Origin: an uncultured Oscillospiraceae bacterium | Lineage (GTDB): Bacteria > Bacillota > Clostridia > Oscillospirales > Ruminococcaceae | Direction of reading: 5' to 3' | Assembly: GCA_900548355.1 (NCBI GenBank) | Contig: URKR01000001.1 | Span: 124,001 to 188,000 of the forward strand | Length of the DNA stretch: 64,000 nt | Shown here: piece after piece, positions 1 through 64,000 of the stretch | Position numbering within the stretch: the stretch's first letter is position 1 | How the letters are laid out: each line of letters starts with the position of its first letter | Made by a program: the position numbers and the translations under genes | Notes under the pieces: model-generated | Told to the model about the DNA's origin: nothing | Seen by the model: the letters and a program-made list of their open reading frames with translations, nothing else | The model's database searches: none

Positions 1-55
1 GCGGATACAGTATAATAGCTTCAGATTATTTTTGCAAGAGAGTTGAGGAAATCGC

Positions 56-715
56 ATGAATGGCTTGCTGGGCCCCGGTGCGTTGTACCTGTTTGCCATC
101 CGCGCCCTGGTTACCCTGATTGTTATACCGTTTCATGAATCTGCACACGCATTGGTCAGCTGGCTGTTGGGGGACCCGACCGCTAAAAACGCAGGCCGTC
201 TTTCCATGAACCCGCTGCGTCATTTTGATCCAGTGGGCACGGTTTGTATGCTGCTGGGCGGCGTCGGTTGGGCTAGGCCGGTCGGGGTCCAGCCGTACCG
301 TTTTCGTAACCCTAAGGTTGGCATGGCGGTTTCGGCTGCGGCAGGGCCGATGTCCAACCTGCTGCTGGCTTATATTTGCATGATCCTTTATAAAGCGGCA
401 GTGTATGCCACAAACGGTGCAGCCGCCGGGGTAGTGCTGGACTTTTTGTGGCTGATGATTTCAATGAACACGAGTTTGGCTGTTTTTAATCTGCTACCGG
501 TACCGCCGTTTGACGGCAGCCGGATTTTTTTGCTGTTTTTGCCGCAGCGTACCTATTTCCGCGCGATGCGGTATGAAAGGGTCATCATGGCTGTGGTGCT
601 GTTGCTGGTGTTGACCGGCCTGTTAGACCGGCCGCTTTCTTTCTGCGTCAACGCAGTGTGGCAGGGGCTGGACACAGGCACCCTGTTTGTGGATGCTTTG
701 TTTCGAGGGTTGTAA
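56..715 (+). CDS. Site-2 protease family (M50) membrane metalloprotease
   Basis: Polytopic membrane zinc metalloprotease of the short S2P/M50 type. The zinc motif HESAH (HExxH) lies at residues 27-31 in the first hydrophobic segment, and a later segment carries NLLPVPPFDG, the family NxxPxPPxDG motif supplying the third ligand. At 219 residues it has the usual length for the stand-alone class without a PDZ domain. A TATAAT at 11-16 could be its -10 box, but the -35 region falls outside the window. It ends 12 bases before scpA, an order common in Firmicutes. The substrate cannot be read from sequence. Confidence 0.9.
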   Translation: MNGLLGPGALYLFAIRALVTLIVIPFHESAHALVSWLLGDPTAKNAGRLSMNPLRHFDPVGTVCMLLGGVGWARPVGVQPYRFRNPKVGMAVSAAAGPMSNLLLAYICMILYKAAVYATNGAAAGVVLDFLWLMISMNTSLAVFNLLPVPPFDGSRIFLLFLPQRTYFRAMRYERVIMAVVLLLVLTGLLDRPLSFCVNAVWQGLDTGTLFVDALFRGL

Positions 716-727
716 GTTGGGAGTTTC

Positions 728-1462
728 ATGGAAGTATTGACCTTTCACCTGGAAGATTTTGACGGGCCGCTGGATTTGCTGCTGCATCTGGTAGGCAAGA
801 ATAAAATGAACCTCTATGACATCAATATCATGGAGCTGATTGACCAATATACTGCCGCCATAGCCTCCACGCAGGACCGCATGGAAGTTTCCAGTGAGTT
901 TATTGATATGGCGGCTCATCTTGTACAGATGAAAAGCGCCCTGCTACTGCCGCGAAGCCAGGAAGCCGAACGCATGAAGGCAGAGCTGACCGGACGCCTT
1001 ATCGAATACAGCGCCTGTAAGCGGGTAGCGGCTGCCCTGGGCAGCCGCGCGCGGGATATGTATACGGCGGTGCGCAAGCCGATGACGCTCAAAAGCCCTG
1101 CGGAATATACCCGCCCGCAAGACCCGGACAGATTGGTCCAGGCCTGGTATAATCTGATGGGCCGCAGTCTGCGCCGCCGGAAGCCCAGTCAGGAACGGTT
1201 TGAACCGTTGGTTGCAGCGCCTTTTGTCTCAGTGGGCAGCCGGGTGGCGCATCTTTTGCGCGGGCTGCTGCGCGGTACGCTGCACCGGATGAGCCAGCTG
1301 TTCAACCCGCAGGAAAGCCGCAGCACCAATGTGGCAACCTTTCTGGCTTTATTGGAACTGATTCGTGCCGGGCGTGTTCGGCTGGACGAATCGGGCGTGA
1401 TGACGATTGACCGGCGCCGTCGCTCGCGCCAGCAAAACGGGGGAGGAATGCCTGATGAATGA
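728..1462 (+). CDS. scpA: Segregation and condensation protein A
   Basis: Kleisin subunit of the bacterial SMC condensin; it bridges the SMC heads and binds ScpB. The N-terminus has the family signature (FDGPLDLLLHLV near residue 12, then NKMNLYDINIMELIDQY), and the C-terminal winged-helix end (NVATFLALLELIRAGRV) contacts the SMC head. Length 244 residues is typical. The last 8 bases overlap scpB, so the two are translationally coupled. Confidence 0.96.
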   Translation: MEVLTFHLEDFDGPLDLLLHLVGKNKMNLYDINIMELIDQYTAAIASTQDRMEVSSEFIDMAAHLVQMKSALLLPRSQEAERMKAELTGRLIEYSACKRVAAALGSRARDMYTAVRKPMTLKSPAEYTRPQDPDRLVQAWYNLMGRSLRRRKPSQERFEPLVAAPFVSVGSRVAHLLRGLLRGTLHRMSQLFNPQESRSTNVATFLALLELIRAGRVRLDESGVMTIDRRRRSRQQNGGGMPDE

Positions 1463-2009
1463 ACGCCAGAAACTTGGTGCATTGGAAGCAATGCTGTTTG
1501 CCCACGCGGAACCGGTAGAGACCGCGCGTCTGGCGGAGGCCATGCGGCTGGAGGCCGCACAGGTAGAGGAACTATTGGCTTCTTTGCAGGCAGATTATGA
1601 CGCCAGGGAAAGCGGCATAGCGCTGCTCCGATTTGAGGGCGGGCGCTGGCAGATGTCCACGCGCCCGTATTACGGCGAGATGGTCAAACGAGTGCTGGAT
1701 ACCCGCCACGATGCGCCGCTTTCACCCGCCGCGCTTGAGGTGCTGGCCGTCATTGCATACAACCAGCCCGTATCCCGCAGCTTTATTGAACAGGTGCGCG
1801 GTGTGGATTCGTCCTCCACCGTTTCAAAACTGCTGGATCGCGGCCTGATTGAAGAGGCTGGCCGGCTGGACCTGCCCGGCAAGCCGGTTGCGTTCCGGGT
1901 GACCGATACCTTCCTGCGGGTATTTGGCCTTGCAAGCTTGGCGGAACTGCCGCCGCTGCATGAGGAAGAAACAGAGGAAACCCTTGAACCGGAGGAAGCG
2001 CAGCCGTGA
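1455..2009 (+). CDS. scpB: Segregation and condensation protein B
   Basis: Partner of ScpA in the SMC complex, built from two winged-helix domains. Recognisable stretches are LGALEAMLFAHAEPV at the start and ALEVLAVIAYNQPVSRSFIEQVRG in the middle, followed by SSTVSKLLDRGLIEE. I chose ATG 1455 because GGGAGG lies just upstream inside scpA and this gives the normal ScpB N-terminus; the frame stays open further upstream but that extension is unlike the family. It overlaps scpA by 8 bases and the next gene by 4. Confidence 0.95.
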   Translation: MNERQKLGALEAMLFAHAEPVETARLAEAMRLEAAQVEELLASLQADYDARESGIALLRFEGGRWQMSTRPYYGEMVKRVLDTRHDAPLSPAALEVLAVIAYNQPVSRSFIEQVRGVDSSSTVSKLLDRGLIEEAGRLDLPGKPVAFRVTDTFLRVFGLASLAELPPLHEEETEETLEPEEAQP

Positions 2010-2824
2010 CGGTCGTGTTAGGTGCCACGCTGCTGGTACTGCGGATTGTGGGTGGCGTACTGGCGGTACTGCTGGCAGCGGTTGCCGTTGTTTTGTTCTT
2101 ACCGGTCGGGCTGGATATCCGTTGGAGCAAAAAGGAAGGGGCGCATTGGCAGGCAAGGTTCGGCCCGCTGTCCCTGCCGCTTTATCCATTCCCCGAAGAA
2201 ATGCCGGCAGATCCGCTCGGACTTGCCCGTACCCAAAAGGCCGGGAAAAAGCCCAAACGCAAAAGCGCGGATGCGCCAGGACTTGATGCACAGGCGGGCA
2301 AAACGGTTTCTGCTACAGAGGAAGGGTCGCCCCCTTCTTCTGCATCCGCTGCACCTCAAAAGCAGGGACAGGGGAAGAACGCGCCCGGGCCGGAGCCGAG
2401 AGAGGCGCCGCCCCCCATGCCTGGAGCAGACGAGATGGACGGACTGCTGAAAGCCGGGCGCATTTTGGCGCGCGCTATGTGGCCGCACCGTGCATGGCTG
2501 CTGCAGAAAACACGGGTGCTGCACCTCTGTGTTTATTGGACAGTTACCGGGGAAGATGCTGCCGATACGGCGGTAACTTATGGCCGTCGCATTGCGCTGT
2601 TCAATACCTTGCTGTCTATTGCGCGTGATCACCTGGAAATTCGCTCGGATTCGCTGCGTCTGGAACCGGATTTCACCGGAGAACAGAAGGAGAAGCGCAG
2701 TTTTTCTTGCCAACTGCGTGCCCGAGCGTATATAATGATAAAGATCATACGAATTTTGCTGCGACGTGATCCTCAAAGCGGCCAAACGCCGCTGCAACAG
2801 ATCCTGGCAGCATTTGGTGAGTAA
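2006..2824 (+). CDS. DUF2953 (YtfI-like) membrane-anchored protein
   Basis: 272 residues with one strong N-terminal hydrophobic helix (about residues 5-32), a low-complexity Ala/Pro/Lys/Gln region (about 75-145), and a C-terminal part (LCVYWTVTGEDAADTAVTYG, then LEPDFTGEQ) resembling DUF2953. Position also supports this: in many Firmicutes a DUF2953 gene (ytfI) directly precedes the GerW/YtfJ gene, as here. Starts at GTG 2006 in a GTGA overlap with the scpB stop. Function is not established; in sporulators the pair is associated with spores. Family call is moderate, from pattern and neighbourhood. Confidence 0.7.
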   Translation: MTVVLGATLLVLRIVGGVLAVLLAAVAVVLFLPVGLDIRWSKKEGAHWQARFGPLSLPLYPFPEEMPADPLGLARTQKAGKKPKRKSADAPGLDAQAGKTVSATEEGSPPSSASAAPQKQGQGKNAPGPEPREAPPPMPGADEMDGLLKAGRILARAMWPHRAWLLQKTRVLHLCVYWTVTGEDAADTAVTYGRRIALFNTLLSIARDHLEIRSDSLRLEPDFTGEQKEKRSFSCQLRARAYIMIKIIRILLRRDPQSGQTPLQQILAAFGE

Positions 2825-2870
2825 AACGGCTCGCCGGAAGGCCGGCCGATAGAATTGAGGAGGTTATGAA

Positions 2871-3326
2871 ATGGCAGAGCATCCGCTTCAGGGCATGATG
2901 GGCATCACAATGGACAAGGTTCGCGAAATGGTGGATTCTTCCACCATCATTGGAGATCCGATCAAGGTGGACCAGGAAACCACAATCATTCCGGTATCCC
3001 GCGTTACGTTCGGGTTTGCTTCCGGCGGGTCCGATGTCGGCGCCAAAGCCAGCAAGGAGATGTTTGGCGGCGGGTCCGGGGCCGGGGTGTCAATCACGCC
3101 GGTTGCATTCCTTATCATCACACCTTCCGGCGTGCGCACAATGCAGCTGAATGAGCACGCCGGTACACTGGACAACGCCATCAGTGCCCTGCCGGAACTG
3201 GTGGACAAGCTGGCCGCCATGCTCGGCCGCACCAAACCCAGCCAGGACGCTGCCAAGGAGGCAGCAAAGGAAGCGTTTGCCGAAGCGGAAAAAGCGGACG
3301 CCCAGCACAAACAACCGCAACAGTAA
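2871..3326 (+). CDS. GerW family sporulation protein (YtfJ-like)
   Basis: 151 residues. The family core is evident: MDKVREMVDSSTIIGDPI near the start, then VTFGFASGGSDVG, a Gly-rich FGGGSGAGVSITPVAFLII, and an Ala/Lys/Glu-rich tail. GerW/YtfJ proteins are needed for normal spore germination in Bacillus. A GAGGAGG site precedes ATG 2871. It follows the DUF2953 gene by 46 bases, the usual pairing. Its presence agrees with spoVM, the GerA-type genes and the SpoIIM-like gene elsewhere in the window. Confidence 0.9.
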   Translation: MAEHPLQGMMGITMDKVREMVDSSTIIGDPIKVDQETTIIPVSRVTFGFASGGSDVGAKASKEMFGGGSGAGVSITPVAFLIITPSGVRTMQLNEHAGTLDNAISALPELVDKLAAMLGRTKPSQDAAKEAAKEAFAEAEKADAQHKQPQQ

Positions 3327-3395
3327 GCAGGCCGGTGCGCCTGCCGGGCGCAGGGAGGCTATGCCCCTTTGCGCTCTTTTTTGAAAGGAATAACT

Positions 3396-4163
3396 ATGGC
3401 AGAACAACGTATCCAAAAAGTTCTTTCTGACCAGGGAATCTGCTCACGCCGCGCTGCGGAGAGGATGATTGCCGAAGGTCGGGTCAAAGTCAACGGCCGC
3501 CCGGTTTCGCTGGGAGATAAGATGGACCCTGACTTTGATAAGGTCTCGATTGACGGAAAAAACCAGCGCATCGTACGGAAGCGCAAATATATCTACATTA
3601 TGCTGCACAAGCCCCGTGGTTATATTACAACGGCATCCGATGAGCGTGGACGCAAAACCGTGATGGACCTGGTGGCGGATGTAGGCCGCCGTGTCTACCC
3701 GGTCGGACGTTTAGACAAGGACAGCGAAGGGCTGCTGCTGCTTACGGATGACGGAGCCTTTGCGAATCTGCTGACCCATCCGTCCGGCGGTGTGGGCAAA
3801 CTCTACCGGGTAACCGTCCGCCCGCGCGCAACCGAAGAACAGATTGTTCGAATGTCAAGCGGTGTTGTGCTTGATGATGGCGTGAAGACAGCCCCTGCCG
3901 TGATCCATGTTGCGGCCGATGAACCGGGGCGCACCGTGCTGGAGATGACGCTGTTTGAGGGGCGCAACCGTGAAATCCGCCGTATGTGCGAAGCGGTGGG
4001 CCTTGAAGTCATTCGGCTTAAGCGCAGCGCCGAAGGCCCGGTCAAACTGGGGATGCTGCCGCCAGGAGCCTGGCGTGAACTCAAACGCTCGGAGGTGACG
4101 GCACTGCGCAATGCGGCACTGAAGAATGGCAAGGGTGAGCAAAACACGCCCGGCATGCGGTAA
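3396..4163 (+). CDS. rluB: RluB/RsuA-type rRNA pseudouridine synthase
   Basis: 255 residues. N-terminal S4 RNA-binding domain (QKVLSDQGICSRRAAERMI, then GRVKVNG) followed by the RsuA-family catalytic domain with the signature VGRLDKDSEGLLLLTDDG, whose Asp is the nucleophile, and GRNREIRRMCEAVGLEV. It should isomerise a uridine in 23S rRNA (RluB-like) or 16S rRNA (RsuA-like); the S4 domain and neighbourhood near scpAB favour RluB. ATG 3396 is preceded by GAAAGGA; the upstream in-frame extension has no homologous sequence. Confidence 0.92.
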   Translation: MAEQRIQKVLSDQGICSRRAAERMIAEGRVKVNGRPVSLGDKMDPDFDKVSIDGKNQRIVRKRKYIYIMLHKPRGYITTASDERGRKTVMDLVADVGRRVYPVGRLDKDSEGLLLLTDDGAFANLLTHPSGGVGKLYRVTVRPRATEEQIVRMSSGVVLDDGVKTAPAVIHVAADEPGRTVLEMTLFEGRNREIRRMCEAVGLEVIRLKRSAEGPVKLGMLPPGAWRELKRSEVTALRNAALKNGKGEQNTPGMR

Positions 4164-4210
4164 AGAAGAGGAAAAAAAGTAAAAAACCGGCCAAATGCAC
4201 AAAAAAGTAC

Positions 4211-4239
4211 TTGTCCGGCAAAAAAAATGGTTGTATAAT
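4211..4239 (+). promoter_or_regulatory. Sigma-A promoter of the carboxyltransferase operon
   Basis: TTGTCC at 4211-4216, a 17-base spacer and a perfect TATAAT at 4234-4239, about 70 bases before the first gene. The tract between rluB and this promoter is A-rich and holds no gene. Confidence 0.75.
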
Positions 4240-4308
4240 GTTTTTATATGGCAAGATGGGGGATCACGGTTCCCAGAACCATAGTTCTTGATTACAGGAG
4301 GTCAGTAC

Positions 4309-5631
4309 ATGGCTGCAAAGAAACCTGGCAAGGCCGAGCTCCTTGCCGCATTTTTTGACGATGGAAGCTATTCCGCATTGTTTGCGGACGGCCCGGTCAG
4401 CGCGGCGTATGGCTGCGCAAACGGGCAGAGCACCTATGTGGTGTTCCAAAACGGCCAGCCCATCGGTGTGGACGATATCGAAAAGACCATCCGTGTCCTT
4501 GCAATGGCTGCCGAAACCGGCGCCCCGGTCGTAACGTTCTACGATTCGACCGGCGCCTGCCTGGAAAACGGGCTCGCCCTGCTGAACGCGAACTCTCGCC
4601 TGACGGCGCAGATTGCCCGCATTTCCGGCGTTGTACCGCAGGTAGCGGTCGTGACTGGCACTTGTGCGGGTTCCGCTTCGGTGCAGGCAGCTGCCGCCGA
4701 CCTCTGCATCATGAGCGAGGAGGCCGAGCTCTTCCTGAACGCGCCGTTCAACAGCGAGGACAAGGTGGCCAAAGCCGGTTCTACCGCGTTTGCGGCCCGC
4801 GCCGGCGTGGCGGCCCTGACCGCAAAGAACGCGCCGGAGGCCGCCAAGCTGGCGGCCCGCGTGGTGGGGCTGCTGCCTGCCAACAACCTGGCCGGCCCGG
4901 CTGTCTTTGATTTTGCAGCTCCGGCCAAGGCATTGAACCTTTCAAAGTATGACCCGGCTGACGCCGTAGCGGCGCTGGCTGACGCAGACAGCACCGTGGA
5001 GCTTTACGCCGGCTATGGCAAGGCGGTCTATACGGCGCTGGCCACTGTCAATGGTGCAGCGGTTGGCGTGGTTGCCACCGCCAAGCGGGCGATCAACCAC
5101 CATGCCACTGCAAAGGCGGCGCGCTTCATCCGCCTGTGTGATGCATACAGCATCCCGGTGGTAACGGTTGTCAATACCGACGGCTTCGTTCGCAGCGAAG
5201 GCGACGATATGGCCGGCGGCATTCGCCAGGCGGCTCGTTTGGCCGGCGTTTATGCGGAGGCAACCACTGTCAAGGTGGCGATCCTTGCAGGGGAAGCGGT
5301 CGGCCCGATTTACACTGTCTTTGCCGCATCAGCCGATTGGCGTATTGCGATGGAAGGCTGCACGGTGGCCCCGCTCTCCCCGGAAGCTGCTGTCAGCGTA
5401 TTGTATAAGGACGAAATCTTCGCTTCGGACAACATCCAGAAAGCGACCGCCGACAAGGCGGCTTCCTACCGTTCCGAAGTTGCAAGCGCTTCGGCCGCTG
5501 TGGCCGGCGGCGCGGCGGATGCCGCGGTCGCCCCGGCCGGCGTGCGCGCTGCCCTGGCCCAGGCGCTGGATATGCTGGCCAGCAAGCGCGCGGTGCGCTT
5601 GGCCAAGAAGCACGGCAACATTGCTCTGTAA
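4309..5631 (+). CDS. Acyl-CoA carboxyltransferase-like protein (12S / MmdA-like)
   Basis: 440-residue crotonase-fold carboxyltransferase, shorter at the N-terminus than typical 500-520-residue PccB/MmdA/12S subunits. The first half contains VVTGTCAGSASVQAAAADLCIM, matching the family GxCAGG oxyanion loop; the second half contains KAARFIRLCDAYSIPVVTVV, GGIRQAARLAGVYAEATTVKVAIL and a degenerate GEAVGPIY where relatives have YGGAY. ATG 4309 follows AGGAGG at 4296-4301; a TTG at 4288 is less likely. Genes for a biotin carrier and a 5S-like subunit follow. Family knowledge suggests transfer of carboxyl between an acyl-CoA and biotin; the actual acyl-CoA is unknown. Confidence 0.75.
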   Translation: MAAKKPGKAELLAAFFDDGSYSALFADGPVSAAYGCANGQSTYVVFQNGQPIGVDDIEKTIRVLAMAAETGAPVVTFYDSTGACLENGLALLNANSRLTAQIARISGVVPQVAVVTGTCAGSASVQAAAADLCIMSEEAELFLNAPFNSEDKVAKAGSTAFAARAGVAALTAKNAPEAAKLAARVVGLLPANNLAGPAVFDFAAPAKALNLSKYDPADAVAALADADSTVELYAGYGKAVYTALATVNGAAVGVVATAKRAINHHATAKAARFIRLCDAYSIPVVTVVNTDGFVRSEGDDMAGGIRQAARLAGVYAEATTVKVAILAGEAVGPIYTVFAASADWRIAMEGCTVAPLSPEAAVSVLYKDEIFASDNIQKATADKAASYRSEVASASAAVAGGAADAAVAPAGVRAALAQALDMLASKRAVRLAKKHGNIAL

Positions 5632-5667
5632 AATCTCATCTGGAATATTGCTAAGGAGGACCTTCCC

Positions 5668-6054
5668 ATGAAACACCTTACCGTTACCGTGAACGGCGTC
5701 GCCTATGATGTCACCGTTGAGGAAACCGCCGGCGGCGCTCCCGTACCCGCTGCTGCGCCTGCCCCTGCTGCTGCCCCCGCGCCCGCAGCGGCCCCGGCGC
5801 CGGCTGCTGCGCCGGCTGCCGCTCCCGGCGGTGCTGCCGGTGCCGTGAGCGTTTCCGCCCCGATGCCGGGTAACATTCTGGATGTCCGCGTCAAGCCGGG
5901 CGATTCGGTTAAGGCCGGCGACACGCTGCTGATTCTGGAAGCCATGAAGATGGAAAATGAAATCTCTGCGCCGCAGGACGGCACCATCGCCAGCGTCAAT
6001 GTGGCCAAAGGTGATACCGTCAACTCCGGCGACCTGCTCTGCACGATGAACTGA
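5668..6054 (+). CDS. Biotin carboxyl carrier protein (1.3S-like)
   Basis: 128 residues. Short N-terminal lead (KHLTVTVNGVAYDVTVEE), then an Ala/Pro-only flexible linker of about 35 residues with repeated AAPAP units, then a biotinyl domain with EAMKMENE, whose first Lys is the biotin attachment site. The architecture matches the 1.3S subunit of Propionibacterium transcarboxylase and the gamma/carrier subunits of decarboxylase pumps. GGAGG lies upstream of ATG 5668. It sits between the two carboxyltransferase genes and probably shuttles CO2 between them. Confidence 0.93.
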   Translation: MKHLTVTVNGVAYDVTVEETAGGAPVPAAAPAPAAAPAPAAAPAPAAAPAAAPGGAAGAVSVSAPMPGNILDVRVKPGDSVKAGDTLLILEAMKMENEISAPQDGTIASVNVAKGDTVNSGDLLCTMN

Positions 6055-6093
6055 TAGGCCGTGCCGGCAAGTTTGAAAACGAGGTGAATTAGA

Positions 6094-7497
6094 TTGGCTA
6101 AGAAACCCATTAAAATTACCGAAGTCGTCCTGCGTGACGCGCACCAGTCGCTGCTGGCCACCCGTATGACCATCGACGAGATGCTGCCCATCCTCAAGAC
6201 GATGGACGAAGTCGGTTATTTCTCGATCGAATGCTGGGGCGGCGCCACATTTGACTCCTGCATCCGTTTTCTGGATGAAGACCCGTGGGAGCGTCTGCGC
6301 ACCCTGCGCCGCGAAATGCCCAACACCAAACTGCAAATGCTGTTCCGCGGTCAGAATATGCTCGGTTACCGTCACTATGCTGACGATGCAGTCGAATACT
6401 TCGTCCAGAAGTCGGTTGCCAACGGCATTGACATCCTGCGCATCTTTGACGCGCTGAATGACCCCCGCAACCTGCAGACCGCTATCAAGGCCGCCCGCAA
6501 GGAAAAGGCCCATGTCCAGGCTTGCATCAGCTACACCCTGAGCCCGGTGCACACCAACGAATACTTTGTTGAGTATGCCAAGCAGCTTGAAGAGATGGGG
6601 GCTGATTCCATCTGCATCAAGGATATGGCCGGCCTGCTCAAGCCCTATACCTGCTATGACCTGGTCAAGGCACTGAAGGAAGCTGTGAGCATCCCCATTG
6701 ATATCCACAGCCACTACACCGCCGGCCTGGCTTCGATGTCCATCATCAAGGGCATTGAGGCCGGCGCGGACATCATCGATACCGCGATGAGCCCGCTGGC
6801 GCTGGGCACTTCCCATATGCCGACCGAAAGCTTGGTTGCCGCCTTACAGGGCACCGAGTACGATACCGGCCTGGATCTGGCCAAGCTGAATGTTGTGCGT
6901 GAGCATTTCGCCAAGCTTCGTGAAAAGTATATTGCCAATGGGCAGATCAATCCGAAGGTTCTCGGCGTTGACGCCAATACCTTGCTGTATCAGGTTCCGG
7001 GCGGTATGCTCTCGAACATGATCAAGCAGCTCAAGGATGCCGGCAAGGAAGACCAGCTTGACGAGGTTCTCAAGGAGATCCCGCGCGTGCGTGAGGACGC
7101 CGGCTACCCGCCGCTTGTCACCCCGACCAGCCAGATTGTTGGCACCCAGGCGGTGTTCAATGTCATTATGGGTGAACGTTACAAGATGGTCACCAAGGAA
7201 TTCCGCGGCCTGGTGCACGGTGATTATGGCAAGACCCCCGCACCGATCAAGCCCGAATTCACCAAGATGATCCTCAAGGGCGAAGAACCCATCACCTGCC
7301 GCCCGGCTGATTTACTTGAGCCGGAAGTTGAGAAGATGAAGGCTGAGGCCGCCAAGTATGTGATCCAGGAAGAAGACGTGCTGACCTACGCGATGTTCCC
7401 GCAGGTTGCGCCGAAATTCTTCGAAAAGCGCAATGCTCGCCTGCAGGGCGTGGATGCGCTGCACGCAGACTATACTTCGAAGTCCCACCCCGTCTGA
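6094..7497 (+). CDS. Pyruvate/oxaloacetate carboxyltransferase subunit (5S / OadA-like)
   Basis: 467-residue TIM-barrel biotin-dependent carboxyltransferase with no fused biotin domain. Motifs: LRDAHQSLLATRM (metal ligand Asp), CWGGATFDSCIRFL, IKDMAGLL (Lys expected to be carbamylated), HSHYTAGLASM and MPTESLVAALQGTEYDTGLD. The C-terminal part forms the DUF/PYC-OADA dimerisation domain. Start is TTG 6094, set by GAGGTGA at 6081-6087. It should interconvert pyruvate and oxaloacetate on carboxybiotin. No membrane beta subunit (OadB) gene is adjacent, which argues against a sodium pump and for a soluble transcarboxylase, or for sharing subunits encoded elsewhere. Confidence 0.9.
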   Translation: MAKKPIKITEVVLRDAHQSLLATRMTIDEMLPILKTMDEVGYFSIECWGGATFDSCIRFLDEDPWERLRTLRREMPNTKLQMLFRGQNMLGYRHYADDAVEYFVQKSVANGIDILRIFDALNDPRNLQTAIKAARKEKAHVQACISYTLSPVHTNEYFVEYAKQLEEMGADSICIKDMAGLLKPYTCYDLVKALKEAVSIPIDIHSHYTAGLASMSIIKGIEAGADIIDTAMSPLALGTSHMPTESLVAALQGTEYDTGLDLAKLNVVREHFAKLREKYIANGQINPKVLGVDANTLLYQVPGGMLSNMIKQLKDAGKEDQLDEVLKEIPRVREDAGYPPLVTPTSQIVGTQAVFNVIMGERYKMVTKEFRGLVHGDYGKTPAPIKPEFTKMILKGEEPITCRPADLLEPEVEKMKAEAAKYVIQEEDVLTYAMFPQVAPKFFEKRNARLQGVDALHADYTSKSHPV

Positions 7498-7509
7498 TTT
7501 ATAAATTTT

Positions 7510-7551
7510 GCCCCCGCAAACCGGCTTTTGCCGTGTCTGCGGGGGCATTTG
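7510..7551 (+). terminator. Rho-independent terminator after the carboxyltransferase operon
   Basis: Inverted repeat GCCCCCGCA (7510-7518) and TGCGGGGGC (7538-7546), a 9-bp GC-rich stem followed by a short, weak T tract, 12 bases after the stop of the 5S-like gene. Confidence 0.75.
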
Positions 7552-7553
7552 TC

Positions 7554-7582
7554 TTGCAAAATGTACCGGGGAATAGTATAAT
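7554..7582 (+). promoter_or_regulatory. Sigma-A promoter of the yicC-gmk-priA operon
   Basis: TTGCAA at 7554-7559, 17-base spacer, perfect TATAAT at 7577-7582, 48 bases before the yicC start and directly after the previous terminator. Confidence 0.8.
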
Positions 7583-7630
7583 AACTTGGATACCCATCCG
7601 TATTTGGCTGTGAGTGAAAAGAGGAACCCT

Positions 7631-8509
7631 ATGGTATGGAGTATGACAGGGTACGGCCGTGCCCAACAGATGCTGCATGGCCGTGAAATTACCGTGGAAA
7701 TGCGCAGTGTGAATGCACGGTATCTTGAGTATGCCGCGCGGCTGCCGCGCAACTGTGCTTTTTTGGAAGAACCGGTCAAAAAGCTGGTGGCGGCCCAGGT
7801 ACACCGCGGCAAGGTTGAACTTAGCCTGACCATCCAAAGCACAACGGCGGCGGATGCATCGGTGCAGATCAACTGGGCGCTGGCCAAGAGTTACCAGCAG
7901 GCGCTGGCCAGTTTGGCGGAACAGCTTGACCTTAAGCAGGATATGACAGTTACCACCTTGACCCGCTTCCCCGATGTGCTTGTGCCGGTGGCAGCTCCGG
8001 CTGATCCGGAAGAGTTGCAGGCAGATGTGGAAGTTGTTGTCCAACAGGCTATTGAAGCGTTTTTGCAGATGCGCGCGTCCGAAGGCGCCAAGCTGGCAGC
8101 TGACGTGTGCGAAAAACTTGCTGCGGTAGAAATGTTGGTCGGGCAGATTGAACAGGGCAGCACTGGCCGGGTGAAGGCTTATACCGAGAGGCTGTACGCC
8201 CGGCTGCAGGAACTGCTGGCGGACCGCAATATCGAGGAATCCCGGATTCTGACGGAAGCTGCGCTGTTCGCCGACAAAACGGCGGTGGATGAAGAAACGG
8301 TCCGCCTGCGCAGCCACCTGGCCCAGTACCGGGAAATTCTTGAAATGGAAGAGCCAATCGGCCGCAAGCTTGATTTTCTGACACAGGAACTGAACCGGGA
8401 GGCTAACACGATCGGTTCAAAGTGCCAGGACGCTTCCATGACAAAGCTTGTGGTCACGCTGAAATCGGAGATTGAAAAAATCCGTGAACAGATTCAGAAT
8501 ATAGAGTGA
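7631..8509 (+). CDS. yicC: YicC family endoribonuclease
   Basis: 292 residues, normal for the YicC/YloC family. It begins with the hallmark [12 protein letters not shown] and ends with the family C-terminal domain ([24 protein letters not shown], then [16 protein letters not shown]). Family members act as endoribonucleases. ATG 7631 is preceded by GAGG and restores the family N-terminus; the earlier TTG at 7586 overlaps the promoter. First gene of the long operon, as yloC is in Bacillus. Confidence 0.93.
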
Positions 8510-8517
8510 GGCGCGCC

Positions 8518-8766
8518 ATGAAGCTGATCAACATCGGATTTGGCAATCTTGTCAATGCTGACCGCCTTGTCGCGGCGGTCAGCCCGGAGTCTGCGCCAAT
8601 CAAGCGGATGGTGCAGGATGCGCGCGACCGTGGCGCTGTGGTTGACGCAACTTACGGGCGCCGAACCCAAGCAGTTTTGATTATGGATTCGGATCACATT
8701 GTTTTGTCTGCCTTCGCACCGGAAACGATTTTGGGCCGATCGGAAGAACCCGACATGCATCAGTAA
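8518..8766 (+). CDS. remA: RemA family (DUF370) regulator
   Basis: 82 residues, starting [19 protein letters not shown], which is the diagnostic RemA/YlzA N-terminus, followed by [28 protein letters not shown]. In Bacillus RemA is a DNA-binding activator of biofilm genes; in non-biofilm Clostridia its role is unclear. It lies between yicC and gmk, the conserved position. A GTG at 8506 would overlap yicC, but ATG 8518 has a better spaced GAGG. Confidence 0.92.
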
Positions 8767-8818
8767 GCTTTGAGCCGGGCGGGATCGATGAAAGTAAATT
8801 TGGGGGATGTATTCAAAT

Positions 8819-9391
8819 ATGAAAGGTGAAAAATACCTGTTTGTTGTTTCCGGGCCTTCGGGTACGGGCAAGGATACCGTGGTGGCCAGGCTGCTGTCTG
8901 ACCACAAGGAGGTCAAAAAGACTATTTCTGCCACAACCCGTTCCATGCGTGAAGGGGAAGTGGATGGCGTGAGTTACCACTTCCTGACCAAGGAACAGTT
9001 CAAACAATCGCTGGACGCCGGCGGCATTGTAGAATATACCTGCTATTGTGATAACTACTACGGAACCCTGCGTTCCGAAGTGGAACGCCGCATGCAGGCC
9101 AAGCAGCCGGTGATTCTGGTGATCGAAGTGGAAGGGGCCGGGAATATCAAAAAGCTCTATCCGGGTTCTACCACGATCTTTGTGCTGCCGCCCGATATGC
9201 AGGAGCTTGAACGCCGCCTTCGCTGCCGCGGCAGTGAAGATGAAGAGACGATCCAGAAGCGCCTGCGCCGGGCTGAAACGGAAATCGCCCGCTCGGCCGA
9301 TTATGATGAGCATGTCGTCAACGACGTGGTCGAGACCTGCTCGGACAAAATCTTCTCCATCATTCAAAACCGGTTGGCCCAGCCGGAGTAA
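8819..9391 (+). CDS. gmk: Guanylate kinase
   Basis: Phosphorylates GMP to GDP with ATP. P-loop SGPSGTGKDTV near residue 11, the GMP-binding segment TTRSMREGEVDGVSYHF, then EYTCYCDNYYGT and the lid/adenine region. About 190 residues, standard. ATG 8819 is favoured because a GGGGG run ends 12 bases upstream; ATG 8807 would begin immediately at that run and adds four residues. In many Firmicutes rpoZ follows gmk; here priA follows directly. Confidence 0.94.
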   Translation: MKGEKYLFVVSGPSGTGKDTVVARLLSDHKEVKKTISATTRSMREGEVDGVSYHFLTKEQFKQSLDAGGIVEYTCYCDNYYGTLRSEVERRMQAKQPVILVIEVEGAGNIKKLYPGSTTIFVLPPDMQELERRLRCRGSEDEETIQKRLRRAETEIARSADYDEHVVNDVVETCSDKIFSIIQNRLAQPE

Positions 9392-9421
9392 ACAACAGGC
9401 AGAGAGGAGGCGCGGCAGCGC

Positions 9422-11677
9422 TTGCCCATAATTGCTAAGGTGGCGGTAAACGATGCCACCATCCACTTTGACAAGCTTTACTCCTATTTAGTGCCGGACA
9501 GCCTTGTTCAGGGGGTGCGGCCGGGCGGTATCGTGCTGGTACCGTTTGGCCGCGGCGACAAACCGCGCATGGCGGTGGTGCTTGCCGTGCAGAACGGCGC
9601 CGCAGATCCGCGGCTGAAAACGATTCTTGCCGCTGCGCCCGAGGATGCCCACCTGACTCCATCGCTGTTGGAACTTGTCCACTTTCTGCGCGACCGGTAT
9701 TTCTGTACCTGGTATGAAGCGGTCAAAGCAATTATTCCGTATGGCGCGCAGTACCAGCCTGGTGTGCGGGACGGCAAACCCGCCGTTATCAGCCGGCTGA
9801 CCCGCCCGGTGGAGCGGGTATATACCCTCGTCGGTGATCTGCCCGAAAAGCCCAAGCCAGGGCCGCGCCAGCAGGCCGCGGTGGCGCTGCTGCGCGAGAG
9901 CCCCTGCACCCAGCGGGAACTCGAAGAGCAGGGCATTTCCCGCGCCACGTTGGATGGCCTTTGCCGCAAAGGGGTACTGCGGGCGGTGGAACGCTATAAG
10001 GCACTGGATCTTTTCGCCGATATCCCATTTGACCCGCGCCCGGTCGCGCTGTCCGCGTCTCAGCAGGCAGCCTATGATGCGCTGGCGGCAGATCTGGAGG
10101 CCGACGAAGCCCGGGCTGCGCTGCTGTTCGGCGTGACCGGCAGCGGCAAGACCCTTGTTTTCCTCAAACTGATTGAGCGCACGCTGGCGCTGGGCCGCCG
10201 CGCCCTTGTACTGGTGCCCGAGATCGGGTTAACCCCGCAGATGATCCGGCGGCTTAAGGCAATGTTCGGCAGCCGGCTGGCTGTGCAGCACAGCGCGCTC
10301 AACAACACAGAGCGTTTGCTGCAATGGCGGATGATCCAGCAGGGCAATGCCGATATTGTTGTGGGCACGCGCAGCGCAATCTTCGCCCCGCTTGAAAATA
10401 TCGGCCTCATCATTCTGGATGAGGAGCAGGAGCACACCTACCAGAGCGAATCCTCCCCGCGCTATTCTGCGCATGAGGTGGCGCGCAAGCGGGCAGCGTC
10501 CGAAAAGGCGCTGCTGGTTTTTGCATCGGCCACGCCGCGTATCGAAACTTGCTTTGCGGCTAAAGCAGGGCGTATGCGGTTGGTTACGCTGACCGAGCGA
10601 TACGGCGGACGCCCGCTGCCCACCGTTGAGTTTGCCGATATGCGTGCCGAACTCACGGCCGGCAACCCGCGGGAAGTCAGCGCCCGGTTGGCGGAGGAAC
10701 TGCAACAAAACCTTGCGCGTAAGGAACAGAGTATCCTGTTGCTTAACCGTCGCGGCTACAACACGGTGGCGATGTGCGCGGATTGCGGAGAGGTGCTAAA
10801 ATGTCCAAACTGCAGCGTACCGCTCGTCTACCACAAGAACCGGCAGGCGCTGCTCTGCCATCATTGCGGGCACCAGCTCCGCCCGGCGCCTGCACGCTGC
10901 CCACAGTGCGGCGGCAAGCTTGTTTATAGCGGCTTCGGCACCCAGCGGGTGGAAGAAGAACTTCAAAACTTGCTGCCAACGGCGCGCATTTTGCGGATGG
11001 ACCAGGATTCCACCATGCAAAAAAACGCCCATGAGCGAATGCTTAGCCGGTTTGCCCGCCAAGAATATGATATTCTGCTCGGTACCCAGATGGTGGCCAA
11101 GGGGCTGGATTTTGAAAAGGTCACGCTTGTCGGGGTGCTGGGGATTGACTCCATGCTGTTTGGCCAGGGGTTTCGCGCTTATGAAAGTGTGTTCAGCCTG
11201 ATTACCCAGGTTGTTGGCCGCGGCGGGCGCGCTGCGCTGCCGGGCCGGGCAGTGATCCAGACTGCCGTGCCGGAGCACCCGGTACTGGGAATGGCCGCAC
11301 GGCAGGACTACCCGGCTTTTTATGCCGAAGAAATCTCTTTCCGGAAGCTCTGCCTTTACCCGCCGTTTTGCGCTTTCTGTGTGGTTGGTTTCACTGGCGC
11401 GCAGGAAGGGGCTGTCTTCACGGCGGCCCACCGTTTTGGGCAGATCCTCGCCGATCTGGCACGCCGACACACCGAAATCCCGCTTCGGGTACTGGGCCCG
11501 GCTCCGATGCATATCACGATGCTCAGCGGGAAATATCGCTACAAACTAACCTTAAAGTGCCGCAATGATGCGCCGTTCCGCGCCTTGATGCGCGCGGCGC
11601 TTGATGCTTATGCCGAAGAAAAGCTCCCGGCCAAGGCAACATTGGCGCTCGATTTCAATTCGGACGGGGATATGTAA
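9422..11677 (+). CDS. priA: Primosomal protein N' (replication restart helicase PriA)
   Basis: 751-residue superfamily 2 helicase that reloads the replisome at stalled forks. N-terminal DNA-binding domain (AKVAVNDATIHFDKLYSY), Walker A GVTGSGKT, DEEQ box in LDEEQEHTYQ, a zinc-binding insert with paired cysteines (CADCG, CPNC, CHHCG, CPQCGG), and motif V/VI region GTQMVAKGLDFEKVTLVGV and QVVGRGGRAALPG. TTG 9422 is the start; AGGAGG at 9405-9410 lies 11 bases upstream. coaBC, often between gmk and priA, is absent. Confidence 0.96.
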   Translation: MPIIAKVAVNDATIHFDKLYSYLVPDSLVQGVRPGGIVLVPFGRGDKPRMAVVLAVQNGAADPRLKTILAAAPEDAHLTPSLLELVHFLRDRYFCTWYEAVKAIIPYGAQYQPGVRDGKPAVISRLTRPVERVYTLVGDLPEKPKPGPRQQAAVALLRESPCTQRELEEQGISRATLDGLCRKGVLRAVERYKALDLFADIPFDPRPVALSASQQAAYDALAADLEADEARAALLFGVTGSGKTLVFLKLIERTLALGRRALVLVPEIGLTPQMIRRLKAMFGSRLAVQHSALNNTERLLQWRMIQQGNADIVVGTRSAIFAPLENIGLIILDEEQEHTYQSESSPRYSAHEVARKRAASEKALLVFASATPRIETCFAAKAGRMRLVTLTERYGGRPLPTVEFADMRAELTAGNPREVSARLAEELQQNLARKEQSILLLNRRGYNTVAMCADCGEVLKCPNCSVPLVYHKNRQALLCHHCGHQLRPAPARCPQCGGKLVYSGFGTQRVEEELQNLLPTARILRMDQDSTMQKNAHERMLSRFARQEYDILLGTQMVAKGLDFEKVTLVGVLGIDSMLFGQGFRAYESVFSLITQVVGRGGRAALPGRAVIQTAVPEHPVLGMAARQDYPAFYAEEISFRKLCLYPPFCAFCVVGFTGAQEGAVFTAAHRFGQILADLARRHTEIPLRVLGPAPMHITMLSGKYRYKLTLKCRNDAPFRALMRAALDAYAEEKLPAKATLALDFNSDGDM

Positions 11678-11713
11678 CCTGCCCGTCCAGCAATATTCAG
11701 GAGGTACTATCAA

Positions 11714-12229
11714 ATGGCTCTTCGCACAATTGTTCAGGACGGCGATCCGATCCTGAAAAAAGTTTGCCGCCCGGTTGTCAAGTTTGACGATCGATTGGGC
11801 GTACTGCTCGACGATATGAAGGAAACCCTGCTCGACGCCAACGGCCTTGGCCTGGCCGGCCCGCAGGTTGGCATGATGCGCCGGCTTTTCATCTGCCTGG
11901 ATGACCGGGATATGCCTGAAAATCCGCCGGCTGATTATGAATACAAGTTTATCGAATTCATCAACCCCGAAATCCTTGAACTCGGCGAGGAAAAGGTGGA
12001 ACTGTATGAGGGCTGTCTCTCGTTCCCGGGGCATAACGGCGCCATCGCGCGTTCCAAACATGTCAAGGTGAAGGCCCAGGACCGCCACGGTGAGTGGTTT
12101 GAAATGGAAGCCGATGACATGCTCGCCCGCTGCATCCAGCATGAAAATAACCATCTGGACGGCATCACAATCATGGACTTGGCCACCCATTTCTATGAGG
12201 ATGATTACCCCGAGGGAGAGGAAGACTGA
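11714..12229 (+). CDS. def: Peptide deformylase
   Basis: Removes the N-formyl group from nascent proteins. All three motifs are present: GLAGPQVG, EGCLSFPG (Cys ligand) and QHENNHLDG (HExxH ligands and catalytic Glu). 171 residues. AGGAGG precedes ATG 11714. Its stop overlaps the fmt start by one base, the usual def-fmt pairing. Confidence 0.96.
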   Translation: MALRTIVQDGDPILKKVCRPVVKFDDRLGVLLDDMKETLLDANGLGLAGPQVGMMRRLFICLDDRDMPENPPADYEYKFIEFINPEILELGEEKVELYEGCLSFPGHNGAIARSKHVKVKAQDRHGEWFEMEADDMLARCIQHENNHLDGITIMDLATHFYEDDYPEGEED

Positions 12230-13149
12230 TGCGCATCCTGTTTATGGGCACGCCGGATATTGCAGCGGCCAGCCTCCAGGCACTGCTGGATGCCGGTCAC
12301 ACGATTGTGGGTGTGTTTACCCGGGCAGATAAGCCGGTAGGCCGCAAACAAATACTGACTGCGCCGCCCGTTAAGCAGCTGGCAGTACGGTACGGCATCC
12401 CGGTCTACCAGCCGGCCACACTGCGGGATGGCAAGGCAGAGGAAATTTTCCGCAGCCTTGCGCCCGATCTTGTTGTGGTTGTGGCATACGGCCGGATTCT
12501 GCCGGCGGCGCTTCTGCACATTGCGCCGCTCGGCTGCATCAACCTGCACGTCTCGCTGCTGCCAAAATACCGCGGTTCCGCGCCGATCCAGTGGGCCGTA
12601 CTGCACGGCGATGCCGAGACCGGCGTTACCATCATGCAGATGGATGAAGGGTGCGACACCGGTGATATCCTGCTGGTGGAGCGGGTACCGATCGGCCCTG
12701 AAACGACAAGCGGCGAACTGTTTGATGAGGTCAGCGCAATCGGTGCGAAAACCCTTGTGAAAGCGATCGACGGGCTTGCGGCTGGCAGGTTAACCCCTGT
12801 CAAGCAGGACGAAACCCGGGCCACCAAGGCCCCGCCTTTGACCAAGGAGCTGGCGCGGTTTGGTTTTGATGAATCGGCTACCCATCTGCATAACTGGGTG
12901 CGCGGTATGAATCCCTGGCCTGTGGCCTATTTTGAATACGGCGGCAAAAAGATCAAGGTGCTCACAAGCCGCATAGCTGATAACACCGGCCATGCGGCCC
13001 CCGGTACCGTTCTGGCGCTCAAGCCGCTGACGGTTGCATGTTCCGAAGGAGCCTTGCAGCTGCTGCATATCACGCCGGAGGGCGGCAAACCGATGGAAGG
13101 CACGGCATGGGCCGCTGGCCGACGGTTGCGCGTGGGGGACCGCCTGTGA
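12229..13149 (+). CDS. fmt: Methionyl-tRNA formyltransferase
   Basis: Formylates initiator Met-tRNA using 10-formyl-tetrahydrofolate. N-terminal MRILFMGTPDIAAASLQALL, catalytic region INLHVSLLPKYRGSAPIQWAVLHGDAETGVTIMQMDEGCDTGDIL, and a C-terminal OB-type domain (NWVRGMNPWPVAYFEYGGKKIKVL). 306 residues, standard length. Coupled with def upstream and rsmB downstream by short overlaps. Confidence 0.96.
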   Translation: MRILFMGTPDIAAASLQALLDAGHTIVGVFTRADKPVGRKQILTAPPVKQLAVRYGIPVYQPATLRDGKAEEIFRSLAPDLVVVVAYGRILPAALLHIAPLGCINLHVSLLPKYRGSAPIQWAVLHGDAETGVTIMQMDEGCDTGDILLVERVPIGPETTSGELFDEVSAIGAKTLVKAIDGLAAGRLTPVKQDETRATKAPPLTKELARFGFDESATHLHNWVRGMNPWPVAYFEYGGKKIKVLTSRIADNTGHAAPGTVLALKPLTVACSEGALQLLHITPEGGKPMEGTAWAAGRRLRVGDRL

Positions 13150-14477
13150 CCGCGCGTTACCTGGCCGTAGAAGCGCTTGCACGCCAGGAACAGGCCGGAT
13201 ACTCGAACCTTGTGCTGGATGCCGAACTGCGCCGCTGCCGTCCGCCTTTGCCGGCGCGGGAGTCTGCGTTTGCGACCCGCATTTTTTATACGGTGCTTGA
13301 ACGCCGCAACCTGCTGGATTGGGTGCTCAACCGTTTCCTGCGCCGGCCCGTTGATCGCCTCGATCCTCCAGTGCGGGCCATCCTGCGTGCCGGGCTGGCC
13401 CAGGCTCGGTATATGGCGGTTCCGCTGCCGGCGGCGGTAAACGAGTCGGTCAAGCTGGCGCGCGCGTTCGGCAAAACCAGCGCGGCCGGCATGGTCAACG
13501 CGGTGCTGCGCCGGGCCGCCGGATTTGCCGCAACGCCGGAGGATTTTCCTGCGCTGCAAGATCGTCTTGTGCATTATTACAGCCTTGGGCCGGCAGTGGC
13601 GGCGCTGCTGTTGCAGCAGTATGGGGAGGAAGCCGAAGCGATGGCCGCGGCGTTCTGGGTTCCGCAACCAACCTGGGTTCGGGTCAATACGCTGCGCACA
13701 ACAGACGATGCGTTGACCCGGCAGCTGGAAGACGAAGGCTGTCATGTACAACCCGGCCCCTGGCCCGGCTGCCTGCGGGTTGAATTTCCGGCTTCCCCGG
13801 CATCGACCAAAGCCTTCCGGGAGGGTCTTTTCCATGTGCAGGGGCTGACAAGCCAGCTGGCGGCAGAAAGCGTTGCGGCACGCCCTGGTATGAAAGTTCT
13901 GGACCTGTGTGCTGCGCCGGGGGGCAAAACCCTGACCATGGCCCAGGCCATGGAGAACACCGGCACCTTGCTGGCCGGTGAAGCTGTCGCCGCTCGGCTG
14001 CCTCTTTTACAGAAAGCGCTTGTTCGCTGCGGTGTACAATGTGCCCAAGCTGTTTTGGCCGATGCCGCCCAACCCAACCCTGAGTTTGCCGCCGCCTTTG
14101 ACCGGGTGCTCTGCGATGTGCCCTGTTCCGGGCTCGGCGTAATCGGCAAAAAACCGGATATCCGGTATAAAGATATTTCCGGGCTGGAGGAACTCTGCGC
14201 TCTGCAGCGCAGGATTCTTGAAAACGGCGCCGGTATGTTGCGGCCGGGCGGCCGTTTGGTCTATTCGACCTGCACAGTCAACCGGGAGGAAAACGAAGCG
14301 GTTGTGGCCGATTTCCTGCAAGCGCATCCGGCTGTTAAACTGGTGCCACCGCCGCGTGCACTGCCCGGTGCGCGGGATACCGGCGCCGGTACGCTTTACC
14401 TGCCACACTGCAGTGGCACCGATGGCTTCTTCATTGCGGTGATGGTGAGGGCAGAGGGCGAAGCTGCGCTGATTTAA
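13146..14477 (+). CDS. rsmB: 16S rRNA (cytosine-967-C5)-methyltransferase
   Basis: 443 residues. N-terminal NusB-like domain (ARYLAVEALARQEQAGYSN), then an SAM-dependent methyltransferase with DLCAAPGGKTLTMAQ, the catalytic PCSGLGVIGKKPDIRYK and the second Cys in YSTCTVNREENE. GTG 13146 overlaps the fmt stop by four bases (GTGA); the open frame extends upstream inside fmt but that part has no family sequence. Confidence 0.93.
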   Translation: MTARYLAVEALARQEQAGYSNLVLDAELRRCRPPLPARESAFATRIFYTVLERRNLLDWVLNRFLRRPVDRLDPPVRAILRAGLAQARYMAVPLPAAVNESVKLARAFGKTSAAGMVNAVLRRAAGFAATPEDFPALQDRLVHYYSLGPAVAALLLQQYGEEAEAMAAAFWVPQPTWVRVNTLRTTDDALTRQLEDEGCHVQPGPWPGCLRVEFPASPASTKAFREGLFHVQGLTSQLAAESVAARPGMKVLDLCAAPGGKTLTMAQAMENTGTLLAGEAVAARLPLLQKALVRCGVQCAQAVLADAAQPNPEFAAAFDRVLCDVPCSGLGVIGKKPDIRYKDISGLEELCALQRRILENGAGMLRPGGRLVYSTCTVNREENEAVVADFLQAHPAVKLVPPPRALPGARDTGAGTLYLPHCSGTDGFFIAVMVRAEGEAALI

Positions 14478-14559
14478 CGCAAATTTTACATGTTTTCTTT
14501 ACCAAATTGAAACCCAAATGCCTGTGTTTTGTGGTATAGTTAAAAGAGGTGAAACCAGA

Positions 14560-15639
14560 ATGGAAGATAAGCGGATATGTCTGAGCGACCTGCCGCTGCC
14601 ACGCCTGACAGAGTATATGAAAGAATTGGGGCAGCCGGCATTTCGGGCCAAACAAATATTCAGCTGGATTCACCGCAAACTGGTGACGGATTTTTCAGCC
14701 ATGACGGATCAGCCAAAGGCCCTGCTGCAAACCTTTGCAGAGAATTGTACACTGGCCGCTCCGACCATTCGCCGCCGCCAGCAATCGAAAGACGGCACTG
14801 TCAAATATCTGCTGGAACTGGCTGACGGTAACTGCATTGAAACCGTACTCATGCGGTACCACTATGGAAATACGGTTTGCGTATCCACCCAGGTGGGCTG
14901 TGCAATGGGGTGCCGCTTCTGTGCTTCTACCCAGGCCGGGCGGGTGCGGGACCTGACCCCGGGTGAAATCGCCGCTGAAATTTATACCGCGCAGAAAGAC
15001 ACTGGCGAACGGGTTTCGCATGTGGTGCTGATGGGAATTGGCGAGCCGCTGCACAATTTTGATAACGTGATGGATTTTTTGACCCTCATCACCTGTCCGG
15101 AAGGACTCAATATTGGTATGCGCAACATCAGCCTTTCGACCTGCGGCCTGGTGCCGAAGATCGACGCGCTGGCCGAACGCAAACTGCAGCTGACCCTTTC
15201 GGTTTCGCTCCACGCGCCGGATAACACGGTGCGCAGCAGTATGATGCCGATCAACGATGCCTACCCGCTTGAAAAGCTGATCCCGGCCTGCCGGCGGTAC
15301 CAAAAAACAACTGGCCGAAGAATCAGCTTTGAGTATTCCATGGTGCGCGGCGTCAATGATTCACCGGAAATGGCCCGCAAACTTGCAGAGCTGATCCGTG
15401 GTATGGGGGCGCATGTCAACCTGATTCCGATCAACCCGGTAGACGGCAGCCCTTATTCTGCAACGGATGCGCGCAATGTTCAGCGTTTCCGGCAAATGCT
15501 GGAGGATCTGGGCGTCAATGCAACGGTGCGCCGCCGCCTCGGCGCAGATATCAGCGCGGCCTGTGGCCAGCTGCGGCGGGAGGATGCCGCCCAACAACAA
15601 GGAAAGGATCTGACCAATGAAGATCGCAGGGCTCACTGA
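14560..15639 (+). CDS. rlmN: Dual-specificity 23S rRNA / tRNA C2-adenine methyltransferase
   Basis: Radical SAM enzyme that methylates A2503 of 23S rRNA and A37 of tRNA. Cluster motif CAMGCRFC around residue 113, catalytic Cys near the C-terminus within RRRLGADISAACGQL, and GIGEPLHNFDNV. 359 residues. ATG 14560 follows AGAGGTGA at 14545-14552. A TATAGT at 14535-14540 could be a -10 box, but no well-spaced -35 is visible. It overlaps the phosphatase gene by 23 bases. Confidence 0.95.
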   Translation: MEDKRICLSDLPLPRLTEYMKELGQPAFRAKQIFSWIHRKLVTDFSAMTDQPKALLQTFAENCTLAAPTIRRRQQSKDGTVKYLLELADGNCIETVLMRYHYGNTVCVSTQVGCAMGCRFCASTQAGRVRDLTPGEIAAEIYTAQKDTGERVSHVVLMGIGEPLHNFDNVMDFLTLITCPEGLNIGMRNISLSTCGLVPKIDALAERKLQLTLSVSLHAPDNTVRSSMMPINDAYPLEKLIPACRRYQKTTGRRISFEYSMVRGVNDSPEMARKLAELIRGMGAHVNLIPINPVDGSPYSATDARNVQRFRQMLEDLGVNATVRRRLGADISAACGQLRREDAAQQQGKDLTNEDRRAH

Positions 15640-16378
15640 CATTGGCAGCTGCCGCCAGGAGAACCAGGACAATTTCTGTGCCAGGCAATTGACCGATGGC
15701 TCGGGATGGGGTGTTGTCTGTGACGGCATGGGCGGCGTGAAAGGCGGGCGGGTCGCTTCCGCCATCGCCACAACCAGCATGTTGCAATACTTCGACCGCC
15801 AACTGCGCACACTGCGCCACGGGGAGGAAAAACAGTTTATCCTGCATGGGTTCGATATCACCAACCGGGCCGTGTATGAAAAGGCGACTTCTGACCCCGA
15901 AATGCTTGGTATGGGGACCACCGGCGTCTGTGCATATGTGTTTGGCAACATGGCGCATGTGGTGCATGCAGGCGATTCGCGTGCGTATTTGTGGCGTGGG
16001 GGGCAGATCCGGCAGCTTACGCGTGATCATTCGATGGTGCAGCAGCTTGTGGACAGCGGCCAGATCACCCGCGAACAGGCTGCCCTGCACCCGCAGAAAA
16101 ACCTGATTACCCGGGCGCTGGGGGTTTCGGCCACCATTGTGCCTGAATACAACCGCTGCGAAGTGCAGACCGGGGATGTGCTGTTGCTGTGCACCGATGG
16201 TTTGACCAATATGGTGCCGGACGAAGAGATCGCCCTGATCTTGCAGGAGACCGCCTTCTTCGACGCGCCGCGCGTCTTGATTGACCGCGCGCTGCGCGGC
16301 GGCGGGCAGGATAACATCACTGTTTTGTTGATGGGCGTGGAAAGCACCGACCAAGTAAGGGAGGATACAAATGGATAA
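15617..16378 (+). CDS. PP2C-type serine/threonine protein phosphatase
   Basis: 253 residues. PPM-family metal-binding motifs: TDIGSCRQENQDNFC, VVCDGMGGVKGG, HAGDSRAYLW, LLLCTDGLTNMV and GGGQDNITVLLM. It is the cognate phosphatase (Stp/PrpC) of the kinase gene that follows with an 8-base overlap, and should reverse its phosphorylation of cell-wall and translation proteins. ATG 15617 has AAGGA upstream. Confidence 0.95.
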   Translation: MKIAGLTDIGSCRQENQDNFCARQLTDGSGWGVVCDGMGGVKGGRVASAIATTSMLQYFDRQLRTLRHGEEKQFILHGFDITNRAVYEKATSDPEMLGMGTTGVCAYVFGNMAHVVHAGDSRAYLWRGGQIRQLTRDHSMVQQLVDSGQITREQAALHPQKNLITRALGVSATIVPEYNRCEVQTGDVLLLCTDGLTNMVPDEEIALILQETAFFDAPRVLIDRALRGGGQDNITVLLMGVESTDQVREDTNG

Positions 16379-18269
16379 CCTGATTGGCAAAAAGTTGGAC
16401 GGTCGTTACCTGATCGAAAGCCTGATCGGGGTGGGCGGCATGGCCAATGTGTACAAGGGCCGGGATATTCGCACCAACAATGCAATCGCCGTGAAGGTTT
16501 TGAAAGAAGAATTCCTTGACAACGAAGAATTGGTGCGCCGCTTCAAGAACGAGTCCAAGGCAATCTCGATCCTGGACCACCCGAATATTGTCAAGGTATA
16601 TGATGTTTCGGTCACGGATCAGCTGCAGTATATCGTCATGGAATATATCGACGGGATCACGCTGAAAGAATATCTCAAACAGCGCGGCGGGGCCTTGACC
16701 TGGAAAGAGGTTATCCACTTTGCAACCCAGGTTCTCAGCGCGCTTGAACATGCCCATTCCAAGGGGATTGTGCACCGCGATGTCAAACCGCAGAACATTA
16801 TGCTACAGGCTGACGGTTCGATCAAGATGATGGACTTTGGCATCGCGCGTTTTTCCCGCGCGCAAAGCCAGACAGTCAGTGACAAGGCAATCGGTTCTGT
16901 GCATTATATCAGCCCGGAACAGGCCAAGGGCGACCACACCGATGCACGCACCGATATTTATTCGGTCGGCGTTATGCTGTATGAGATGCTCTCCGGCCAT
17001 CTGCCGTTCGATGGCAGCGGCACGGTCTCGATTGCGATCATGCAGATTTCCGAAAAGCCGAAACCGCTCGCGCAGGTAGCTCCCAACGTACCGGAAGGCC
17101 TGCGCCAGATCACCGAGAAAGCGATGGAAAAAGACCCCGCTGACCGCTACCAAAGCGCGGCGGAGATGCTTGCGGCGATCCAAGCATTCAAAGAAAACCC
17201 CAGCATCCGATTTGAGTATGAATACAATACCCAGGATGCCCCCGGCAAAACCATCAGCAAGGTTGTCACAAACACAAAATCCGGCGGTACCAAAAGCGGC
17301 ATCAGCACCCAGCAGGCGCGCCGCACCGGCACTATCAGTACAAGGAAGGGCAGCGGCGTGAAAAAATCTGCATCCCGCAAACCGGTCAAGGAAAAGCGTT
17401 TCTCTGTATTGCCGATCTTTTTCGGCATGGCGGTGGCGTTCGTCATCGGATCCGCCATCCTTGTGTATTTGATTTTTACCAACTCCACAAACCCGCTTTT
17501 CTCCAGCCGAGCCAATGTTCAGCTTATCGATTTTGTCGGCCAGACGGAGGATGAGTTTCGCAATTCGGATTATTTCGCGTTGCTGACCCCGGAAATTGAG
17601 TATGAGTACAATTCCAGCTATCCGGAAGGTACAATCTTTCAGCAGTCTCCGGCTGCAGGCCGAACTGTAAAGGAGCGCCAGCGCATCACCCTGAAGGTCA
17701 GCCTTGGCACCGAGATTGTCACGCTGCCTGATGTTGCTGGCTATGATAAGGACACGGCGAAGCAGACGCTCAGCGATCTTGGCGTGTCGGTTACAACCCG
17801 GCGCGAAACCAATGACAGCGTGGCAGAAGGCACCGTGATCCGCACAGACCCGGCCTCGGGTTCCCAGGTGGAGGGCGGGTCTACCGTCATTTTGTATATT
17901 GCACGCCCGACCCGCGTCACCACCACCAGCGTACCGACAGTCGAAGGCTATACCGAAGATACTGCCCGCAGTGCAATCAGCACGGCAAACCTTGTTACGC
18001 ATGTGGTCGAGCAGGCAAGTGATCAGCCGGCCGGCACCGTTATCAGCCAGTCGCCGGCCGGCGGCACGACGGTGGATCTGAACAGCATCGTCGTGATCTA
18101 TGTCTCGACCGGCGTGCCCGAAGTTGTTGCAACGCCGGATCCCTCCACCAGTGCAGGTGGACGCACGACTTGGTGGGATGAGATCCCGGAGGGCAGCGGC
18201 AACTGGGTGGAAGTGTATCTTGGTGACGATGGCCTACGTCACCGTGTAGACAACAACGAGGTTGTTTAA
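16371..18269 (+). CDS. PASTA-domain serine/threonine kinase (PrkC/PknB type)
   Basis: 632-residue membrane kinase. Cytoplasmic kinase domain (about 10-275) with GVGGMANVYKG, VHRDVKPQN and DFGIARF; basic Ser/Thr-rich linker; one transmembrane helix about 343-368 (PIFFGMAVAFVIGSAILVYLIF region); then three extracellular PASTA repeats (about 380-585) with P-xxG-T-V-xxxxP-xxG patterns, and a short Trp-containing tail. PASTA repeats bind muropeptides; in Bacillus PrkC signals spore germination and growth. Neighbours (phosphatase upstream, rsgA downstream) are the conserved order. Confidence 0.95.
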   Translation: MDNLIGKKLDGRYLIESLIGVGGMANVYKGRDIRTNNAIAVKVLKEEFLDNEELVRRFKNESKAISILDHPNIVKVYDVSVTDQLQYIVMEYIDGITLKEYLKQRGGALTWKEVIHFATQVLSALEHAHSKGIVHRDVKPQNIMLQADGSIKMMDFGIARFSRAQSQTVSDKAIGSVHYISPEQAKGDHTDARTDIYSVGVMLYEMLSGHLPFDGSGTVSIAIMQISEKPKPLAQVAPNVPEGLRQITEKAMEKDPADRYQSAAEMLAAIQAFKENPSIRFEYEYNTQDAPGKTISKVVTNTKSGGTKSGISTQQARRTGTISTRKGSGVKKSASRKPVKEKRFSVLPIFFGMAVAFVIGSAILVYLIFTNSTNPLFSSRANVQLIDFVGQTEDEFRNSDYFALLTPEIEYEYNSSYPEGTIFQQSPAAGRTVKERQRITLKVSLGTEIVTLPDVAGYDKDTAKQTLSDLGVSVTTRRETNDSVAEGTVIRTDPASGSQVEGGSTVILYIARPTRVTTTSVPTVEGYTEDTARSAISTANLVTHVVEQASDQPAGTVISQSPAGGTTVDLNSIVVIYVSTGVPEVVATPDPSTSAGGRTTWWDEIPEGSGNWVEVYLGDDGLRHRVDNNEVV

Positions 18270-19132
18270 TGACACCTTATATCACCAAAGGCGTCGGCGG
18301 CTTTTATTATGTCCGCACCGAGACAGGCATGGTTGAGTGCCGCGCGCGCGGCATCTTCCGCAAGCGCGGCCTGACCCCGGTCGCGGGGGATAACGTGGCC
18401 TTGAGCGCCGACAACGCTGCGATTGAGGAAATTCTGCCCCGCAAAAATGTATTCATTCGCCCGCCGGTCGCCAACCTGGATGTGCTGTTTATCGTGGCCA
18501 GTACCACCCAGCCGACGCCCAGCACCCGTATCCTTGATGAATTGACAGCTGCTGCCGTCTATAAAGACGTGCAGCCGGTGCTGGTTATCACCAAAGCCGA
18601 TCTCGCAGCGGCGGATCAGCTTATGGCCTGCTATGCGCACAGCAGTATCCCGGTTGTACAATTGCAGTATGATACCGGTGAGGGCCTGGATTTGTTGCGC
18701 GGTTATATTGTGGGGCATCTGTGTGCATTTTGCGGCAACTCCGGCGTGGGCAAGTCCACGCTGCTCAACGCACTTGACCCAAGTCTGCAGCGCCAGACCG
18801 GCGCAATCAGCCAAAAACTCGGCCGCGGCCGGCATACCACCCGCGAGGTCGAGATATTTGAAAGCTGCGGCGGCCGTATCGCTGATACCCCTGGTTTCGC
18901 AAGCCTTGAAGCACAGAAGCTTGCCCGCATCCCGAAGGAAGAGCTGCAGCATGCCTTTCCGGAATTTGCACCTTATTTTGGCCAGTGCCGGTTTACCGGC
19001 TGCTCTCACCGGAGCGAAACCGGTTGTGCCGTACGTGCTGCACTGCAAGCGGGCGAAATTTCACCCAGCCGATATGAAAGCTATCTGGCAATGTATGAGG
19101 AAGCCAGCCAACGAAAGGAGTGGGAGCGGTGA
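18269..19132 (+). CDS. rsgA: Ribosome small-subunit-dependent GTPase A
   Basis: Circularly permuted GTPase that helps mature the 30S subunit. OB-fold N-terminus, then TKAD (G4) ahead of GNSGVGKSTLLNAL (G1), DTPGF (G3), and a C-terminal zinc motif in FGQCRFTGCSHRSETGC. 287 residues. ATG 18269 overlaps the kinase stop by one base. rpe, usually between rsgA and thiN in Firmicutes, is absent here. Confidence 0.95.
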   Translation: MTPYITKGVGGFYYVRTETGMVECRARGIFRKRGLTPVAGDNVALSADNAAIEEILPRKNVFIRPPVANLDVLFIVASTTQPTPSTRILDELTAAAVYKDVQPVLVITKADLAAADQLMACYAHSSIPVVQLQYDTGEGLDLLRGYIVGHLCAFCGNSGVGKSTLLNALDPSLQRQTGAISQKLGRGRHTTREVEIFESCGGRIADTPGFASLEAQKLARIPKEELQHAFPEFAPYFGQCRFTGCSHRSETGCAVRAALQAGEISPSRYESYLAMYEEASQRKEWER

Positions 19133-19794
19133 GCGCGCTTTCTGCCCCTGCAGCAACGGGTATTGCCCACGCTGTGGTACTTTCCGCTGTGCCTGTTCCG
19201 GCCGAGCTGCGCCGCTACCTGCAAGGGGATGACTATATTGTTGCCTGTGACGCCGGTTACCGCAATGCGCAGCGGTTAGGCGTGGTGCCTGATCTGATTG
19301 TCGGCGATTTTGATTCGGCGCCGCAGCCCCAAGCACTGCCAGATCATACAATCGTACTGCCGCACGTCAAGGACGATACCGACACCCACTATGCCGCACG
19401 CTGGTTGCTTGAACACGGTTGCCACCAGGTGACATTCCTTGGCGCGTTGGGCGGTGCGCGGCTTGAACACACGGTTGCCAACCTGCACACGGCGCTGTTT
19501 TTGGCCAAAAATGGTGTCAAAGTCCTGCTGGCCGACGCAAACAGCGAGCTGCGCATTCTCTGCCCGAACAAACCGATGACCCTTTTGAAAGGTGATTGGG
19601 CCTACCTGTCGCTCTTTCCGCTGGACGGCGTTCTGGACGGCGTCAGTGAAACCGGGGTGTTTTATCCTTTGCGGGACGCGACCCTCACGCCGGATTATCC
19701 TCTTGGCGTCAGCAATGAATTCGTAGCTTCTCAGGCGGTTCTTTCCTGCCGCAGCGGGCATGGCCTGGTGGTGCTTTCTCGAGCGGACGGGTAA
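19129..19794 (+). CDS. thiN: Thiamine pyrophosphokinase
   Basis: Makes thiamine diphosphate from thiamine. Motifs CDAGYRNAQRLGVVPDLIVGDFDS and VKDDTDTHYAARWLLEHG (Mg/ATP binding), then GALGGARLEHTVANL and a C-terminal thiamine-binding domain ending SNEF. 221 residues from GTG 19129, chosen because AAGGAG at 19115-19120 gives 8-base spacing; GTG 19120 lies inside that site. Overlaps the rsgA stop. Confidence 0.92.
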   Translation: MSALSAPAATGIAHAVVLSAVPVPAELRRYLQGDDYIVACDAGYRNAQRLGVVPDLIVGDFDSAPQPQALPDHTIVLPHVKDDTDTHYAARWLLEHGCHQVTFLGALGGARLEHTVANLHTALFLAKNGVKVLLADANSELRILCPNKPMTLLKGDWAYLSLFPLDGVLDGVSETGVFYPLRDATLTPDYPLGVSNEFVASQAVLSCRSGHGLVVLSRADG

Positions 19795-19872
19795 CACCGC
19801 CGCTTTCTGCTGCATAGTATAGCGCACACGCCAACATGAAAACCAACAGGTGAGAAGGGAAGGTGCTGCCCT

Positions 19873-19941
19873 ATGCGGATCGTGATTGTTAAGTGCCCGC
19901 CGGCATTCCGCTGGCTGTTGCGGGCTGTATTCAAGGTCTGA
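19873..19941 (+). CDS. spoVM: SpoVM-like spore coat morphogen (22 residues)
   Basis: A 22-codon gene directly downstream of thiN, the same position as spoVM in Bacillus subtilis. It starts MRIVIVKCPP and ends LLRAVFKV, matching the known SpoVM pattern: short beta-like start, Lys7, the helix-limiting Pro9, then an amphipathic helix with basic residues. Family role: sits on the convex forespore membrane and anchors SpoIVA and the coat. AAGGTG lies about 8 bases upstream of ATG 19873. CATAGTAT at 19813-19820 is a possible mother-cell sigma-E -10 box, with no convincing -35. A terminator follows at once. Confidence 0.85.
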   Translation: MRIVIVKCPPAFRWLLRAVFKV

Positions 19942-19950
19942 ATGTTGTGC

Positions 19951-19979
19951 CCCCGCCTGGCTTATCAGGCGGGGCTTTT
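19951..19979 (+). terminator. Terminator after spoVM
   Basis: Nine-base stem CCCCGCCTG (19951-19959) with CAGGCGGGG (19966-19974) and a short CTTTT tail, ten bases after the spoVM stop. It marks the 3' end of the thiN-spoVM transcript. Confidence 0.8.
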
Positions 19980-20039
19980 GCATAAATAGCGTTCCCCCTC
20001 AGGCCATGAACCGAACCAGTAAAAACGGACAATAGACAC

Positions 20040-20078
20040 CCCCCTGATGTAGGAAAATGAAAATACTACATCAGGGGG
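20040..20078. repeat. Perfect 13-bp hairpin inside the IS remnant
   Basis: CCCCCTGATGTAG at 20040-20052 pairs with CTACATCAGGGGG at 20066-20078 across an A-rich 13-base loop. It lies just inside the left end of the IS remnant and is followed by ATTTTAT on the plus strand, so it may act as a terminator or protect the element from outside transcription. Confidence 0.7.
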
Positions 20079-20160
20079 ATTTTATATGGCGAGAAGATAT
20101 TAGAAAATACGGGTGCCGTTTCCAGAAATCAAGGAAACGCTTCAGTGAAGATGGCAACAG

Positions 20161-20364
20161 ATGGGTCAGCAGTTGCACAAATATGATAATCTACTTAACC
20201 GAGATTTTCATGCCGATCTAAAAACAGAATGCATCTACCGCCACAAACCGGCAACCTTCTCTGAATCCAACGAGATGATTGACCGCTTCATCCATTTTTA
20301 CAATCACGAACGCATCCAAAGCAAAACAGGAGTGGCGCCGCTAACGCTGCACCACTCCTACTAA
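20161..20364 (+). pseudogene. IS3-family transposase (integrase core), C-terminal fragment
   Basis: 67 residues that align with the end of the rve-type DDE domain: YDNLLNRDFHADLKTECIY, then MIDRFIHFYNHERIQSKTG. In functional relatives the first segment carries a catalytic Glu before the paired aromatic residues (DNxxxE-F); here that place is Arg, so even this part is inactive. The upstream frame (from ATG 20086) stops after five codons. The fragment lies within the IS ends at 20007 and 20422. Confidence 0.8.
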
Positions 20365-20446
20365 AATGAATATTCCTGCTCAGGGGCTTTTTTGTGCTGT
20401 CTACACAATCTGGGGCGGTTCACAACAGCGCTGGGCTTTGTTCGAT

Positions 20447-21775
20447 TTACAGCAGATACGGTTCAAACCGATGCAGATCGTCAAGTTTGACAGTGGCCTG
20501 GTAGTATACTCCATCATCACGGAATTTTTCAATATCAACATGGCCGCGGCTGCGCAGGATATCGGCCAAAGCCAGCTGACGGTAGGGAAGAAGGACTTCG
20601 ATGCTGCGGACACGGCTTGACAGCAACGTGTCAATCCGTTGCAGCAGTTCTTTCAGGCCAAATCCGGTTTTGGCACTGGTCAAGAGCACATCGGGATCAA
20701 AGGCGATCGAGCCCGGTTTGTCGCACTTGTTATATACAACAATCTGGGGGATCTCCGCGCAGCCGAGCGAATCAAGCACCTCATCCGTTACGGCCAGTTG
20801 GGCAGCAGCCTCACCATCGCTGGCGTCCGCCACTTTCAGGATCACATCGGCATAGGCAGCTTCTTCCAGCGTACTTTTGAAAGCATCCACAAGGTGGTGC
20901 GGCAACCGGCTGACGAATCCGACGGTATCTACCAGCACCACGGTCAGTCCGCTGGGAAGCATCAATTTGCGGGCGGTCGGGTCCAGGGTGGCGAACAGCA
21001 TATCCGCCTCAAATATTTCCGCACCGCACAGCGCGTTCATCAGGCTGGATTTTCCCACATTCGTATACCCGACCAACGCAACCACCGGCGTATTGTTTTT
21101 GCGGCGGGCGCGACGGGTTTCACCCCGGCGCTTTTCCAGCTCTTTCAGACGGCCTTCCAGGTGCTCGATGCGGTGGTGCAGGTGGCGGCGATCCATTTCC
21201 AGTTTGGTTTCGCCGGCACCGCGCCTTGCACCGCCGCCGCCGGCACCGCCGCCGCCCTGGCGGCTCAAACTTTCGCCCAGCCCCTGCAGCCGTGGAAGCT
21301 GGTAGCGAAGCATAGCCAATTCCGTCTGCAATTTCCCTTCGTTTGTGGTGGCGCGGCTGCGGAAAATTTCCAGAATCAGCATAGTACGGTCGATAACCTC
21401 CACCTGCAACGCGGCGGAGAGGTTTCGAATCTGGCTGCCGGAAAGTTCCCCATCAAAAATAGCGGTTTCTGCCCGGGTATTCGCACAGACAAGACGCGCT
21501 TCCGCAACCTTGCCTTCCCCCAACATAGTTGCCGCTTCAGGGGTACTGCGCTTTTGGGTCACGGTGGCAACCGCTTCCATATGGTTGGCTTCGGCCAGGG
21601 CAGCCAATTCATCAAGACTGCGTGCCGCGTCAAACTTTCCCTGATCGAGACTCAGCAAAACCACCGGGATAGGGGCTCGGTTCGTTTCGTCATCGGCAGG
21701 GGGGAAGGGGTCCAGCGATTCATCTTCGCTTTCGGATAAAGGGTCGGGGCCAAAATCCAATGTGAATTCGTCCAT
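20447..21775 (-). CDS. hflX: Ribosome-associated GTPase HflX
   Basis: 442 residues. N-terminal HflX domain (LDELAALAEANHMEAVATVTQKR), a Gly-rich loop (about 175-190) followed by a coiled-coil arginine-rich segment, then the G domain with GYTNVGKSSLMNALCG, DTVGFVSRLP and NKCD. HflX splits stalled 70S ribosomes. It lies 20 bases after the GNAT gene and is the last gene of the minus-strand operon; AAAGGAG precedes its ATG. The IS remnant lies just beyond its 3' end and no strong terminator is visible. Confidence 0.95.
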   Translation of the reverse strand: MDEFTLDFGPDPLSESEDESLDPFPPADDETNRAPIPVVLLSLDQGKFDAARSLDELAALAEANHMEAVATVTQKRSTPEAATMLGEGKVAEARLVCANTRAETAIFDGELSGSQIRNLSAALQVEVIDRTMLILEIFRSRATTNEGKLQTELAMLRYQLPRLQGLGESLSRQGGGGAGGGGARRGAGETKLEMDRRHLHHRIEHLEGRLKELEKRRGETRRARRKNNTPVVALVGYTNVGKSSLMNALCGAEIFEADMLFATLDPTARKLMLPSGLTVVLVDTVGFVSRLPHHLVDAFKSTLEEAAYADVILKVADASDGEAAAQLAVTDEVLDSLGCAEIPQIVVYNKCDKPGSIAFDPDVLLTSAKTGFGLKELLQRIDTLLSSRVRSIEVLLPYRQLALADILRSRGHVDIEKFRDDGVYYQATVKLDDLHRFEPYLL

Positions 21776-21795
21776 GAATGTACTCCTTTTTGAAT

Positions 21796-22422
21796 TTATA
21801 TATCGATCGGTTCAGGCGTTTGGGTGGCAGAAAATTCTTCCCATTCGGAGACCAACAAACTATAGGCCCGGCAAATGACCGGGCTGCCATCATAGCGGTG
21901 GCATACTGCATCGTGGTCGTAGTGAAAACCGCACTTTTCAATAACCCGCCTGCTGGCCGGGTTAGAAACGGCGTGGCAGGCAGCCAGAAACGGGGCCCCT
22001 ACCTCTTCAAACCAGAAATGGAGTACCTTGGCGAGCGCTTCGGGCGCATACCCTTGCCCCCACCAACGCCGCCCCAACGCATACCCCGTTTCCCAAAGCG
22101 GCCCGGAACAGGCAGCCGCAGGCAAACGGCGCCAGGCATCAGGGGCGCTGCGTTCGCCCGGCTGCACACTGATCGAACCGACCAGGGTGCCACCCTGCAG
22201 GCAGATTCCCCATTGATAAAATGCAGGGTTCTGGTATTGCAGCTCAACAAGATGCAAAAACTCTGCCGTCACTGTCCAGTCTCGATGCGCATTCCAGCGC
22301 AGATAGCGGGTTACAGCCGGGTCGCAAGCCCAGTTTTTGTACATGTCATGGCAGTCATCCAGCGTCATTCGGCGCAAAACCAGGCGTTGTGTCCGCAGCA
22401 GGCGTGTTCCCAGGTGTTGCAT
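21796..22422 (-). CDS. GNAT N-acetyltransferase (RimJ/RimL type)
   Basis: 208 residues. RimJ-like start (LLRTQRLVLRRMTLDDCHDMYKNW), acetyl-CoA loop region GYALGRRWWGQGYAPEALAKVLHFWFEEVG, and the typical NPASRRVIEKCGF. ATG 22422 was chosen because AAGGAGG lies six bases upstream; the frame extends seven codons further but that start sits on the ribosome site. Substrate unknown: ribosomal protein, antibiotic or cell-surface sugar are all possible. It sits 17 bases after the flippase gene. Confidence 0.88.
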   Translation of the reverse strand: MQHLGTRLLRTQRLVLRRMTLDDCHDMYKNWACDPAVTRYLRWNAHRDWTVTAEFLHLVELQYQNPAFYQWGICLQGGTLVGSISVQPGERSAPDAWRRLPAAACSGPLWETGYALGRRWWGQGYAPEALAKVLHFWFEEVGAPFLAACHAVSNPASRRVIEKCGFHYDHDAVCHRYDGSPVICRAYSLLVSEWEEFSATQTPEPIDI

Positions 22423-22439
22423 CCGCATCCTCCTTGGCT

Positions 22440-23888
22440 TCAAGCGTGGCGGCTAAACAGTTTGCGCAGCAACCCGATGCCGAGCTGCCAAAGCTTTTGC
22501 AGCTGCTGGCGGTAAAGCGTACAGTATATAAATAGAATTGCCCCCACCGCCACCAGTTTCAGCAGAAAATTCTGGTAAAGAATCACACCGACCAGCGCAA
22601 CGGCAATCGCCAGAAGAAAGCCGGATACCGTGCGCGGGATGCTGGGAATGGTACGGTAATAGTATTGCCCGGTGATTGTGCGGTACATAAACATCACGGC
22701 ATTGCCGGCCACCAGCGCTACCGCCGCGCCGGTTACCGAATAGGAAGGCACCAGCCACAGGCAGATCAACACTTCGGCCACAACGCCCAGCGCCACGCCG
22801 ATTGTATCGTGATGCGGGCGGCGCGCAATCGCGTTGCCGTAAACCGTACCTTCCATCAGGATCAGGAAAACTGCCGCCAGCATCATCAGCGGGAAGAAAC
22901 GCTGACAGGCGGCTTTATCCGGAAAAACAAGGAAGATGATGTCCTCAAAAATTACAAGGCAGCAAAAAAAGCCGAAAATCAGGAAGTTTAACAGGTCGTG
23001 CACGCGGCCGATACGGGGTTGGTCATCCCGATAATGGGCAAAGACATAGGGTCCCCAGTACGTTGAAAAGCCAGCCTGCACCGTTGTCACAAGTTGGGAT
23101 AGTTGGTACGAAAAAGAGAAAAGCCCCTGTTCTACCGCGCCGCTGTAGCCAGCCAGGAAGGAAAGCGCTACACTTTGAAACAACGGCGTCAACACCGCCG
23201 CTGGTGCCAGCGCAATACTGTAGGGAACCATCTGGCGATAAATGACCCGGTATGGCAGTTTGCCGGCAGCCAGCGGCGCTTTGGCTTTAAACCAGAACGC
23301 AATGGCAACAAGGCCAAAACTGACAACCGCAACCGCAATGAACACCCATGTCTGCCGGGTGAAAAAGCCGGGCAACAAAAACAAGAGGTTCAGGCAGGCC
23401 TGCATCCAAAGTGTTTCTGCCGTGTAGGCGGCAACATTGTTTTCAAGGCGCAGCAGTACATTCAGGTAGCGCACCAGCATATAGAGCGCTGCGTTCAGGA
23501 ACAAGAACGGCACCAGAACCGCGCCGCCGGCCCCAAGGCCAAAGGCGGCTGCCAAAGGCTTTGCCCCAAAAACTGTACCGACTATGCCAACCGCCGCCAT
23601 GACCAGCAGGGAAAGCCGTGTGCAGGCTGCAAACATAGAACGCCCGGTAGCGCCTTCCGGCGGTTCACGATAAAACCGCAGCAACCCCTGATCCAACCCC
23701 AACATGCCGATATTCATCAGGGAAGTTGTGTATGCCATGAAGGAGGCTGGCACGGCATAACTGTCCGGTGGCAGAATTCCTTTGACAATCAACGCGGCGC
23801 CGCTGATCAAAAAGCCCAGATAAGTGGCCACTGAATATTTCATCAGATTCCCCAGGAAGGTTTCTGCTTTTTTGGGTGTCTGTGGCAT
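22440..23888 (-). CDS. Polysaccharide flippase (MATE/Wzx-like oligosaccharide exporter)
   Basis: 482 residues with about 12-14 hydrophobic helices and a basic C-terminus. The N-terminus (FLGNLMKYSVATYLGFLISGAALIVKGILPP) resembles Wzx/RfbX polysaccharide flippases of the MVF clan. Within the operon it follows the surface-polymer synthesis gene by 12 bases, so it likely moves lipid-linked sugar units across the membrane for the neighbouring MBOAT-modified polymer. The polymer cannot be identified from sequence. Confidence 0.85.
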   Translation of the reverse strand: MPQTPKKAETFLGNLMKYSVATYLGFLISGAALIVKGILPPDSYAVPASFMAYTTSLMNIGMLGLDQGLLRFYREPPEGATGRSMFAACTRLSLLVMAAVGIVGTVFGAKPLAAAFGLGAGGAVLVPFLFLNAALYMLVRYLNVLLRLENNVAAYTAETLWMQACLNLLFLLPGFFTRQTWVFIAVAVVSFGLVAIAFWFKAKAPLAAGKLPYRVIYRQMVPYSIALAPAAVLTPLFQSVALSFLAGYSGAVEQGLFSFSYQLSQLVTTVQAGFSTYWGPYVFAHYRDDQPRIGRVHDLLNFLIFGFFCCLVIFEDIIFLVFPDKAACQRFFPLMMLAAVFLILMEGTVYGNAIARRPHHDTIGVALGVVAEVLICLWLVPSYSVTGAAVALVAGNAVMFMYRTITGQYYYRTIPSIPRTVSGFLLAIAVALVGVILYQNFLLKLVAVGAILFIYCTLYRQQLQKLWQLGIGLLRKLFSRHA

Positions 23889-23900
23889 AGGCGGCTCCTT

Positions 23901-25214
23901 TTATTGCAGATAAGGGCGGATGCGTTCGGTCATTACCTCCACCTCAGAAGGGGTGACATGAGCTTTGTCTACATAGCCATAAATTCGCTGGGCAAAATCC
24001 GCAAGCGGCGGGCAGAACGCAAACAGTTTGCGCGGTTCCCAGCGGTGGCGATATAGAAGGTGTACCCCCCACAGCGCGAAAAATTTCAGCCAGTTGAAAT
24101 GTGGGGTGAAGCCGTCGTCCATCGGGTGATCCCGCGGTGGTTCGCGGTATACCTCTTCAAGCAGATCCGCCATACGCAGATAGGCCGGGCGCGGGTTCGG
24201 GTCAAAATACCCTTCGATAACCTCTTGCGCGATGGGGAAAGGCGGGTTGCTTTGTTGCATGGCGGCCACAAACTCGTCATAGCTTGTCACATAGTGGGCA
24301 TCTTTATAAATAACCGGGTCGTATTCATGCTCGATTGGCTGAGGGCGCAGAATGTGGCAGCTTTTTCCGGCCATATAGACCTCTGCGATTGCGGTGCTCA
24401 TCCAGATGGAGATGGAATCCGCGGCTACGATCCACTGTTTGACCGAATCGGCAAAAATCACATGAAAATTCGGGCGCTTTTTTGCCAGTGCTTCAAGCGC
24501 AGGGCTGTTCCATTCACTTGGGTGACGCCGGTATACCAATTCCACTTCGGGGTGATCGGCAAGGTACATATCAAACCACAGCAGCGTCTGTGTCATGGAG
24601 CTGCGATTGGTCGCGGCAAAGCCGGAAAAATCAGTACCAGCCATCTTGGAAAGTTCTGACACCTCGGCATCTGACATGCTTGCATATCCAAAACTTGAGA
24701 TATATAAATGCAGGTGTTTGGCCGGGTCAAGGCCGAATTCTTTGCAAAGTGCTTCTTTATCCTTGAAATATCCTTTGAAAGAAGGGCGAAGAAAGTCCAT
24801 CATGACCGCGCCGGTCACCGGCGTGTTTTTCGCCTGCATACCGTGGGCCTGCAGGCGGGCAGCCGTGCGTTCGCCCCAGCAGGTCTGAATACAGCGCTTG
24901 GCATTGCCGCTCATATTGAACCAGTCGGCCTGTTCCTGTGTATCCGAAAGCATCTGTTCCCAGTGCAGGTTGACGATCTTGTCACATCGGCCGATATTGT
25001 TGTAAACATGGCTGTTGATCGCCTCGTTGTCATACATACAACTTGCAACCAAAACCTCCGGCTTATCTTTATGGAAAAGCCTCCAATATTTGGGGTCCAG
25101 CAACTGGCGGATCTCCACGCGATAGCCGCGCCGTTCCAGTTCCAGTTTCAACAGCAGGTCGCTTTCATATTCCCGCACAGTGTGCTCATACAAAATCAAA
25201 AAATCTAACGCCAT
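23901..25214 (-). CDS. Surface carbohydrate biosynthesis protein (TagF/glycosyltransferase-B-like)
   Basis: 437 soluble residues, no signal peptide. Recognisable stretches: FLILYEHTVREYESDLLLKLELERRGY, KIVNLHWEQMLSDTQEQ, LHLYISSFGY and VELVYRRHPSEWN. This pattern resembles the surface carbohydrate biosynthesis family distantly related to CDP-glycerol glycerophosphotransferases with a GT-B fold. Starts at ATG 25214; the longer open frame upstream overlaps the SGNH gene and looks non-coding. The ribosome site is weak (GAAAG). Likely makes or extends the polymer exported by the flippase. Family call is moderate. Confidence 0.65.
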   Translation of the reverse strand: MALDFLILYEHTVREYESDLLLKLELERRGYRVEIRQLLDPKYWRLFHKDKPEVLVASCMYDNEAINSHVYNNIGRCDKIVNLHWEQMLSDTQEQADWFNMSGNAKRCIQTCWGERTAARLQAHGMQAKNTPVTGAVMMDFLRPSFKGYFKDKEALCKEFGLDPAKHLHLYISSFGYASMSDAEVSELSKMAGTDFSGFAATNRSSMTQTLLWFDMYLADHPEVELVYRRHPSEWNSPALEALAKKRPNFHVIFADSVKQWIVAADSISIWMSTAIAEVYMAGKSCHILRPQPIEHEYDPVIYKDAHYVTSYDEFVAAMQQSNPPFPIAQEVIEGYFDPNPRPAYLRMADLLEEVYREPPRDHPMDDGFTPHFNWLKFFALWGVHLLYRHRWEPRKLFAFCPPLADFAQRIYGYVDKAHVTPSEVEVMTERIRPYLQ

Positions 25215-25237
25215 TTCTTTCAACTCGGTTCTGTGTG

Positions 25238-26185
25238 TCAGGCTGCGCCGATATCCCCAAACAGTTGGCGGGTCCAATCGGGCAGGCCGTAGCGTTCGTC
25301 CAGGTGGAAACCATCAAAAAACTGGGTGTCATCGTTTTGGATACAGCTGCCGCCCCATTCATAATCCAAAACCGTAAAGGAATAGGTTTCCGCCCATTCC
25401 TGCAGGGCAGGCAGCACCGTCTGGGTCATCGCTGTATCGATCCCATATTTTGCGCAAACTTCGGTGCGCACATTTTCAGCCATTGGCGGCAGCACAATGG
25501 TCAGGCGGACTCCTTCTTCTTCACAGCGGGCCGCCAATGTCCGCAGACGTTCGAACTGCTCTTCATGGATTTTCCAGTCACGGCAGCGGCTCTCAATCAG
25601 GGCGGGATATTCATACAGTTTGCGGTGCAGCGGGATCGAATTGCCGTCCTCATCCAGATAATCAGCCGGGCCCCAATCGCCGGATTCGATCGTATCCGGG
25701 GTGTTGCGCACCCAGTTCAGGAACATTGTCAGCGCATTGACGTTGTACTCCAGATTCAGGCAATAGGCCAGGGGATTGGAGAGCGTTTCTTCCAGTGCAG
25801 AAAAACGGTCGGTATCATATCCTGCGTTGAGGGTATAGAAAGAAAGTTCAAACAAAATTTCCGTCACTTGATTCCCTGAATCCAAAACAAAGTTGGCAAG
25901 ATCCAGACTTTCGCGCAGGCTCGCGCCGCCAAACGCAAGGTTTTGCCATGGCCGGCCTGAAACTTCTTCCACCAGTGTCATATCAAAATGTGCCAGCCGG
26001 CTGTCTCCGATAATCAGGCTTTGGCCTGGGTCCTGCTGGTAAGCGCGTACCCGTGCAACAGGTTGGGAGGAATCCGTTTCGCCCTTAAGACCGAAATAAT
26101 TGTTGGGTTCAAAGGCTACGAAGAACAGAAACCAGAGATAGATCGGAGTGAACAGCAGAGCCAGCCGTTTCAAAATGTGCACCAT
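25238..26185 (-). CDS. Membrane-anchored SGNH-like protein, MBOAT partner
   Basis: About 315 residues. One N-terminal transmembrane helix (LALLFTPIYLWFLFFVAF), then an extracellular domain with LIIGDSRLAHFD (block I, GDSx) and FFDGFHLD near the C-terminus (DxxH, block V), the Ser and Asp-His signatures of SGNH hydrolases. Such proteins pair with MBOAT acyltransferases (as DltD with DltB, AlgX with AlgI) to acylate extracellular polymers. ATG 26185 is used because GGAAAGGG lies 8 bases upstream; a TTG at 26203 is possible. MBOAT gene is 36 bases upstream. Confidence 0.75.
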   Translation of the reverse strand: MVHILKRLALLFTPIYLWFLFFVAFEPNNYFGLKGETDSSQPVARVRAYQQDPGQSLIIGDSRLAHFDMTLVEEVSGRPWQNLAFGGASLRESLDLANFVLDSGNQVTEILFELSFYTLNAGYDTDRFSALEETLSNPLAYCLNLEYNVNALTMFLNWVRNTPDTIESGDWGPADYLDEDGNSIPLHRKLYEYPALIESRCRDWKIHEEQFERLRTLAARCEEEGVRLTIVLPPMAENVRTEVCAKYGIDTAMTQTVLPALQEWAETYSFTVLDYEWGGSCIQNDDTQFFDGFHLDERYGLPDWTRQLFGDIGAA

Positions 26186-26221
26186 GCCCAATACCCTTTC
26201 CAAAGCAAAGACGGCCGTCTT

Positions 26222-27715
26222 TTAGAAATTCGCATACATACCAAACCCTGCCGTGCCGCCAAAACCGCCGCTTTGCAGAATGTACCCCACCCAGATCAGG
26301 CAGATTAAAACCAGATAGGCAACCTGCCTGCGCCGGATGGGCAGGGCGGCCAGCATCTCTTCTGCCGGGCGGTTGCGGTGCACAAAGCATCGCCGGTGGT
26401 CCATCCAGATCCCCAGCGCCAATGCCAGCAGCGCGAAGGCATAATACCCGCCGACCATCAAAGAATTGGCATAAAACCCGTTGTAAGCGGCGGCATACAG
26501 CTCACTGCCAAAACGCACGGGGGAAAGCCCTTGCACCATACCGGCCAGATAGCCAAAACAATCGCCCACGGTTCCTCCTGCACCCATGCGGAAAAAGACC
26601 ATGCTCAGCGCCCAAAGAACAAACACACCGGCGCGTTTGGCCCAGAGCACCCGGGCCGGCGCTTTCTTTTTAGGCTTGCCGAGCGTGCGGTGCAGAATTT
26701 CTTCCCCCACGCGGTAAAGCGCCTGCAGCAAACCCCAAACCACAAACGGCAGCGTATTCCCATGCCAAAAGCCAGAAACGAAGAAAACAACAAATACGCA
26801 GATTTCCGGCGGCAGACGACGCAGCCGGCCGAAGGTGAGCTTTTCGGTATCAGCCCAAGCCAGCGGCATAAAAAGGTAATCCTGCAACCAGGAGGAAAAG
26901 CTGATATGCCAGCGGCTCCAAAAACCGGAAAAGTTTGTGGCAAAAAACGGTGTCTTGAAGTTTTCGGGCAACGTAATCCCCAAGATAAGACCGGTTGCTC
27001 GGGCCAGTTCTGAATAGCCGCTGAAATTGAAGTAAAGCTGAAATGTGTAGGCCACTGCAGCCAGTACCAGCATCCAGCCGCCATAACTGTGCCAGCTGCC
27101 GAAAACTTCGTCCACCAACACGCCCAACACATCTGAGATGGCGACCATCTTGAACAGCCCCAGCGCGTACAGCCGCAGCGCCTGCATGGTACGACCGGCA
27201 TCAAACCGATGCTCTGCCTCCAGTTCAGGCACCAGCTGCCCGGCACGGGGAATCGGCCCTTGGGTAACAGTGCCGAAGAAGGTTAAAAACAGGGCATATG
27301 TAACGGGGTTGCGTACAACCAGACAGTCGCCGCGGGCTGCATCAATGAGGTAGGAGATAGCGGCAAAACTGTAAAAGCTGATCCCCAGCGGCATGACGAC
27401 AGAAAATGGCAGATGCAATGGGATTTCCAGCGCGCCGCCGTACTTGAAAAAGGCCAGGATCAACAGGCTGCCCACAACCCCCAGGCGGACAAAAGCGGTT
27501 TTATGGGCGCCGTTTTTCCAGCCGATTCCCAGACCGCAGAGATAGCTGAATGCTGCGATGGCCAAAGTAACCGGAAGCATCCGGCCCGGCGCCAATGCGT
27601 AAAATACCCAGGATGCGCCCAAAAGGAACGGAGCCTGCCCCTTATGCGGCAGGTGGAGATAGACGGCGGCTGCCACCACCAAAAACACGAGGTATTGGAT
27701 ACTTTGCAGGCCCAC
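26222..27715 (-). CDS. MBOAT family O-acyltransferase (AlgI/DltB-like)
   Basis: 497 residues, about 11-13 membrane segments. Family motifs are clear: NFSGYSELARATGLILG, FFATNFSGFWSRWHISFSSWLQDYLF and the catalytic His in FVSGFWHGNTLPF. It is expected to move an acyl group (often acetyl) from a cytoplasmic donor to the exported polymer together with the SGNH protein encoded next. GTG 27715 follows GGGAGGG. First gene of the operon running MBOAT, SGNH, polymer synthesis, flippase, GNAT, hflX. Confidence 0.93.
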   Translation of the reverse strand: MGLQSIQYLVFLVVAAAVYLHLPHKGQAPFLLGASWVFYALAPGRMLPVTLAIAAFSYLCGLGIGWKNGAHKTAFVRLGVVGSLLILAFFKYGGALEIPLHLPFSVVMPLGISFYSFAAISYLIDAARGDCLVVRNPVTYALFLTFFGTVTQGPIPRAGQLVPELEAEHRFDAGRTMQALRLYALGLFKMVAISDVLGVLVDEVFGSWHSYGGWMLVLAAVAYTFQLYFNFSGYSELARATGLILGITLPENFKTPFFATNFSGFWSRWHISFSSWLQDYLFMPLAWADTEKLTFGRLRRLPPEICVFVVFFVSGFWHGNTLPFVVWGLLQALYRVGEEILHRTLGKPKKKAPARVLWAKRAGVFVLWALSMVFFRMGAGGTVGDCFGYLAGMVQGLSPVRFGSELYAAAYNGFYANSLMVGGYYAFALLALALGIWMDHRRCFVHRNRPAEEMLAALPIRRRQVAYLVLICLIWVGYILQSGGFGGTAGFGMYANF

Positions 27716-27737
27716 GCCGTGCCCTCCCTTCCAAAGG

Positions 27738-27758
27738 TGTGTGCTGCATCAGCACACA
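27738..27758. repeat. Nine-bp hairpin in the leader of the MBOAT operon
   Basis: TGTGTGCTG at 27738-27746 and CAGCACACA at 27750-27758 form a perfect stem with a 3-base loop, lying between the promoter and the MBOAT start. It may stabilise the mRNA 5' end or be an operator. Confidence 0.6.
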
Positions 27759-27770
27759 AATAATCAGTTT

Positions 27771-27799
27771 ATTATACCTCTTTTTGAAGACGGTGTAAA
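27771..27799 (-). promoter_or_regulatory. Sigma-A promoter of the MBOAT-flippase-hflX operon
   Basis: On the minus strand TTTACA (27794-27799), 17-base spacer, TATAAT (27771-27776), about 55 bases before the MBOAT start. Confidence 0.8.
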
Positions 27800-27880
27800 G
27801 CAAAGCAGGCCCCTGTCTCTAAAAAAGGAAACAGGTGCAGTATTTTGCACGGTTTTTACGGGAAATCACGAAAATTTCCG

Positions 27881-27909
27881 TTGAAATTTACACAAAAAGA
27901 GACTACAAT
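27881..27909 (+). promoter_or_regulatory. Sigma-A promoter of the KDG kinase gene
   Basis: TTGAAA (27881-27886), 17-base spacer, TACAAT (27904-27909), 59 bases before the start codon. It diverges from the MBOAT operon promoter. Confidence 0.78.
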
Positions 27910-27968
27910 AAAGATATTAAAACGCTGCAGCGTGCCCGAAGGGTGCTGCGGCAGAAACGAGGAAGGCT

Positions 27969-29057
27969 ATGGAAAACTACAACCCGTTGCTTGCCGGCAA
28001 CCAGAGCCCGGCCAAATTCATTACAATCGGGGAAGTTATGCTCCGTTTGACCCCGCCCAACTATGAAAAAATCCGCATGGCTACCAGCTTTGAAGCCAGC
28101 TATGGCGGCAGCGAGGCCAACATTGCCCTAGCGTTGGCCAACCTGGGGATTGACAGCACCTTCTTCAGCGTTGTGCCAAACAACTCCCTGGGCAAAAGCG
28201 CGGTGCGTTGGCTGCGTTCCAACGATGTGCACTGCACCCCGATGATTCTTTCCACCCCGGATGAAACGCCTACCCATCGCTTGGGAACCTACTACCTTGA
28301 AACCGGCTATGGCATCCGCCCCAGTAAGGTTACCTACGACCGCAAACACAGCGCTTTCACCGAATACGACCTAAACAAAGTCGATCTGGATGCCCTGTTG
28401 GAAGGGTTCGACTGGCTGCATCTGTCCGGCATTACACCGGCTCTGGGGCCGGGCTGCGCCTATTTTGTGCTGCGCTGCCTGGAAACCGCAAAGAAAAAGG
28501 GCCTGACTGTCAGCTTTGACGGCAACTTCCGCAGCGCGCTCTGGACGTGGGAGGAAGCCCGTGATTTCTGCACCAAGTGCCTTCCGTATGTCGATGTGTT
28601 GTTCGGTATCGAGCCTTACCACCTCTGGAAGGATGAGGAGGACCATTCGAAAGGTGACTGGAAGGACGGCGTACCCCTGCAGCCGAGTTATGAAGAACAG
28701 GACGAGGTTTTCCAACACTTTATCGAACGGTACCCCAACATCAAATGTCTGGCCCGCCATGTGCGGTATGCCCATTCCGGTTCTGAAAACAGTCTCAAAG
28801 CCTTTATGTGGTACGAAGGACATACCTTTGAGAGCAAGCTCTTCACCTTCAATATTCTCGACCGTGTCGGCGGTGGCGATGCTTTTGCCAGTGGCCTGAT
28901 TTACGCCATGATGAATGGTTACAAAGCAATGGACATGATCAACTTTGCCGTTGCATCAAGCGCAATCAAGCATACCATTCACGGCGACGCCAACATCACC
29001 GATGACGCAAAGAGCATTCGCAACCTGATGAATATGAACTACGATATTAAGCGATAA
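27969..29057 (+). CDS. PfkB-family sugar kinase, probable 2-dehydro-3-deoxygluconokinase
   Basis: 362 residues of the ribokinase fold. N-terminal FITIGEVMLRLTPP and GGSEANIALALANLG resemble KDG kinases, and the C-terminal catalytic signature is DRVGGGDAFASGLIYAM (Asp as base). It is slightly longer than typical (310-340) because of an insertion near residues 215-240 (KDEEDHSKGDWKDG). The predicted product is KDPG, but no KDPG aldolase or uronate genes lie nearby, so the substrate remains inference. AGGAAGG precedes ATG 27969; transcribed alone. Confidence 0.82.
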   Translation: MENYNPLLAGNQSPAKFITIGEVMLRLTPPNYEKIRMATSFEASYGGSEANIALALANLGIDSTFFSVVPNNSLGKSAVRWLRSNDVHCTPMILSTPDETPTHRLGTYYLETGYGIRPSKVTYDRKHSAFTEYDLNKVDLDALLEGFDWLHLSGITPALGPGCAYFVLRCLETAKKKGLTVSFDGNFRSALWTWEEARDFCTKCLPYVDVLFGIEPYHLWKDEEDHSKGDWKDGVPLQPSYEEQDEVFQHFIERYPNIKCLARHVRYAHSGSENSLKAFMWYEGHTFESKLFTFNILDRVGGGDAFASGLIYAMMNGYKAMDMINFAVASSAIKHTIHGDANITDDAKSIRNLMNMNYDIKR

Positions 29058-29104
29058 GCTTCGTCTTTGACCGAATCGTTGGTTCGGCACGGATAACGCA
29101 AGAA

Positions 29105-29147
29105 ACCCGGGTATGGCATTTGCTCCACGCCCGGGCTACTTATTTGT
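29105..29147. terminator. Weak hairpin between the KDG kinase and the anti-sigma gene
   Basis: CCCGGG near 29106-29111 can pair with CCCGGG near 29130-29135, extended by a G-T pair, followed by a T-rich tract. It lies between convergent genes and may end transcription from the kinase side. Confidence 0.4.
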
Positions 29148-29174
29148 TGTGCAATAACGCAAGGCAACGGCGAT

Positions 29175-30356
29175 TTACTCTTCGGCAGAATTAGCGCTCA
29201 CCTGCCGCAAAAGCGCACGGATTTCTTTTTGGCTCATCCCAATGATGTCCACATTGAAAACACGGTAGCGTGCCGTTATGGGGGTATCGTCGGCCCAGTC
29301 AGCCGCCTGTGCAAGCAGCGTGCTGTCCGGGGCGGCTTCGGAAAAGTTCTTCCACAGCGATTGGGCGTTGCCGATCTGCACCGGTTTGATCGGCTTGCAG
29401 AACCGAAGCGAGACTTCCTGCTTGTTGTAATAGGCGTTTTGGTCTACCTGCATCGTCGCGTTAACAAATCCATCCATTGTCAACTCTGTAATTTCCATCT
29501 CAGGGCTGCCAGTCAGCAGCATGTCGGCTGATTCTGCCAGATAACTGCTGTAGATGACGCGCTGGTCATCCGGGCCATAGAAATAGAGCGCAATGCCGTC
29601 CAGCTGGGCGGCTGCCTGCGCAGGCATATCCCAGATGGCGGCAGCCCAGCCATCCCCGGTTCGCAGCGATGGCGCGCCGATGGCTTTCAGCTGCTTGGGT
29701 GTCAGATACGGGTACATACTGCCGTGCGCAAAAGTAAAACGGTCGGGCAGGGAACCTGGTAGCCACAGCTCTTCTTCTGTTTGTCGAAGTATAGTCTCCA
29801 TCTGTGGCAGCGCATCAAAGCGATAGGCGGCATAGTCCAAGCTGCCGCTGAACCCGCCGTTGGCCCGGCCTTCAATCTGACCGATCAGCTGACCGAACTG
29901 CGCGGTGTTAAGAAAATCAAGCAGCGGCGTACCGGATGTGATTGCCTGACCGTTCTCGTCATATTCATACGTCTGCTTGTCCCAGGTTTGCGGCCATTCC
30001 ACGCGGTCGTCATGCACTTTGCTGCGCCAGTTCGGGTCACGATCCCCGGCAGGTTCCATCTCGAAGGATGCGGAACCATTCCCCGGCACATAGGCTTCGC
30101 CAGCATCCAGGTCAATTTTCAGGCCGGTTGCAGTATCGTAAACGCTAAAGCCGTGCAGAACAGCCGCCCCCATCAGCAGTGCAGCCGCGATAGCTGCAGC
30201 AACCAAAACAGCGAAAGCGCGACGGCGGTGTGACGGCACTGCGGGCAGTCGTGCGGCAATCTGTGGCCACAAGTCGGGCTGCTGTGGCAGCTGCGCCGTT
30301 AATTTGGCACGCAAGCGCGCATCAAGCGCGGGGTCATCGTGAAGAGCGTATCTCAT
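29175..30356 (-). CDS. Putative anti-sigma factor, single-pass membrane protein
   Basis: 393 residues. N-terminal cytoplasmic segment of about 45 residues, one transmembrane helix (AFAVLVAAAIAAALLMGAAVL, about 47-68), and a large extracytoplasmic domain rich in aromatic and acidic residues. No zinc-finger HCC motif is visible. It overlaps the ECF sigma gene by four bases, the arrangement of sigma/anti-sigma pairs, which is the main ground for the call. The extracellular domain matches no family I recognise and is presumably the sensor. Confidence 0.65.
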   Translation of the reverse strand: MRYALHDDPALDARLRAKLTAQLPQQPDLWPQIAARLPAVPSHRRRAFAVLVAAAIAAALLMGAAVLHGFSVYDTATGLKIDLDAGEAYVPGNGSASFEMEPAGDRDPNWRSKVHDDRVEWPQTWDKQTYEYDENGQAITSGTPLLDFLNTAQFGQLIGQIEGRANGGFSGSLDYAAYRFDALPQMETILRQTEEELWLPGSLPDRFTFAHGSMYPYLTPKQLKAIGAPSLRTGDGWAAAIWDMPAQAAAQLDGIALYFYGPDDQRVIYSSYLAESADMLLTGSPEMEITELTMDGFVNATMQVDQNAYYNKQEVSLRFCKPIKPVQIGNAQSLWKNFSEAAPDSTLLAQAADWADDTPITARYRVFNVDIIGMSQKEIRALLRQVSANSAEE

Positions 30357-30862
30357 CGGGAACCTCCTTCCGTATCAATGGTGTTTGCATCAAGCAGTAC
30401 GGCCAACCGGCGCTTAGCGCGGCAGCAGCGGTTGCGAAGGTAGGATTCAGGGCGGCCATGGATGGCGGAAAGCTCCCGATAACTCATTCCTTCCACCACC
30501 TGGCCCCACACCAGTGCGCGATCCAGCGGCGGCAAGGCGGCCAATGCCGCCTGCACATCCAACTGCAGGTCTGGATCTGGGGCGGCAGAGACAGCCGGCT
30601 CGACATCACCTGGCCGCTTGGCAGCGCGCAGCATATCCAGCGCCGTGCGGTAAGTAATCCGGTAAAGCAGGGGACGCAGCCGTGTATCCGGCCGCAGGCG
30701 GCCACGGTTGCGCCATGCTTTCAAAAATGCGGTCTGCACGGCGTCTTCCGCATCGGCGCGATTTCCCAAAATGCCGCTGGCATAGCGCAGCAGTTCAGCC
30801 TGATATTGCTGTACAGCCTGCTCTAGTGCGGCTGCATCGGGTAATGGAGTGCCTGAGGGCAT
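30353..30862 (-). CDS. ECF-type RNA polymerase sigma factor
   Basis: 169 residues. Region 2 (YQAELLRYASGILGNRADAEDAVQTAFLKAWRNRGRL, with the DAEDAVQ core) and region 4 (LAALPPLDRALVWGQVVEGMSYRELSAIHGRPESYLRNR, helix-turn-helix). GGAGGT precedes the ATG. Coupled to the putative anti-sigma gene. The pilin-like operon diverges from it 215 bases away and could be a target, but that operon's visible promoter looks sigma-A-like. Confidence 0.92.
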   Translation of the reverse strand: MPSGTPLPDAAALEQAVQQYQAELLRYASGILGNRADAEDAVQTAFLKAWRNRGRLRPDTRLRPLLYRITYRTALDMLRAAKRPGDVEPAVSAAPDPDLQLDVQAALAALPPLDRALVWGQVVEGMSYRELSAIHGRPESYLRNRCCRAKRRLAVLLDANTIDTEGGSR

Positions 30863-30968
30863 AGGCAGTACCTCCTTCTTGAAAAAACAGTCTGCAAAAA
30901 GCTCGTTTACCTATATAACGGTTCACCTGCCGGATTTGTATCATCCACAGCCGAAAAAGTATTCAGAC

Positions 30969-30985
30969 TGTCGAGTTTCTCGACA
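30969..30985. repeat. Palindrome TGTCGAG-TTT-CTCGACA between ECF sigma and pilin genes
   Basis: Seven-base arms at 30969-30975 and 30979-30985 around TTT, 18 bases upstream of the -35 box of the pilin promoter and on the far side of the sigma gene leader. Possible operator for a dimeric regulator; no family assigned. Confidence 0.5.
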
Positions 30986-31002
30986 CGCTGCAAAGTATGA
31001 TC

Positions 31003-31031
31003 TTGCCTGCTCGGTTCCGGCGCAGTATACT
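31003..31031 (+). promoter_or_regulatory. Promoter of the pilin-like operon
   Basis: TTGCCT (31003-31008), 17-base spacer, TATACT (31026-31031), 46 bases upstream of the first gene start. Confidence 0.65.
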
Positions 31032-31076
31032 AAGGGGGAAGATATTTTTTCACATCTGGGGGGAAAGGAGCAACGC

Positions 31077-31802
31077 ATGCCGTACAGATCCAAAAAGCAC
31101 GACGATGACGGCGCTGTGCTGCTGTATACCCTTTGCGTGGGCGCGCTGCTCGCGATCTTCAGCGCGATGCTGCTGCGGGCAGTCGGACTTCTTGCAATCG
31201 GCCGCAGTTCCCGCTTGCAGGAGGAAGAAGCCTGGCAGCAAGCCGTGACACTAACCGACAGGCTTGCAAACGAATTGGTTGCCCCTGAGACAGAGTACCA
31301 CCGCTTTGTCGGCACGACATTCCTGTCCGATGCGTATCAGAACGGGGAAACCTATTCCTTCACTGCTTCACCAAATTTGGATGGATACGGTGCCATCACC
31401 GTCACACTGCGGAAAGGCCTTGCAAGGCAGCGGGCTGACGAAATCAGCTTAGCCCCAGCCGATTTGATGGAAGAAGAATTGCTCACGGCCTGCGAAGCCT
31501 TTGAAGCACAGGCACCGGCCAGCTGGAAACTGGATATGACAGTCACGGTGGAGACGGAAACCGCGCGTACCCAATCGGTTCGCCACTTCACTTGGACAGA
31601 AGCTGGGCAGGCACTCTATACCGTGGAAGGCGTAGCCTACCGAAGGGAAACCGGAACACTGATGTTTTACCCTGCTGAAATCTCCTCTTCCGAAAGTGCA
31701 GCCGAACCGCCGCTGTCGGCGAATGAGATAGATGGGCCAATCACGGTAACCTGGCTGCCCGGAGATGCTGCGGATGGTGTATGCGCCGGCGCAAAGCAGT
31801 GA
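31077..31802 (+). CDS. Pilin-like / PilX-type membrane-anchored protein
   Basis: 241 residues. Short polar head (PYRSKKHDDDG), a hydrophobic helix of about 24 residues, then a Gln/Glu-rich segment and a beta-rich, mostly extracellular domain. The layout matches minor pseudopilins or PilX-type proteins, with Gly just before the helix but no Glu at +5. ATG 31077 follows GGAAAGGAG; the open frame continues upstream into the sigma gene leader without homology. First of three consecutive genes of this type. Confidence 0.6.
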   Translation: MPYRSKKHDDDGAVLLYTLCVGALLAIFSAMLLRAVGLLAIGRSSRLQEEEAWQQAVTLTDRLANELVAPETEYHRFVGTTFLSDAYQNGETYSFTASPNLDGYGAITVTLRKGLARQRADEISLAPADLMEEELLTACEAFEAQAPASWKLDMTVTVETETARTQSVRHFTWTEAGQALYTVEGVAYRRETGTLMFYPAEISSSESAAEPPLSANEIDGPITVTWLPGDAADGVCAGAKQ

Positions 31803-31811
31803 GGAAGAAGC

Positions 31812-32183
31812 ATGAAACCAAAACGATTTTTTCCAAAAACCGACCAGTCAGGTGAAACACTTGTTGAAGCAGTGATCGCCCTGGCGGTGCTATCGCTTTT
31901 CTTTACGATGTTTGCCCTGGCACTGCGCAGTGTGAAGATATGGCAACGCCGGGCGGATGAACTCTATGCCCGAGAAACCGCCCAGCTGGCCCAACTGTAT
32001 GGGGCAGAGGGAGCAGACACAGTTGATAGCGGAAAGATTGCCCTCTCTTTTACCAACCCGGATGGAAGCTTGGCGTTTACGGTACCGGATATAATTTTGC
32101 AGCAAGTTTTGCTGCAAGACGGGGAAGATTCATACACAGTACGCCGTTACGCCCTACCCGAACAGAGGGAGGCCGGTTCATGA
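31812..32183 (+). CDS. Type IV pilin-like (pseudopilin) protein
   Basis: 123 residues. Class III prepilin signal: basic leader with QSG, cleavage before ETLVEAVIALAVLSLFF, with Glu at +5 of the mature chain, followed by the usual hydrophobic helix and a short globular part. It should be processed by a prepilin peptidase and incorporated into a pilus or competence pseudopilus; no such peptidase, ATPase or platform gene is in the window. Overlaps the next gene by four bases. Confidence 0.8.
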   Translation: MKPKRFFPKTDQSGETLVEAVIALAVLSLFFTMFALALRSVKIWQRRADELYARETAQLAQLYGAEGADTVDSGKIALSFTNPDGSLAFTVPDIILQQVLLQDGEDSYTVRRYALPEQREAGS

Positions 32184-32863
32184 AGCTCGAATCCGATCAA
32201 AGCGGCACAACTCTGGTGGAAGCGGTCATCACAATGTTCATTATCAGCGTGCTGTTGCTGGTTGCCTCAACGCTGACCATTGCAAGCTGGAGATTGTATA
32301 CCCGGACCCAACAGAGAACCCAGGCCATTGCTCAGGCAGAATCCATCCTGACGGCTATCACTGCTGATCTGCGCAGTGCTGACGGTTGGCTGCGCATGTG
32401 TGAATCTGACCTGCAAAACCCTGATACAGTGTTTACTACGGACGGTCAAACATCCGGCAGCGCAATCTGGTTGACCACCGGAACGGGGGAATGGATGTTG
32501 CTGGATGCCGGCGCACTTCCTGCCACCATCACAGAGAACGGCGCACTGGAAGCGTCAGCTGGCGGAACGATACACCGGCGTTATTTCTTTGCGGACGAGA
32601 CCACCACACCGCCCGGCTGCATTTGGAAGGAAGGCGGCGAATATTCGGCGCACAGTTGTTCCCGGGTGGGGGATAGCAGCTTCCTGGCTTCACTGTACTT
32701 TGCTGTTTCCACGAGCGCGCAGACCGAGGGGGAGGGAACACAGGTGCGGGCCGTGGCTGTATCTGTTACACTACAGGATGAACAAGGCCATGTTTTGAGC
32801 AAAAGGGAAACGGTTGTTTCGTTACCGAACGCGCCGCTGCTGGTGGTGCATCAGGGGGAATAA
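32180..32863 (+). CDS. Type IV pilin-like (pseudopilin) protein
   Basis: 227 residues. Prepilin signal DQSG followed by TTLVEAVITMFIISVLLLV (Glu at +5), then a helix with repeated Gln/Thr and a larger C-terminal domain containing two cysteines about 16 residues apart (PPGCIWK and AHSCSR), possibly a disulphide. Larger than the preceding pilin, like PilW/ComGF-type minor subunits. Ends at a strong two-way terminator. Confidence 0.78.
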   Translation: MKLESDQSGTTLVEAVITMFIISVLLLVASTLTIASWRLYTRTQQRTQAIAQAESILTAITADLRSADGWLRMCESDLQNPDTVFTTDGQTSGSAIWLTTGTGEWMLLDAGALPATITENGALEASAGGTIHRRYFFADETTTPPGCIWKEGGEYSAHSCSRVGDSSFLASLYFAVSTSAQTEGEGTQVRAVAVSVTLQDEQGHVLSKRETVVSLPNAPLLVVHQGE

Positions 32864-32913
32864 AAGAAAAGCGTGCCGCAACGCCCGTAGTGGGCGGTGA
32901 CACGCTTTTCTTT
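32863..32913. terminator. Bidirectional terminator between pilin operon and CorC gene
   Basis: AAAGAAAAGCGTG (32863-32875) pairs perfectly with CACGCTTTTCTTT (32901-32913); an inner CGCCC/GGGCG stem caps it. A and T tracts on both sides serve both strands of the convergent genes. Confidence 0.88.
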
Positions 32914-32937
32914 ATGTTTCTTTATGCTGCAGGCTGT

Positions 32938-34362
32938 TTACAGGCCAGCCGATTTGCCCTCGTCTCCTTCGTGCCGTTCCTCGCTTTTACGGCGGCGCGG
33001 CTTTTCTTCCTGTTTTTTCTCGGGGTCTTCCTCCGGTTTGGGCGGGGTGACTTTTCGGACCATCGCCCAGAGAATTTTGCGATCCTCCACTGTCTGTACA
33101 TCAAAATGCAGGCCGCAAACTTCCACCGAGGGCGTTGCGCCGTCCTCAGGGATTGAAGGCAGGCAGCTCAGGATCAGCCCGGCTACCGTATCATAATCAC
33201 GGTCCTCCGGCAGGTCGAAATCAAGTTCCTCCGCAAATTCTTCTACCCGCATGGAACCGGCTACGCGCCAGACACCATCCCCCATAACGGTCAGGTCTTG
33301 CGGCTCAGCCGGATCAAATTCATCAAATATGTCACCGACAATCTCTTCCAACAAGTCTTCAATCGTGATAACACCGGCCGTTCCACCGTATTCATCAACG
33401 ACAATAGCCAAATGCTGTTTCTGTGCCTGCATATCCTTAAACAGTTGGTCTGCATGGACGCTTTCCGGCACAAAATAGGCCGGACGCAGTAATTCTTTGA
33501 GCGGGCGCGGGTTGGGGTCCTGCAGGTTCAGCAGGAAATCGCGGGCATTAAGAATACCGCAGATATCGTTGATATCTTCTTCATAAACCGGGTAACGGCT
33601 CAGGCCGGTTTCACGAATCGTCTCCATAATGGTCTTGCTGTCTTCATCAAGCGGGAAAGCCGTTACTTCGGGTTCCGGCGTCATCGCGGCGCTGGCAGTC
33701 ATGTCGTTGAAATCAAAGACGTTTTCAATCCATTCCTGTTCGTCCTGGTCAATTGTCCCCTGTTCGCCGCTGCTCTCAACCATCATGCGCAGGTCTTCTT
33801 CGCTTGCCGCGTCTTCTTCCGCTTCCACCTTCATGCCCAGCAGCCGCAGCGTGCCGTTGGTGCACAGGTCCAGCAGAACAAACATCGGTGCAAAGATAAC
33901 GCTGACAACCTTCAGGACCCGCAGCGCCGGCACAGCAAAAAACATGGGTTTCTGCATTGCAATGCGCTTGGGAACCATTTCACCAAAGGCTATCGAGAAG
34001 AAGGAGATGATGATTGTAATTACAATGGTGGAAATCACGCCAACGACGGTAGGGGGCAGCGGCAGCTTGAGGGTGTCAAGCAAAAAGGAATCCAGATAAC
34101 CGGAAAAGTTCTCGGTACCGAAAGCGGCCGACAGGAACCCGGACAGCGTGATTGCAACCTGAATACCGGACAGAAAGGTGTTGGGGTTCTCAACAACTTT
34201 CAAAAGCGCGGCGGCGGTTTTGTTCCCATCCTCCGCCTGCTTGGAAAGCTTGATCTGCGACAGAGATAAAAACGCGATCTCCGAACCGGCGAAGAAAGCG
34301 TTAAGCAGGATAAACACAACCTGCAATAAAATTTGGGCGGCTAGGTTCTCCAAAAAAGACAC
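32938..34362 (-). CDS. CorC/HlyC (CNNM) family transporter with CBS domains
   Basis: 474 residues. N-terminal DUF21/CNNM transmembrane domain (three to four helices; ILLNAFFAGSEIAFLSL), two CBS domains (region containing VTAFPLDEDSKTIMETI and HLAIVVDEYGGTAGVITIEDLLEEIVGDIFDEFD), a CorC-HlyC domain (GVWRVAGSMRVEEFAEEL) and a charged tail. Relatives export Mg2+ or other divalent cations. The preceding 250 bases hold a promoter, a candidate structured RNA and a terminator, suggesting ion- or metabolite-dependent attenuation. Confidence 0.9.
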   Translation of the reverse strand: MSFLENLAAQILLQVVFILLNAFFAGSEIAFLSLSQIKLSKQAEDGNKTAAALLKVVENPNTFLSGIQVAITLSGFLSAAFGTENFSGYLDSFLLDTLKLPLPPTVVGVISTIVITIIISFFSIAFGEMVPKRIAMQKPMFFAVPALRVLKVVSVIFAPMFVLLDLCTNGTLRLLGMKVEAEEDAASEEDLRMMVESSGEQGTIDQDEQEWIENVFDFNDMTASAAMTPEPEVTAFPLDEDSKTIMETIRETGLSRYPVYEEDINDICGILNARDFLLNLQDPNPRPLKELLRPAYFVPESVHADQLFKDMQAQKQHLAIVVDEYGGTAGVITIEDLLEEIVGDIFDEFDPAEPQDLTVMGDGVWRVAGSMRVEEFAEELDFDLPEDRDYDTVAGLILSCLPSIPEDGATPSVEVCGLHFDVQTVEDRKILWAMVRKVTPPKPEEDPEKKQEEKPRRRKSEERHEGDEGKSAGL

Positions 34363-34428
34363 TCCTTTTTCAATATGGCATAAAGGTTTGATAAGTCGGA
34401 CGCCCTGCGCGGCCGGGCGTTTTGCAGC

Positions 34429-34473
34429 AAAAAAAGGCAGAGCCTTGCATCAAAACTGACACAGGCTTTGCCT
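34429..34473 (-). terminator. Terminator hairpin of the leader RNA ahead of the CorC gene
   Basis: On the minus strand AGGCAAAGCCT and AGGCTCTGCCT form an 11-bp stem (with one G-U pair) around a 17-base loop, then seven U residues (A run 34429-34435). It lies 66 bases before the CorC start codon, the position expected of a leader attenuator. Confidence 0.8.
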
Positions 34474-34613
34474 TGCTATTCGCGCTGATTCATCTTTCGT
34501 CGAGGGATACTGTCGCCGTCGGCGTTCATAAAAACGAAAGTCCTTTCCGCTGAAGATGTAGCAGATTGCCCTTTGGGCAAACGGGGGCCGCGCCCCATAT
34601 AATACAGCAATTT
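34429..34613 (-). ncRNA. Candidate structured leader RNA (~185 nt), unknown class
   Basis: Transcribed from the promoter at 34620-34648 and closed by the terminator above. Between them are a GGGG/CCCC hairpin near its 5' end, a TTGCCC-AAA-GGGCAA hairpin (34566-34580), an enclosing TGCTA/TAGCA pair (34474-34478 with 34559-34563), and two mutually exclusive helices: CTTTCG with CGAAAG (34494-34499/34535-34540) or CATCTT with AAGATG (34491-34496/34553-34558). It has no plausible reading frame. I could not match it to the M-box, yybP-ykoY or other riboswitch consensus I know. A 6S-like RNA of similar length is an alternative. Confidence 0.5.
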
Positions 34614-34619
34614 TCTATT

Positions 34620-34648
34620 ACTATACTACACGTTCGTTATGTTGTCAA
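34620..34648 (-). promoter_or_regulatory. Near-consensus promoter of the CorC leader RNA
   Basis: Minus strand TTGACA (34643-34648), 17-base spacer, TATAGT (34620-34625). One of the strongest promoter matches in the window. Confidence 0.82.
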
Positions 34649-34698
34649 TAGTTTTCATGGTACCACGGCCCGAACCGGCGTTGAATTGCGCCTGTGGG

Positions 34699-34727
34699 TT
34701 GAAATTGTGCCGGCAATCGGGTATACT
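34699..34727 (+). promoter_or_regulatory. Sigma-A promoter of the epimerase / GT-C cluster
   Basis: TTGAAA (34699-34704), 17-base spacer, TATACT (34722-34727), 65 bases before the epimerase start. Divergent from the CorC leader promoter. Confidence 0.8.
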
Positions 34728-34792
34728 ATTTTGTAATAATTGGCAAACTATGCATGGAAAGCCCCATGCTCATAAAAAGGAGCTGTGCTACT

Positions 34793-35776
34793 ATGTCACA
34801 CACCGTACTTGTTACCGGGGCCGACGGATTTATCGGCAGCCACCTTGCAGAGGAGCTTGTCAAACGCGGCGAGAAAGTTCGCGCGTTCTGCCTTTACAAT
34901 TCGTTTGGGTCGCTGGGCTGGATTGATACGCTGCCGCCGGCGATCCGCAACGAGATGGAGATCTTCATGGGTGATGTCCGTGACCCCAATGGTGTGCGCA
35001 CTGCCATGCGCGGACAGCAGCGGGTGTTCCACCTGGCCGCGCTGATTGCCATTCCGTTTTCCTACCACAGCCCTGATAGTTATGTCGATACCAACATCAA
35101 GGGAACCCTCAATGTTTTGAACGCCGCGCGGGAGCTTGGCACCGAACGGGTGTTGGTCACCTCGACCAGTGAGGTGTACGGTACGGCCCAGTATGTGCCG
35201 ATCGATGAAAAACATCCGTTCCAGGGGCAAAGCCCTTATTCTGCCACCAAAATCGGTGCCGACCGATTGGCTGAAAGCTTCTACCGCAGTTTTGATTTGC
35301 CGGTCTCGATTGTGCGGCCTTTCAACACCTATGGTCCACGTCAAAGCGGCCGTGCCATTATCCCGACTATCATTACCCAGCTGCTTGCGGGTCAGACCGA
35401 GATCAAACTGGGCAGTTTGACCCCCACGCGGGATTTCAACTATGTCAAAGATACCGCGGCCGGTTTCATGGCGATTGCCGATTGCCCCGAAGCGATCGGA
35501 CGTGAGCTGAATATCGCCACTGGTATCGAACATTCGATCGGTGACCTGGCCCATGAGCTGATTGCGCAGATCAATCCGGCTGCCCGGATTGTTTGTGAGG
35601 CTGAACGCATGCGCCCTGAAAAGAGCGAGGTCAACCGCCTGCTTGGCGATGCCACCCAACTGCGCAATTTGACCGGCTGGGCTCCGCAGTATACGTTTGC
35701 CCAGGGCCTGGCCGCAACCATCGCTTTCCTGCGTGAAAACCTTGACCAGTATAAAGTAGGGCAGTATATCCTGTGA
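34793..35776 (+). CDS. NAD-dependent sugar-nucleotide epimerase/dehydratase (extended SDR)
   Basis: 327 residues. Rossmann motif VTGADGFIGSHLAEEL, active-site region with TSTSEVYGTA and YSATKIGADRLAESF (YxxxK), VRPFNTYGPRQSGRAIIPTII, typical of GDP-mannose dehydratase or UDP-glucose epimerase relatives. ATG 34793 follows AGGAG; it matches the family N-terminus, unlike the ATG at 34754. It starts a cluster of membrane transferases and likely supplies a modified sugar nucleotide to them. Overlaps the next gene by four bases. Confidence 0.9.
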   Translation: MSHTVLVTGADGFIGSHLAEELVKRGEKVRAFCLYNSFGSLGWIDTLPPAIRNEMEIFMGDVRDPNGVRTAMRGQQRVFHLAALIAIPFSYHSPDSYVDTNIKGTLNVLNAARELGTERVLVTSTSEVYGTAQYVPIDEKHPFQGQSPYSATKIGADRLAESFYRSFDLPVSIVRPFNTYGPRQSGRAIIPTIITQLLAGQTEIKLGSLTPTRDFNYVKDTAAGFMAIADCPEAIGRELNIATGIEHSIGDLAHELIAQINPAARIVCEAERMRPEKSEVNRLLGDATQLRNLTGWAPQYTFAQGLAATIAFLRENLDQYKVGQYIL

Positions 35777-37461
35777 GCAAACAAAGCAAAGCGCCGATGC
35801 CGGCGCACAGGTTCAAACGGCATCCATTTGTCATGGGCGCGTTGGCGCTTGGGATTGCTGCAGCAATCGGGCTGCTCTGGGCCTATTACTGGCGTGTGTT
35901 TTTCTATTTGGATGACCGTTTCCCTGCATGGGGTACAACGGGCGGATGCATAGGATTCTGCCTGGTTGTGGCCGCCGCTGCGTTTCTTGTGCGGCGGCTG
36001 CGTAATCTTTCGGTGCGGGCGGCGGTGTGCATTTTTCTGTGCGGCATACTCTTTGCGTTTGCCAACCCGCCGCTGCAAACACCGGACGAAAGTGACCATT
36101 ATCTGCGCACATACGCGATCTCGTTGGGCCGGTTTGATTTTGATTACAACCGCACCTATCCGGATGATGTCGCCAGCCTGCTGGATGCGTTTCCGGGGGC
36201 CTGGGTCAACGCGCACACCAGTGTCGGCATAGGCACAGACCCAGACACCGGCACCGACAAGCCCTATGATACCGCCGGTTATGCGCTGAAGCAATATGGA
36301 GACGACGGCCAAATCCAGAGTATTGCGGACAGCTTTGCCGCCTATCGGTCCAGTGTGTCCGATCCTGATTCAGAGCTTGCCCCTGTGCACGAACCGGTCA
36401 GTTTCTTGATCCTGCCTTTCCTGCCTGGTGCTGTCGGTATGGCCGTGGCGCGGTTGTTCGGGCTTGGCGCGCTCGGTTGCTTATATGGCGGGCGTATAGG
36501 CAACCTGCTGGCTTATACTGTGCTGTGCTATATGGCGCTGCGGGCAGCCAAAAGGTATCGCCCGGTATTTCTCTGCATTATGTTGCTGCCCCTGTCCCTG
36601 TTTATGGGCGCTTCCCTGAGTTATGATGCCACGCTCCTGGGGTGCTACTATTTGATGGCTGCTCTATTGACCCGGGATTGCTGGACCACCCGCACAGCGG
36701 CAGTGTACGCCGCGGCCTGTATCTTTGTCAACATTGCCAAACCTTACCTGAACCTTTTGTGGGTTTTGTTGCCTTTGGTTCTGTTGGCGCCGGACCTTTG
36801 GAAGGCAAAAGGGCGGCGCTGGTTATGGTGTGTCGGCATGGCCGGCGGCTCGCTTGCTGCTACACTCGGGGTAGAGGTCTATGGCCGGTTGATGCGTCAC
36901 AACTACCCGGTTATTGCCCGGCAGGGCGGGCAGGCAGTGGACAGTATTGCCCAGCTTATGTTTGTGCTGCGCAATCCGCTGCGAACCATCTCTGTATTTT
37001 TGGGCACACTGTATGAAAATGATTTCTTCCTTGGTCAGCTCGGTCTGTTCGGGTGGAAAGACCTGCCTATCTCACTGCTTAACCTGCTGGGGCCGGTGGC
37101 TTTGCTGGCAGCCGCCCTGCTCAGCGCCGGGCAGGGCCCCGGTTTGGGGCGGCGGCGCTGGGGCGGATTTGGCGGGTTTGCGGTTGTTTATATGGCCGGC
37201 GCTATGGCGGCCATGTACATCACCTACACTCCTGTGGCTATGATCCGCATCGTGGGGCTGCAGGCGCGGTATTTCCTGCCGGTTTTTCTTGTGCTTGCAT
37301 TGCTGGCTGTCGCACCGCTGCGCCGTGTGCTGGTCCCGCGGCTGGACACCGGGCGCGGAGAGCAGCTGGGCTGTGTGTTGTTTGCCGCCCATGCGCTGCT
37401 TGGCTCTATACTCTTATTTCAGCATTACTTTGTCGGCCCGTTTTATACGATTCCGTTCTGA
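35773..37461 (+). CDS. DUF2142 multi-pass membrane protein (GT-C-like)
   Basis: 562 residues with roughly 11-13 membrane helices. The first extracellular loop has NPPLQTPDESDHYLRTYAIS, the DUF2142 hallmark resembling the acidic catalytic loop of GT-C glycosyltransferases, and later LLPLSLFMGASLSYDATLLGCYYLMAALL, another conserved DUF2142 stretch. GTG 35773 overlaps the epimerase stop. Acts probably at the outer face of the membrane on lipid-linked sugars. Confidence 0.85.
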   Translation: MSKQSKAPMPAHRFKRHPFVMGALALGIAAAIGLLWAYYWRVFFYLDDRFPAWGTTGGCIGFCLVVAAAAFLVRRLRNLSVRAAVCIFLCGILFAFANPPLQTPDESDHYLRTYAISLGRFDFDYNRTYPDDVASLLDAFPGAWVNAHTSVGIGTDPDTGTDKPYDTAGYALKQYGDDGQIQSIADSFAAYRSSVSDPDSELAPVHEPVSFLILPFLPGAVGMAVARLFGLGALGCLYGGRIGNLLAYTVLCYMALRAAKRYRPVFLCIMLLPLSLFMGASLSYDATLLGCYYLMAALLTRDCWTTRTAAVYAAACIFVNIAKPYLNLLWVLLPLVLLAPDLWKAKGRRWLWCVGMAGGSLAATLGVEVYGRLMRHNYPVIARQGGQAVDSIAQLMFVLRNPLRTISVFLGTLYENDFFLGQLGLFGWKDLPISLLNLLGPVALLAAALLSAGQGPGLGRRRWGGFGGFAVVYMAGAMAAMYITYTPVAMIRIVGLQARYFLPVFLVLALLAVAPLRRVLVPRLDTGRGEQLGCVLFAAHALLGSILLFQHYFVGPFYTIPF

Positions 37462-37506
37462 GCCAGCCGGGCTGGTCACAGCCCTACCCTTAACGAAAGG
37501 ATCCCG

Positions 37507-39525
37507 ATGTCTATGCAGCTGTTTCCAACGCTGATCGGTTTGGTTTTGCTGCTGTTTTTCAGCGGCTGTTGTCTGGCGGCAGCCGCCTGTACCCATTATA
37601 ACGCAGCTTTGCTGCCGCTGCCGATGTTATGCGGCTCGGTTGTGGTCTTGTATATTGCAGGGCTTTTGAACGTGCTGCACATCGGCTTGTTCCTGGTGGC
37701 CGGCGGTCTGTTGGCAACCGGGGTATATTGCGGTGTGCGGGCTGGGCTTCGCGCAATGCGGGAAGCCGCCGGCAGCGCCGGTTTTCTGCTGTTTTTGTGT
37801 GGATCTGCGTGTATTTGGATCTTGTTTGCTGTGCGCCAGCCTTTGTTCACCCAGTGGGATGAATTCACCGCCTGGGGTTTGGCGCCCAAAATGGTGGCGA
37901 TACGTTCCAGCCTATATGTGGCCGACCCGGTAAACCTGACCGCTTCCTTTACCTACCCTGGCACAAGCCTTTTATCGTATCTATTTCAGTGTACCCCTGG
38001 CACTTTCTCTGAATGGCAATGCATGGCGGCGCTGGATATTCTGGCTCTGGCGGCTTTTGCGCCGGCGGCCGCCTTGCCGCGTGCCCGCTGGCCGCACAGT
38101 ATCCTGCTGTTTGCGGCGGGCTTTTTATTGCCGTTTTTCTTTAACACAGCCCCTGTCGGCACAGCCAGTACGGTTTATAAGAACGCAATGGCCGACCTGC
38201 CGTTGGCCGTGCTGTTTGGCGGTGCGCTCTGTTTGTATTTTGCGGCAGGGGAACGCCGCGGCGGTTTTTATGCCGTGGGCCTTCCGCTGGCGCTGCTGGC
38301 AATGACCAAGGACATCGGGTTTGCTTATGGGCTGATGGCAGCGTTTATCATTGGCATTGACCAGGTATTTGCTGTGGCGCAGGCGGCTTCACCCCGCCAT
38401 ATTGCGTACCGCATAGGGCGCAGCCTGGTACTTGCGTTGCCGGTGCTGGCTGTCTTTCTGAGCTGGAACCGTTACACGGCCGCTATGTCGCCGGACGCCG
38501 GCGCCTCAACGGTAGGCAGCGGCCAGATGGGGTATGCGGATGTTCTTCTGGGCGGGATTCGGCAGTTGCTTGGCATCGGGCGTGAAGCGCGCTTTGCTTC
38601 CATTATGCAATCGATGGGGGAGGCGCTGTTTACCCGCCGGGTCTGCCTGTTTGGGCCTCCGGTTGTGGTTCTCGCCCTCATTGCAGGGATCACCTTGGCC
38701 GCGTTCCTGTCCGCTCCCAAAGGCAAGGCTCGCCGGCGGGTGGGGGCCAGTTTTGCCGCGTTTTTGTTCTGCTTTGCAGCGCTGTATCTCTTCCATCTGA
38801 TCCTGTACTATTACAACTTTTCGGAAGAGGAGGGCAATGCGCTCAAAGATTATGAGCGTTACCTGCTGCCATATCTGCTGGGGTGGATGCTTACCTCCCT
38901 GGCTTTGCTCGGCCAGAGCGCCGCGGCAGCCCGCGGGCTGCGCCGTCGCTTTGGCGCAGCCATGGTCGGTCTTTCGTTTGCCGGGGCGCTGGTCGCTTTT
39001 CTCTGGCGCGGTATCCCGGCCGCCGGTTTCTGGACGAGGGCCGACAGCCTGTATACGGTTCGAACTGACGTGAAAACCCGTGCCGAAGCCATGAACGAGG
39101 TACTTGATTGGAATGATCGCGTGCTGGTGATCAGCCAGGGGGATGACGCCACCCGTTGGTATTACTACAAATATGAGCTGACTGCCCGCGTTGTGAACGG
39201 ATACGGCGGTGTCTGGTGGGGAGACGGTGACTACACCAGCCGATGGGACTCTGACTTCATGAACCTTGTTGAAAGCCTCAATTGGACGCTGTACGAATAC
39301 CCCGCTGTTTGTACGGATGCTTCCCTGATAGCCTATATGGAAGAAAAAAATTGCGATTACCTCGTGTTGGACCGTGCCGACGACTATCTTGAACGGGAAT
39401 TCAGCGATGTCTTCGAGGGCGGTATTCAGGCTGACCAGCCTGCTACCCTCTATCAATTCATGGGGCGCGACGCGGCGTATCCGTTTGTGCCGGTCGTCAC
39501 AGCCGAAAGCGGGGTGAGCGGATGA
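37507..39525 (+). CDS. GT-C-like multi-pass membrane glycosyltransferase (copy 1)
   Basis: 672 residues, about 12 membrane helices and a C-terminal soluble domain of roughly 150 residues. The first outside loop holds TQWDEFTAWGLAPKM, an acidic DE motif as in GT-C enzymes. The tail has RVLVISQGDDATRWYYYKYELTA. Copy 2 (40248) shares the DEFxxW loop, the RVxxxSQGDD motif and overall layout, so these are paralogues. AAAGGA lies upstream of ATG 37507. Its small partner gene follows with a four-base overlap. The specific family is not identified. Confidence 0.75.
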   Translation: MSMQLFPTLIGLVLLLFFSGCCLAAAACTHYNAALLPLPMLCGSVVVLYIAGLLNVLHIGLFLVAGGLLATGVYCGVRAGLRAMREAAGSAGFLLFLCGSACIWILFAVRQPLFTQWDEFTAWGLAPKMVAIRSSLYVADPVNLTASFTYPGTSLLSYLFQCTPGTFSEWQCMAALDILALAAFAPAAALPRARWPHSILLFAAGFLLPFFFNTAPVGTASTVYKNAMADLPLAVLFGGALCLYFAAGERRGGFYAVGLPLALLAMTKDIGFAYGLMAAFIIGIDQVFAVAQAASPRHIAYRIGRSLVLALPVLAVFLSWNRYTAAMSPDAGASTVGSGQMGYADVLLGGIRQLLGIGREARFASIMQSMGEALFTRRVCLFGPPVVVLALIAGITLAAFLSAPKGKARRRVGASFAAFLFCFAALYLFHLILYYYNFSEEEGNALKDYERYLLPYLLGWMLTSLALLGQSAAAARGLRRRFGAAMVGLSFAGALVAFLWRGIPAAGFWTRADSLYTVRTDVKTRAEAMNEVLDWNDRVLVISQGDDATRWYYYKYELTARVVNGYGGVWWGDGDYTSRWDSDFMNLVESLNWTLYEYPAVCTDASLIAYMEEKNCDYLVLDRADDYLEREFSDVFEGGIQADQPATLYQFMGRDAAYPFVPVVTAESGVSG

Positions 39526-40214
39526 AGCGCCTAAATCGATGGCAAGCCCGGCTGCGCCGCAAGGCTGATGCCGGCTCCGCGCTTGAACGGCTGTTTTCCC
39601 CCCGTGCATTGCTGGGATACTTTTATGCCCTTGCTGCGGTGGCCTGGGTTTTGTGGGTGCTCTTGACCGGAGCAATTCAGCTGGACCACAAGATGACCGG
39701 CAGCATGCGGCAGCTGACGCTGACGCCGGATGACCTGCAGTTTGAAAGCTTCATGAATTACGCCGACGATGAGTGGGCCACCCCGCCTGACGAACGTGAA
39801 AACTGGTATCTTTCTACCGACAGTGACCCGCATATTTTGTGGCAGGGGGAGGCGTTTGTTACTTCGGTGCGCCTTGAAATGGAACAGTTGCTGCCTCCCG
39901 GCAGCGTTACGCTGTACTACCTCAAGCCCGGCCAGCAGGACTACCGTGAATCTCAGAAGGTCTACGCCTATCTGGAAGACGGAGCATATGTGTTTGATCT
40001 GGGCGGTATTCTGGTCAGCGGGCTGCGTATTGACCCGGACAGTGTCGGTGGGGTACCGACCCGCCTGGTCGGCATAGAACTGAACCCGCCCAGCCCCTGG
40101 TTCCGCGCCTGGTTGCCCACCGGCGGGCAATGGCTGCTGCTGTTGTTTGTGCCGCCGTTGCTGGCCGCCTGCGCTGGGCTGTTGCGCCAGATCTTTGCGG
40201 GAGATTTAAGCTGA
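39522..40214 (+). CDS. Small membrane partner of GT-C-like protein (copy 1)
   Basis: 230 residues with a hydrophobic helix at each end (about 28-52 and 200-225) around an extracytoplasmic beta-rich domain. Related to the 42287 product by LTL near the first helix, a DP-x-I-L/M segment, the YLYxLxP-type loop and a shared LRIDP/LRLDP motif near residue 165. No known family recognised. Translationally coupled to the GT-C-like gene, suggesting a two-subunit complex. Confidence 0.7.
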   Translation: MKRLNRWQARLRRKADAGSALERLFSPRALLGYFYALAAVAWVLWVLLTGAIQLDHKMTGSMRQLTLTPDDLQFESFMNYADDEWATPPDERENWYLSTDSDPHILWQGEAFVTSVRLEMEQLLPPGSVTLYYLKPGQQDYRESQKVYAYLEDGAYVFDLGGILVSGLRIDPDSVGGVPTRLVGIELNPPSPWFRAWLPTGGQWLLLLFVPPLLAACAGLLRQIFAGDLS

Positions 40215-40247
40215 CGGCAAAACGATTGTCAGAACAAAGGAATCAAA

Positions 40248-42290
40248 ATGGAATTTGTTTGTGTATTGGCTGCTTTGGCAGCGCTCTTTTTGCTCTGCGC
40301 GTTTTTAACTCTGCGCACCGGTCTGCATGCGGCGCTGGCCCCGCTGACCGCACTCGGCCTGGTGGTGGCGTGGCTTACGCTGACCGGAATGGCAGATGTT
40401 CTGCTTCCCGGCATCATTTTGCTGTACGGCGTATGCTGTGCGCTGGGTGTCTGGGCGCTTGTGCCGGCCAAAGGGATACGTCCGGCTTACCGGCGTTTGC
40501 TAACACCGGGATCGGTGCTGTTTTGGGGGCTGAGCCTGGCGTTTGCGCTCTATTTCTTTTTGCGCCAGCCGATGGCAGCCACTTACGATGAGTTCAGCCT
40601 CTGGGCGACGGCGGTCAAGGTAACAAAGGTGGACAATCGCCTGTACCCAACCGCAACGCTCGGCACCCCTTGGGCAGTCACCCAAAACCCGGGGCTTGTG
40701 GTGTTGAGCTATTTCGTCTCCTTTTTCGGGCAATATGCAGACTGGAAGATCTACCTGGCCTACGATATCCTGGCCTTCGCGGTCTATGCCGCGGTGATGG
40801 GAGGGCTTGGCTGGCGGCAATATCGCCTGGCTGTGCCGCTGGCTGCAATCTTGTGGTGCGTGCCGTATTTCTTTACCGTCTACAACCACGAAATTTATCT
40901 GGTTGAAGTATATATGACTGCCTATGGCGATATTCCTGCCGGCCTTGTGTTCGGCGGTGCGGTGGCGCTTTGGCTGGCGCTTCGCCGCACCGGCGGGCCA
41001 CGCTGGGCTGTGCTACCGGTACTCGCGCTGGCAGCCAACATCAAGGACAACACCTTTGTACTTGCCCTGGTAGCAGCTGGCCTTGTGGCGGTGGATGCCT
41101 GGCTGCTGCCGGGCAGGCCCTTCCGTCTGCAGCTTGCCCGGCGCACCGGGTTTGCCGCGGCTTGCTTCGCCATGCCAATCGCGGTGTATTACCTTTGGAA
41201 CATTCGCTATGTCGGGATGATTGTTGCCCAAAATGCGGCGGAAGGCGGTGCAGGGGAAACCAGTCTGCCGCTTTCTGGCGTAGTAATCAACGGGGTGCGC
41301 ATGCTGCTGGGCGGCACAGGCGCGCCGGAATACGAGGCCCGCCGGGATCAATTCTTTACCGCAATTCGAGATATGGGCGCCCAGTACTTTACTTCGGCCG
41401 GGCGGATGAGCATGATCGGCCAAGGCATCGTCGTCACTGCCTTCATTCTCGCTGTTTTTGCGGTTGCGGCGGTATTGGCCGGGCGCAGCCGGCTTTGCGT
41501 ACGCATCGGGTTGATGGCTGCTCTCTCGCTGGGGTGCTTTGGCGGGTACAATCTGGAACTGGCTCTTTGCTATGGATTTATCTTCAAGCCTGACCAGGCA
41601 GCCGTACTGACCGATTACAACCGCTATATCTACAGCTATTACATTGGTTGGTTCCTGATGGCACTGGCCTGCCTGGCCCTGGCGCTGCAACCGCGCATCG
41701 AGGCGCTTGCCGCCGGCGTGTGCCGCCGTTTGCCGGGCAAACAGTTGGCTGGACAGGGGTGTGTATTTTTACTGGCTGCCGCAATCCTGCTGCGGCAAAA
41801 CCAGCTGGTGCTGCCGCAACTGACGGTGCTTGGCTTTTCGGACAGTGAATTCACCGACCGCCGCACACAGCGTGCGGAAGCACAGGAAGTTATCCGTTAC
41901 CTGAGCGATGACGATAGGGTTTTCTTCGTCTCACAAGGGGACGACGGGATGGACTGGTTTGCCGCTGTCTTTGATTTCTACCCGATTATTGTTGATTACT
42001 CCGGCGTTGAAAATAACGGTGGGGGCGGTACCTTCGGCTTGGCTGAACTTTGCCCTGAAGATGGCGTCGAAAACCGTTACTATCATCCTTATACGCTTGA
42101 AGATTTTGATGCGGCCGTGCGGGACAGTGGCTGCAATTATGTGTATATCCAGCGTCTTGACGACATATTTGTGCAGAGCTACGCCACACTTTTTACTGAT
42201 GGGCTGCAAGCGGCTCAAAAGGGGCAAACTGTTCTGTATGAAGTCACCCCGGAAGGCTTTGCCCCGGTTGCTATGGAGGTGGTGACATGA
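40248..42290 (+). CDS. GT-C-like multi-pass membrane glycosyltransferase (copy 2)
   Basis: 680 residues, about 12 membrane helices and a soluble C-terminal domain. ATYDEFSLWATAVKVTKVDNRLY is the counterpart of the copy-1 acidic loop, and RVFFVSQGDDGMDWFAAVFDFYPIIV of the copy-1 tail motif. AAAGGA precedes ATG 40248. The sequences have diverged strongly, so duplication is old and the two may differ in acceptor or donor. Overlaps its partner gene by four bases. Confidence 0.75.
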   Translation: MEFVCVLAALAALFLLCAFLTLRTGLHAALAPLTALGLVVAWLTLTGMADVLLPGIILLYGVCCALGVWALVPAKGIRPAYRRLLTPGSVLFWGLSLAFALYFFLRQPMAATYDEFSLWATAVKVTKVDNRLYPTATLGTPWAVTQNPGLVVLSYFVSFFGQYADWKIYLAYDILAFAVYAAVMGGLGWRQYRLAVPLAAILWCVPYFFTVYNHEIYLVEVYMTAYGDIPAGLVFGGAVALWLALRRTGGPRWAVLPVLALAANIKDNTFVLALVAAGLVAVDAWLLPGRPFRLQLARRTGFAAACFAMPIAVYYLWNIRYVGMIVAQNAAEGGAGETSLPLSGVVINGVRMLLGGTGAPEYEARRDQFFTAIRDMGAQYFTSAGRMSMIGQGIVVTAFILAVFAVAAVLAGRSRLCVRIGLMAALSLGCFGGYNLELALCYGFIFKPDQAAVLTDYNRYIYSYYIGWFLMALACLALALQPRIEALAAGVCRRLPGKQLAGQGCVFLLAAAILLRQNQLVLPQLTVLGFSDSEFTDRRTQRAEAQEVIRYLSDDDRVFFVSQGDDGMDWFAAVFDFYPIIVDYSGVENNGGGGTFGLAELCPEDGVENRYYHPYTLEDFDAAVRDSGCNYVYIQRLDDIFVQSYATLFTDGLQAAQKGQTVLYEVTPEGFAPVAMEVVT

Positions 42291-42958
42291 AGCAGGTCCA
42301 TGCCTTTCTGCGCCGCCGGCGCGCTATTCCGGTAATCTGTTATCTGGTCGCCTTTCTGGTCTGGCTGTTGCTGGGGGCAGGCGCAGCAGTCTCGGATGCC
42401 ATGGCCCGGGCCTCCGGCCGGCTGGAAGAGTTGACCTTGCATGCAGCTGACTTTGCCCTTGTGGATCTGACTTTGACCGCTTCGGACGCCGAGAGCGAAA
42501 CTCTTGTCACCACAACTGGAGACCCGCAGATGATTTTAGAGGATCTCAGCGGCTGTACCGTGCGTACCATGCGGGTTTGGGCCAGTTATGAGGGGGATGC
42601 ACGGGAGATGTGCCTGTACTACACCACCCGGCCTGGAGAACCTTACAGCCAGGATAACCGTGTGTATCCGGCGCAACAGGATGACGGGAGTTATCTCTAT
42701 GTTCTTCCGCGCACACAGATCGTCTCTCTGCGGCTGGACCCCTGCAGCCCGGATGAGGGGCGTACGGTGACTATGCATCTGTCGCGGATTGCCCTCAACA
42801 CGGATGTCGGGGGATATTTCATCCCGAGTTGGTACCAGATCTTTTGCCTGATTCTTTATCCGGGGCTGGCCGCCGCATTGCTTGATTGGCTGCGCGCCAT
42901 CGCACTGCTTGCCTTGGCACACAAAGCGCCAAGCGGCAAGACAGCCTCAGCGGATTGA
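42287..42958 (+). CDS. Small membrane partner of GT-C-like protein (copy 2)
   Basis: 223 residues, N-terminal helix (VICYLVAFLVWLLLGAGAAV), extracytoplasmic domain and a C-terminal helix (FCLILYPGLAAALLDWLRAI). Paralogue of the 39522 product with the shared LTL, VCLYYTTRPG-like and LRLDP elements. No known family recognised. Last gene of the cluster; a strong terminator follows 21 bases later. Confidence 0.7.
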   Translation: MKQVHAFLRRRRAIPVICYLVAFLVWLLLGAGAAVSDAMARASGRLEELTLHAADFALVDLTLTASDAESETLVTTTGDPQMILEDLSGCTVRTMRVWASYEGDAREMCLYYTTRPGEPYSQDNRVYPAQQDDGSYLYVLPRTQIVSLRLDPCSPDEGRTVTMHLSRIALNTDVGGYFIPSWYQIFCLILYPGLAAALLDWLRAIALLALAHKAPSGKTASAD

Positions 42959-42979
42959 GTCTGTATCATTCTTCAACGC

Positions 42980-43013
42980 AAAAGCCGGAGGCAGCCGCCT
43001 CCGGCTTTTTGCG
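42980..43013 (+). terminator. Strong terminator after the GT-C cluster
   Basis: Perfect 13-bp stem AAAAGCCGGAGGC (42980-42992) with GCCTCCGGCTTTT (42997-43009), 4-base loop, T tail. The A/T flanks could also stop minus-strand transcription. Confidence 0.9.
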
Positions 43014-43076
43014 TTTGCCCTCAGCTGATATTTTCCTCCCTTTATGGGCACACTGTCCTTTGAAAGGGGTGGGAGA

Positions 43077-44513
43077 ATGCCGAATGACGATTTGAACCGC
43101 AGCCTTGCCAAGAACCTCTCCTTCTTAAAAGAAACATTTGGAAGCTCCATTGATTTTTACTATAAACCATTTCGGGTTGGGCAGGTACGCTGCTGTCTTG
43201 CAATGTTTACCGGCCTGTCCTCGCCGGAAAAGCTGACTGTCATGGCTCTTTCCATCCTGGAACAGGAGCGGATCTATTTTACCGACGGCCCCACCTTGGC
43301 GGATCACCTTCTGACCCAAAGCCGGATACCAACCGAAAATGCACCGATCGCCACCCGGGGCGAACTGGTTCAGCGCCTGGCCAACGGACTCGCTGTATTT
43401 TTGATCGACGGGTGTTGCCGTGCCGTGGCAATCTCTACCCAAGATATGCCCCAACGTTCAGTCAGCACGCCGGACGGAGAAGGCAACATACACGGCCCGC
43501 AGGAAGCCTTTACCGAGCTGCTGCGCAACAATGTATCTCTGCTGCGGCGCCAGTTCCGCACCGCTTCCTTTGTGGCGGAAGCGCATACCGCACGCACACA
43601 CGCCCGAACAGAGTACTGTTTGTGCTATGACAGCGCCTGCGCTGCACCTGACACAGTCCTGGCTGTCCGCCGTGAGCTTGAGCAAATTGAACTGCCTGTT
43701 CTGCTTGACAGCACCTATTTCGCCTCTTTCCTCAAACAGGATAAACTCAATCTTTTTCCCGCGGCTGCATATACGATACGGCCCGCTACGGCCTGTGCCA
43801 GGCTGTGCGAAGGGAAGATCGTGATCCTTGTGGCAGGCAGCCCTTGCGCTATGATTGTCCCAAGTTTCTTTGCCGAGCACTTTGAATGTCTGGACGACTA
43901 TTCTTCCGGCGCAGTTTTTGCAGGGCTGATTCGGCTGCTGAAGTACCTTGCTTTCCTTTTGGCCGTGTTTGGCCCCGGCTTGTATGTGTTGGCCACCACT
44001 TTTGCGCCCGAACTGATTCCTGTGCGGATGCTGGCCACGCTGGCGCTGGCGGAGCAGCAAACGCCGTTGCCTCCCATGCTGGAAATGCTGACAGTCACCC
44101 TTCTTCTGGAGATCGTGCGGGAGGCCGGCCTTCGCGCACCGCATTCCATTGGCCACACGGTTTCGATTGTGGGGGCGCTTATTATCGGGGAAACGGCGGT
44201 GTCTGCCGGCATTGTCAGCGTCCCTATCCTCACAATGGCGGCAGCCGCCACCATCGCAACGCTCGCCGTGCCCTCCTTATATGAACAGTCGATTTTGTTC
44301 CGTTTCGGTGTGATCCTGCTCACCGGGCTTCTTGGTGTCCCCGGGCTGGCCTGCAGCGCCATGATGATTTTGGCGATGGCCTGCGGCAGCGAGCCTTTCG
44401 GATACGATTATCTTTACCCGCTGATGCCGCCTGGCCCGGCCACCTGGAGAGACGGCTTTGTGCGCAGCATCTGGTCCCGGCTGGCAAAAGGGGGCAAGAT
44501 TCATGAAACGTGA
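43077..44513 (+). CDS. GerA-type spore germination protein, A subunit (GerAA/SpoVAF family)
   Basis: 478 residues. N-terminal soluble domain (NRSLAKNLSFLKETFGSSIDFYYKPF) and a membrane domain of about five helices with the family stretches APHSIGHTVSIVGALIIGETAVSAGIVS and PSLYEQSILFRFGV. GerA-type proteins form the germinant receptor in the spore inner membrane. ATG 43077 is set by an A/G-rich site. TGATAT (43026) and CACACTG (43049), 17 bases apart, resemble a forespore sigma-G promoter. Followed by permease- and lipoprotein-like genes, completing an A-B-C operon. Confidence 0.9.
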   Translation: MPNDDLNRSLAKNLSFLKETFGSSIDFYYKPFRVGQVRCCLAMFTGLSSPEKLTVMALSILEQERIYFTDGPTLADHLLTQSRIPTENAPIATRGELVQRLANGLAVFLIDGCCRAVAISTQDMPQRSVSTPDGEGNIHGPQEAFTELLRNNVSLLRRQFRTASFVAEAHTARTHARTEYCLCYDSACAAPDTVLAVRRELEQIELPVLLDSTYFASFLKQDKLNLFPAAAYTIRPATACARLCEGKIVILVAGSPCAMIVPSFFAEHFECLDDYSSGAVFAGLIRLLKYLAFLLAVFGPGLYVLATTFAPELIPVRMLATLALAEQQTPLPPMLEMLTVTLLLEIVREAGLRAPHSIGHTVSIVGALIIGETAVSAGIVSVPILTMAAAATIATLAVPSLYEQSILFRFGVILLTGLLGVPGLACSAMMILAMACGSEPFGYDYLYPLMPPGPATWRDGFVRSIWSRLAKGGKIHET

Positions 44514-45513
44514 AAATCCCCATCTGTCTACCGCGTTGCTGCTGGGACTGTTCGGCAATGTCCTGCTTTGCAGCCAAACCGCCTACTGGACTCGCATAGG
44601 GCTGTTGCTCCTTCCGGCCAGCTGTTTGGTCCTGTCCGGCGTTGCAGCAGCTTTCGCCGTTGCCTGGAGGCAGGTGGGGGACAATCGCCTGCTGCGCCGG
44701 GGCTGGCTGCTCATTTTGGTTGTGAGTTCTGCCCTGGAACTGCTGCGCATGTGGCGGTTGGTTGATACCGTGTACCCTGACAGTCTGCGGCTGCTTGGGG
44801 TATGCATAATGCTGCTGGCTCCGGTGATTTATCTGCGCCGGGTATCTTCCATCGCGCAGACAGCCAATGTTGTATTGGCCTTCCTGCTGGCCGCGGGTTG
44901 TGTGATGGTCCTTTCCATCGCATCCGACCTGCACGTCGCAAACCTGCAAACGCCTTCCCTCAGCGCCGAGAATATTTGCGATGCTTTACGCGGGCAACTG
45001 GTTTTGTACCCGGAATTATTGCTGCCTGCACTTTGGCCTGAGCATGATGAGTGTGCCCCGCGTACAGCGGTTCGGCTGGCGGGCGGCGGCCTTGCGTTTT
45101 CTGTGGGCGTCCACCTTGTTTTGGAGCTCTTTTTTGGCGCCGGGACGCCCACTCACGCGAACCCTGTGCATGCGGCAGCCCAAAGCGGAACACTTTCGCT
45201 GTTTGCCCGGCTAGAATGGCTGCAACTCGTACTGTGGTCCATGATTGTCACCATCAAACTGGCGATTTACCTCTATGCGGGCATCCGGCTGCTTGGCGGC
45301 CGTACCTGCAAAGGGGAAAACAATGCCGTGGGGCTGGACCGGTTCCCGTTCTATTTTGTTCTCATACTGCTTACCTGCATGGTGTTTCGTCAAACCAACC
45401 TGGCGGCTTTTTGGCAGGTGCGCAATCTGGCAATGGCTGGCTTTGCCTGTATCGTTCTGTTGAAAGGGGGAATCAGATGGCTTTTCAAAAAAAGCACCCT
45501 GGAATCATCCTGA
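44503..45513 (+). CDS. GerAB-like endospore germination permease
   Basis: 336 residues, about ten membrane helices, of the amino acid-polyamine-organocation fold. Diagnostic stretch ARLEWLQLVLWSMIVTIKLAIYLYAGIRL matches the GerAB/Spore_permease pattern RxE-xxxLWxxxxxxKxxLYLYA. It is expected to bind the germinant. Slightly shorter than the usual 360 residues. ATG 44503 follows AAAAGGGGG and overlaps the GerA gene by 11 bases. Confidence 0.82.
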   Translation: MKRENPHLSTALLLGLFGNVLLCSQTAYWTRIGLLLLPASCLVLSGVAAAFAVAWRQVGDNRLLRRGWLLILVVSSALELLRMWRLVDTVYPDSLRLLGVCIMLLAPVIYLRRVSSIAQTANVVLAFLLAAGCVMVLSIASDLHVANLQTPSLSAENICDALRGQLVLYPELLLPALWPEHDECAPRTAVRLAGGGLAFSVGVHLVLELFFGAGTPTHANPVHAAAQSGTLSLFARLEWLQLVLWSMIVTIKLAIYLYAGIRLLGGRTCKGENNAVGLDRFPFYFVLILLTCMVFRQTNLAAFWQVRNLAMAGFACIVLLKGGIRWLFKKSTLESS

Positions 45514-46433
45514 TTCTGCTTGCCTTCTGCTTTTCTCTGGGGGGGTGCGGCGCGCCGCTTTTATCGGAACGGCAGATCGTGCGAGCCGTGCTATTCTCGC
45601 AAACAGCAGAACGGACGGAGGCGGTGTTGCTCCTTGCCAACACATCTGAAGCCGATGCGGAAACCTTTCATACTCTGTCCGGGGTTGGCCAAACCCCTGC
45701 CGAAGCGCTGAACCAGGCGCAGCAGGCTTCTCAGGGGCCCGTATTTTATGGATTGATGGACCTTGTTGTGCTGCCGATGAACGCCAGATACAAAGAAATT
45801 TGCAGTTATACCAGTTTGTTGGAGCAGACTGTCCTGCCCGCCGCACGGATGGATATAATCTTGTGGCAGCGCGAAGGGCCGGCTTCCGTACAGGAGCAGG
45901 CACCGGCCCTTTATACCGCTGTCAAAGCAGCGCAGAAACAATACGGAATACGAAACGGCTTGTATCAGGTCACAGCCCAGTCAAATAACTGCGCCCTGCC
46001 GGTATGGCAGGGCGGGCAGTTTGGATTTGCCTGGTTACAAATGGATAAAAAAGCCATCCTCATTTCTGACGGGCTTCAGGCTCAGCTGGCGGCGACCCTG
46101 ACAGGGCAAGGCAACCGCCTGGAAGTATGGCTGGGCAACGGGGCCGTTGCCTGTACCGCACGCACTTCGGTGCGTTGGGAATCTGACGCGGATACCATCA
46201 CCGCTGAGGTAACCCTCCATGACCTGACACTCACCAACCTGGATGGCCAGCCGCGCCCTGAAACCGAGAGCAGAAAACTTCTTGAAGCGGAGATGCGTAC
46301 CGCCTTTGACGCTGTGCTCGGTGCAACGGTGCCGGTGCAGGACCCACTGCGGGTTCGCCTCTGGGCCTTCCAGCGGAACGGGGCTGCCAGAGAGCCTGCC
46401 ACGGCAGCGCTTTCCGTACGATTTGCGGATTGA
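45477..46433 (+). CDS. GerAC-like spore germination lipoprotein
   Basis: 318 residues. Lipoprotein signal (IILILLAFCFSLGGCG; lipobox LGGC) then LLSERQIVRAVLFSQTAE and ALNQAQQASQGPVFYGLMDLVVL, which match the layout of GerAC proteins (RxI... and ...FxGHxxVLII). Divergent, so the call leans on operon position. ATG 45477 follows GAAAGGGGG and overlaps the permease gene by 37 bases; the longer open frame upstream is out-of-frame noise over that gene. Confidence 0.75.
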   Translation: MAFQKKHPGIILILLAFCFSLGGCGAPLLSERQIVRAVLFSQTAERTEAVLLLANTSEADAETFHTLSGVGQTPAEALNQAQQASQGPVFYGLMDLVVLPMNARYKEICSYTSLLEQTVLPAARMDIILWQREGPASVQEQAPALYTAVKAAQKQYGIRNGLYQVTAQSNNCALPVWQGGQFGFAWLQMDKKAILISDGLQAQLAATLTGQGNRLEVWLGNGAVACTARTSVRWESDADTITAEVTLHDLTLTNLDGQPRPETESRKLLEAEMRTAFDAVLGATVPVQDPLRVRLWAFQRNGAAREPATAALSVRFAD

Positions 46434-46440
46434 TGCCCCC

Positions 46441-47655
46441 TCAGCTCTGCGCGGCACTTTCCGGCGTTGCCGTCAGGGTGGAAGGACGGTTCATGTACAC
46501 AACCCGTCCGTCCGATAGGAAGGTTTGAAAATTATAGAGAATCAGAATCTGGTCGTAGCCTTCCTGGGCAATGGTGGAATCCAGACCGTACGCAAAGCTG
46601 CGAAGATCAACGACCCCAATCTTGGCATAGTTGGCAGTCAAGTAGGGAACAAAGCTGTTCGCATAGCTGTCCTTCACAACCAAAATGCTGCCTGTACCGT
46701 CCCCTTCAATCACGGAATAGCCGTTGTTGCCGTCAAGGAAGGCAGCATACTTATCATAGGTGTCAAATTTTTCCGTATTTATGAGCGGTTCGGTGCGCAG
46801 CGGTGAAAACTGCGCTTCGCCGGTTATTTCATAAATTGTCATCTGGTTGCTGAGCGGGTAGTATGTGATCTCATCCGGCTGAACGTTCCAGCGACGGGTT
46901 GACAGATAGTGGGTACCCAGGAAGTTCGGCACGGTAGTCGCTTCATGGGCTGCGCGGTCAAACGGCGTCAGGCCTTGTTGCGCGCAGAATTGCTCATAAG
47001 CGAAGTAAGCGCCGAGTGGCGTCCAGTGGTGATCGGTTTTGAAATAAAGATACTCACCCTTATTTATGCGGAATGTCTCGCGCAGATCTAGCACCCGGGC
47101 GGTAGCGGATACCTCAGAAAACACCGTGTCAAGCAGCGCATTTTCATCCATCATCGGCGCGCCGGCCGGCAGCATTTCCGGATAGATCACGCTGGCCGAG
47201 GGCGCCAGCAGAAAAGTGACCCGGCCAGGGTAACGTGCCGCAAACTCTGCCACCGCGGCTGTGTTTGTCTGCAGTTGCGTATGTTCGTCCTCGCTTGCAA
47301 AAAGTTTGCTGAACATCCAGCCATCCTTTCCCAGCAGGATGTCATTTTCTTCAACTTTTGCAAACAGGATATTGTTGACTGCGCTTTCAAGGTTGATCCA
47401 GCTGTCACGGAAAGCTACCTGGTCCTGCAAATAGGTTGCAAAATCGTCAAACCAACTGCCATCAAGCAGGGCTTCCCATCGAAACGCCGGCATTTGCGCC
47501 AGGCGACGATTCTCAAGCTCTGAGGTCACGCGCTTGGGAGCGATCACGTTGAAGAGAGAAAAGCCTACGATAAACAGTCCAAACATGGCCAAAACAGCGC
47601 CCTGGCGCGGGCGCTGGCTGCGGCCCGGTTTGCGATAAACCCGCTTGTCTTCCAT
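46441..47655 (-). CDS. DHHW-motif SGNH-like protein, partner of MBOAT
   Basis: 404 residues. N-terminal membrane helix (LAMFGLFIVGFSLFNVIA), then SELENRRLAQMPAF, a DHHW motif (YFKTDHHWTPLGAYFAY), and VVKDSYANSFVPYL, the Ser-containing block. DHHW proteins are AlgJ/AlgX-like and accompany MBOAT acyltransferases. ATG 47655 follows a GGAGG site; the upstream extension overlaps the MBOAT gene. Ends 7 bases from the convergent GerAC-like gene. Confidence 0.88.
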   Translation of the reverse strand: MEDKRVYRKPGRSQRPRQGAVLAMFGLFIVGFSLFNVIAPKRVTSELENRRLAQMPAFRWEALLDGSWFDDFATYLQDQVAFRDSWINLESAVNNILFAKVEENDILLGKDGWMFSKLFASEDEHTQLQTNTAAVAEFAARYPGRVTFLLAPSASVIYPEMLPAGAPMMDENALLDTVFSEVSATARVLDLRETFRINKGEYLYFKTDHHWTPLGAYFAYEQFCAQQGLTPFDRAAHEATTVPNFLGTHYLSTRRWNVQPDEITYYPLSNQMTIYEITGEAQFSPLRTEPLINTEKFDTYDKYAAFLDGNNGYSVIEGDGTGSILVVKDSYANSFVPYLTANYAKIGVVDLRSFAYGLDSTIAQEGYDQILILYNFQTFLSDGRVVYMNRPSTLTATPESAAQS

Positions 47656-47668
47656 CCGGTATCCCTCC

Positions 47669-49063
47669 TTAAAAATCCGCGTACAGCGCCGTGGAGCCCG
47701 TGGCAGCCACCACAAACGCACAAGAAAGCACCATCACACCGGCAAAGACAAGCAGCCGTACCGGCGTGAACCGCCGCGTCTTTTCCCAGATCCAGCCGGG
47801 CAGCGGGGTCGCACACAGACACCCCAGCACGAGCAGCACCCCATAATTTCGAAGGTAATAGACCGGAGAAATCCCCCCCTGCGGAATGAACAAGCGGTTG
47901 AGAAGCAGCCCCAGCGGTGACCCGGGTTGGTTTGAGGTGAATATCCCCCAGCCAAGCACCACAAAGAAAAGGGTATAAAACCGCGGCCAGATCCGACCGC
48001 GCTGTAAGTAGGGCAGCAGAAAACTTTTTTCAATCACAAGCAGTACAAAGTAGTACAGCCCCCAGCATATAAAATTCCAGTTCGCACCATGCCAGAAACC
48101 GGTCAGCGCCCACACAACCAGCATGTTGAAGATTTGCCGCGCCTGGCCGCGCCGGTTTCCTCCAAGCGGGATATAGACATAATCCCGGAACCACAGTGAA
48201 AGCGAAATGTGCCACCTGCGCCAGAAATCTGTAATACTGGTCGCCATATACGGAAGGTTAAAGTTGGCAGGGCAGTCAAAGCCCATCATCTTGCTCAAAC
48301 CGTTGCTCATCTCTGAGTAACCGGCAAAATCAAAGTAGAGCTGCAGCGAATAGGCCACCACCCCAAGCCAGACCAGAGGGGTGGATGCCTGGGCCAGCCC
48401 AATGCCATCGCTTGCAATAATATCCAGCCACAATGCACCGATTGAATCGGCCAGAATCACTTTTTTTGCCAAGCCGAACACGAACAGAATGGCGCCTTCT
48501 TCTGCCTGGCGCAGGCTGCACCGCCCGCGGATGGTATGCAGGGCCGGCGCCATTTCACGATAGCGAACAATCGGACCGACAATCAACTGCGGGTACATCA
48601 CCACATACGCGGAAAAATCTATCGGGTTGCGTTCCGCTTCCACCTTCCCGGAATAAACATCTGCCACATAGCTGATGAGTTTGAATGTATAATAGCTGAT
48701 TCCCAGCGGCAGAATGTCCAAAAAGGAGAGCGTTGCCCAACCCAACCCGGCCACCTGGTTTAGCGTATCGATGAAGAAATTGGCATATTTAAAAAACACC
48801 AGCGCCGCCGCCGTCAGAGCAACAGCCAGCACAAGCACGGCGCGCCGGCCGCCCCCCCGCAGTTTGGACATGCAAAGGCCCGCCAGGTAATTGATGCCCA
48901 CCAAAACGGCAATCAGCGGCAGCCAAGTAACGCCTGTCCAGCAATAAAAGAGCAGGCTTTCCAACAGCAGGACTGCGTTTTTCAGTCGCCCCGGAACCAG
49001 ATAGTAAAGCAGCAGGGCAAGAGGCAAAAAGCAGAACAGGAACACCACACTGTTAAAGACCAT
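47669..49063 (-). CDS. MBOAT family O-acyltransferase (AlgI-like), second copy
   Basis: 464 residues, about 11-13 helices. MVFNSVVFLFCFLPLALLLYYLVPGRLKN is the AlgI N-terminus; FDFAGYSEMSNGLSKMMGFDCPANFNLPYMATSITDFWRRWHISLSLWFRDYVYIPLGGNRRG region and TGFWHGANWNFI hold the catalytic His. ATG 49063 is the family start. Paired with the DHHW gene 13 bases downstream. Different from the MBOAT at 26222 in partner type, so it probably modifies another polymer. Confidence 0.93.
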   Translation of the reverse strand: MVFNSVVFLFCFLPLALLLYYLVPGRLKNAVLLLESLLFYCWTGVTWLPLIAVLVGINYLAGLCMSKLRGGGRRAVLVLAVALTAAALVFFKYANFFIDTLNQVAGLGWATLSFLDILPLGISYYTFKLISYVADVYSGKVEAERNPIDFSAYVVMYPQLIVGPIVRYREMAPALHTIRGRCSLRQAEEGAILFVFGLAKKVILADSIGALWLDIIASDGIGLAQASTPLVWLGVVAYSLQLYFDFAGYSEMSNGLSKMMGFDCPANFNLPYMATSITDFWRRWHISLSLWFRDYVYIPLGGNRRGQARQIFNMLVVWALTGFWHGANWNFICWGLYYFVLLVIEKSFLLPYLQRGRIWPRFYTLFFVVLGWGIFTSNQPGSPLGLLLNRLFIPQGGISPVYYLRNYGVLLVLGCLCATPLPGWIWEKTRRFTPVRLLVFAGVMVLSCAFVVAATGSTALYADF

Positions 49064-49108
49064 GTCGGCAAAATCCTTTCTATGTATGCGGGGAAGCGGC
49101 AAAACAAA

Positions 49109-49188
49109 GGCAGGCCACGCCCGGGCCGCATCCTCCCCGGTATGCACTGCAAGGGGTGGGGGACGGGCTCAAAAGGCAGCGGCCTGCC
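49109..49188 (-). repeat. Long-range inverted repeat between DUF4358 and MBOAT genes
   Basis: GGCAGGCC (49109-49116) and GGCCTGCC (49181-49188) with inner CGCCCG/CGGGC pairing. On the minus strand the second arm is followed by TTTGTTTTG, so it could act as a partial terminator within the three-gene unit. Confidence 0.4.
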
Positions 49189-49229
49189 GGATTTATCATC
49201 AATGTGCGCCCATAGTAATGGCTACGCCA

Positions 49230-49820
49230 TTAGGCAAGTGCGCTTTCAATCGCCGTGTCGATTTCCGCGTAATCCGGGCCGCCAACGCCGGCAATCACCA
49301 TCACAACAAAGTTGCCACTGGACACAATTCGCGCTTCTTCCGACTGGGCGATTTTGTCAGCATATTCGGCGTAGAGCTGATTGCTGGATAACGAATCTTT
49401 ATAAGCAGTGAGCTCTTCAACCACAGCGTCAGCCGTGCCATCCTGCACCTGCGCCGCAAAAACAAGTGCGCAGTCATCCTGGTTGTTGGTTACATCCCCC
49501 TGAAATGCAACAATATTGTCCATCGTCAGGTTCATTTCATACTGTACATCAAAGTCGGTCAGGGCCCGGGGGTTGGCCACTTCGTTCACCGCCTCAATCG
49601 AGGAGACGATCGAACTCAATTTTTCCGTGTCTGCCGCAGCCGCACTGTCTCCGCTTGCTTCTTCAAAAGAAGCGGTTTCCTCACTCGTGGCGGAGGATTC
49701 GCTGCTGGCAGCCGCGCTGCCCGAGGAAGCGGTGCTTTCACTGGAAGCCGCGTTGCTGCAGCCTGACAGAACCGTCAATGCCAGAGCAGCGGCACAAAAC
49801 ATCGATACGAATCTTTTCAT
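49230..49820 (-). CDS. DUF4358 lipoprotein
   Basis: 196 residues. Lipoprotein signal with LTVLSGCS, a Ser/Ala/Glu-rich linker of about 45 residues, then a globular domain ending in FVVMVIAGVGGPDYAEIDTAIESAL, typical of DUF4358. This family is often found beside DHHW/MBOAT genes in gut Firmicutes, as here. Function unknown; secreted and lipid-anchored. Confidence 0.8.
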   Translation of the reverse strand: MKRFVSMFCAAALALTVLSGCSNAASSESTASSGSAAASSESSATSEETASFEEASGDSAAAADTEKLSSIVSSIEAVNEVANPRALTDFDVQYEMNLTMDNIVAFQGDVTNNQDDCALVFAAQVQDGTADAVVEELTAYKDSLSSNQLYAEYADKIAQSEEARIVSSGNFVVMVIAGVGGPDYAEIDTAIESALA

Positions 49821-50028
49821 GGTGGAATCTCCTTTTCCTAACTATGGGTTTGGGATTAGTATGGGGCAACGGCACACCGTGCCATACAGCGATGTTGCCG
49901 CAAAATGATGCAGGGTTCCAATACTCTTATAACATACACCATTTGGGGCTTTTTTTCAAGGGGCGAGCCTTGTCAAACGGGGGCTGATCTTGTAAAAATT
50001 CCGTGACCAAACCCTGTGATCGACAAGC

Positions 50029-50057
50029 TTGACAAAACCCGGCAATACGCCTAGTAT
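50029..50057 (+). promoter_or_regulatory. Sigma-A promoter of the Gx transporter gene
   Basis: TTGACA (50029-50034), 17-base spacer, TAGTAT (50052-50057), 55 bases before the start codon. The 290-base gap to the divergent DUF4358 gene holds nothing else I can support. Confidence 0.78.
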
Positions 50058-50111
50058 GAGAGAAAACTTCCGACGACTTTTCACCCTTTCCAGATGGCAA
50101 AGGAGGACTGC

Positions 50112-50651
50112 ATGCATAACAAGGCCACATATGAAACCGCTTTGCTGGGGATGCTGTTTGCGTTGGCGATGGCGCTGTCTTTTTTAGAATCCGCCCTTAC
50201 CCCTGTGCTGGGGTTGATGCCTGCTATAAAAATAGGACTGTCCAACATTGTTGTGATGTATGCGCTGCTGATGCTCGGCCGCCGTCCGGCCTTCCTTCTC
50301 GTTTTGCTCAAAGCAGGGTTTGCCTTTCTTGTGCGCGGCGCCACCGCAGGTTTTTTGTCTCTGTGCGGCGGCGGCTTGTCCTTTTTCACGTTTTGCGTGC
50401 TGCTGGCGCTTCCTTTTCCTGTCACCGGGTACATTTTTTCTGTTTGCGGCGCACTGGCCCACAACACAGGGCAGCTGCTGGGGGCTGCAGTTCTGCTTTC
50501 TGATAGGATGGCCCTGGGCTACGCGCCCATCCTGCTTGTATGTGCAACGGTAGTTGGCTCTGCTACCTGGGCTGTTTCTCACGCATTGTTCCCAGCTTTA
50601 CAAAAGGTGCTGCCAGGCCGTGGAAGAGGAGAAAGCAAGATAAAGTTTTAA
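50112..50651 (+). CDS. Gx transporter family protein (HepPPS component I-like)
   Basis: 179 residues with five to six membrane helices. ALLGMLFALAMALSFLESALTPVLGLMPAIKIGLSNIVVMYALLMLG is the family N-terminal pattern with the conserved GxKxGLxN segment; GFLSLCGGGLSF follows. Once annotated as heptaprenyl diphosphate synthase component I, now regarded as a probable ECF-like transporter S component; the ligand is unknown. ATG 50112 follows AGGAGG at 50101. Confidence 0.85.
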   Translation: MHNKATYETALLGMLFALAMALSFLESALTPVLGLMPAIKIGLSNIVVMYALLMLGRRPAFLLVLLKAGFAFLVRGATAGFLSLCGGGLSFFTFCVLLALPFPVTGYIFSVCGALAHNTGQLLGAAVLLSDRMALGYAPILLVCATVVGSATWAVSHALFPALQKVLPGRGRGESKIKF

Positions 50652-50683
50652 GATGCCGTCCTAAAATAATTGCGGAAATCAGC

Positions 50684-50712
50684 TTGACTTTTGGTTCGTT
50701 CTGTGCTACCAT
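50684..50712 (+). promoter_or_regulatory. Promoter of the rubrerythrin gene
   Basis: TTGACT (50684-50689), 17-base spacer, TACCAT (50707-50712), 71 bases before the start. Together with a terminator after the gene this makes it monocistronic. Confidence 0.65.
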
Positions 50713-50782
50713 GTAAACAAGGCACAAGACCGTGTCTCATTGATCTCAAATAAGATGCAACACCGATTCGGAGGTAATGAAA

Positions 50783-51319
50783 ATGGCTAAGTATGTTTGC
50801 ACCGTTTGCGGCTATGTCGCGGAAGGCAGCATCCCGGAGTTCTGCCCGGTTTGCAAGGCGCCCGCTTCCAAGTTCATTGAGCAGAAAGAAAACACCTATG
50901 TCACCGAGCATGTTGTTGGCATTGCGAAGGATGCTCCGGAAGACATCATCCAGGGCCTGCGCGAGAACTTCACCGGTGAGTGCAGCGAAGTCGGCATGTA
51001 TCTGGCGATGAGCCGCGTGGCTGACCGCGAGGGCTACCCCGAAATCGCGGAAGCCTGGAAGCGTTATGCTTTCGAAGAAGCGGAGCATGCTTCCAAGTTT
51101 GCTGAGCTGCTGGGCGAAGTCCTGACCGACAGCACCAAGAAGAACCTGCAGATGCGTGTGGATGCCGAGTGCGGCGCCTGCGCCGGCAAGATGGACCTTG
51201 CCAAAAAGGCGAAAGAGCTTAACCTCGATGCGATCCATGACACCGTCCATGAGATGGCGAAGGATGAAGCCCGCCATGGCCGTGGCATGCAGGGCCTGCT
51301 GGACCGTTACTTCAAGTAA
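50783..51319 (+). CDS. Reverse-type rubrerythrin
   Basis: 178 residues with the rubredoxin-like iron site at the N-terminus ([12 protein letters not shown] ... EFCPVCKAP) ahead of a four-helix ferritin-like di-iron domain ([41 protein letters not shown]; later [11 protein letters not shown]). This order is the reverse of classical rubrerythrin. It reduces hydrogen peroxide in anaerobes using NADH-linked electron donors. ATG 50783 has GGAGGT seven bases upstream; ATG 50777 is too close. Confidence 0.94.
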
Positions 51320-51339
51320 TTAGCGATTATAAACCCATT

Positions 51340-51385
51340 CGAAACCGTCCGGAGCATACGCCTCCGGGCGGTTTCGGCGTTTTAC
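51340..51385 (+). terminator. Terminator after rubrerythrin
   Basis: 15-bp stem (51340-51354 with 51362-51376, one G-T pair), loop of 7, followed by GCGTTTT. Confidence 0.85.
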
Positions 51386-51391
51386 CGCCAC

Positions 51392-51421
51392 TTGACAAGC
51401 AGCTGTGCAAAACGATATAAT
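51392..51421 (+). promoter_or_regulatory. Sigma-A promoter of tgt
   Basis: TTGACA (51392-51397), 18-base spacer, perfect TATAAT (51416-51421), 77 bases before the start of tgt. Confidence 0.82.
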
Positions 51422-51423
51422 AG

Positions 51424-52632
<1,209 letters not shown>

Positions 52633-52669
52633 GCAGGCCGCGTGCCGCGAGTTTTTTTCTCCCAACCTC

Positions 52670-52698
52670 TTGCACAAACCTGTGTAATTCAGTATAAT
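52670..52698 (+). promoter_or_regulatory. Sigma-A promoter of yajC
   Basis: TTGCAC (52670-52675), 17-base spacer, perfect TATAAT (52693-52698), about 40 bases before the yajC start. Confidence 0.78.
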
Positions 52699-52738
52699 CT
52701 TCTTATGTTGTAAATTCTTGACAAGGAGCCAATGAGCC

Positions 52739-53128
52739 ATGATTCAATTTCTGGAAACCACCGTCAATTCCGCCGGCAGCATGATTACCCTTGTGCTGCC
52801 GATGCTGATTGTAATTGTCTTCTTTTATCTGATCCTCTATCTCCCGCAGAAGCGGCAGGAGAAAAAGGACGCCGAGATGCGCAATTCGATCGATGTTGGG
52901 GATGAGGTCACCACCATTGGCGGTGTGGTTGGCCGGGTCGCCTCGATCAAGGATGACACGTTCGTGCTGGAAACCACCAGCGACCGCGTCAAGATCCGAT
53001 TCCGCCGCAGTGCGATTTCTTCGGTTGAAAAGCTGGACATTAACGTGAAGAAGGACAGCAAAGACGTCAAAGATGACAGCGCCAAGAAAGAGGCCGCCAA
53101 AAAGGACGCCGCCCCGCTGAAGAAGTAA
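52739..53128 (+). CDS. yajC: Preprotein translocase subunit YajC
   Basis: 129 residues. One N-terminal helix (MITLVLPMLIVIVFFYLILYLPQKRQEKK), then IDVGDEVTTIGGVVGRVASIKDDTFVLETT, the family signature, and a Lys/Asp/Ala-rich tail of about 35 residues. Accessory to SecDF. It lies in the conserved tgt-yajC-yrzE order. Confidence 0.95.
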   Translation: MIQFLETTVNSAGSMITLVLPMLIVIVFFYLILYLPQKRQEKKDAEMRNSIDVGDEVTTIGGVVGRVASIKDDTFVLETTSDRVKIRFRRSAISSVEKLDINVKKDSKDVKDDSAKKEAAKKDAAPLKK

Positions 53129-53186
53129 ACAAGTCACATACACAGCCGCCCCCTTGCATACCTTGTACTGCAAGGGGGCGTTTTCT

Positions 53187-53642
53187 ATGAAAAAACAACA
53201 TCGAAACAATCGAAAACCCACACGACGGTTGCCGCGCCGGCAGAATACTCAAAAATTGCCGCGCCCGGTATGGGCGGTGCTTCGCAGCTTTTTCGGCGGC
53301 GGCATCACCGTGGCCGCGGCACTGTGTGCCGAAGCATTGCTCTTTGCCAATACCAATCTGCCGCTGCATCTGGTGCGACCGGCAGCCTGTGCAGCCGCCT
53401 CGCTCGGGGCGCTTGTCACCGGATTTTTGGCGGCCGGCGCCATGCCCAAAATGAAGCTTCTGGGCGGGGTTGGGGCCGGCATCTTTTATGTGCTCTGCGT
53501 ATTGGCGTCTGCTATGTGCACGGGCGGTATACCTTTGTGGAACGGCGATACCTTTTCGCTATTAACCGCACTGCTGTTGGGCGGTATGGCTGGCGGCGCA
53601 GCCTCGGCCCTTTGGGCGCCGCGCCGGGCGCGGGGGGCATAA
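53187..53642 (+). CDS. TIGR04086/YrzE-like membrane protein
   Basis: 151 residues: basic head of about 30 residues, then four hydrophobic helices rich in Gly and Ala (SFFGGGITVAAALCAEALLF, AAASLGALVTGFLAAGAM). Size, four-helix layout and the position after yajC match the YrzE/TIGR04086 family. Function unknown. ATG 53187 was chosen over 53154, which lies in the untranslated hairpin region. Overlaps the next start by one base. Confidence 0.75.
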   Translation: MKKQHRNNRKPTRRLPRRQNTQKLPRPVWAVLRSFFGGGITVAAALCAEALLFANTNLPLHLVRPAACAAASLGALVTGFLAAGAMPKMKLLGGVGAGIFYVLCVLASAMCTGGIPLWNGDTFSLLTALLLGGMAGGAASALWAPRRARGA

Positions 53643-54346
53643 TGCGCGCCGCAAGGGCAGCTGCCGCGGAACAATTTTTTCGCCTGCCGCGGTGGCGCAT
53701 AGCCCCTAAAGGCGAACTGCGCTCCGAACCACAATCCCACCGGCCCACTATTCGCAAAGATCGTAAGGAAGCTGGCCGCTGGCGGGCCGGGCTGATGTTT
53801 TCGACCCTTTTTTTGCTGGGGGATCTGGGCGGTGTTCTGGCTGGCCGTCTGGGGGGATGCACCTGGGGCCAGGAACTCGCCGCCTATTACAGCCAGGCGG
53901 AACATTTCGCGCACTGGACACAGGTATTCGCCGATCTGTACAGCGGAGCTTTTCTGCAATGCACCATTGTTTTTCTTTGCGGTTTCAGTGCACTGGGCCC
54001 CGGGCTGATCGGGTTGTTTCTGGCTGGCAAAGGTGTGATGCTTGGGCTCTGCGCTGCCGGTGTTTACAGCAACGGCGGCGCGCACGGCCTTGTCGTGTAT
54101 TGGCTGCTGACCTGCCTGTCGGATCTAATCCTGCTTGTGCTGCTGCTTTGGCTGGCGCTCTCGGCACAGGCCCTTGGGGTAACGCTGCTGCACGCTTTGC
54201 GCGGTCAGGCGCCGCACACGCGGCGGGCACCAGTTTCAATGCTGCAACGTTTGGTTCTTAGCTATCTGGCGACGTTGCTGATTGGCGCGGCGGGGTGCCT
54301 GGTCGGGGCCGGGTCAGCAGTTCTCTTCGCCGGAGTCCTCCTCTGA
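53642..54346 (+). CDS. SpoIIM-like stage II sporulation membrane protein
   Basis: 234 residues. A basic N-terminus, then about five hydrophobic helices, including GFSALGPGLIGLFLAGKGVMLGLCAAGVY, resembling the conserved SpoIIM middle region (Gly-rich helix, KGxxLG). SpoIIM joins SpoIID and SpoIIP in the peptidoglycan-degrading engulfment complex. In many sporulators it lies beside xerD; here an Xer gene is the convergent neighbour, with a 33-base overlap of 3' ends. ATG 53642 overlaps the previous stop by one base. Identification is moderate. Confidence 0.6.
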   Translation: MRAARAAAAEQFFRLPRWRIAPKGELRSEPQSHRPTIRKDRKEAGRWRAGLMFSTLFLLGDLGGVLAGRLGGCTWGQELAAYYSQAEHFAHWTQVFADLYSGAFLQCTIVFLCGFSALGPGLIGLFLAGKGVMLGLCAAGVYSNGGAHGLVVYWLLTCLSDLILLVLLLWLALSAQALGVTLLHALRGQAPHTRRAPVSMLQRLVLSYLATLLIGAAGCLVGAGSAVLFAGVLL

Positions 54347-55354
54347 ACGGGGCGGCGTATAGCCATGCCGGGACAGGGGAGATGCCTCCACGGCTTGCTG
54401 CAGCTGTTTTTGATTGATATGGGTATAAATCTGGGTTGTGGAAACGTTTTCATGGCCCAATATTTCTTTGAGCGCCAGCATATCAACACCGCCCTGGTAC
54501 ATCAGGGTTGCAGCCGTGTGCCGCAGTTTGTGGGGAGAATATCCGCGTCCGGACAAGCCTGCGCTCTGCAGGCAGCGTTCCACAATTTGCTGCACACGCC
54601 GCGCTGTCAGCCGCTTCCCGGTACGTTTGGATACAAACATTGCACTGCGATCCACAAGATTGGGCAAAGCCGCCCGCGCCGGCAAATAATGCGCCAGTGC
54701 GTCCTGGCAGGCGCTGTTCAGGTAAACGAGGCGCTCTTTGCTGCCTTTGCCAACAATACGGATCGTATGATCACGATAGTCTCCCAGATCAATGGTGATC
54801 AGCTCGGCAAGCCGCATGCCACAATTTAAAAAGAGCGTCAATATGCAAAAGTCACGTTCATAAAAGTCGCTTTGTATATGGTTTAACAAAGTCAGCGCTT
54901 CATCGGCCGTCAAATATTTGGGAAGGCTTTTCTTGGGCGCGCCGAGCTGGATGTTGGCGGTGGGGTCCTCACTTAACTGATTGACCTGGTTGCACAGGTA
55001 GCCAAAAAAGCCGCGCAGTGCCGACAGCTTTCTTGCACGGGCCTTGGGGCCGTTGTCGTGCGCGCGTGCGTAATCCAGAAAGTTCAGGATATCCCGTTTC
55101 TGAATTTTGGCAATCCGGTCAAGGCGGATACCGGTCAGGTCAATTTTTTCGGGCGGAGTATCCGCATCAACCAGTTCCCAGACAAGCATCATGTAGCGAA
55201 AAAAGCTGCGCAGGTCAATATAGTAGCCGTTGATCGTGCGCGGTGAATTCTGACGCACAAAATCAAGATAATGCAGGTATTCGATCACTGCATCCGGAAC
55301 ATCAAGATATGGCGCGTGCCGATCAGGGTGCGCTACATCTACATAGGTGCTCAT
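54314..55354 (-). CDS. Tyrosine recombinase (XerC/XerD-type)
   Basis: 346 residues. N-terminal SAM-like core-binding domain, longer than XerC/D (about 300) by an insert near residues 55-80 (VDADTPPEKIDLTGIRL), then the catalytic domain: Arg in NCGMRLAELI, Lys in GKGSKERLVYL, HxxR in SPHKLRHTAATL, and HENVSTTQIYTH with the nucleophilic Tyr. All catalytic residues are present. It is the only recombinase seen here and has a dif-like dyad in its leader. An acidic C-terminal tail follows. Probably resolves chromosome dimers. Confidence 0.92.
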   Translation of the reverse strand: MSTYVDVAHPDRHAPYLDVPDAVIEYLHYLDFVRQNSPRTINGYYIDLRSFFRYMMLVWELVDADTPPEKIDLTGIRLDRIAKIQKRDILNFLDYARAHDNGPKARARKLSALRGFFGYLCNQVNQLSEDPTANIQLGAPKKSLPKYLTADEALTLLNHIQSDFYERDFCILTLFLNCGMRLAELITIDLGDYRDHTIRIVGKGSKERLVYLNSACQDALAHYLPARAALPNLVDRSAMFVSKRTGKRLTARRVQQIVERCLQSAGLSGRGYSPHKLRHTAATLMYQGGVDMLALKEILGHENVSTTQIYTHINQKQLQQAVEASPLSRHGYTPPRSEEDSGEENC

Positions 55355-55443
55355 AGTGAATCTCCTATACGCTTTATATGCTTTTCAGGCAAACAGTTGT
55401 GAAGGGGCCTATCCGCCATTCAGAAGGTCCGGCTTCTGCCCCA

Positions 55444-55473
55444 TATTTCGCTAAACTTACATTTAGCGAAATA
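55444..55473. repeat. Perfect 12-6-12 dyad in the Xer gene leader (dif-like or operator)
   Basis: Arms TATTTCGCTAAA (55444-55455) and TTTAGCGAAATA (55462-55473) around the spacer CTTACA. 11-bp arms with a 6-bp centre are the architecture of Xer dif sites; here the dyad is fully symmetric. It lies 90 bases upstream of the start and just after the predicted transcription start. Alternative: operator of an unknown repressor. Confidence 0.65.
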
Positions 55474-55488
55474 GATAGTGCCGCATTA

Positions 55489-55518
55489 ACTATACCACTG
55501 CCTCTCTCCCATTGTCAA
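55489..55518 (-). promoter_or_regulatory. Promoter of the Xer recombinase gene
   Basis: Minus strand TTGACA (55513-55518), 18-base spacer, TATAGT (55489-55494). The predicted start lies about 8 bases before the 12-6-12 dyad. Confidence 0.75.
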
Positions 55519-55591
55519 GTCTTTGGGCAACTGGCTGGCGCCGTGTCGGGGTGTGTCTTGCTGCGGCTTGCTGTGCATGGAAATAAGCGTC

Positions 55592-55629
55592 AAACAGCCA
55601 GCCGGCAGTTCCGATCCGGCTGGCTGTTT
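55592..55629 (-). terminator. Hairpin after the SseB-like gene
   Basis: Perfect 14-bp stem AAACAGCCAGCCGG (55592-55605) with CCGGCTGGCTGTTT (55616-55629) and a 10-base loop, 28 bases past the SseB-like stop. The T tract is short, so efficiency is uncertain. Confidence 0.75.
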
Positions 55630-55656
55630 GCTTCATACTATTGGAAAGTTGCTACA

Positions 55657-56592
55657 TCAGCTTTGCGAGTCATCTTCATCGTCGAGATTGTCGATGCGGC
55701 CTTTACCGCGCACATAGAACGGCTCGCTATCCCGCATGCCTTGTTGGCCTAGCGGCGTATCCGATGTTGTGATATTAATCTCCATCTTACGGTCAGGACT
55801 CGTCATATAGCCGCGCAGCGCTTTGGAAACCGCCAGCAGCATTTGATCGTCCCGCGGTGCATCAAGCACAAGCAGATAGTACCGATCTGTATCGTTGACC
55901 AGCATCACCTGCAAGTAAGCGGCCGCCACCTTCTGGTTGTCAGCGAGCGTTTCACACAGCGGGTCAAGCAGCTGGTCCGGATAGACGCTTGGCTCCACAA
56001 TCGTGATCTTATCCCCTGGCTTGACTTTTGTCTGCCGCAGGCCGGCTTGTGCACGGGCCACGGCTGCATCGTGCTGCTGCTTGATCGAAGCCACCATCTT
56101 GGATTCAAAGCGCAGGTTATCCCCAAACGGGTCAACGACAAAACCGGACACAGCGCTGTTTTGCTCCAGCATCCGGGCATAATCGTCAAAACGCAGCACC
56201 ATGACCTGGTGGATCGGACCCTGCTTCCATTTGCGAAGCTCTTCTTCGTTGGAAAACGCCGGGAAATATGATTTGCCATCCTTGGTTTTGATGAGCGAGA
56301 AATTGATGCGGGTGTTTTTGGGCACAGCGATGCGGCCGTTTGCATCCGGTTTCGGGGCTTCAGACATATCCACACGAGCCGGCGCAATCAGCACAGCCCG
56401 GGTCAGCGCGTTGATGACGACATTGAGGTTCTGCGCGTTATTTTCCGCCCGCAGCGCTTTGGCGGCTTCATTCAAGGCCGGATTGGAAACCGGTTGCTTG
56501 GTAGCCGGGTTAAGGATGCGCATGGGCTTAGCAGCCGGCTTTGCCTGGGCGCGCCCTTGGTTGTGTCCGTTCTTCTGGCTTTCCTTGTTCAT
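55657..56592 (-). CDS. SseB family protein
   Basis: 311 residues. A basic, Ala/Gln/Lys-rich N-terminus, then an SseB_N-like domain (INALTRAVLIAPARVD; SYFPAFSNEEELRKWKQG; FDDYARMLEQNSAVSGFVVDPFGDNLRF) and an SseB_C-like domain (AAYLQVMLVNDTDRYYLLVLD). Molecular function is unknown. ATG 56592 is used because GAGGTG lies seven bases upstream; a GTG at 56601 is possible. Lies 36 bases after radA and may be co-transcribed with it. Confidence 0.82.
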   Translation of the reverse strand: MNKESQKNGHNQGRAQAKPAAKPMRILNPATKQPVSNPALNEAAKALRAENNAQNLNVVINALTRAVLIAPARVDMSEAPKPDANGRIAVPKNTRINFSLIKTKDGKSYFPAFSNEEELRKWKQGPIHQVMVLRFDDYARMLEQNSAVSGFVVDPFGDNLRFESKMVASIKQQHDAAVARAQAGLRQTKVKPGDKITIVEPSVYPDQLLDPLCETLADNQKVAAAYLQVMLVNDTDRYYLLVLDAPRDDQMLLAVSKALRGYMTSPDRKMEINITTSDTPLGQQGMRDSEPFYVRGKGRIDNLDDEDDSQS

Positions 56593-56628
56593 GGGTTCCA
56601 CCTCTTCTTTATGTGTATGATGAGCGGC

Positions 56629-58032
56629 TCAGTCTTTGAGCCTGATGGCGTTTACGGCCTCCCGCAGGTAAGACACCCCGATGAGTTTCAGGCCGTGAAA
56701 CTGCCTCTGATCGATCATTTTCAGGTTGTGCTTGGGGATGATGGCGGTATCGAACCCGACGCGCTGGGCTTCCCGCAGGCGCGTTTCCAGATGCGGCACG
56801 CTGCGTACTTCCCCGCCCAGGCCCACTTCGCCAATTGCCAGGGTCTTTTCGGGTATGGGTAAATCCAGCAGGCTCGAAACCATGGCCAGACAGGCTGGCA
56901 GGTCACAAGCCGTCTCGTCAAGCCGCAAACCGCCGATCACGTTGAGATAAACATCCTGGTTTCCGAAGAACTGTCCTGTCCGCTTTTCAAGCACTGCCAG
57001 GAGCAGGTACATCCGGTTGTAATCAAAACCGCTGGCTGTTCGGCGCGGGCTTGGGAAGGACGTCTTTGTGACAAGGGCCTGGATTTCCCCCAGCACCGGA
57101 CGGGTCCCTTCCATCACACAGGCTACGCAGGTGCCGCTGATTCCAAGCGGGCGGCCATCCAGCATGACTTGGGACGGGTTTTCAATCTGTTCGAGCCCGC
57201 GGCCTGTCATATCAAACATCCCAATCTCATTGGTTGATCCATATCGGTTTTTCACAGCGCGCAGCACACGGTAAGGCAAGGTTTTGTCCCCCTCAAAATA
57301 GAGCACTGTATCGACAATATGCTCCATAACTTTGGGGCCGGCGATCGCGCCGTCCTTGTTGACATGGCCGACGATGAAGGTTGGGATTTCCAGGCTTTTG
57401 GCAACGTTCAAAAAGCGGGCCGTACTCTCCTTTACTTGAGATACAGTACCGGAAGAAGAGGAAATATCCGCGCAGCGCATCGTCTGGATTGAGTCAATCA
57501 CCACAAGGCCCGGCTTGGTCACTTCAATCAGGCCGCAGATCTCATCCACATCGCTTTCTGCCACCAGTGAAATGTTATCCTGCGGCACATCCAGTCGTAC
57601 CGCCCGCAGTTTAATCTGGCGGACTGATTCCTCTCCGGTGACATACAACACATCCAGCGAACGGCTGACTTCGCCACAAAGCTGCAGCAGGATTGTGGAT
57701 TTGCCAATCCCCGGCTCACCGCCAATCAACGTTACGCTTCCCAGCACAATGCCGCCGCCAAGCACCCGATCCAGTTCGCCAATCCCGGTGATGATTCGGC
57801 TTTTTTCCTCGGTTGTGCTGACATTTTTGAGTTTGAGTGGGGTCAAGCTTGTCTGGCCGGCAACCCGGGCTGGCGCCGCAGCGCGGCTGCCCGCCCCTTT
57901 AGGGGGTTCCGCTACGACATCCTCTTCCATCGTGTTCCACGCACCGCAGGAGGGGCAGCGCCCAAGCCAGCGGGGGCTTGTCTCTCCGCATTGGGTACAG
58001 ACATAGATTGTCTTGCGTCTATCTTTTGCCAT
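56629..58032 (-). CDS. radA: DNA repair protein RadA
   Basis: 467 residues. N-terminal zinc finger (YVCTQCGETSPRWLGRCPSCGAWNT), RecA-like ATPase with GEPGIGKSTILLQL (Walker A), the RadA motif KNRYGSTNEIG (KNRFG variant), and a C-terminal Lon-protease-like domain (VGLGGEVRSVPHLETRLREAQRLGF-type). Acts in recombinational repair, processing branched intermediates as a helicase on D-loops. ATG 58032 restores the normal start (MAKDRRKTIYVC). Confidence 0.96.
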   Translation of the reverse strand: MAKDRRKTIYVCTQCGETSPRWLGRCPSCGAWNTMEEDVVAEPPKGAGSRAAAPARVAGQTSLTPLKLKNVSTTEEKSRIITGIGELDRVLGGGIVLGSVTLIGGEPGIGKSTILLQLCGEVSRSLDVLYVTGEESVRQIKLRAVRLDVPQDNISLVAESDVDEICGLIEVTKPGLVVIDSIQTMRCADISSSSGTVSQVKESTARFLNVAKSLEIPTFIVGHVNKDGAIAGPKVMEHIVDTVLYFEGDKTLPYRVLRAVKNRYGSTNEIGMFDMTGRGLEQIENPSQVMLDGRPLGISGTCVACVMEGTRPVLGEIQALVTKTSFPSPRRTASGFDYNRMYLLLAVLEKRTGQFFGNQDVYLNVIGGLRLDETACDLPACLAMVSSLLDLPIPEKTLAIGEVGLGGEVRSVPHLETRLREAQRVGFDTAIIPKHNLKMIDQRQFHGLKLIGVSYLREAVNAIRLKD

Positions 58033-58179
58033 CTCATTCCCCTCCCCTGTTGCGTCTTTACTATTATATCCCAAACGCGGCCAATGGGCAAGGGAAAACG
58101 CAAAACGAGGCGGTCTCCCGCAGGGGAAACCGCCCAGAATCAGGAAAGCAGCGATCAGCGCATGCCAGTCGCATGCAGT

Positions 58180-58944
58180 TCAGCGCCCCTTGCCGGGTTT
58201 GCCTCGCAGCGGTGTGCGGTCCCGCGCAGCGGCCAGCAACGCCAGCCCCAGCACCACCGAAACCGCCAGCCCGGTCAGCGCGATTGGCAGCTGCGCGCTT
58301 GCAAAATAGAGCCCACTCTCTGCGGTCCAGGGCCACAATGCTATGCCGGCCGACAAAGGGTTTCTATACAGGAACTCGCTGTGCTGAGAAAGCATCCCGC
58401 CCAACGAACCCCAGAAAAAGGCCAACACAGTTCCGGCCGCCATACCGCGAGGGAACTGCATGACAAGAACCAGCAAAGGCAATAGCGCAAGGTTTGTCCA
58501 CAAATTGACAAACAGCATGGAGAATGCAGCCTCAGCTGCACCTCCGACCGTCAGACCGGGGATGCCCGTTAACGGGAAGAGCAGCAATGCGGCCAGAAAT
58601 TCAATGATTGATGAAACAGCTGTCAAAGCCAGACCTGCCAGAAGCTTGGCCGCTGCCAGCCGCCGGAAAGAAACCGGCAGCACCAACAGGTTTCTGAGCA
58701 TACCGGATTGCCGTTCCCGTTGCATACTCTGGGCCAGCAGCAAAGTCAAACAGGCCGGCATCAGGTAGTTGGCCGAAACGAACAGCGTATTGGCCACAAC
58801 AAGCGGCCATGTGTATTCAGTGCCATCCTGCGCTGTCGCGATGTAACGGCTGTCGGCCACCGCCACCAGCAGAGCCAGCGGCAGAATCGCCACGTTCAGA
58901 TCACGGCGCGATTTGCAAAATTCAGCCCGAAGCAAAGCTTCCAC
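58180..58944 (-). CDS. ABC-2 type transporter permease (lantibiotic/bacitracin exporter group)
   Basis: 254 residues, six membrane helices, with the N-terminus EALLRAEFCKSRRDL resembling the start of the sister permease (KGLLRLCRCEFRKLRR). GTG 58944 was chosen because AGGGG lies upstream and it aligns with that start; ATG 58974 would overlap the neighbouring gene by 20 bases. The group resembles BcrB/MutE/NisE-type permeases of peptide resistance systems. Last gene of the ABC operon. Confidence 0.82.
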   Translation of the reverse strand: MEALLRAEFCKSRRDLNVAILPLALLVAVADSRYIATAQDGTEYTWPLVVANTLFVSANYLMPACLTLLLAQSMQRERQSGMLRNLLVLPVSFRRLAAAKLLAGLALTAVSSIIEFLAALLLFPLTGIPGLTVGGAAEAAFSMLFVNLWTNLALLPLLVLVMQFPRGMAAGTVLAFFWGSLGGMLSQHSEFLYRNPLSAGIALWPWTAESGLYFASAQLPIALTGLAVSVVLGLALLAAARDRTPLRGKPGKGR

Positions 58945-58954
58945 CTTTGATCCC

Positions 58955-59755
58955 CTACCTTTCCCACCGCGCATAAGCGCGGGCTGTCAGCAAGCCAAAC
59001 AGGCCTGCTATTGCCATCAACACCACGGCAAGCTGCCAGGGGGCAAACCGATAACTGCCATCCGCGCCTGACTCGGCGGCAAACAGGCAGCGGGTGATTA
59101 ACCCGCCCGGCGTCCAGAACACAAGTTGCTGCCAAAAAGGCCGTGTGCTGAGCGGCGGCGGCAGAGCCGACATTTGCATCAGGACGTTCAGGCTCAGGAA
59201 GCCGTTTACCACGCTGTACAACAGCGCGGCCAGCAGCGAAAAAAGGTGCGAACGGCGCAGGAGAACCACCAGCCAGACAAGCGGCAACGCAGCTGCGGCC
59301 TGTAAAATGCCGTCCAGCAGTGCCGTTCGCCAAATTGGCAGTGCGGTCTCGACATATCCGCCGCAGAGCGCAGCCCCGGCAAGCACACAGCTCCCGGCTG
59401 CGAGAAAAGTGACAAAAAAGACAAACCAGGTCAATACCAGCAGCTTGGCGGCAGTCAGTGCGCCGATGCATACCGGCACCGTGCGCAGCTGCTTGAGGGT
59501 ATCACACTCCGTTTCCAGATAAAACAGCCGGGTTGCCAGCAGTCCCACCACCACAGGCAAAAGAAAGGGCAGGCCAAAGGTAACCAGCATCCCGATTGTG
59601 TTACCGTACACTTCCTGCGGGGTAATGTTTCCCTGTGCAGCCATCAGGGTGCCAAACGCCGGGAACAGCACGGCAGCCAGGCATAAAAATGGCAGCAGCC
59701 GCAGGCGGCGCAGTTTGCGGAATTCACATCGGCAAAGCCTAAGCAATCCCTTCAC
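58955..59755 (-). CDS. ABC-2 type transporter permease
   Basis: 266 residues, about six helices. Start RLCRCEFRKLRRLRLLPFLCLAAVLFPAFGTLMAAQ and the later ECDTLKQLRTVPVCIGALTAAKLLVL are typical of the MutE/SpaE-like permeases. GTG 59755 overlaps the ATPase gene stop. Two similar but non-identical permeases plus one ATPase match the lantibiotic-immunity and bacitracin-resistance layout (LanFEG/BcrAB). Confidence 0.85.
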   Translation of the reverse strand: MKGLLRLCRCEFRKLRRLRLLPFLCLAAVLFPAFGTLMAAQGNITPQEVYGNTIGMLVTFGLPFLLPVVVGLLATRLFYLETECDTLKQLRTVPVCIGALTAAKLLVLTWFVFFVTFLAAGSCVLAGAALCGGYVETALPIWRTALLDGILQAAAALPLVWLVVLLRRSHLFSLLAALLYSVVNGFLSLNVLMQMSALPPPLSTRPFWQQLVFWTPGGLITRCLFAAESGADGSYRFAPWQLAVVLMAIAGLFGLLTARAYARWER

Positions 59756-60662
59756 CCCCTGTTACACGCTTGAAATACGCTTCAAGCGTATCTTCGCAGC
59801 GTCGCAGTTCGGTAACTGAGAGACGATTTTCCATAAACACACGGTTTATTTCATCAAGCTGCACGTCCAAATCATACAACCGCAGCGTATGGTCATCCAC
59901 CACATCAAAGTTTTGTGTCCGCATCGCTGTTTCCAGCAGGCGGGCCGCTTGCGGTGCATCCGAAACGCCAATCTGAATGTAGCGCCTGTTGCGGCGTTCC
60001 AGTTCTGCAAGGGTTTCCTCCTCAAGCAGGTTGCCGTGATCTATGATGCCAACATCATCGGCCAACTGTGCAATTTCGGATAAAATATGGCTGGAAAGCA
60101 AAATGGTTTTTCCCTGGTGGTGGCACAGGTCAAGCAGAAAGGCTCGCATCTCGGCTATACCGATCGGGTCAAGCCCGTTGATCGGTTCATCCAAAATCAG
60201 AAGCTCGGGGTCGTGCAACAGCGCCATGGCCAAGCCCAGGCGCTGTTTCATCCCCATTGAGTAGTCACGGGTCAGTTTTTTGTCCTGGTAGGGCAGCCCC
60301 ACGAGTGTAAGCACATGCTTGATCGCTTCGCGGCGCGGCACACCGCGAAGGTCGGCAAACAATGCCAGATTTTCGGTTGCGGTCAGGTTGGGATAAAAAC
60401 CTGGCGCTTCAATCAGGGACCCCACCCGCGGCAGCAGCGCGCGTTCATTGCCGTGAAGCGGGGTGCCAAACAAACGTACCTCGCCGGATGTCGGCTTTGT
60501 CAGTCCCAGCAACATCTTCATGATTGTGGTTTTGCCGGCGCCGTTGCGCCCGAGCAGCCCGTAAATGCGCCCCGGGCGCAGATGCAGCGACACATTCTGT
60601 ACCGCAATCTGTTCACCGTACTGTTTGGTCAGGCCGATTGTTTCAATAAGATACTGTTCCAT
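59739..60662 (-). CDS. ABC transporter ATP-binding protein (BcrA/LanF-type)
   Basis: 307 residues. Walker A GRNGAGKTTIMKM, signature DYSMGMKQRLGLAMAL, Walker B LLILDEPINGLDPIG, H-loop SSHILSEI, and a C-terminal extension of about 80 residues seen in the bacitracin/lantibiotic group. Expected to export or remove a membrane-acting peptide with the two permeases. AAAGGAGG precedes its ATG. The 11-bp repeat array lies 38 bases upstream. Confidence 0.93.
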   Translation of the reverse strand: MEQYLIETIGLTKQYGEQIAVQNVSLHLRPGRIYGLLGRNGAGKTTIMKMLLGLTKPTSGEVRLFGTPLHGNERALLPRVGSLIEAPGFYPNLTATENLALFADLRGVPRREAIKHVLTLVGLPYQDKKLTRDYSMGMKQRLGLAMALLHDPELLILDEPINGLDPIGIAEMRAFLLDLCHHQGKTILLSSHILSEIAQLADDVGIIDHGNLLEEETLAELERRNRRYIQIGVSDAPQAARLLETAMRTQNFDVVDDHTLRLYDLDVQLDEINRVFMENRLSVTELRRCEDTLEAYFKRVTGGEGIA

Positions 60663-60686
60663 CGGGTTTCCTCCTTTGCTTTGCCC

Positions 60687-60744
60687 TTATCTTACACCGG
60701 CAACCTTGCACAAACCTTACACCCAGCTTGTACCTGCCTTGCAA
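60687..60744 (-). promoter_or_regulatory. Tandem 11-bp repeats, probable response-regulator operator
   Basis: Plus-strand copies CAACCTTGCAC (60701), AAACCTTACAC (60712), CCAGCTTGTAC (60723), CTGCCTTGCAA (60734), spaced exactly 11, with a further CTTACAC at 60691. 11-bp direct repeats are what OmpR/PhoB-type regulators bind. A TAAGAT -10-like box lies at 60688-60693 on the minus strand, with no good -35, fitting an activated promoter for the ABC genes. Confidence 0.65.
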
Positions 60745-60745
60745 A

Positions 60746-60778
60746 AAAAGGCAACGCCAGCTGTAAGCGTTGCCTTTT
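60746..60778 (-). terminator. Terminator after the histidine kinase gene
   Basis: Minus strand AAAAGGCAACGC and GCGTTGCCTTTT, 12-bp stem, 9-base loop, followed by seven U residues (A run 60743-60749). It separates the two-component transcript from the ABC operon. Confidence 0.88.
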
Positions 60779-60786
60779 CAATCCCT

Positions 60787-61716
60787 TTACCGGCCGGAAT
60801 CCAGCGGCCAGCACACCGTGAAGGATGTTTCTTTGCGCGGGATACTGGAAACCGAAATCCGACCGCCCATTCGTTCTGTCAGCTTTTTCGCAATTTCAAG
60901 CCCCAGGCCGCTTCCTCGCCGGCGGCTGCGGTCCGCTGTATAGAGCCGCTCAAAGATATGCGGCAGGTCTTGCGGCGCAATGCCCACACCGTTATCCTTC
61001 ACACTGACCAGCGCTTTGCCGTCCTGTTCACACAGCAGCACCTTCAGTTCAGTCGCTTCACTGTGGGACAGCACGTTGCCAAGCAGGTTGTTAAGAATGC
61101 GCGCATATCCTTCCCGGTCCAATTTTACCGGGGTATATTGCTCCGGCAGCTCAATGGCATAGTGTAAGCCTGCCTCTTCCCAGACAGGCACCCAGTCCTT
61201 CAGGATTCCCCGTGTCAGTTCTGCCAGGTCGTATCGCTGCAGGCTGAGCGGTTCGGCCCCTGCATTCAGCTTGCCCCAGACAAACAGCGCGTCAAGATAG
61301 CTTTTGAGATCAAGCGCTTTGCTGCGAGCCGTCTCGATGTAATTTTCCCGCTCGGCCCCAGTCACAAGACCGCGGTGAACAGCGTCCAGATAGCCAAGCA
61401 ATGTCGTCAATGGTGTGCGCACATCGTGGGAAAGGTTCACCAGCATCTGACGGTTGGCCTCTTCGGCCTGTTGGCGGCGGGCAAGCTGTGTTTCATACCG
61501 GATGGACAGCGCGTTGCAGTGGTAGCAAATACAGGCCGTTGGGTCGGAGGGGTGGGCCAGCGCGCGATGATGCATATGCCCCTGCAGGATATCTTCGAGC
61601 ACTGCATCCAGATACCGCAGCCTGCGGTGCAGATACCAAAGCCTTCCGGCTGCAGCGGCCAGCGCGGCAGCCAGTACAAGGCAAAGCGCGGTCATCCCCC
61701 ATGTGGTAATCGGCAT
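60787..61716 (-). CDS. Sensor histidine kinase
   Basis: 309 residues. One N-terminal helix (ALCLVLAAALAAAAGRLWYL), short linker, H-box NLSHDVRTPLTTLLGYLDA (phospho-His), N-box LLGNVLSHS, G1 VSVKDNGVGIAP and G2 GSGLGLEIAKKL. With only one helix and almost no extracellular loop it resembles intramembrane-sensing kinases that respond via their ABC transporter, though it lacks the second helix typical of BceS. ATG 61716 follows GGGAGGTG; longer open frame lies over the regulator gene. Confidence 0.92.
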   Translation of the reverse strand: MPITTWGMTALCLVLAAALAAAAGRLWYLHRRLRYLDAVLEDILQGHMHHRALAHPSDPTACICYHCNALSIRYETQLARRQQAEEANRQMLVNLSHDVRTPLTTLLGYLDAVHRGLVTGAERENYIETARSKALDLKSYLDALFVWGKLNAGAEPLSLQRYDLAELTRGILKDWVPVWEEAGLHYAIELPEQYTPVKLDREGYARILNNLLGNVLSHSEATELKVLLCEQDGKALVSVKDNGVGIAPQDLPHIFERLYTADRSRRRGSGLGLEIAKKLTERMGGRISVSSIPRKETSFTVCWPLDSGR

Positions 61717-61717
61717 T

Positions 61718-62407
61718 TCACACCTCCCGGTTGAAGCGGTACCCCAGCCCTTTGACAGTTTGCAGATAGGTTGGGTGGGCGGGATCAGGTTCAATTTTTT
61801 TGCGCAGCCGGCTGATCGTAGCCATGATGTTGCTGTCGTCGTAGGCATATTCCGCCTGCCAGACTGCTTCATAAATCTGTTTTTTGGTTAGAATCTGCCC
61901 TTGGTGCTGTGCGCAGGTTGTAAGCAGTGCATACTCTTTTGCCAGCAGTTCGACCGGTTCGCCGTTGCGCAGTACACAGCGCGCATCCAGATCGATGACA
62001 AGTCCGTCAAAAACGAGCTTATGCTGCACATCAGCCGTATTCAGGCGGGTATAACGGCGGATCAGCGCTGCCACCCGGGCCAGCAACTCTTCCATCTCAA
62101 ATGGCTTGGACAGGTAATCATCGGCGCCGAGCTGCAGGCCGCGCACCTTGCTTGCGCTATCCTCCCGTGCCGTCAGCATCAGGATCGGCACAGTGCTGCG
62201 GCTACGAATCTGCTGAACCACAGCAAAGCCATCCATATCCGGAAGCATTACATCCAGCACAACAAGCTGGCATGGGGTGGCTGCAAGCGCGCGTACCCCT
62301 TCGTGCCCGGTCAGGCAGCAGCGCACAGAATAACCGGCCGCTTCCAAAGCGCGCTGCAGCAGTGCACAAAGGTCACGGTCATCGTCAACAAGCAGAATTG
62401 CATGCAT
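61718..62407 (-). CDS. OmpR-family response regulator
   Basis: 229 residues. Receiver domain (ILLVDDDRDLCALLQ; phospho-Asp in VVLDVMLPDMDGF; MLTAREDS; LSKPFE) and a C-terminal winged helix (ALLTTCAQHQGQILTKKQIYEAVW, YDDSNIMATISRLRKKIEP). ATG 62407 gives the family start; the extension to 62464 is unsupported. Ends two bases before the kinase gene. Likely binds the 11-bp repeat array at 60701-60744. Confidence 0.95.
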   Translation of the reverse strand: MHAILLVDDDRDLCALLQRALEAAGYSVRCCLTGHEGVRALAATPCQLVVLDVMLPDMDGFAVVQQIRSRSTVPILMLTAREDSASKVRGLQLGADDYLSKPFEMEELLARVAALIRRYTRLNTADVQHKLVFDGLVIDLDARCVLRNGEPVELLAKEYALLTTCAQHQGQILTKKQIYEAVWQAEYAYDDSNIMATISRLRKKIEPDPAHPTYLQTVKGLGYRFNREV

Positions 62408-62473
62408 CGTTGGCCTCCCTTTCCAGGGTATATCACTGCATCCGGCAGGAAAGCGCAGGAACATACCTTAAGC

Positions 62474-62505
62474 AAAACCGCCCCGGGCAGCAGGCACCGG
62501 GACGG
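62474..62505 (-). terminator. Terminator after tyrS
   Basis: Minus strand CCGTCCCGG and CCGGGGCGG (one G-T pair), then TTTT, about nine bases past the tyrS stop. Confidence 0.78.
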
Positions 62506-62513
62506 CAAACCCA

Positions 62514-63740
62514 TCACCCTTCGAGGGTGATTTTCTTGTAAACTTTTTTCCCTTTGCGGATAATCACGCCCCGGCGCAGCGTTTCTTCGTCGATGGTATA
62601 TTTGGGGTCAGCCGCTTTTTCGCCGTCCACCAGCACGCCGCCCTGCTGCACAAGCTGCCGGGCTTCCCGGTTGGAGCCGCACAGGCCGCTGGCGACCATC
62701 ACAGCCAGCAGGCCGGCCTTTCCATCCTGCAAGATATCCGGCTGCAGCGTGGCGGTCGGCATGTTGGCTTCGTCCGCCGCACCGCTGAACAAACCGCGCG
62801 CGGTGGCCTGGGCCTTGTCGGCCTCGGCTTCACCGTGCACCATCTTGGTCAGCTCCCAGGCCAGAATCTCCTTGGCCCGGTTGAGCTGCTCATCCTGCCA
62901 GTGATCCATCTCATCGATCTGCTCAAGCGGCAGGAAGGTCAGCATGCGGATGCACTTGAGCACGTCGGCATCATCGACATTGCGCCAGTACTGATAGAAT
63001 TCGAACGGGCTCGTTTTGTTCGGGTCAAGCCAGACCGCGTTGCCGGCGGTCTTGCCCATCTTTTTGCCTTGGGAATCGGTCAGCAGCGTGATGGTCATCG
63101 CGTATGCATCTTTGCCGAGCTTGCGGCGGATCAGTTCGGTGCCGCCGAGCATATTCGACCACTGGTCGTCGCCGCCGAACTGCATGTTGCAGCCGTAGTG
63201 CTGGAACATGTGGTAGAAGTCGTAGCTCTGCATAATCATGTAGTTGAATTCAAGGAAAGAAAGCCCCTTCTCCATCCGCTGCTTGTAGCATTCGGCGCGC
63301 AGCATATTGTTCACACTGAAGCAGGCGCCAACTTCGCGCAGCAACTCGACATAGTTGAGTTTGAGCAGCCAGTCGGCGTTGTTGAGCATCATGGCCTTGC
63401 CTTCGCCAAATTCAATAAAACGCTCCATCTGGCGTTTGAAGCACTCGGCGTTATGGGCAATGTCTTCTTTGGTCAGCATCTTGCGCATATCGGTCCGGCC
63501 GGAAGGATCGCCAATCAGGGTTGTGCCGCCGCCGATCAGGGCGATCGGCTTGTTACCCGCCATCTGCAGCCGCTTCATCAGGGTCAGCGCCATGAAATGG
63601 CCTGCGGTCAGGCTGTCGGCTGTACAGTCAAAACCGATGTAGAAGGTGGCCTTGCCATTGTTGATGACCTCGCGGATTTCCTCCTCGTCGGTCACCTGAG
63701 CAATAAGGCCGCGGGCTTTGAGTTCTTCGTAGATTTGCAT
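62514..63740 (-). CDS. tyrS: Tyrosyl-tRNA synthetase
   Basis: 408 residues. Class I motifs: HIGH variant in DCTADSLTAGHFMALTLM, substrate-binding QSYDFYHMFQHYGCNMQFGGDDQWSNML, KMSKS variant KKMGKTAGNAVW, and a C-terminal S4 RNA-binding domain (SREARQLVQQGGVLVDG). ATG 63740 follows AGGAGG. Controlled by the upstream T-box, which senses uncharged tRNA-Tyr. Confidence 0.96.
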   Translation of the reverse strand: MQIYEELKARGLIAQVTDEEEIREVINNGKATFYIGFDCTADSLTAGHFMALTLMKRLQMAGNKPIALIGGGTTLIGDPSGRTDMRKMLTKEDIAHNAECFKRQMERFIEFGEGKAMMLNNADWLLKLNYVELLREVGACFSVNNMLRAECYKQRMEKGLSFLEFNYMIMQSYDFYHMFQHYGCNMQFGGDDQWSNMLGGTELIRRKLGKDAYAMTITLLTDSQGKKMGKTAGNAVWLDPNKTSPFEFYQYWRNVDDADVLKCIRMLTFLPLEQIDEMDHWQDEQLNRAKEILAWELTKMVHGEAEADKAQATARGLFSGAADEANMPTATLQPDILQDGKAGLLAVMVASGLCGSNREARQLVQQGGVLVDGEKAADPKYTIDEETLRRGVIIRKGKKVYKKITLEG

Positions 63741-63780
63741 CGCATTTCCTCCTTGGTGTTTGTGTGGCAAGAGGCAATGC

Positions 63781-64000
63781 AAAAGCCCCCTGCCAAATGT
63801 AAATTTGGCAGAGGGCGAAATTACGCGGTACCACCTCTGTTCACCCGCCCCTCACGGCAGCGGGCCTTCGCGGGTACAGGCGGCAGATGTGACCGATCCG
63901 ATACCCAGACGCTGTAACGTGCGCACACGGCTCAGCCTATTGCCGCCAAAGCGGGTTCAGCCGGCTGCTCAGGGGCGTATTCGCCGCCCGCCGCGCCAGC
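63781..64000 (-). promoter_or_regulatory. T-box leader of tyrS (runs off the window)
   Basis: The minus strand has the T-box core AGAGGTGGTACCGCG (63824-63838) followed by terminator arms GCCCTCTGCCAAAT and ATTTGGCAGGGGGC (63785-63816) and TTTT. The bulge TGGT would pair with the ACCA end of a tRNA with discriminator A, as in tRNA-Tyr. Stem I and the specifier codon extend toward or beyond position 64000, and I could not place the codon with confidence. Confidence 0.92.

Follow-up and report, generated by a model that had tools for sequence, protein, structure and literature searches.

Systems in which a single Xer recombinase works at a chromosomal dif site are already known (PMC5357621, PMC9765430, PMC3025954). 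In the sections of these papers available to us, from which all comparisons with them below are drawn, the lone-enzyme forms named are streptococcal, epsilonproteobacterial, legionellal, and archaeal (PMC5357621, PMC9765430). XerS/difSL of streptococci and lactococci comprises one recombinase of about 350 residues (356 for XerS) and a site beside its gene; difSL is 31 bp long, its arms are imperfect, and its centre spans 11 bp (PMC5357621). XerH/difH of Helicobacter and Campylobacter likewise has one recombinase, of 354-362 residues, and a site near the gene, with imperfect arms of 11 and 10 bp (PMC5357621). XerL/dif of the Legionellales is described as one recombinase with arms of 10 to 12 bp in perfect dyad symmetry. 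It was found through an element integrated at the site, and over 400 kb separate dif from xerL in L. pneumophila (PMC9765430). The archaeal XerA appears to be independent of FtsK (PMC5357621).

The locus described here, in a 64-kb window (the whole stretch of DNA that we analysed) from a Gemmiger-like bacterium, is nearest in kind to XerS/difSL, XerH/difH, and XerL/dif. As far as these sources describe the systems, it has perfect symmetry in common with XerL/dif and the linkage of site and gene in common with XerS and XerH. The preliminary description of the window was right that XerS/difSL and XerH/difH place the site by the recombinase gene; its statement that a lone enzyme needs symmetric arms was too strong, since difSL and difH have imperfect arms, whereas ours are perfect (PMC5357621). 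The XerS-type layout of 31 bp with an 11-bp centre is not that of our site, whose centre has 6 bp. FtsK, needed by XerS/difSL (PMC5357621), is represented here by its gamma domain. As with XerL/dif, elements occur at the site, whereas site and gene are neighbours here; the named mutant Y387F implies that XerL is longer than the recombinase of the window (PMC9765430). Relative to these sources, what is new here are perfect arms that co-vary, a copy of a KOPS-like motif usually beside the site, and a spread through the wider class. The 28-bp dif of XerC/XerD, as in E. coli and B. subtilis, serves two enzymes through unlike arms, whereas here we find one enzyme and identical arms. The two have in common the 11-6-11 layout, the position at the terminus, FtsK, and use by filamentous phages. 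Kono et al. predicted dif sites in Firmicutes from a Bacillus seed, and the terms Ruminococc and Faecalibacter are absent from the main text of that paper as available to us (PMC3025954). Among the matches listed in our literature search, which covered titles and abstract openings, there was no description of the system in the Gemmiger/Clostridia lineage.

We read the dyad, with a probability of roughly 0.9, as the dif site of the chromosome, served by an Xer system with one recombinase. The preliminary description had proposed this, and the reading is supported by linkage to the recombinase gene, copy number, position at the terminus, and the lack of a detectable XerD in Gemmiger and its close kin. 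The features of the window that bear on it are the following:

54314..55354, minus strand: xer, encoding a 346-residue tyrosine recombinase (Pfam domains PF00589 and PF02899)
55436..55443, minus strand: G-rich flank TGGGGCAG, compared with the flank of relatives
55444..55473, minus strand: dif-like recombination site with 12-base arms and a 6-base core, from direct reading
55456..55461, minus strand: central 6 bases, TGTAAG on this strand, the asymmetric part setting the direction of the site
55489..55518, minus strand: promoter-like TTGACA-18-TATAGT for xer, a consensus match only (11/12)

The top strand of 55444-55473 reads TATTTCGCTAAA CTTACA TTTAGCGAAATA, and the arms are complementary at 12/12 pairs, so that direct reading confirms the perfect 12-6-12 dyad claimed earlier. 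On the minus strand the site is TATTTCGCTAAA-TGTAAG-TTTAGCGAAATA, and its 6-base core is presumably the strand-exchange overlap. The arm kept in relatives has 10 to 11 bases rather than 12, and the outer pairs vary. Between the dyad and the ATG of the 346-codon minus-strand ORF 54314-55354 there are 89 bases. The 10-6-10 motif occurs once in the window at up to 3 mismatches (0.01 in shuffles). We read the flank TGGGGCAG as a diverged form of A-GGGGAG, the flank that follows the site in most relatives. The promoter-like match lies directly upstream of the site on the minus strand, and from its spacing, which sets the presumed start point, the dyad would begin about 9 bases into the transcript. 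Elsewhere in this intergenic region, a perfect 15-base inverted repeat with a 10-base loop (55591-55630), between an SseB-domain gene and xer, is probably a transcription terminator.

The Xer protein has a phage-integrase catalytic domain and an N-terminal SAM-like domain. R181, K203, H275, R278, H301, and Y310 are invariant across 13 aligned sequences, and the family pattern indicates which residues are catalytic. The protein falls below the cut-off of all four curated models: XerC (222.9 bits, cut-off 335), XerD (192 bits, cut-off 330), archaeal XerA (178.5 bits, cut-off 220), and XerS (139.7 bits, cut-off 267). XerA/dif has one recombinase as well, in another domain of life. The sole name among the 120 relatives listed is tyrosine recombinase XerC, of Gemmiger formicilis, at 74% identity. 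In a profile search of the PDB, XerH (5jjv, 83.9 bits) was a weaker match than XerD (111.3 bits) or XerA (107 bits). The top-scoring chain of this search, 9i5v_14 (122.6 bits), is labelled ribosome-associated inhibitor RaiA, a misfit for a tyrosine recombinase and probably a labelling matter in that entry. A tree of 72 sequences (82 were put in, and 10 dropped because of their length or because no ORF was picked) split a clade of Xer proteins of about 340 residues (63 sequences) from an XerD-like clade (9 sequences) with full support. At its 3' end, xer overlaps by 33 bases (54314-54346) with that of a convergent ORF, 53270-54346. This ORF resembles SpoIIM, as we take it, and a Pfam scan of it as listed gave no match.

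Copy number and terminus position were studied in relatives of the organism of the window. From one genome collection we took 30 loci, 27 of them labelled Gemmiger and the others Oscillospiraceae (L008), Clostridia (L026), and Subdoligranulum (L029); two loci, L019 and L030, share one genome. The site is found upstream of xer in 28 of the 30. The other two, L011 and L019, have merely 91 and 243 bases upstream of xer. The distance from site to xer start ranges from 18 to 521 bases, and the site is inverted relative to xer in L014, L015, and L027. Three loci (L006, L007, and L010) carry the half-site ATTTCGCTAAATTTT directly before the xer start codon, in addition to a full site about 470 to 520 bases upstream; the half-site is possibly an element scar or an extra operator.

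We searched the whole genomes of 26 of these loci for the motif. An exact 10-6-10 copy adjoins the orthologous xer in 26 of the 26 genomes of Gemmiger and close kin, and this linkage of site and recombinase gene is a hallmark of XerS and XerH, not of XerL. In 23 of them there is no second copy at up to 3 mismatches, and the reversed pattern used as a control matched in 1 of 26. The single conserved copy beside xer that the preliminary description had put forward as support for dif is thus present in every genome and alone in 23. Its counter-argument, many copies at unrelated genes, finds nothing in these 23 and a few extras in the other three: one copy in G005, within an inserted element, and two each in G013 and G014, two Gemmiger formicilis strains, between unrelated genes. 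The four latter sites (L092, position 9660; L093, 9923; L094, 9948; L095, 511) are symmetric and have a G-rich GGGG flank and other cores. The ten ORFs around them are ordinary genes (isochorismatase, winged-helix protein, NMN transporter, thiazole kinase, YjeF, two two-component pairs, and one without a match), with no integrase among them. In G014 both extra sites have the core TCAAAG and stand beside a two-component regulator pair.

The dif-like sites of about 28 to 31 bp known elsewhere lie at the replication terminus, and in relatives both GC skew and a polar motif place the site at or near it. We sampled the 1.19-Mb contig of Gemmiger gallinarum (G009) as 20 segments: left of the site 7 of 8 are positive in skew, and right of it 10 of 12 are negative. 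In large contigs of four genomes of its family (G157, G077, G138, and G165), with ten samples each, skew is mostly positive on the left and mostly negative on the right, and the change falls at the site or close to it. The exceptions are, on the left, weakly negative segments in G077 and G138 and two negative segments in G165, and, on the right, a first segment still slightly positive in G157 (+23 kb) and one positive segment in G077 (+367 kb). Distal segments of these four contigs turn again, as expected towards the origin. The expected position at the skew switch is therefore borne out in five large contigs, where the site is at or near the sign change. In G019 (to the right of the site) and in G013 (to the left), skew by itself gives no clear picture.

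The motif emerged when we ranked 6- to 8-mers by their strand bias about the site, in which words containing GGGGA(G) came first. In G. gallinarum, GGGGGAG occurs 71 times on the leading and once on the lagging strand, and AGGGGAG 43 and 5 times; in the four family genomes AGGGGAG occurs 80 and 15 times. In 7 of 7 genomes the polarity of RGGGGAG switches at the site; two of them, G019 and G013, played no part in choosing the motif, and neither did the window. The G. gallinarum contig has 44 top-strand and 2 bottom-strand copies left of the site, and 4 and 70 right of it. Summed over the segments nearest the site in the seven genomes, the top:bottom counts are 42:3 on the left and 3:34 on the right; counts are small in G157, and far from the site the polarity is mixed in G077, G157, G138, and G165. 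In the window the counts are 5:0 left of the dyad and 0:1 right. By analogy, RGGGGAG behaves like the KOPS/SRS guide motifs of FtsK/SpoIIIE and may serve as a guide in the same way. A role as ribosome-binding site was considered and rejected, since in G. gallinarum an ATG stands at the right distance from 19 of 120 copies (16%), as for random positions (2374/15960, 15%); for AGGAGG the figure is 94/292 (32%).

Is the recombinase alone? We searched 25 of the 26 genomes of Gemmiger and kin (G015 was left out) for partners. None passed the cut-off of the XerD model, which is strict and was passed by 4 of 14 control genomes, and none had XerD at E<=1e-70; the best E was 1.3e-59. An XerD-type partner was hence not detected in the genus by this search. 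The xer gene adjacent to the site is the best match to the XerD model in 23 of the 25 genomes, all but G019 and G024, and in four (G004, G005, G008, and G023) no other gene matches at E<=1e-20. Further tyrosine recombinase genes of the Xer family reach E<=1e-20 in the other 21, and probably belong to mobile elements. A second Xer gene had been named as an argument against the reading: no XerD was found at E<=1e-70 in the 25 genomes, and other tyrosine recombinases are present in 21. A canonical dif elsewhere had been named as another, and a canonical Firmicutes dif pattern, allowed up to 3 mismatches, matched in none of the 25. All 25 have the FtsK gamma domain.

The wider comparison used 197 genomes of the family of G. 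gallinarum; we take the family, order, and class of our sets to be Ruminococcaceae, Oscillospirales, and Clostridia. The XerD model found 3 of the 197 family genomes over its cut-off and 9 at E<=1e-70, and so no XerD at this threshold in 188. At E<=1e-60, 163 genomes have an xer homologue and 34 have no match; the motif at up to 3 mismatches is found in 116. For 110 of these 163 genomes, made up of the 30 best matches and 80 others with room upstream, we extracted the sequence upstream of xer and sought the best 11-6-11 palindrome in each stretch, with no use of the motif. At least 10 of 11 pairs were reached in 97 of the 110 genomes (27/30 and 70/80); the other 13 have no such palindrome in the stretch examined. 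With one mononucleotide shuffle of each of the 80 stretches, none reached 10/11 pairs, against 70 real ones. The inner ends are AAA/TTT in 90 of the 97 palindromes. Of the seven that were dropped, three resemble diverged sites and four resemble other hairpins, and among the 90 one (L228) is doubtful.

These family sites have 26 different left arms. At positions 1 to 8 of the 61 distinct sites, we counted 71 complementary changes on both sides against 14 broken pairs; the counts are not independent, because the genomes are related, and positions 9 to 11 are constant because of the AAA/TTT filter. Choosing the best palindrome favours complementarity, a point on which the shuffles and the exact copies found by the motif bear. 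The arms change together across the family, as would be expected if one protein reads both.

The flank follows the orientation of the site. Among the 90 family sites, 70 have an A-rich core; the 14 bases that follow the site include AGGG in 55 of these, and CCCT precedes the site in 3. The 15 with a T-rich core correspond to inverted sites; here AGGG follows in 1 and CCCT precedes in 12. The remaining 5 have neither an A-rich nor a T-rich core. Hence, the motif copy changes orientation along with the site and points outward, whereas across the genome the motif points towards the site. This also speaks against the GGGGAG flank as a ribosome-binding site, an idea that we rejected: in loci with a site inverted relative to xer, the flank is inverted along with the core.

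XerD is more frequent outside the family. At E<=1e-70 it is present in 89 of 197 order genomes and in 82 of 148 class genomes. The Xer of about 340 residues is found at E<=1e-40 in 91 of the 148 class genomes, and 55 of these 91 also have an XerD-like gene, so that this enzyme is not always alone. A single chromosomal Xer without an XerC/XerD partner pair is what we find in Gemmiger and kin and in the family, not in the wider class; the earlier claim that the enzyme acts alone is supported within the former, whereas in the latter the same xer often occurs alongside XerD. Symmetric sites are found there as well: palindromes of at least 10/11 pairs with AAA/TTT inner ends beside xer in 11 of 20 class genomes examined, 7 of them with XerD, and palindromes of 11/11 pairs beside xer in 7 of 20 XerD-carrying genomes of the order (one of the 20 had no upstream sequence). 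We had considered that the two-enzyme dif was replaced in the family through loss of XerD. This idea is weakened, since a symmetric site beside this xer also occurs in some order and class genomes in which XerD is retained.

The site also seems to serve small mobile elements as an entry into the chromosome. The loci L005 and L003 are colinear as far as the end of the site; L005 then has an insert of about 3.8 kb, after which colinearity resumes at a second, complete site. The element encodes a 183-residue integrase (PF00589), and the left copy of the site is altered, with 8 bases between the arms and a further imperfect copy behind. A related element stands before the site of L020. In the viral contig L086, a 5.8-kb stretch is bounded by the two copies of a long direct repeat that ends in the site; the left copy is imperfect, and the right has the full site and flank, followed by an xer 61% identical to that of the window. 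A protein of L086 has a match to a head-morphogenesis family (2.6e-8) and a weak one (4.2e-6) to a family labelled Zot-like, which we take to be of the filamentous-phage assembly type. We read the 5.8-kb stretch as a filamentous-phage-like element inserted at the site. In L079 the site lies beside a similar xer and a phage replication-initiation protein, and no second site was found in this contig. Of the top nine faecal records labelled Bacteriophage in a search listing, we examined five; all five have xer, three with a perfect site (L333, L334, and L337) and two with no perfect site (L335 and L336). In the available sections, IMEX are described as using the host Xer at dif (PMC5357621, PMC9765430), and by analogy the elements at our site would borrow the host Xer. 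In addition, scored matches place the exact 10-6-10 motif beside terminase genes in the tailed-phage contigs L083 and L085, and by eye the same arrangement is seen in L077, L080, L091, and others; tailed phages perhaps use the host Xer for circular forms or dimers.

These results bear on four other explanations of the dyad. It could be solely an operator, where a repressor or Xer binds just past the transcription start and controls xer. The near-consensus promoter directly upstream, from which the dyad would occupy roughly bases 9 to 38 of the transcript, agrees with this, as do the similar spacing of promoter and site seen by eye in several relatives and the extra copies between unrelated genes in G013 and G014, which fit an operator better than dif. 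However, a site that lies anywhere from 18 to 521 bases from the xer start, that is inverted in three loci, and that in several others has no promoter-like match by eye in the 45 bases before it would be an odd operator, and the terminus position, the switch in motif polarity, and the insertion of elements would be left unexplained. We regard a sole operator as very unlikely; autoregulation may be a second role of the site. The leader of xer could instead form an RNA hairpin, a stability element or attenuator, since the dyad is transcribed if the predicted promoter is used and its 12-pair stem could fold. Yet an Rfam scan of the window gave no family at gathering score, relatives place the site outside the likely leader or inverted, and flank and core turn with the site, not with the gene, so that a hairpin seems scarcely credible.

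Two further explanations remain. If the dyad were the dif of an ordinary XerC/XerD system, the partner gene would lie elsewhere, and candidates exist: the XerD-like genes of the 55 class genomes, some with a symmetric site beside xer, and the other tyrosine recombinases of the 21 genomes of Gemmiger and kin. Against this stand the lack of XerD at E<=1e-70 in all 25 of these genomes, the four in which the site-adjacent gene is the sole match, and identical arms that change together family-wide, which two different proteins would not require; we find this explanation less plausible still than a sole operator. An att site of mobile elements, with no role in chromosome upkeep, would account for the insertions in L005 and L086 and for the motif in tailed-phage contigs, but not for a position at the terminus and next to xer in all 26 genomes, and the single copy in 23 of them means that no second att copy is present there. 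It seems hardly tenable.

If the dyad is the dif site of the neighbouring recombinase, two molecules of the 346-residue protein would bind its two identical arms. In a chromosome dimer, two sites, one per copy, would be joined at the septum by the FtsK translocase, guided by the RGGGGAG motifs that point at the site from both replichores. Cleavage and strand exchange across the 6-base core would then give two monomers, and the bound recombinase could also autoregulate xer. This scheme is drawn from sequence features and would depend on FtsK.

There are few lineages for which the resolution of chromosome dimers has been worked out, and a further lone-enzyme form, from gut anaerobes, would show how direction is kept when a single enzyme acts on a symmetric site. 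There is, in our view, an even chance that a class-wide clostridial lineage exists in which the enzyme of about 340 residues, either alone or accompanied by an XerD that is idle or has another use, works on perfectly symmetric sites whose two arms evolve in step with each other, giving many orthogonal pairs comparable to Cre/lox, and in which the adjacent, outward-pointing copy of the FtsK guide motif gives the site its direction. The many arm variants, each with its own recombinase, could make the DNA-recognition code of tyrosine recombinases readable from sequence, and could provide sites for integration and tools for recombination in bacteria that are difficult to modify genetically.
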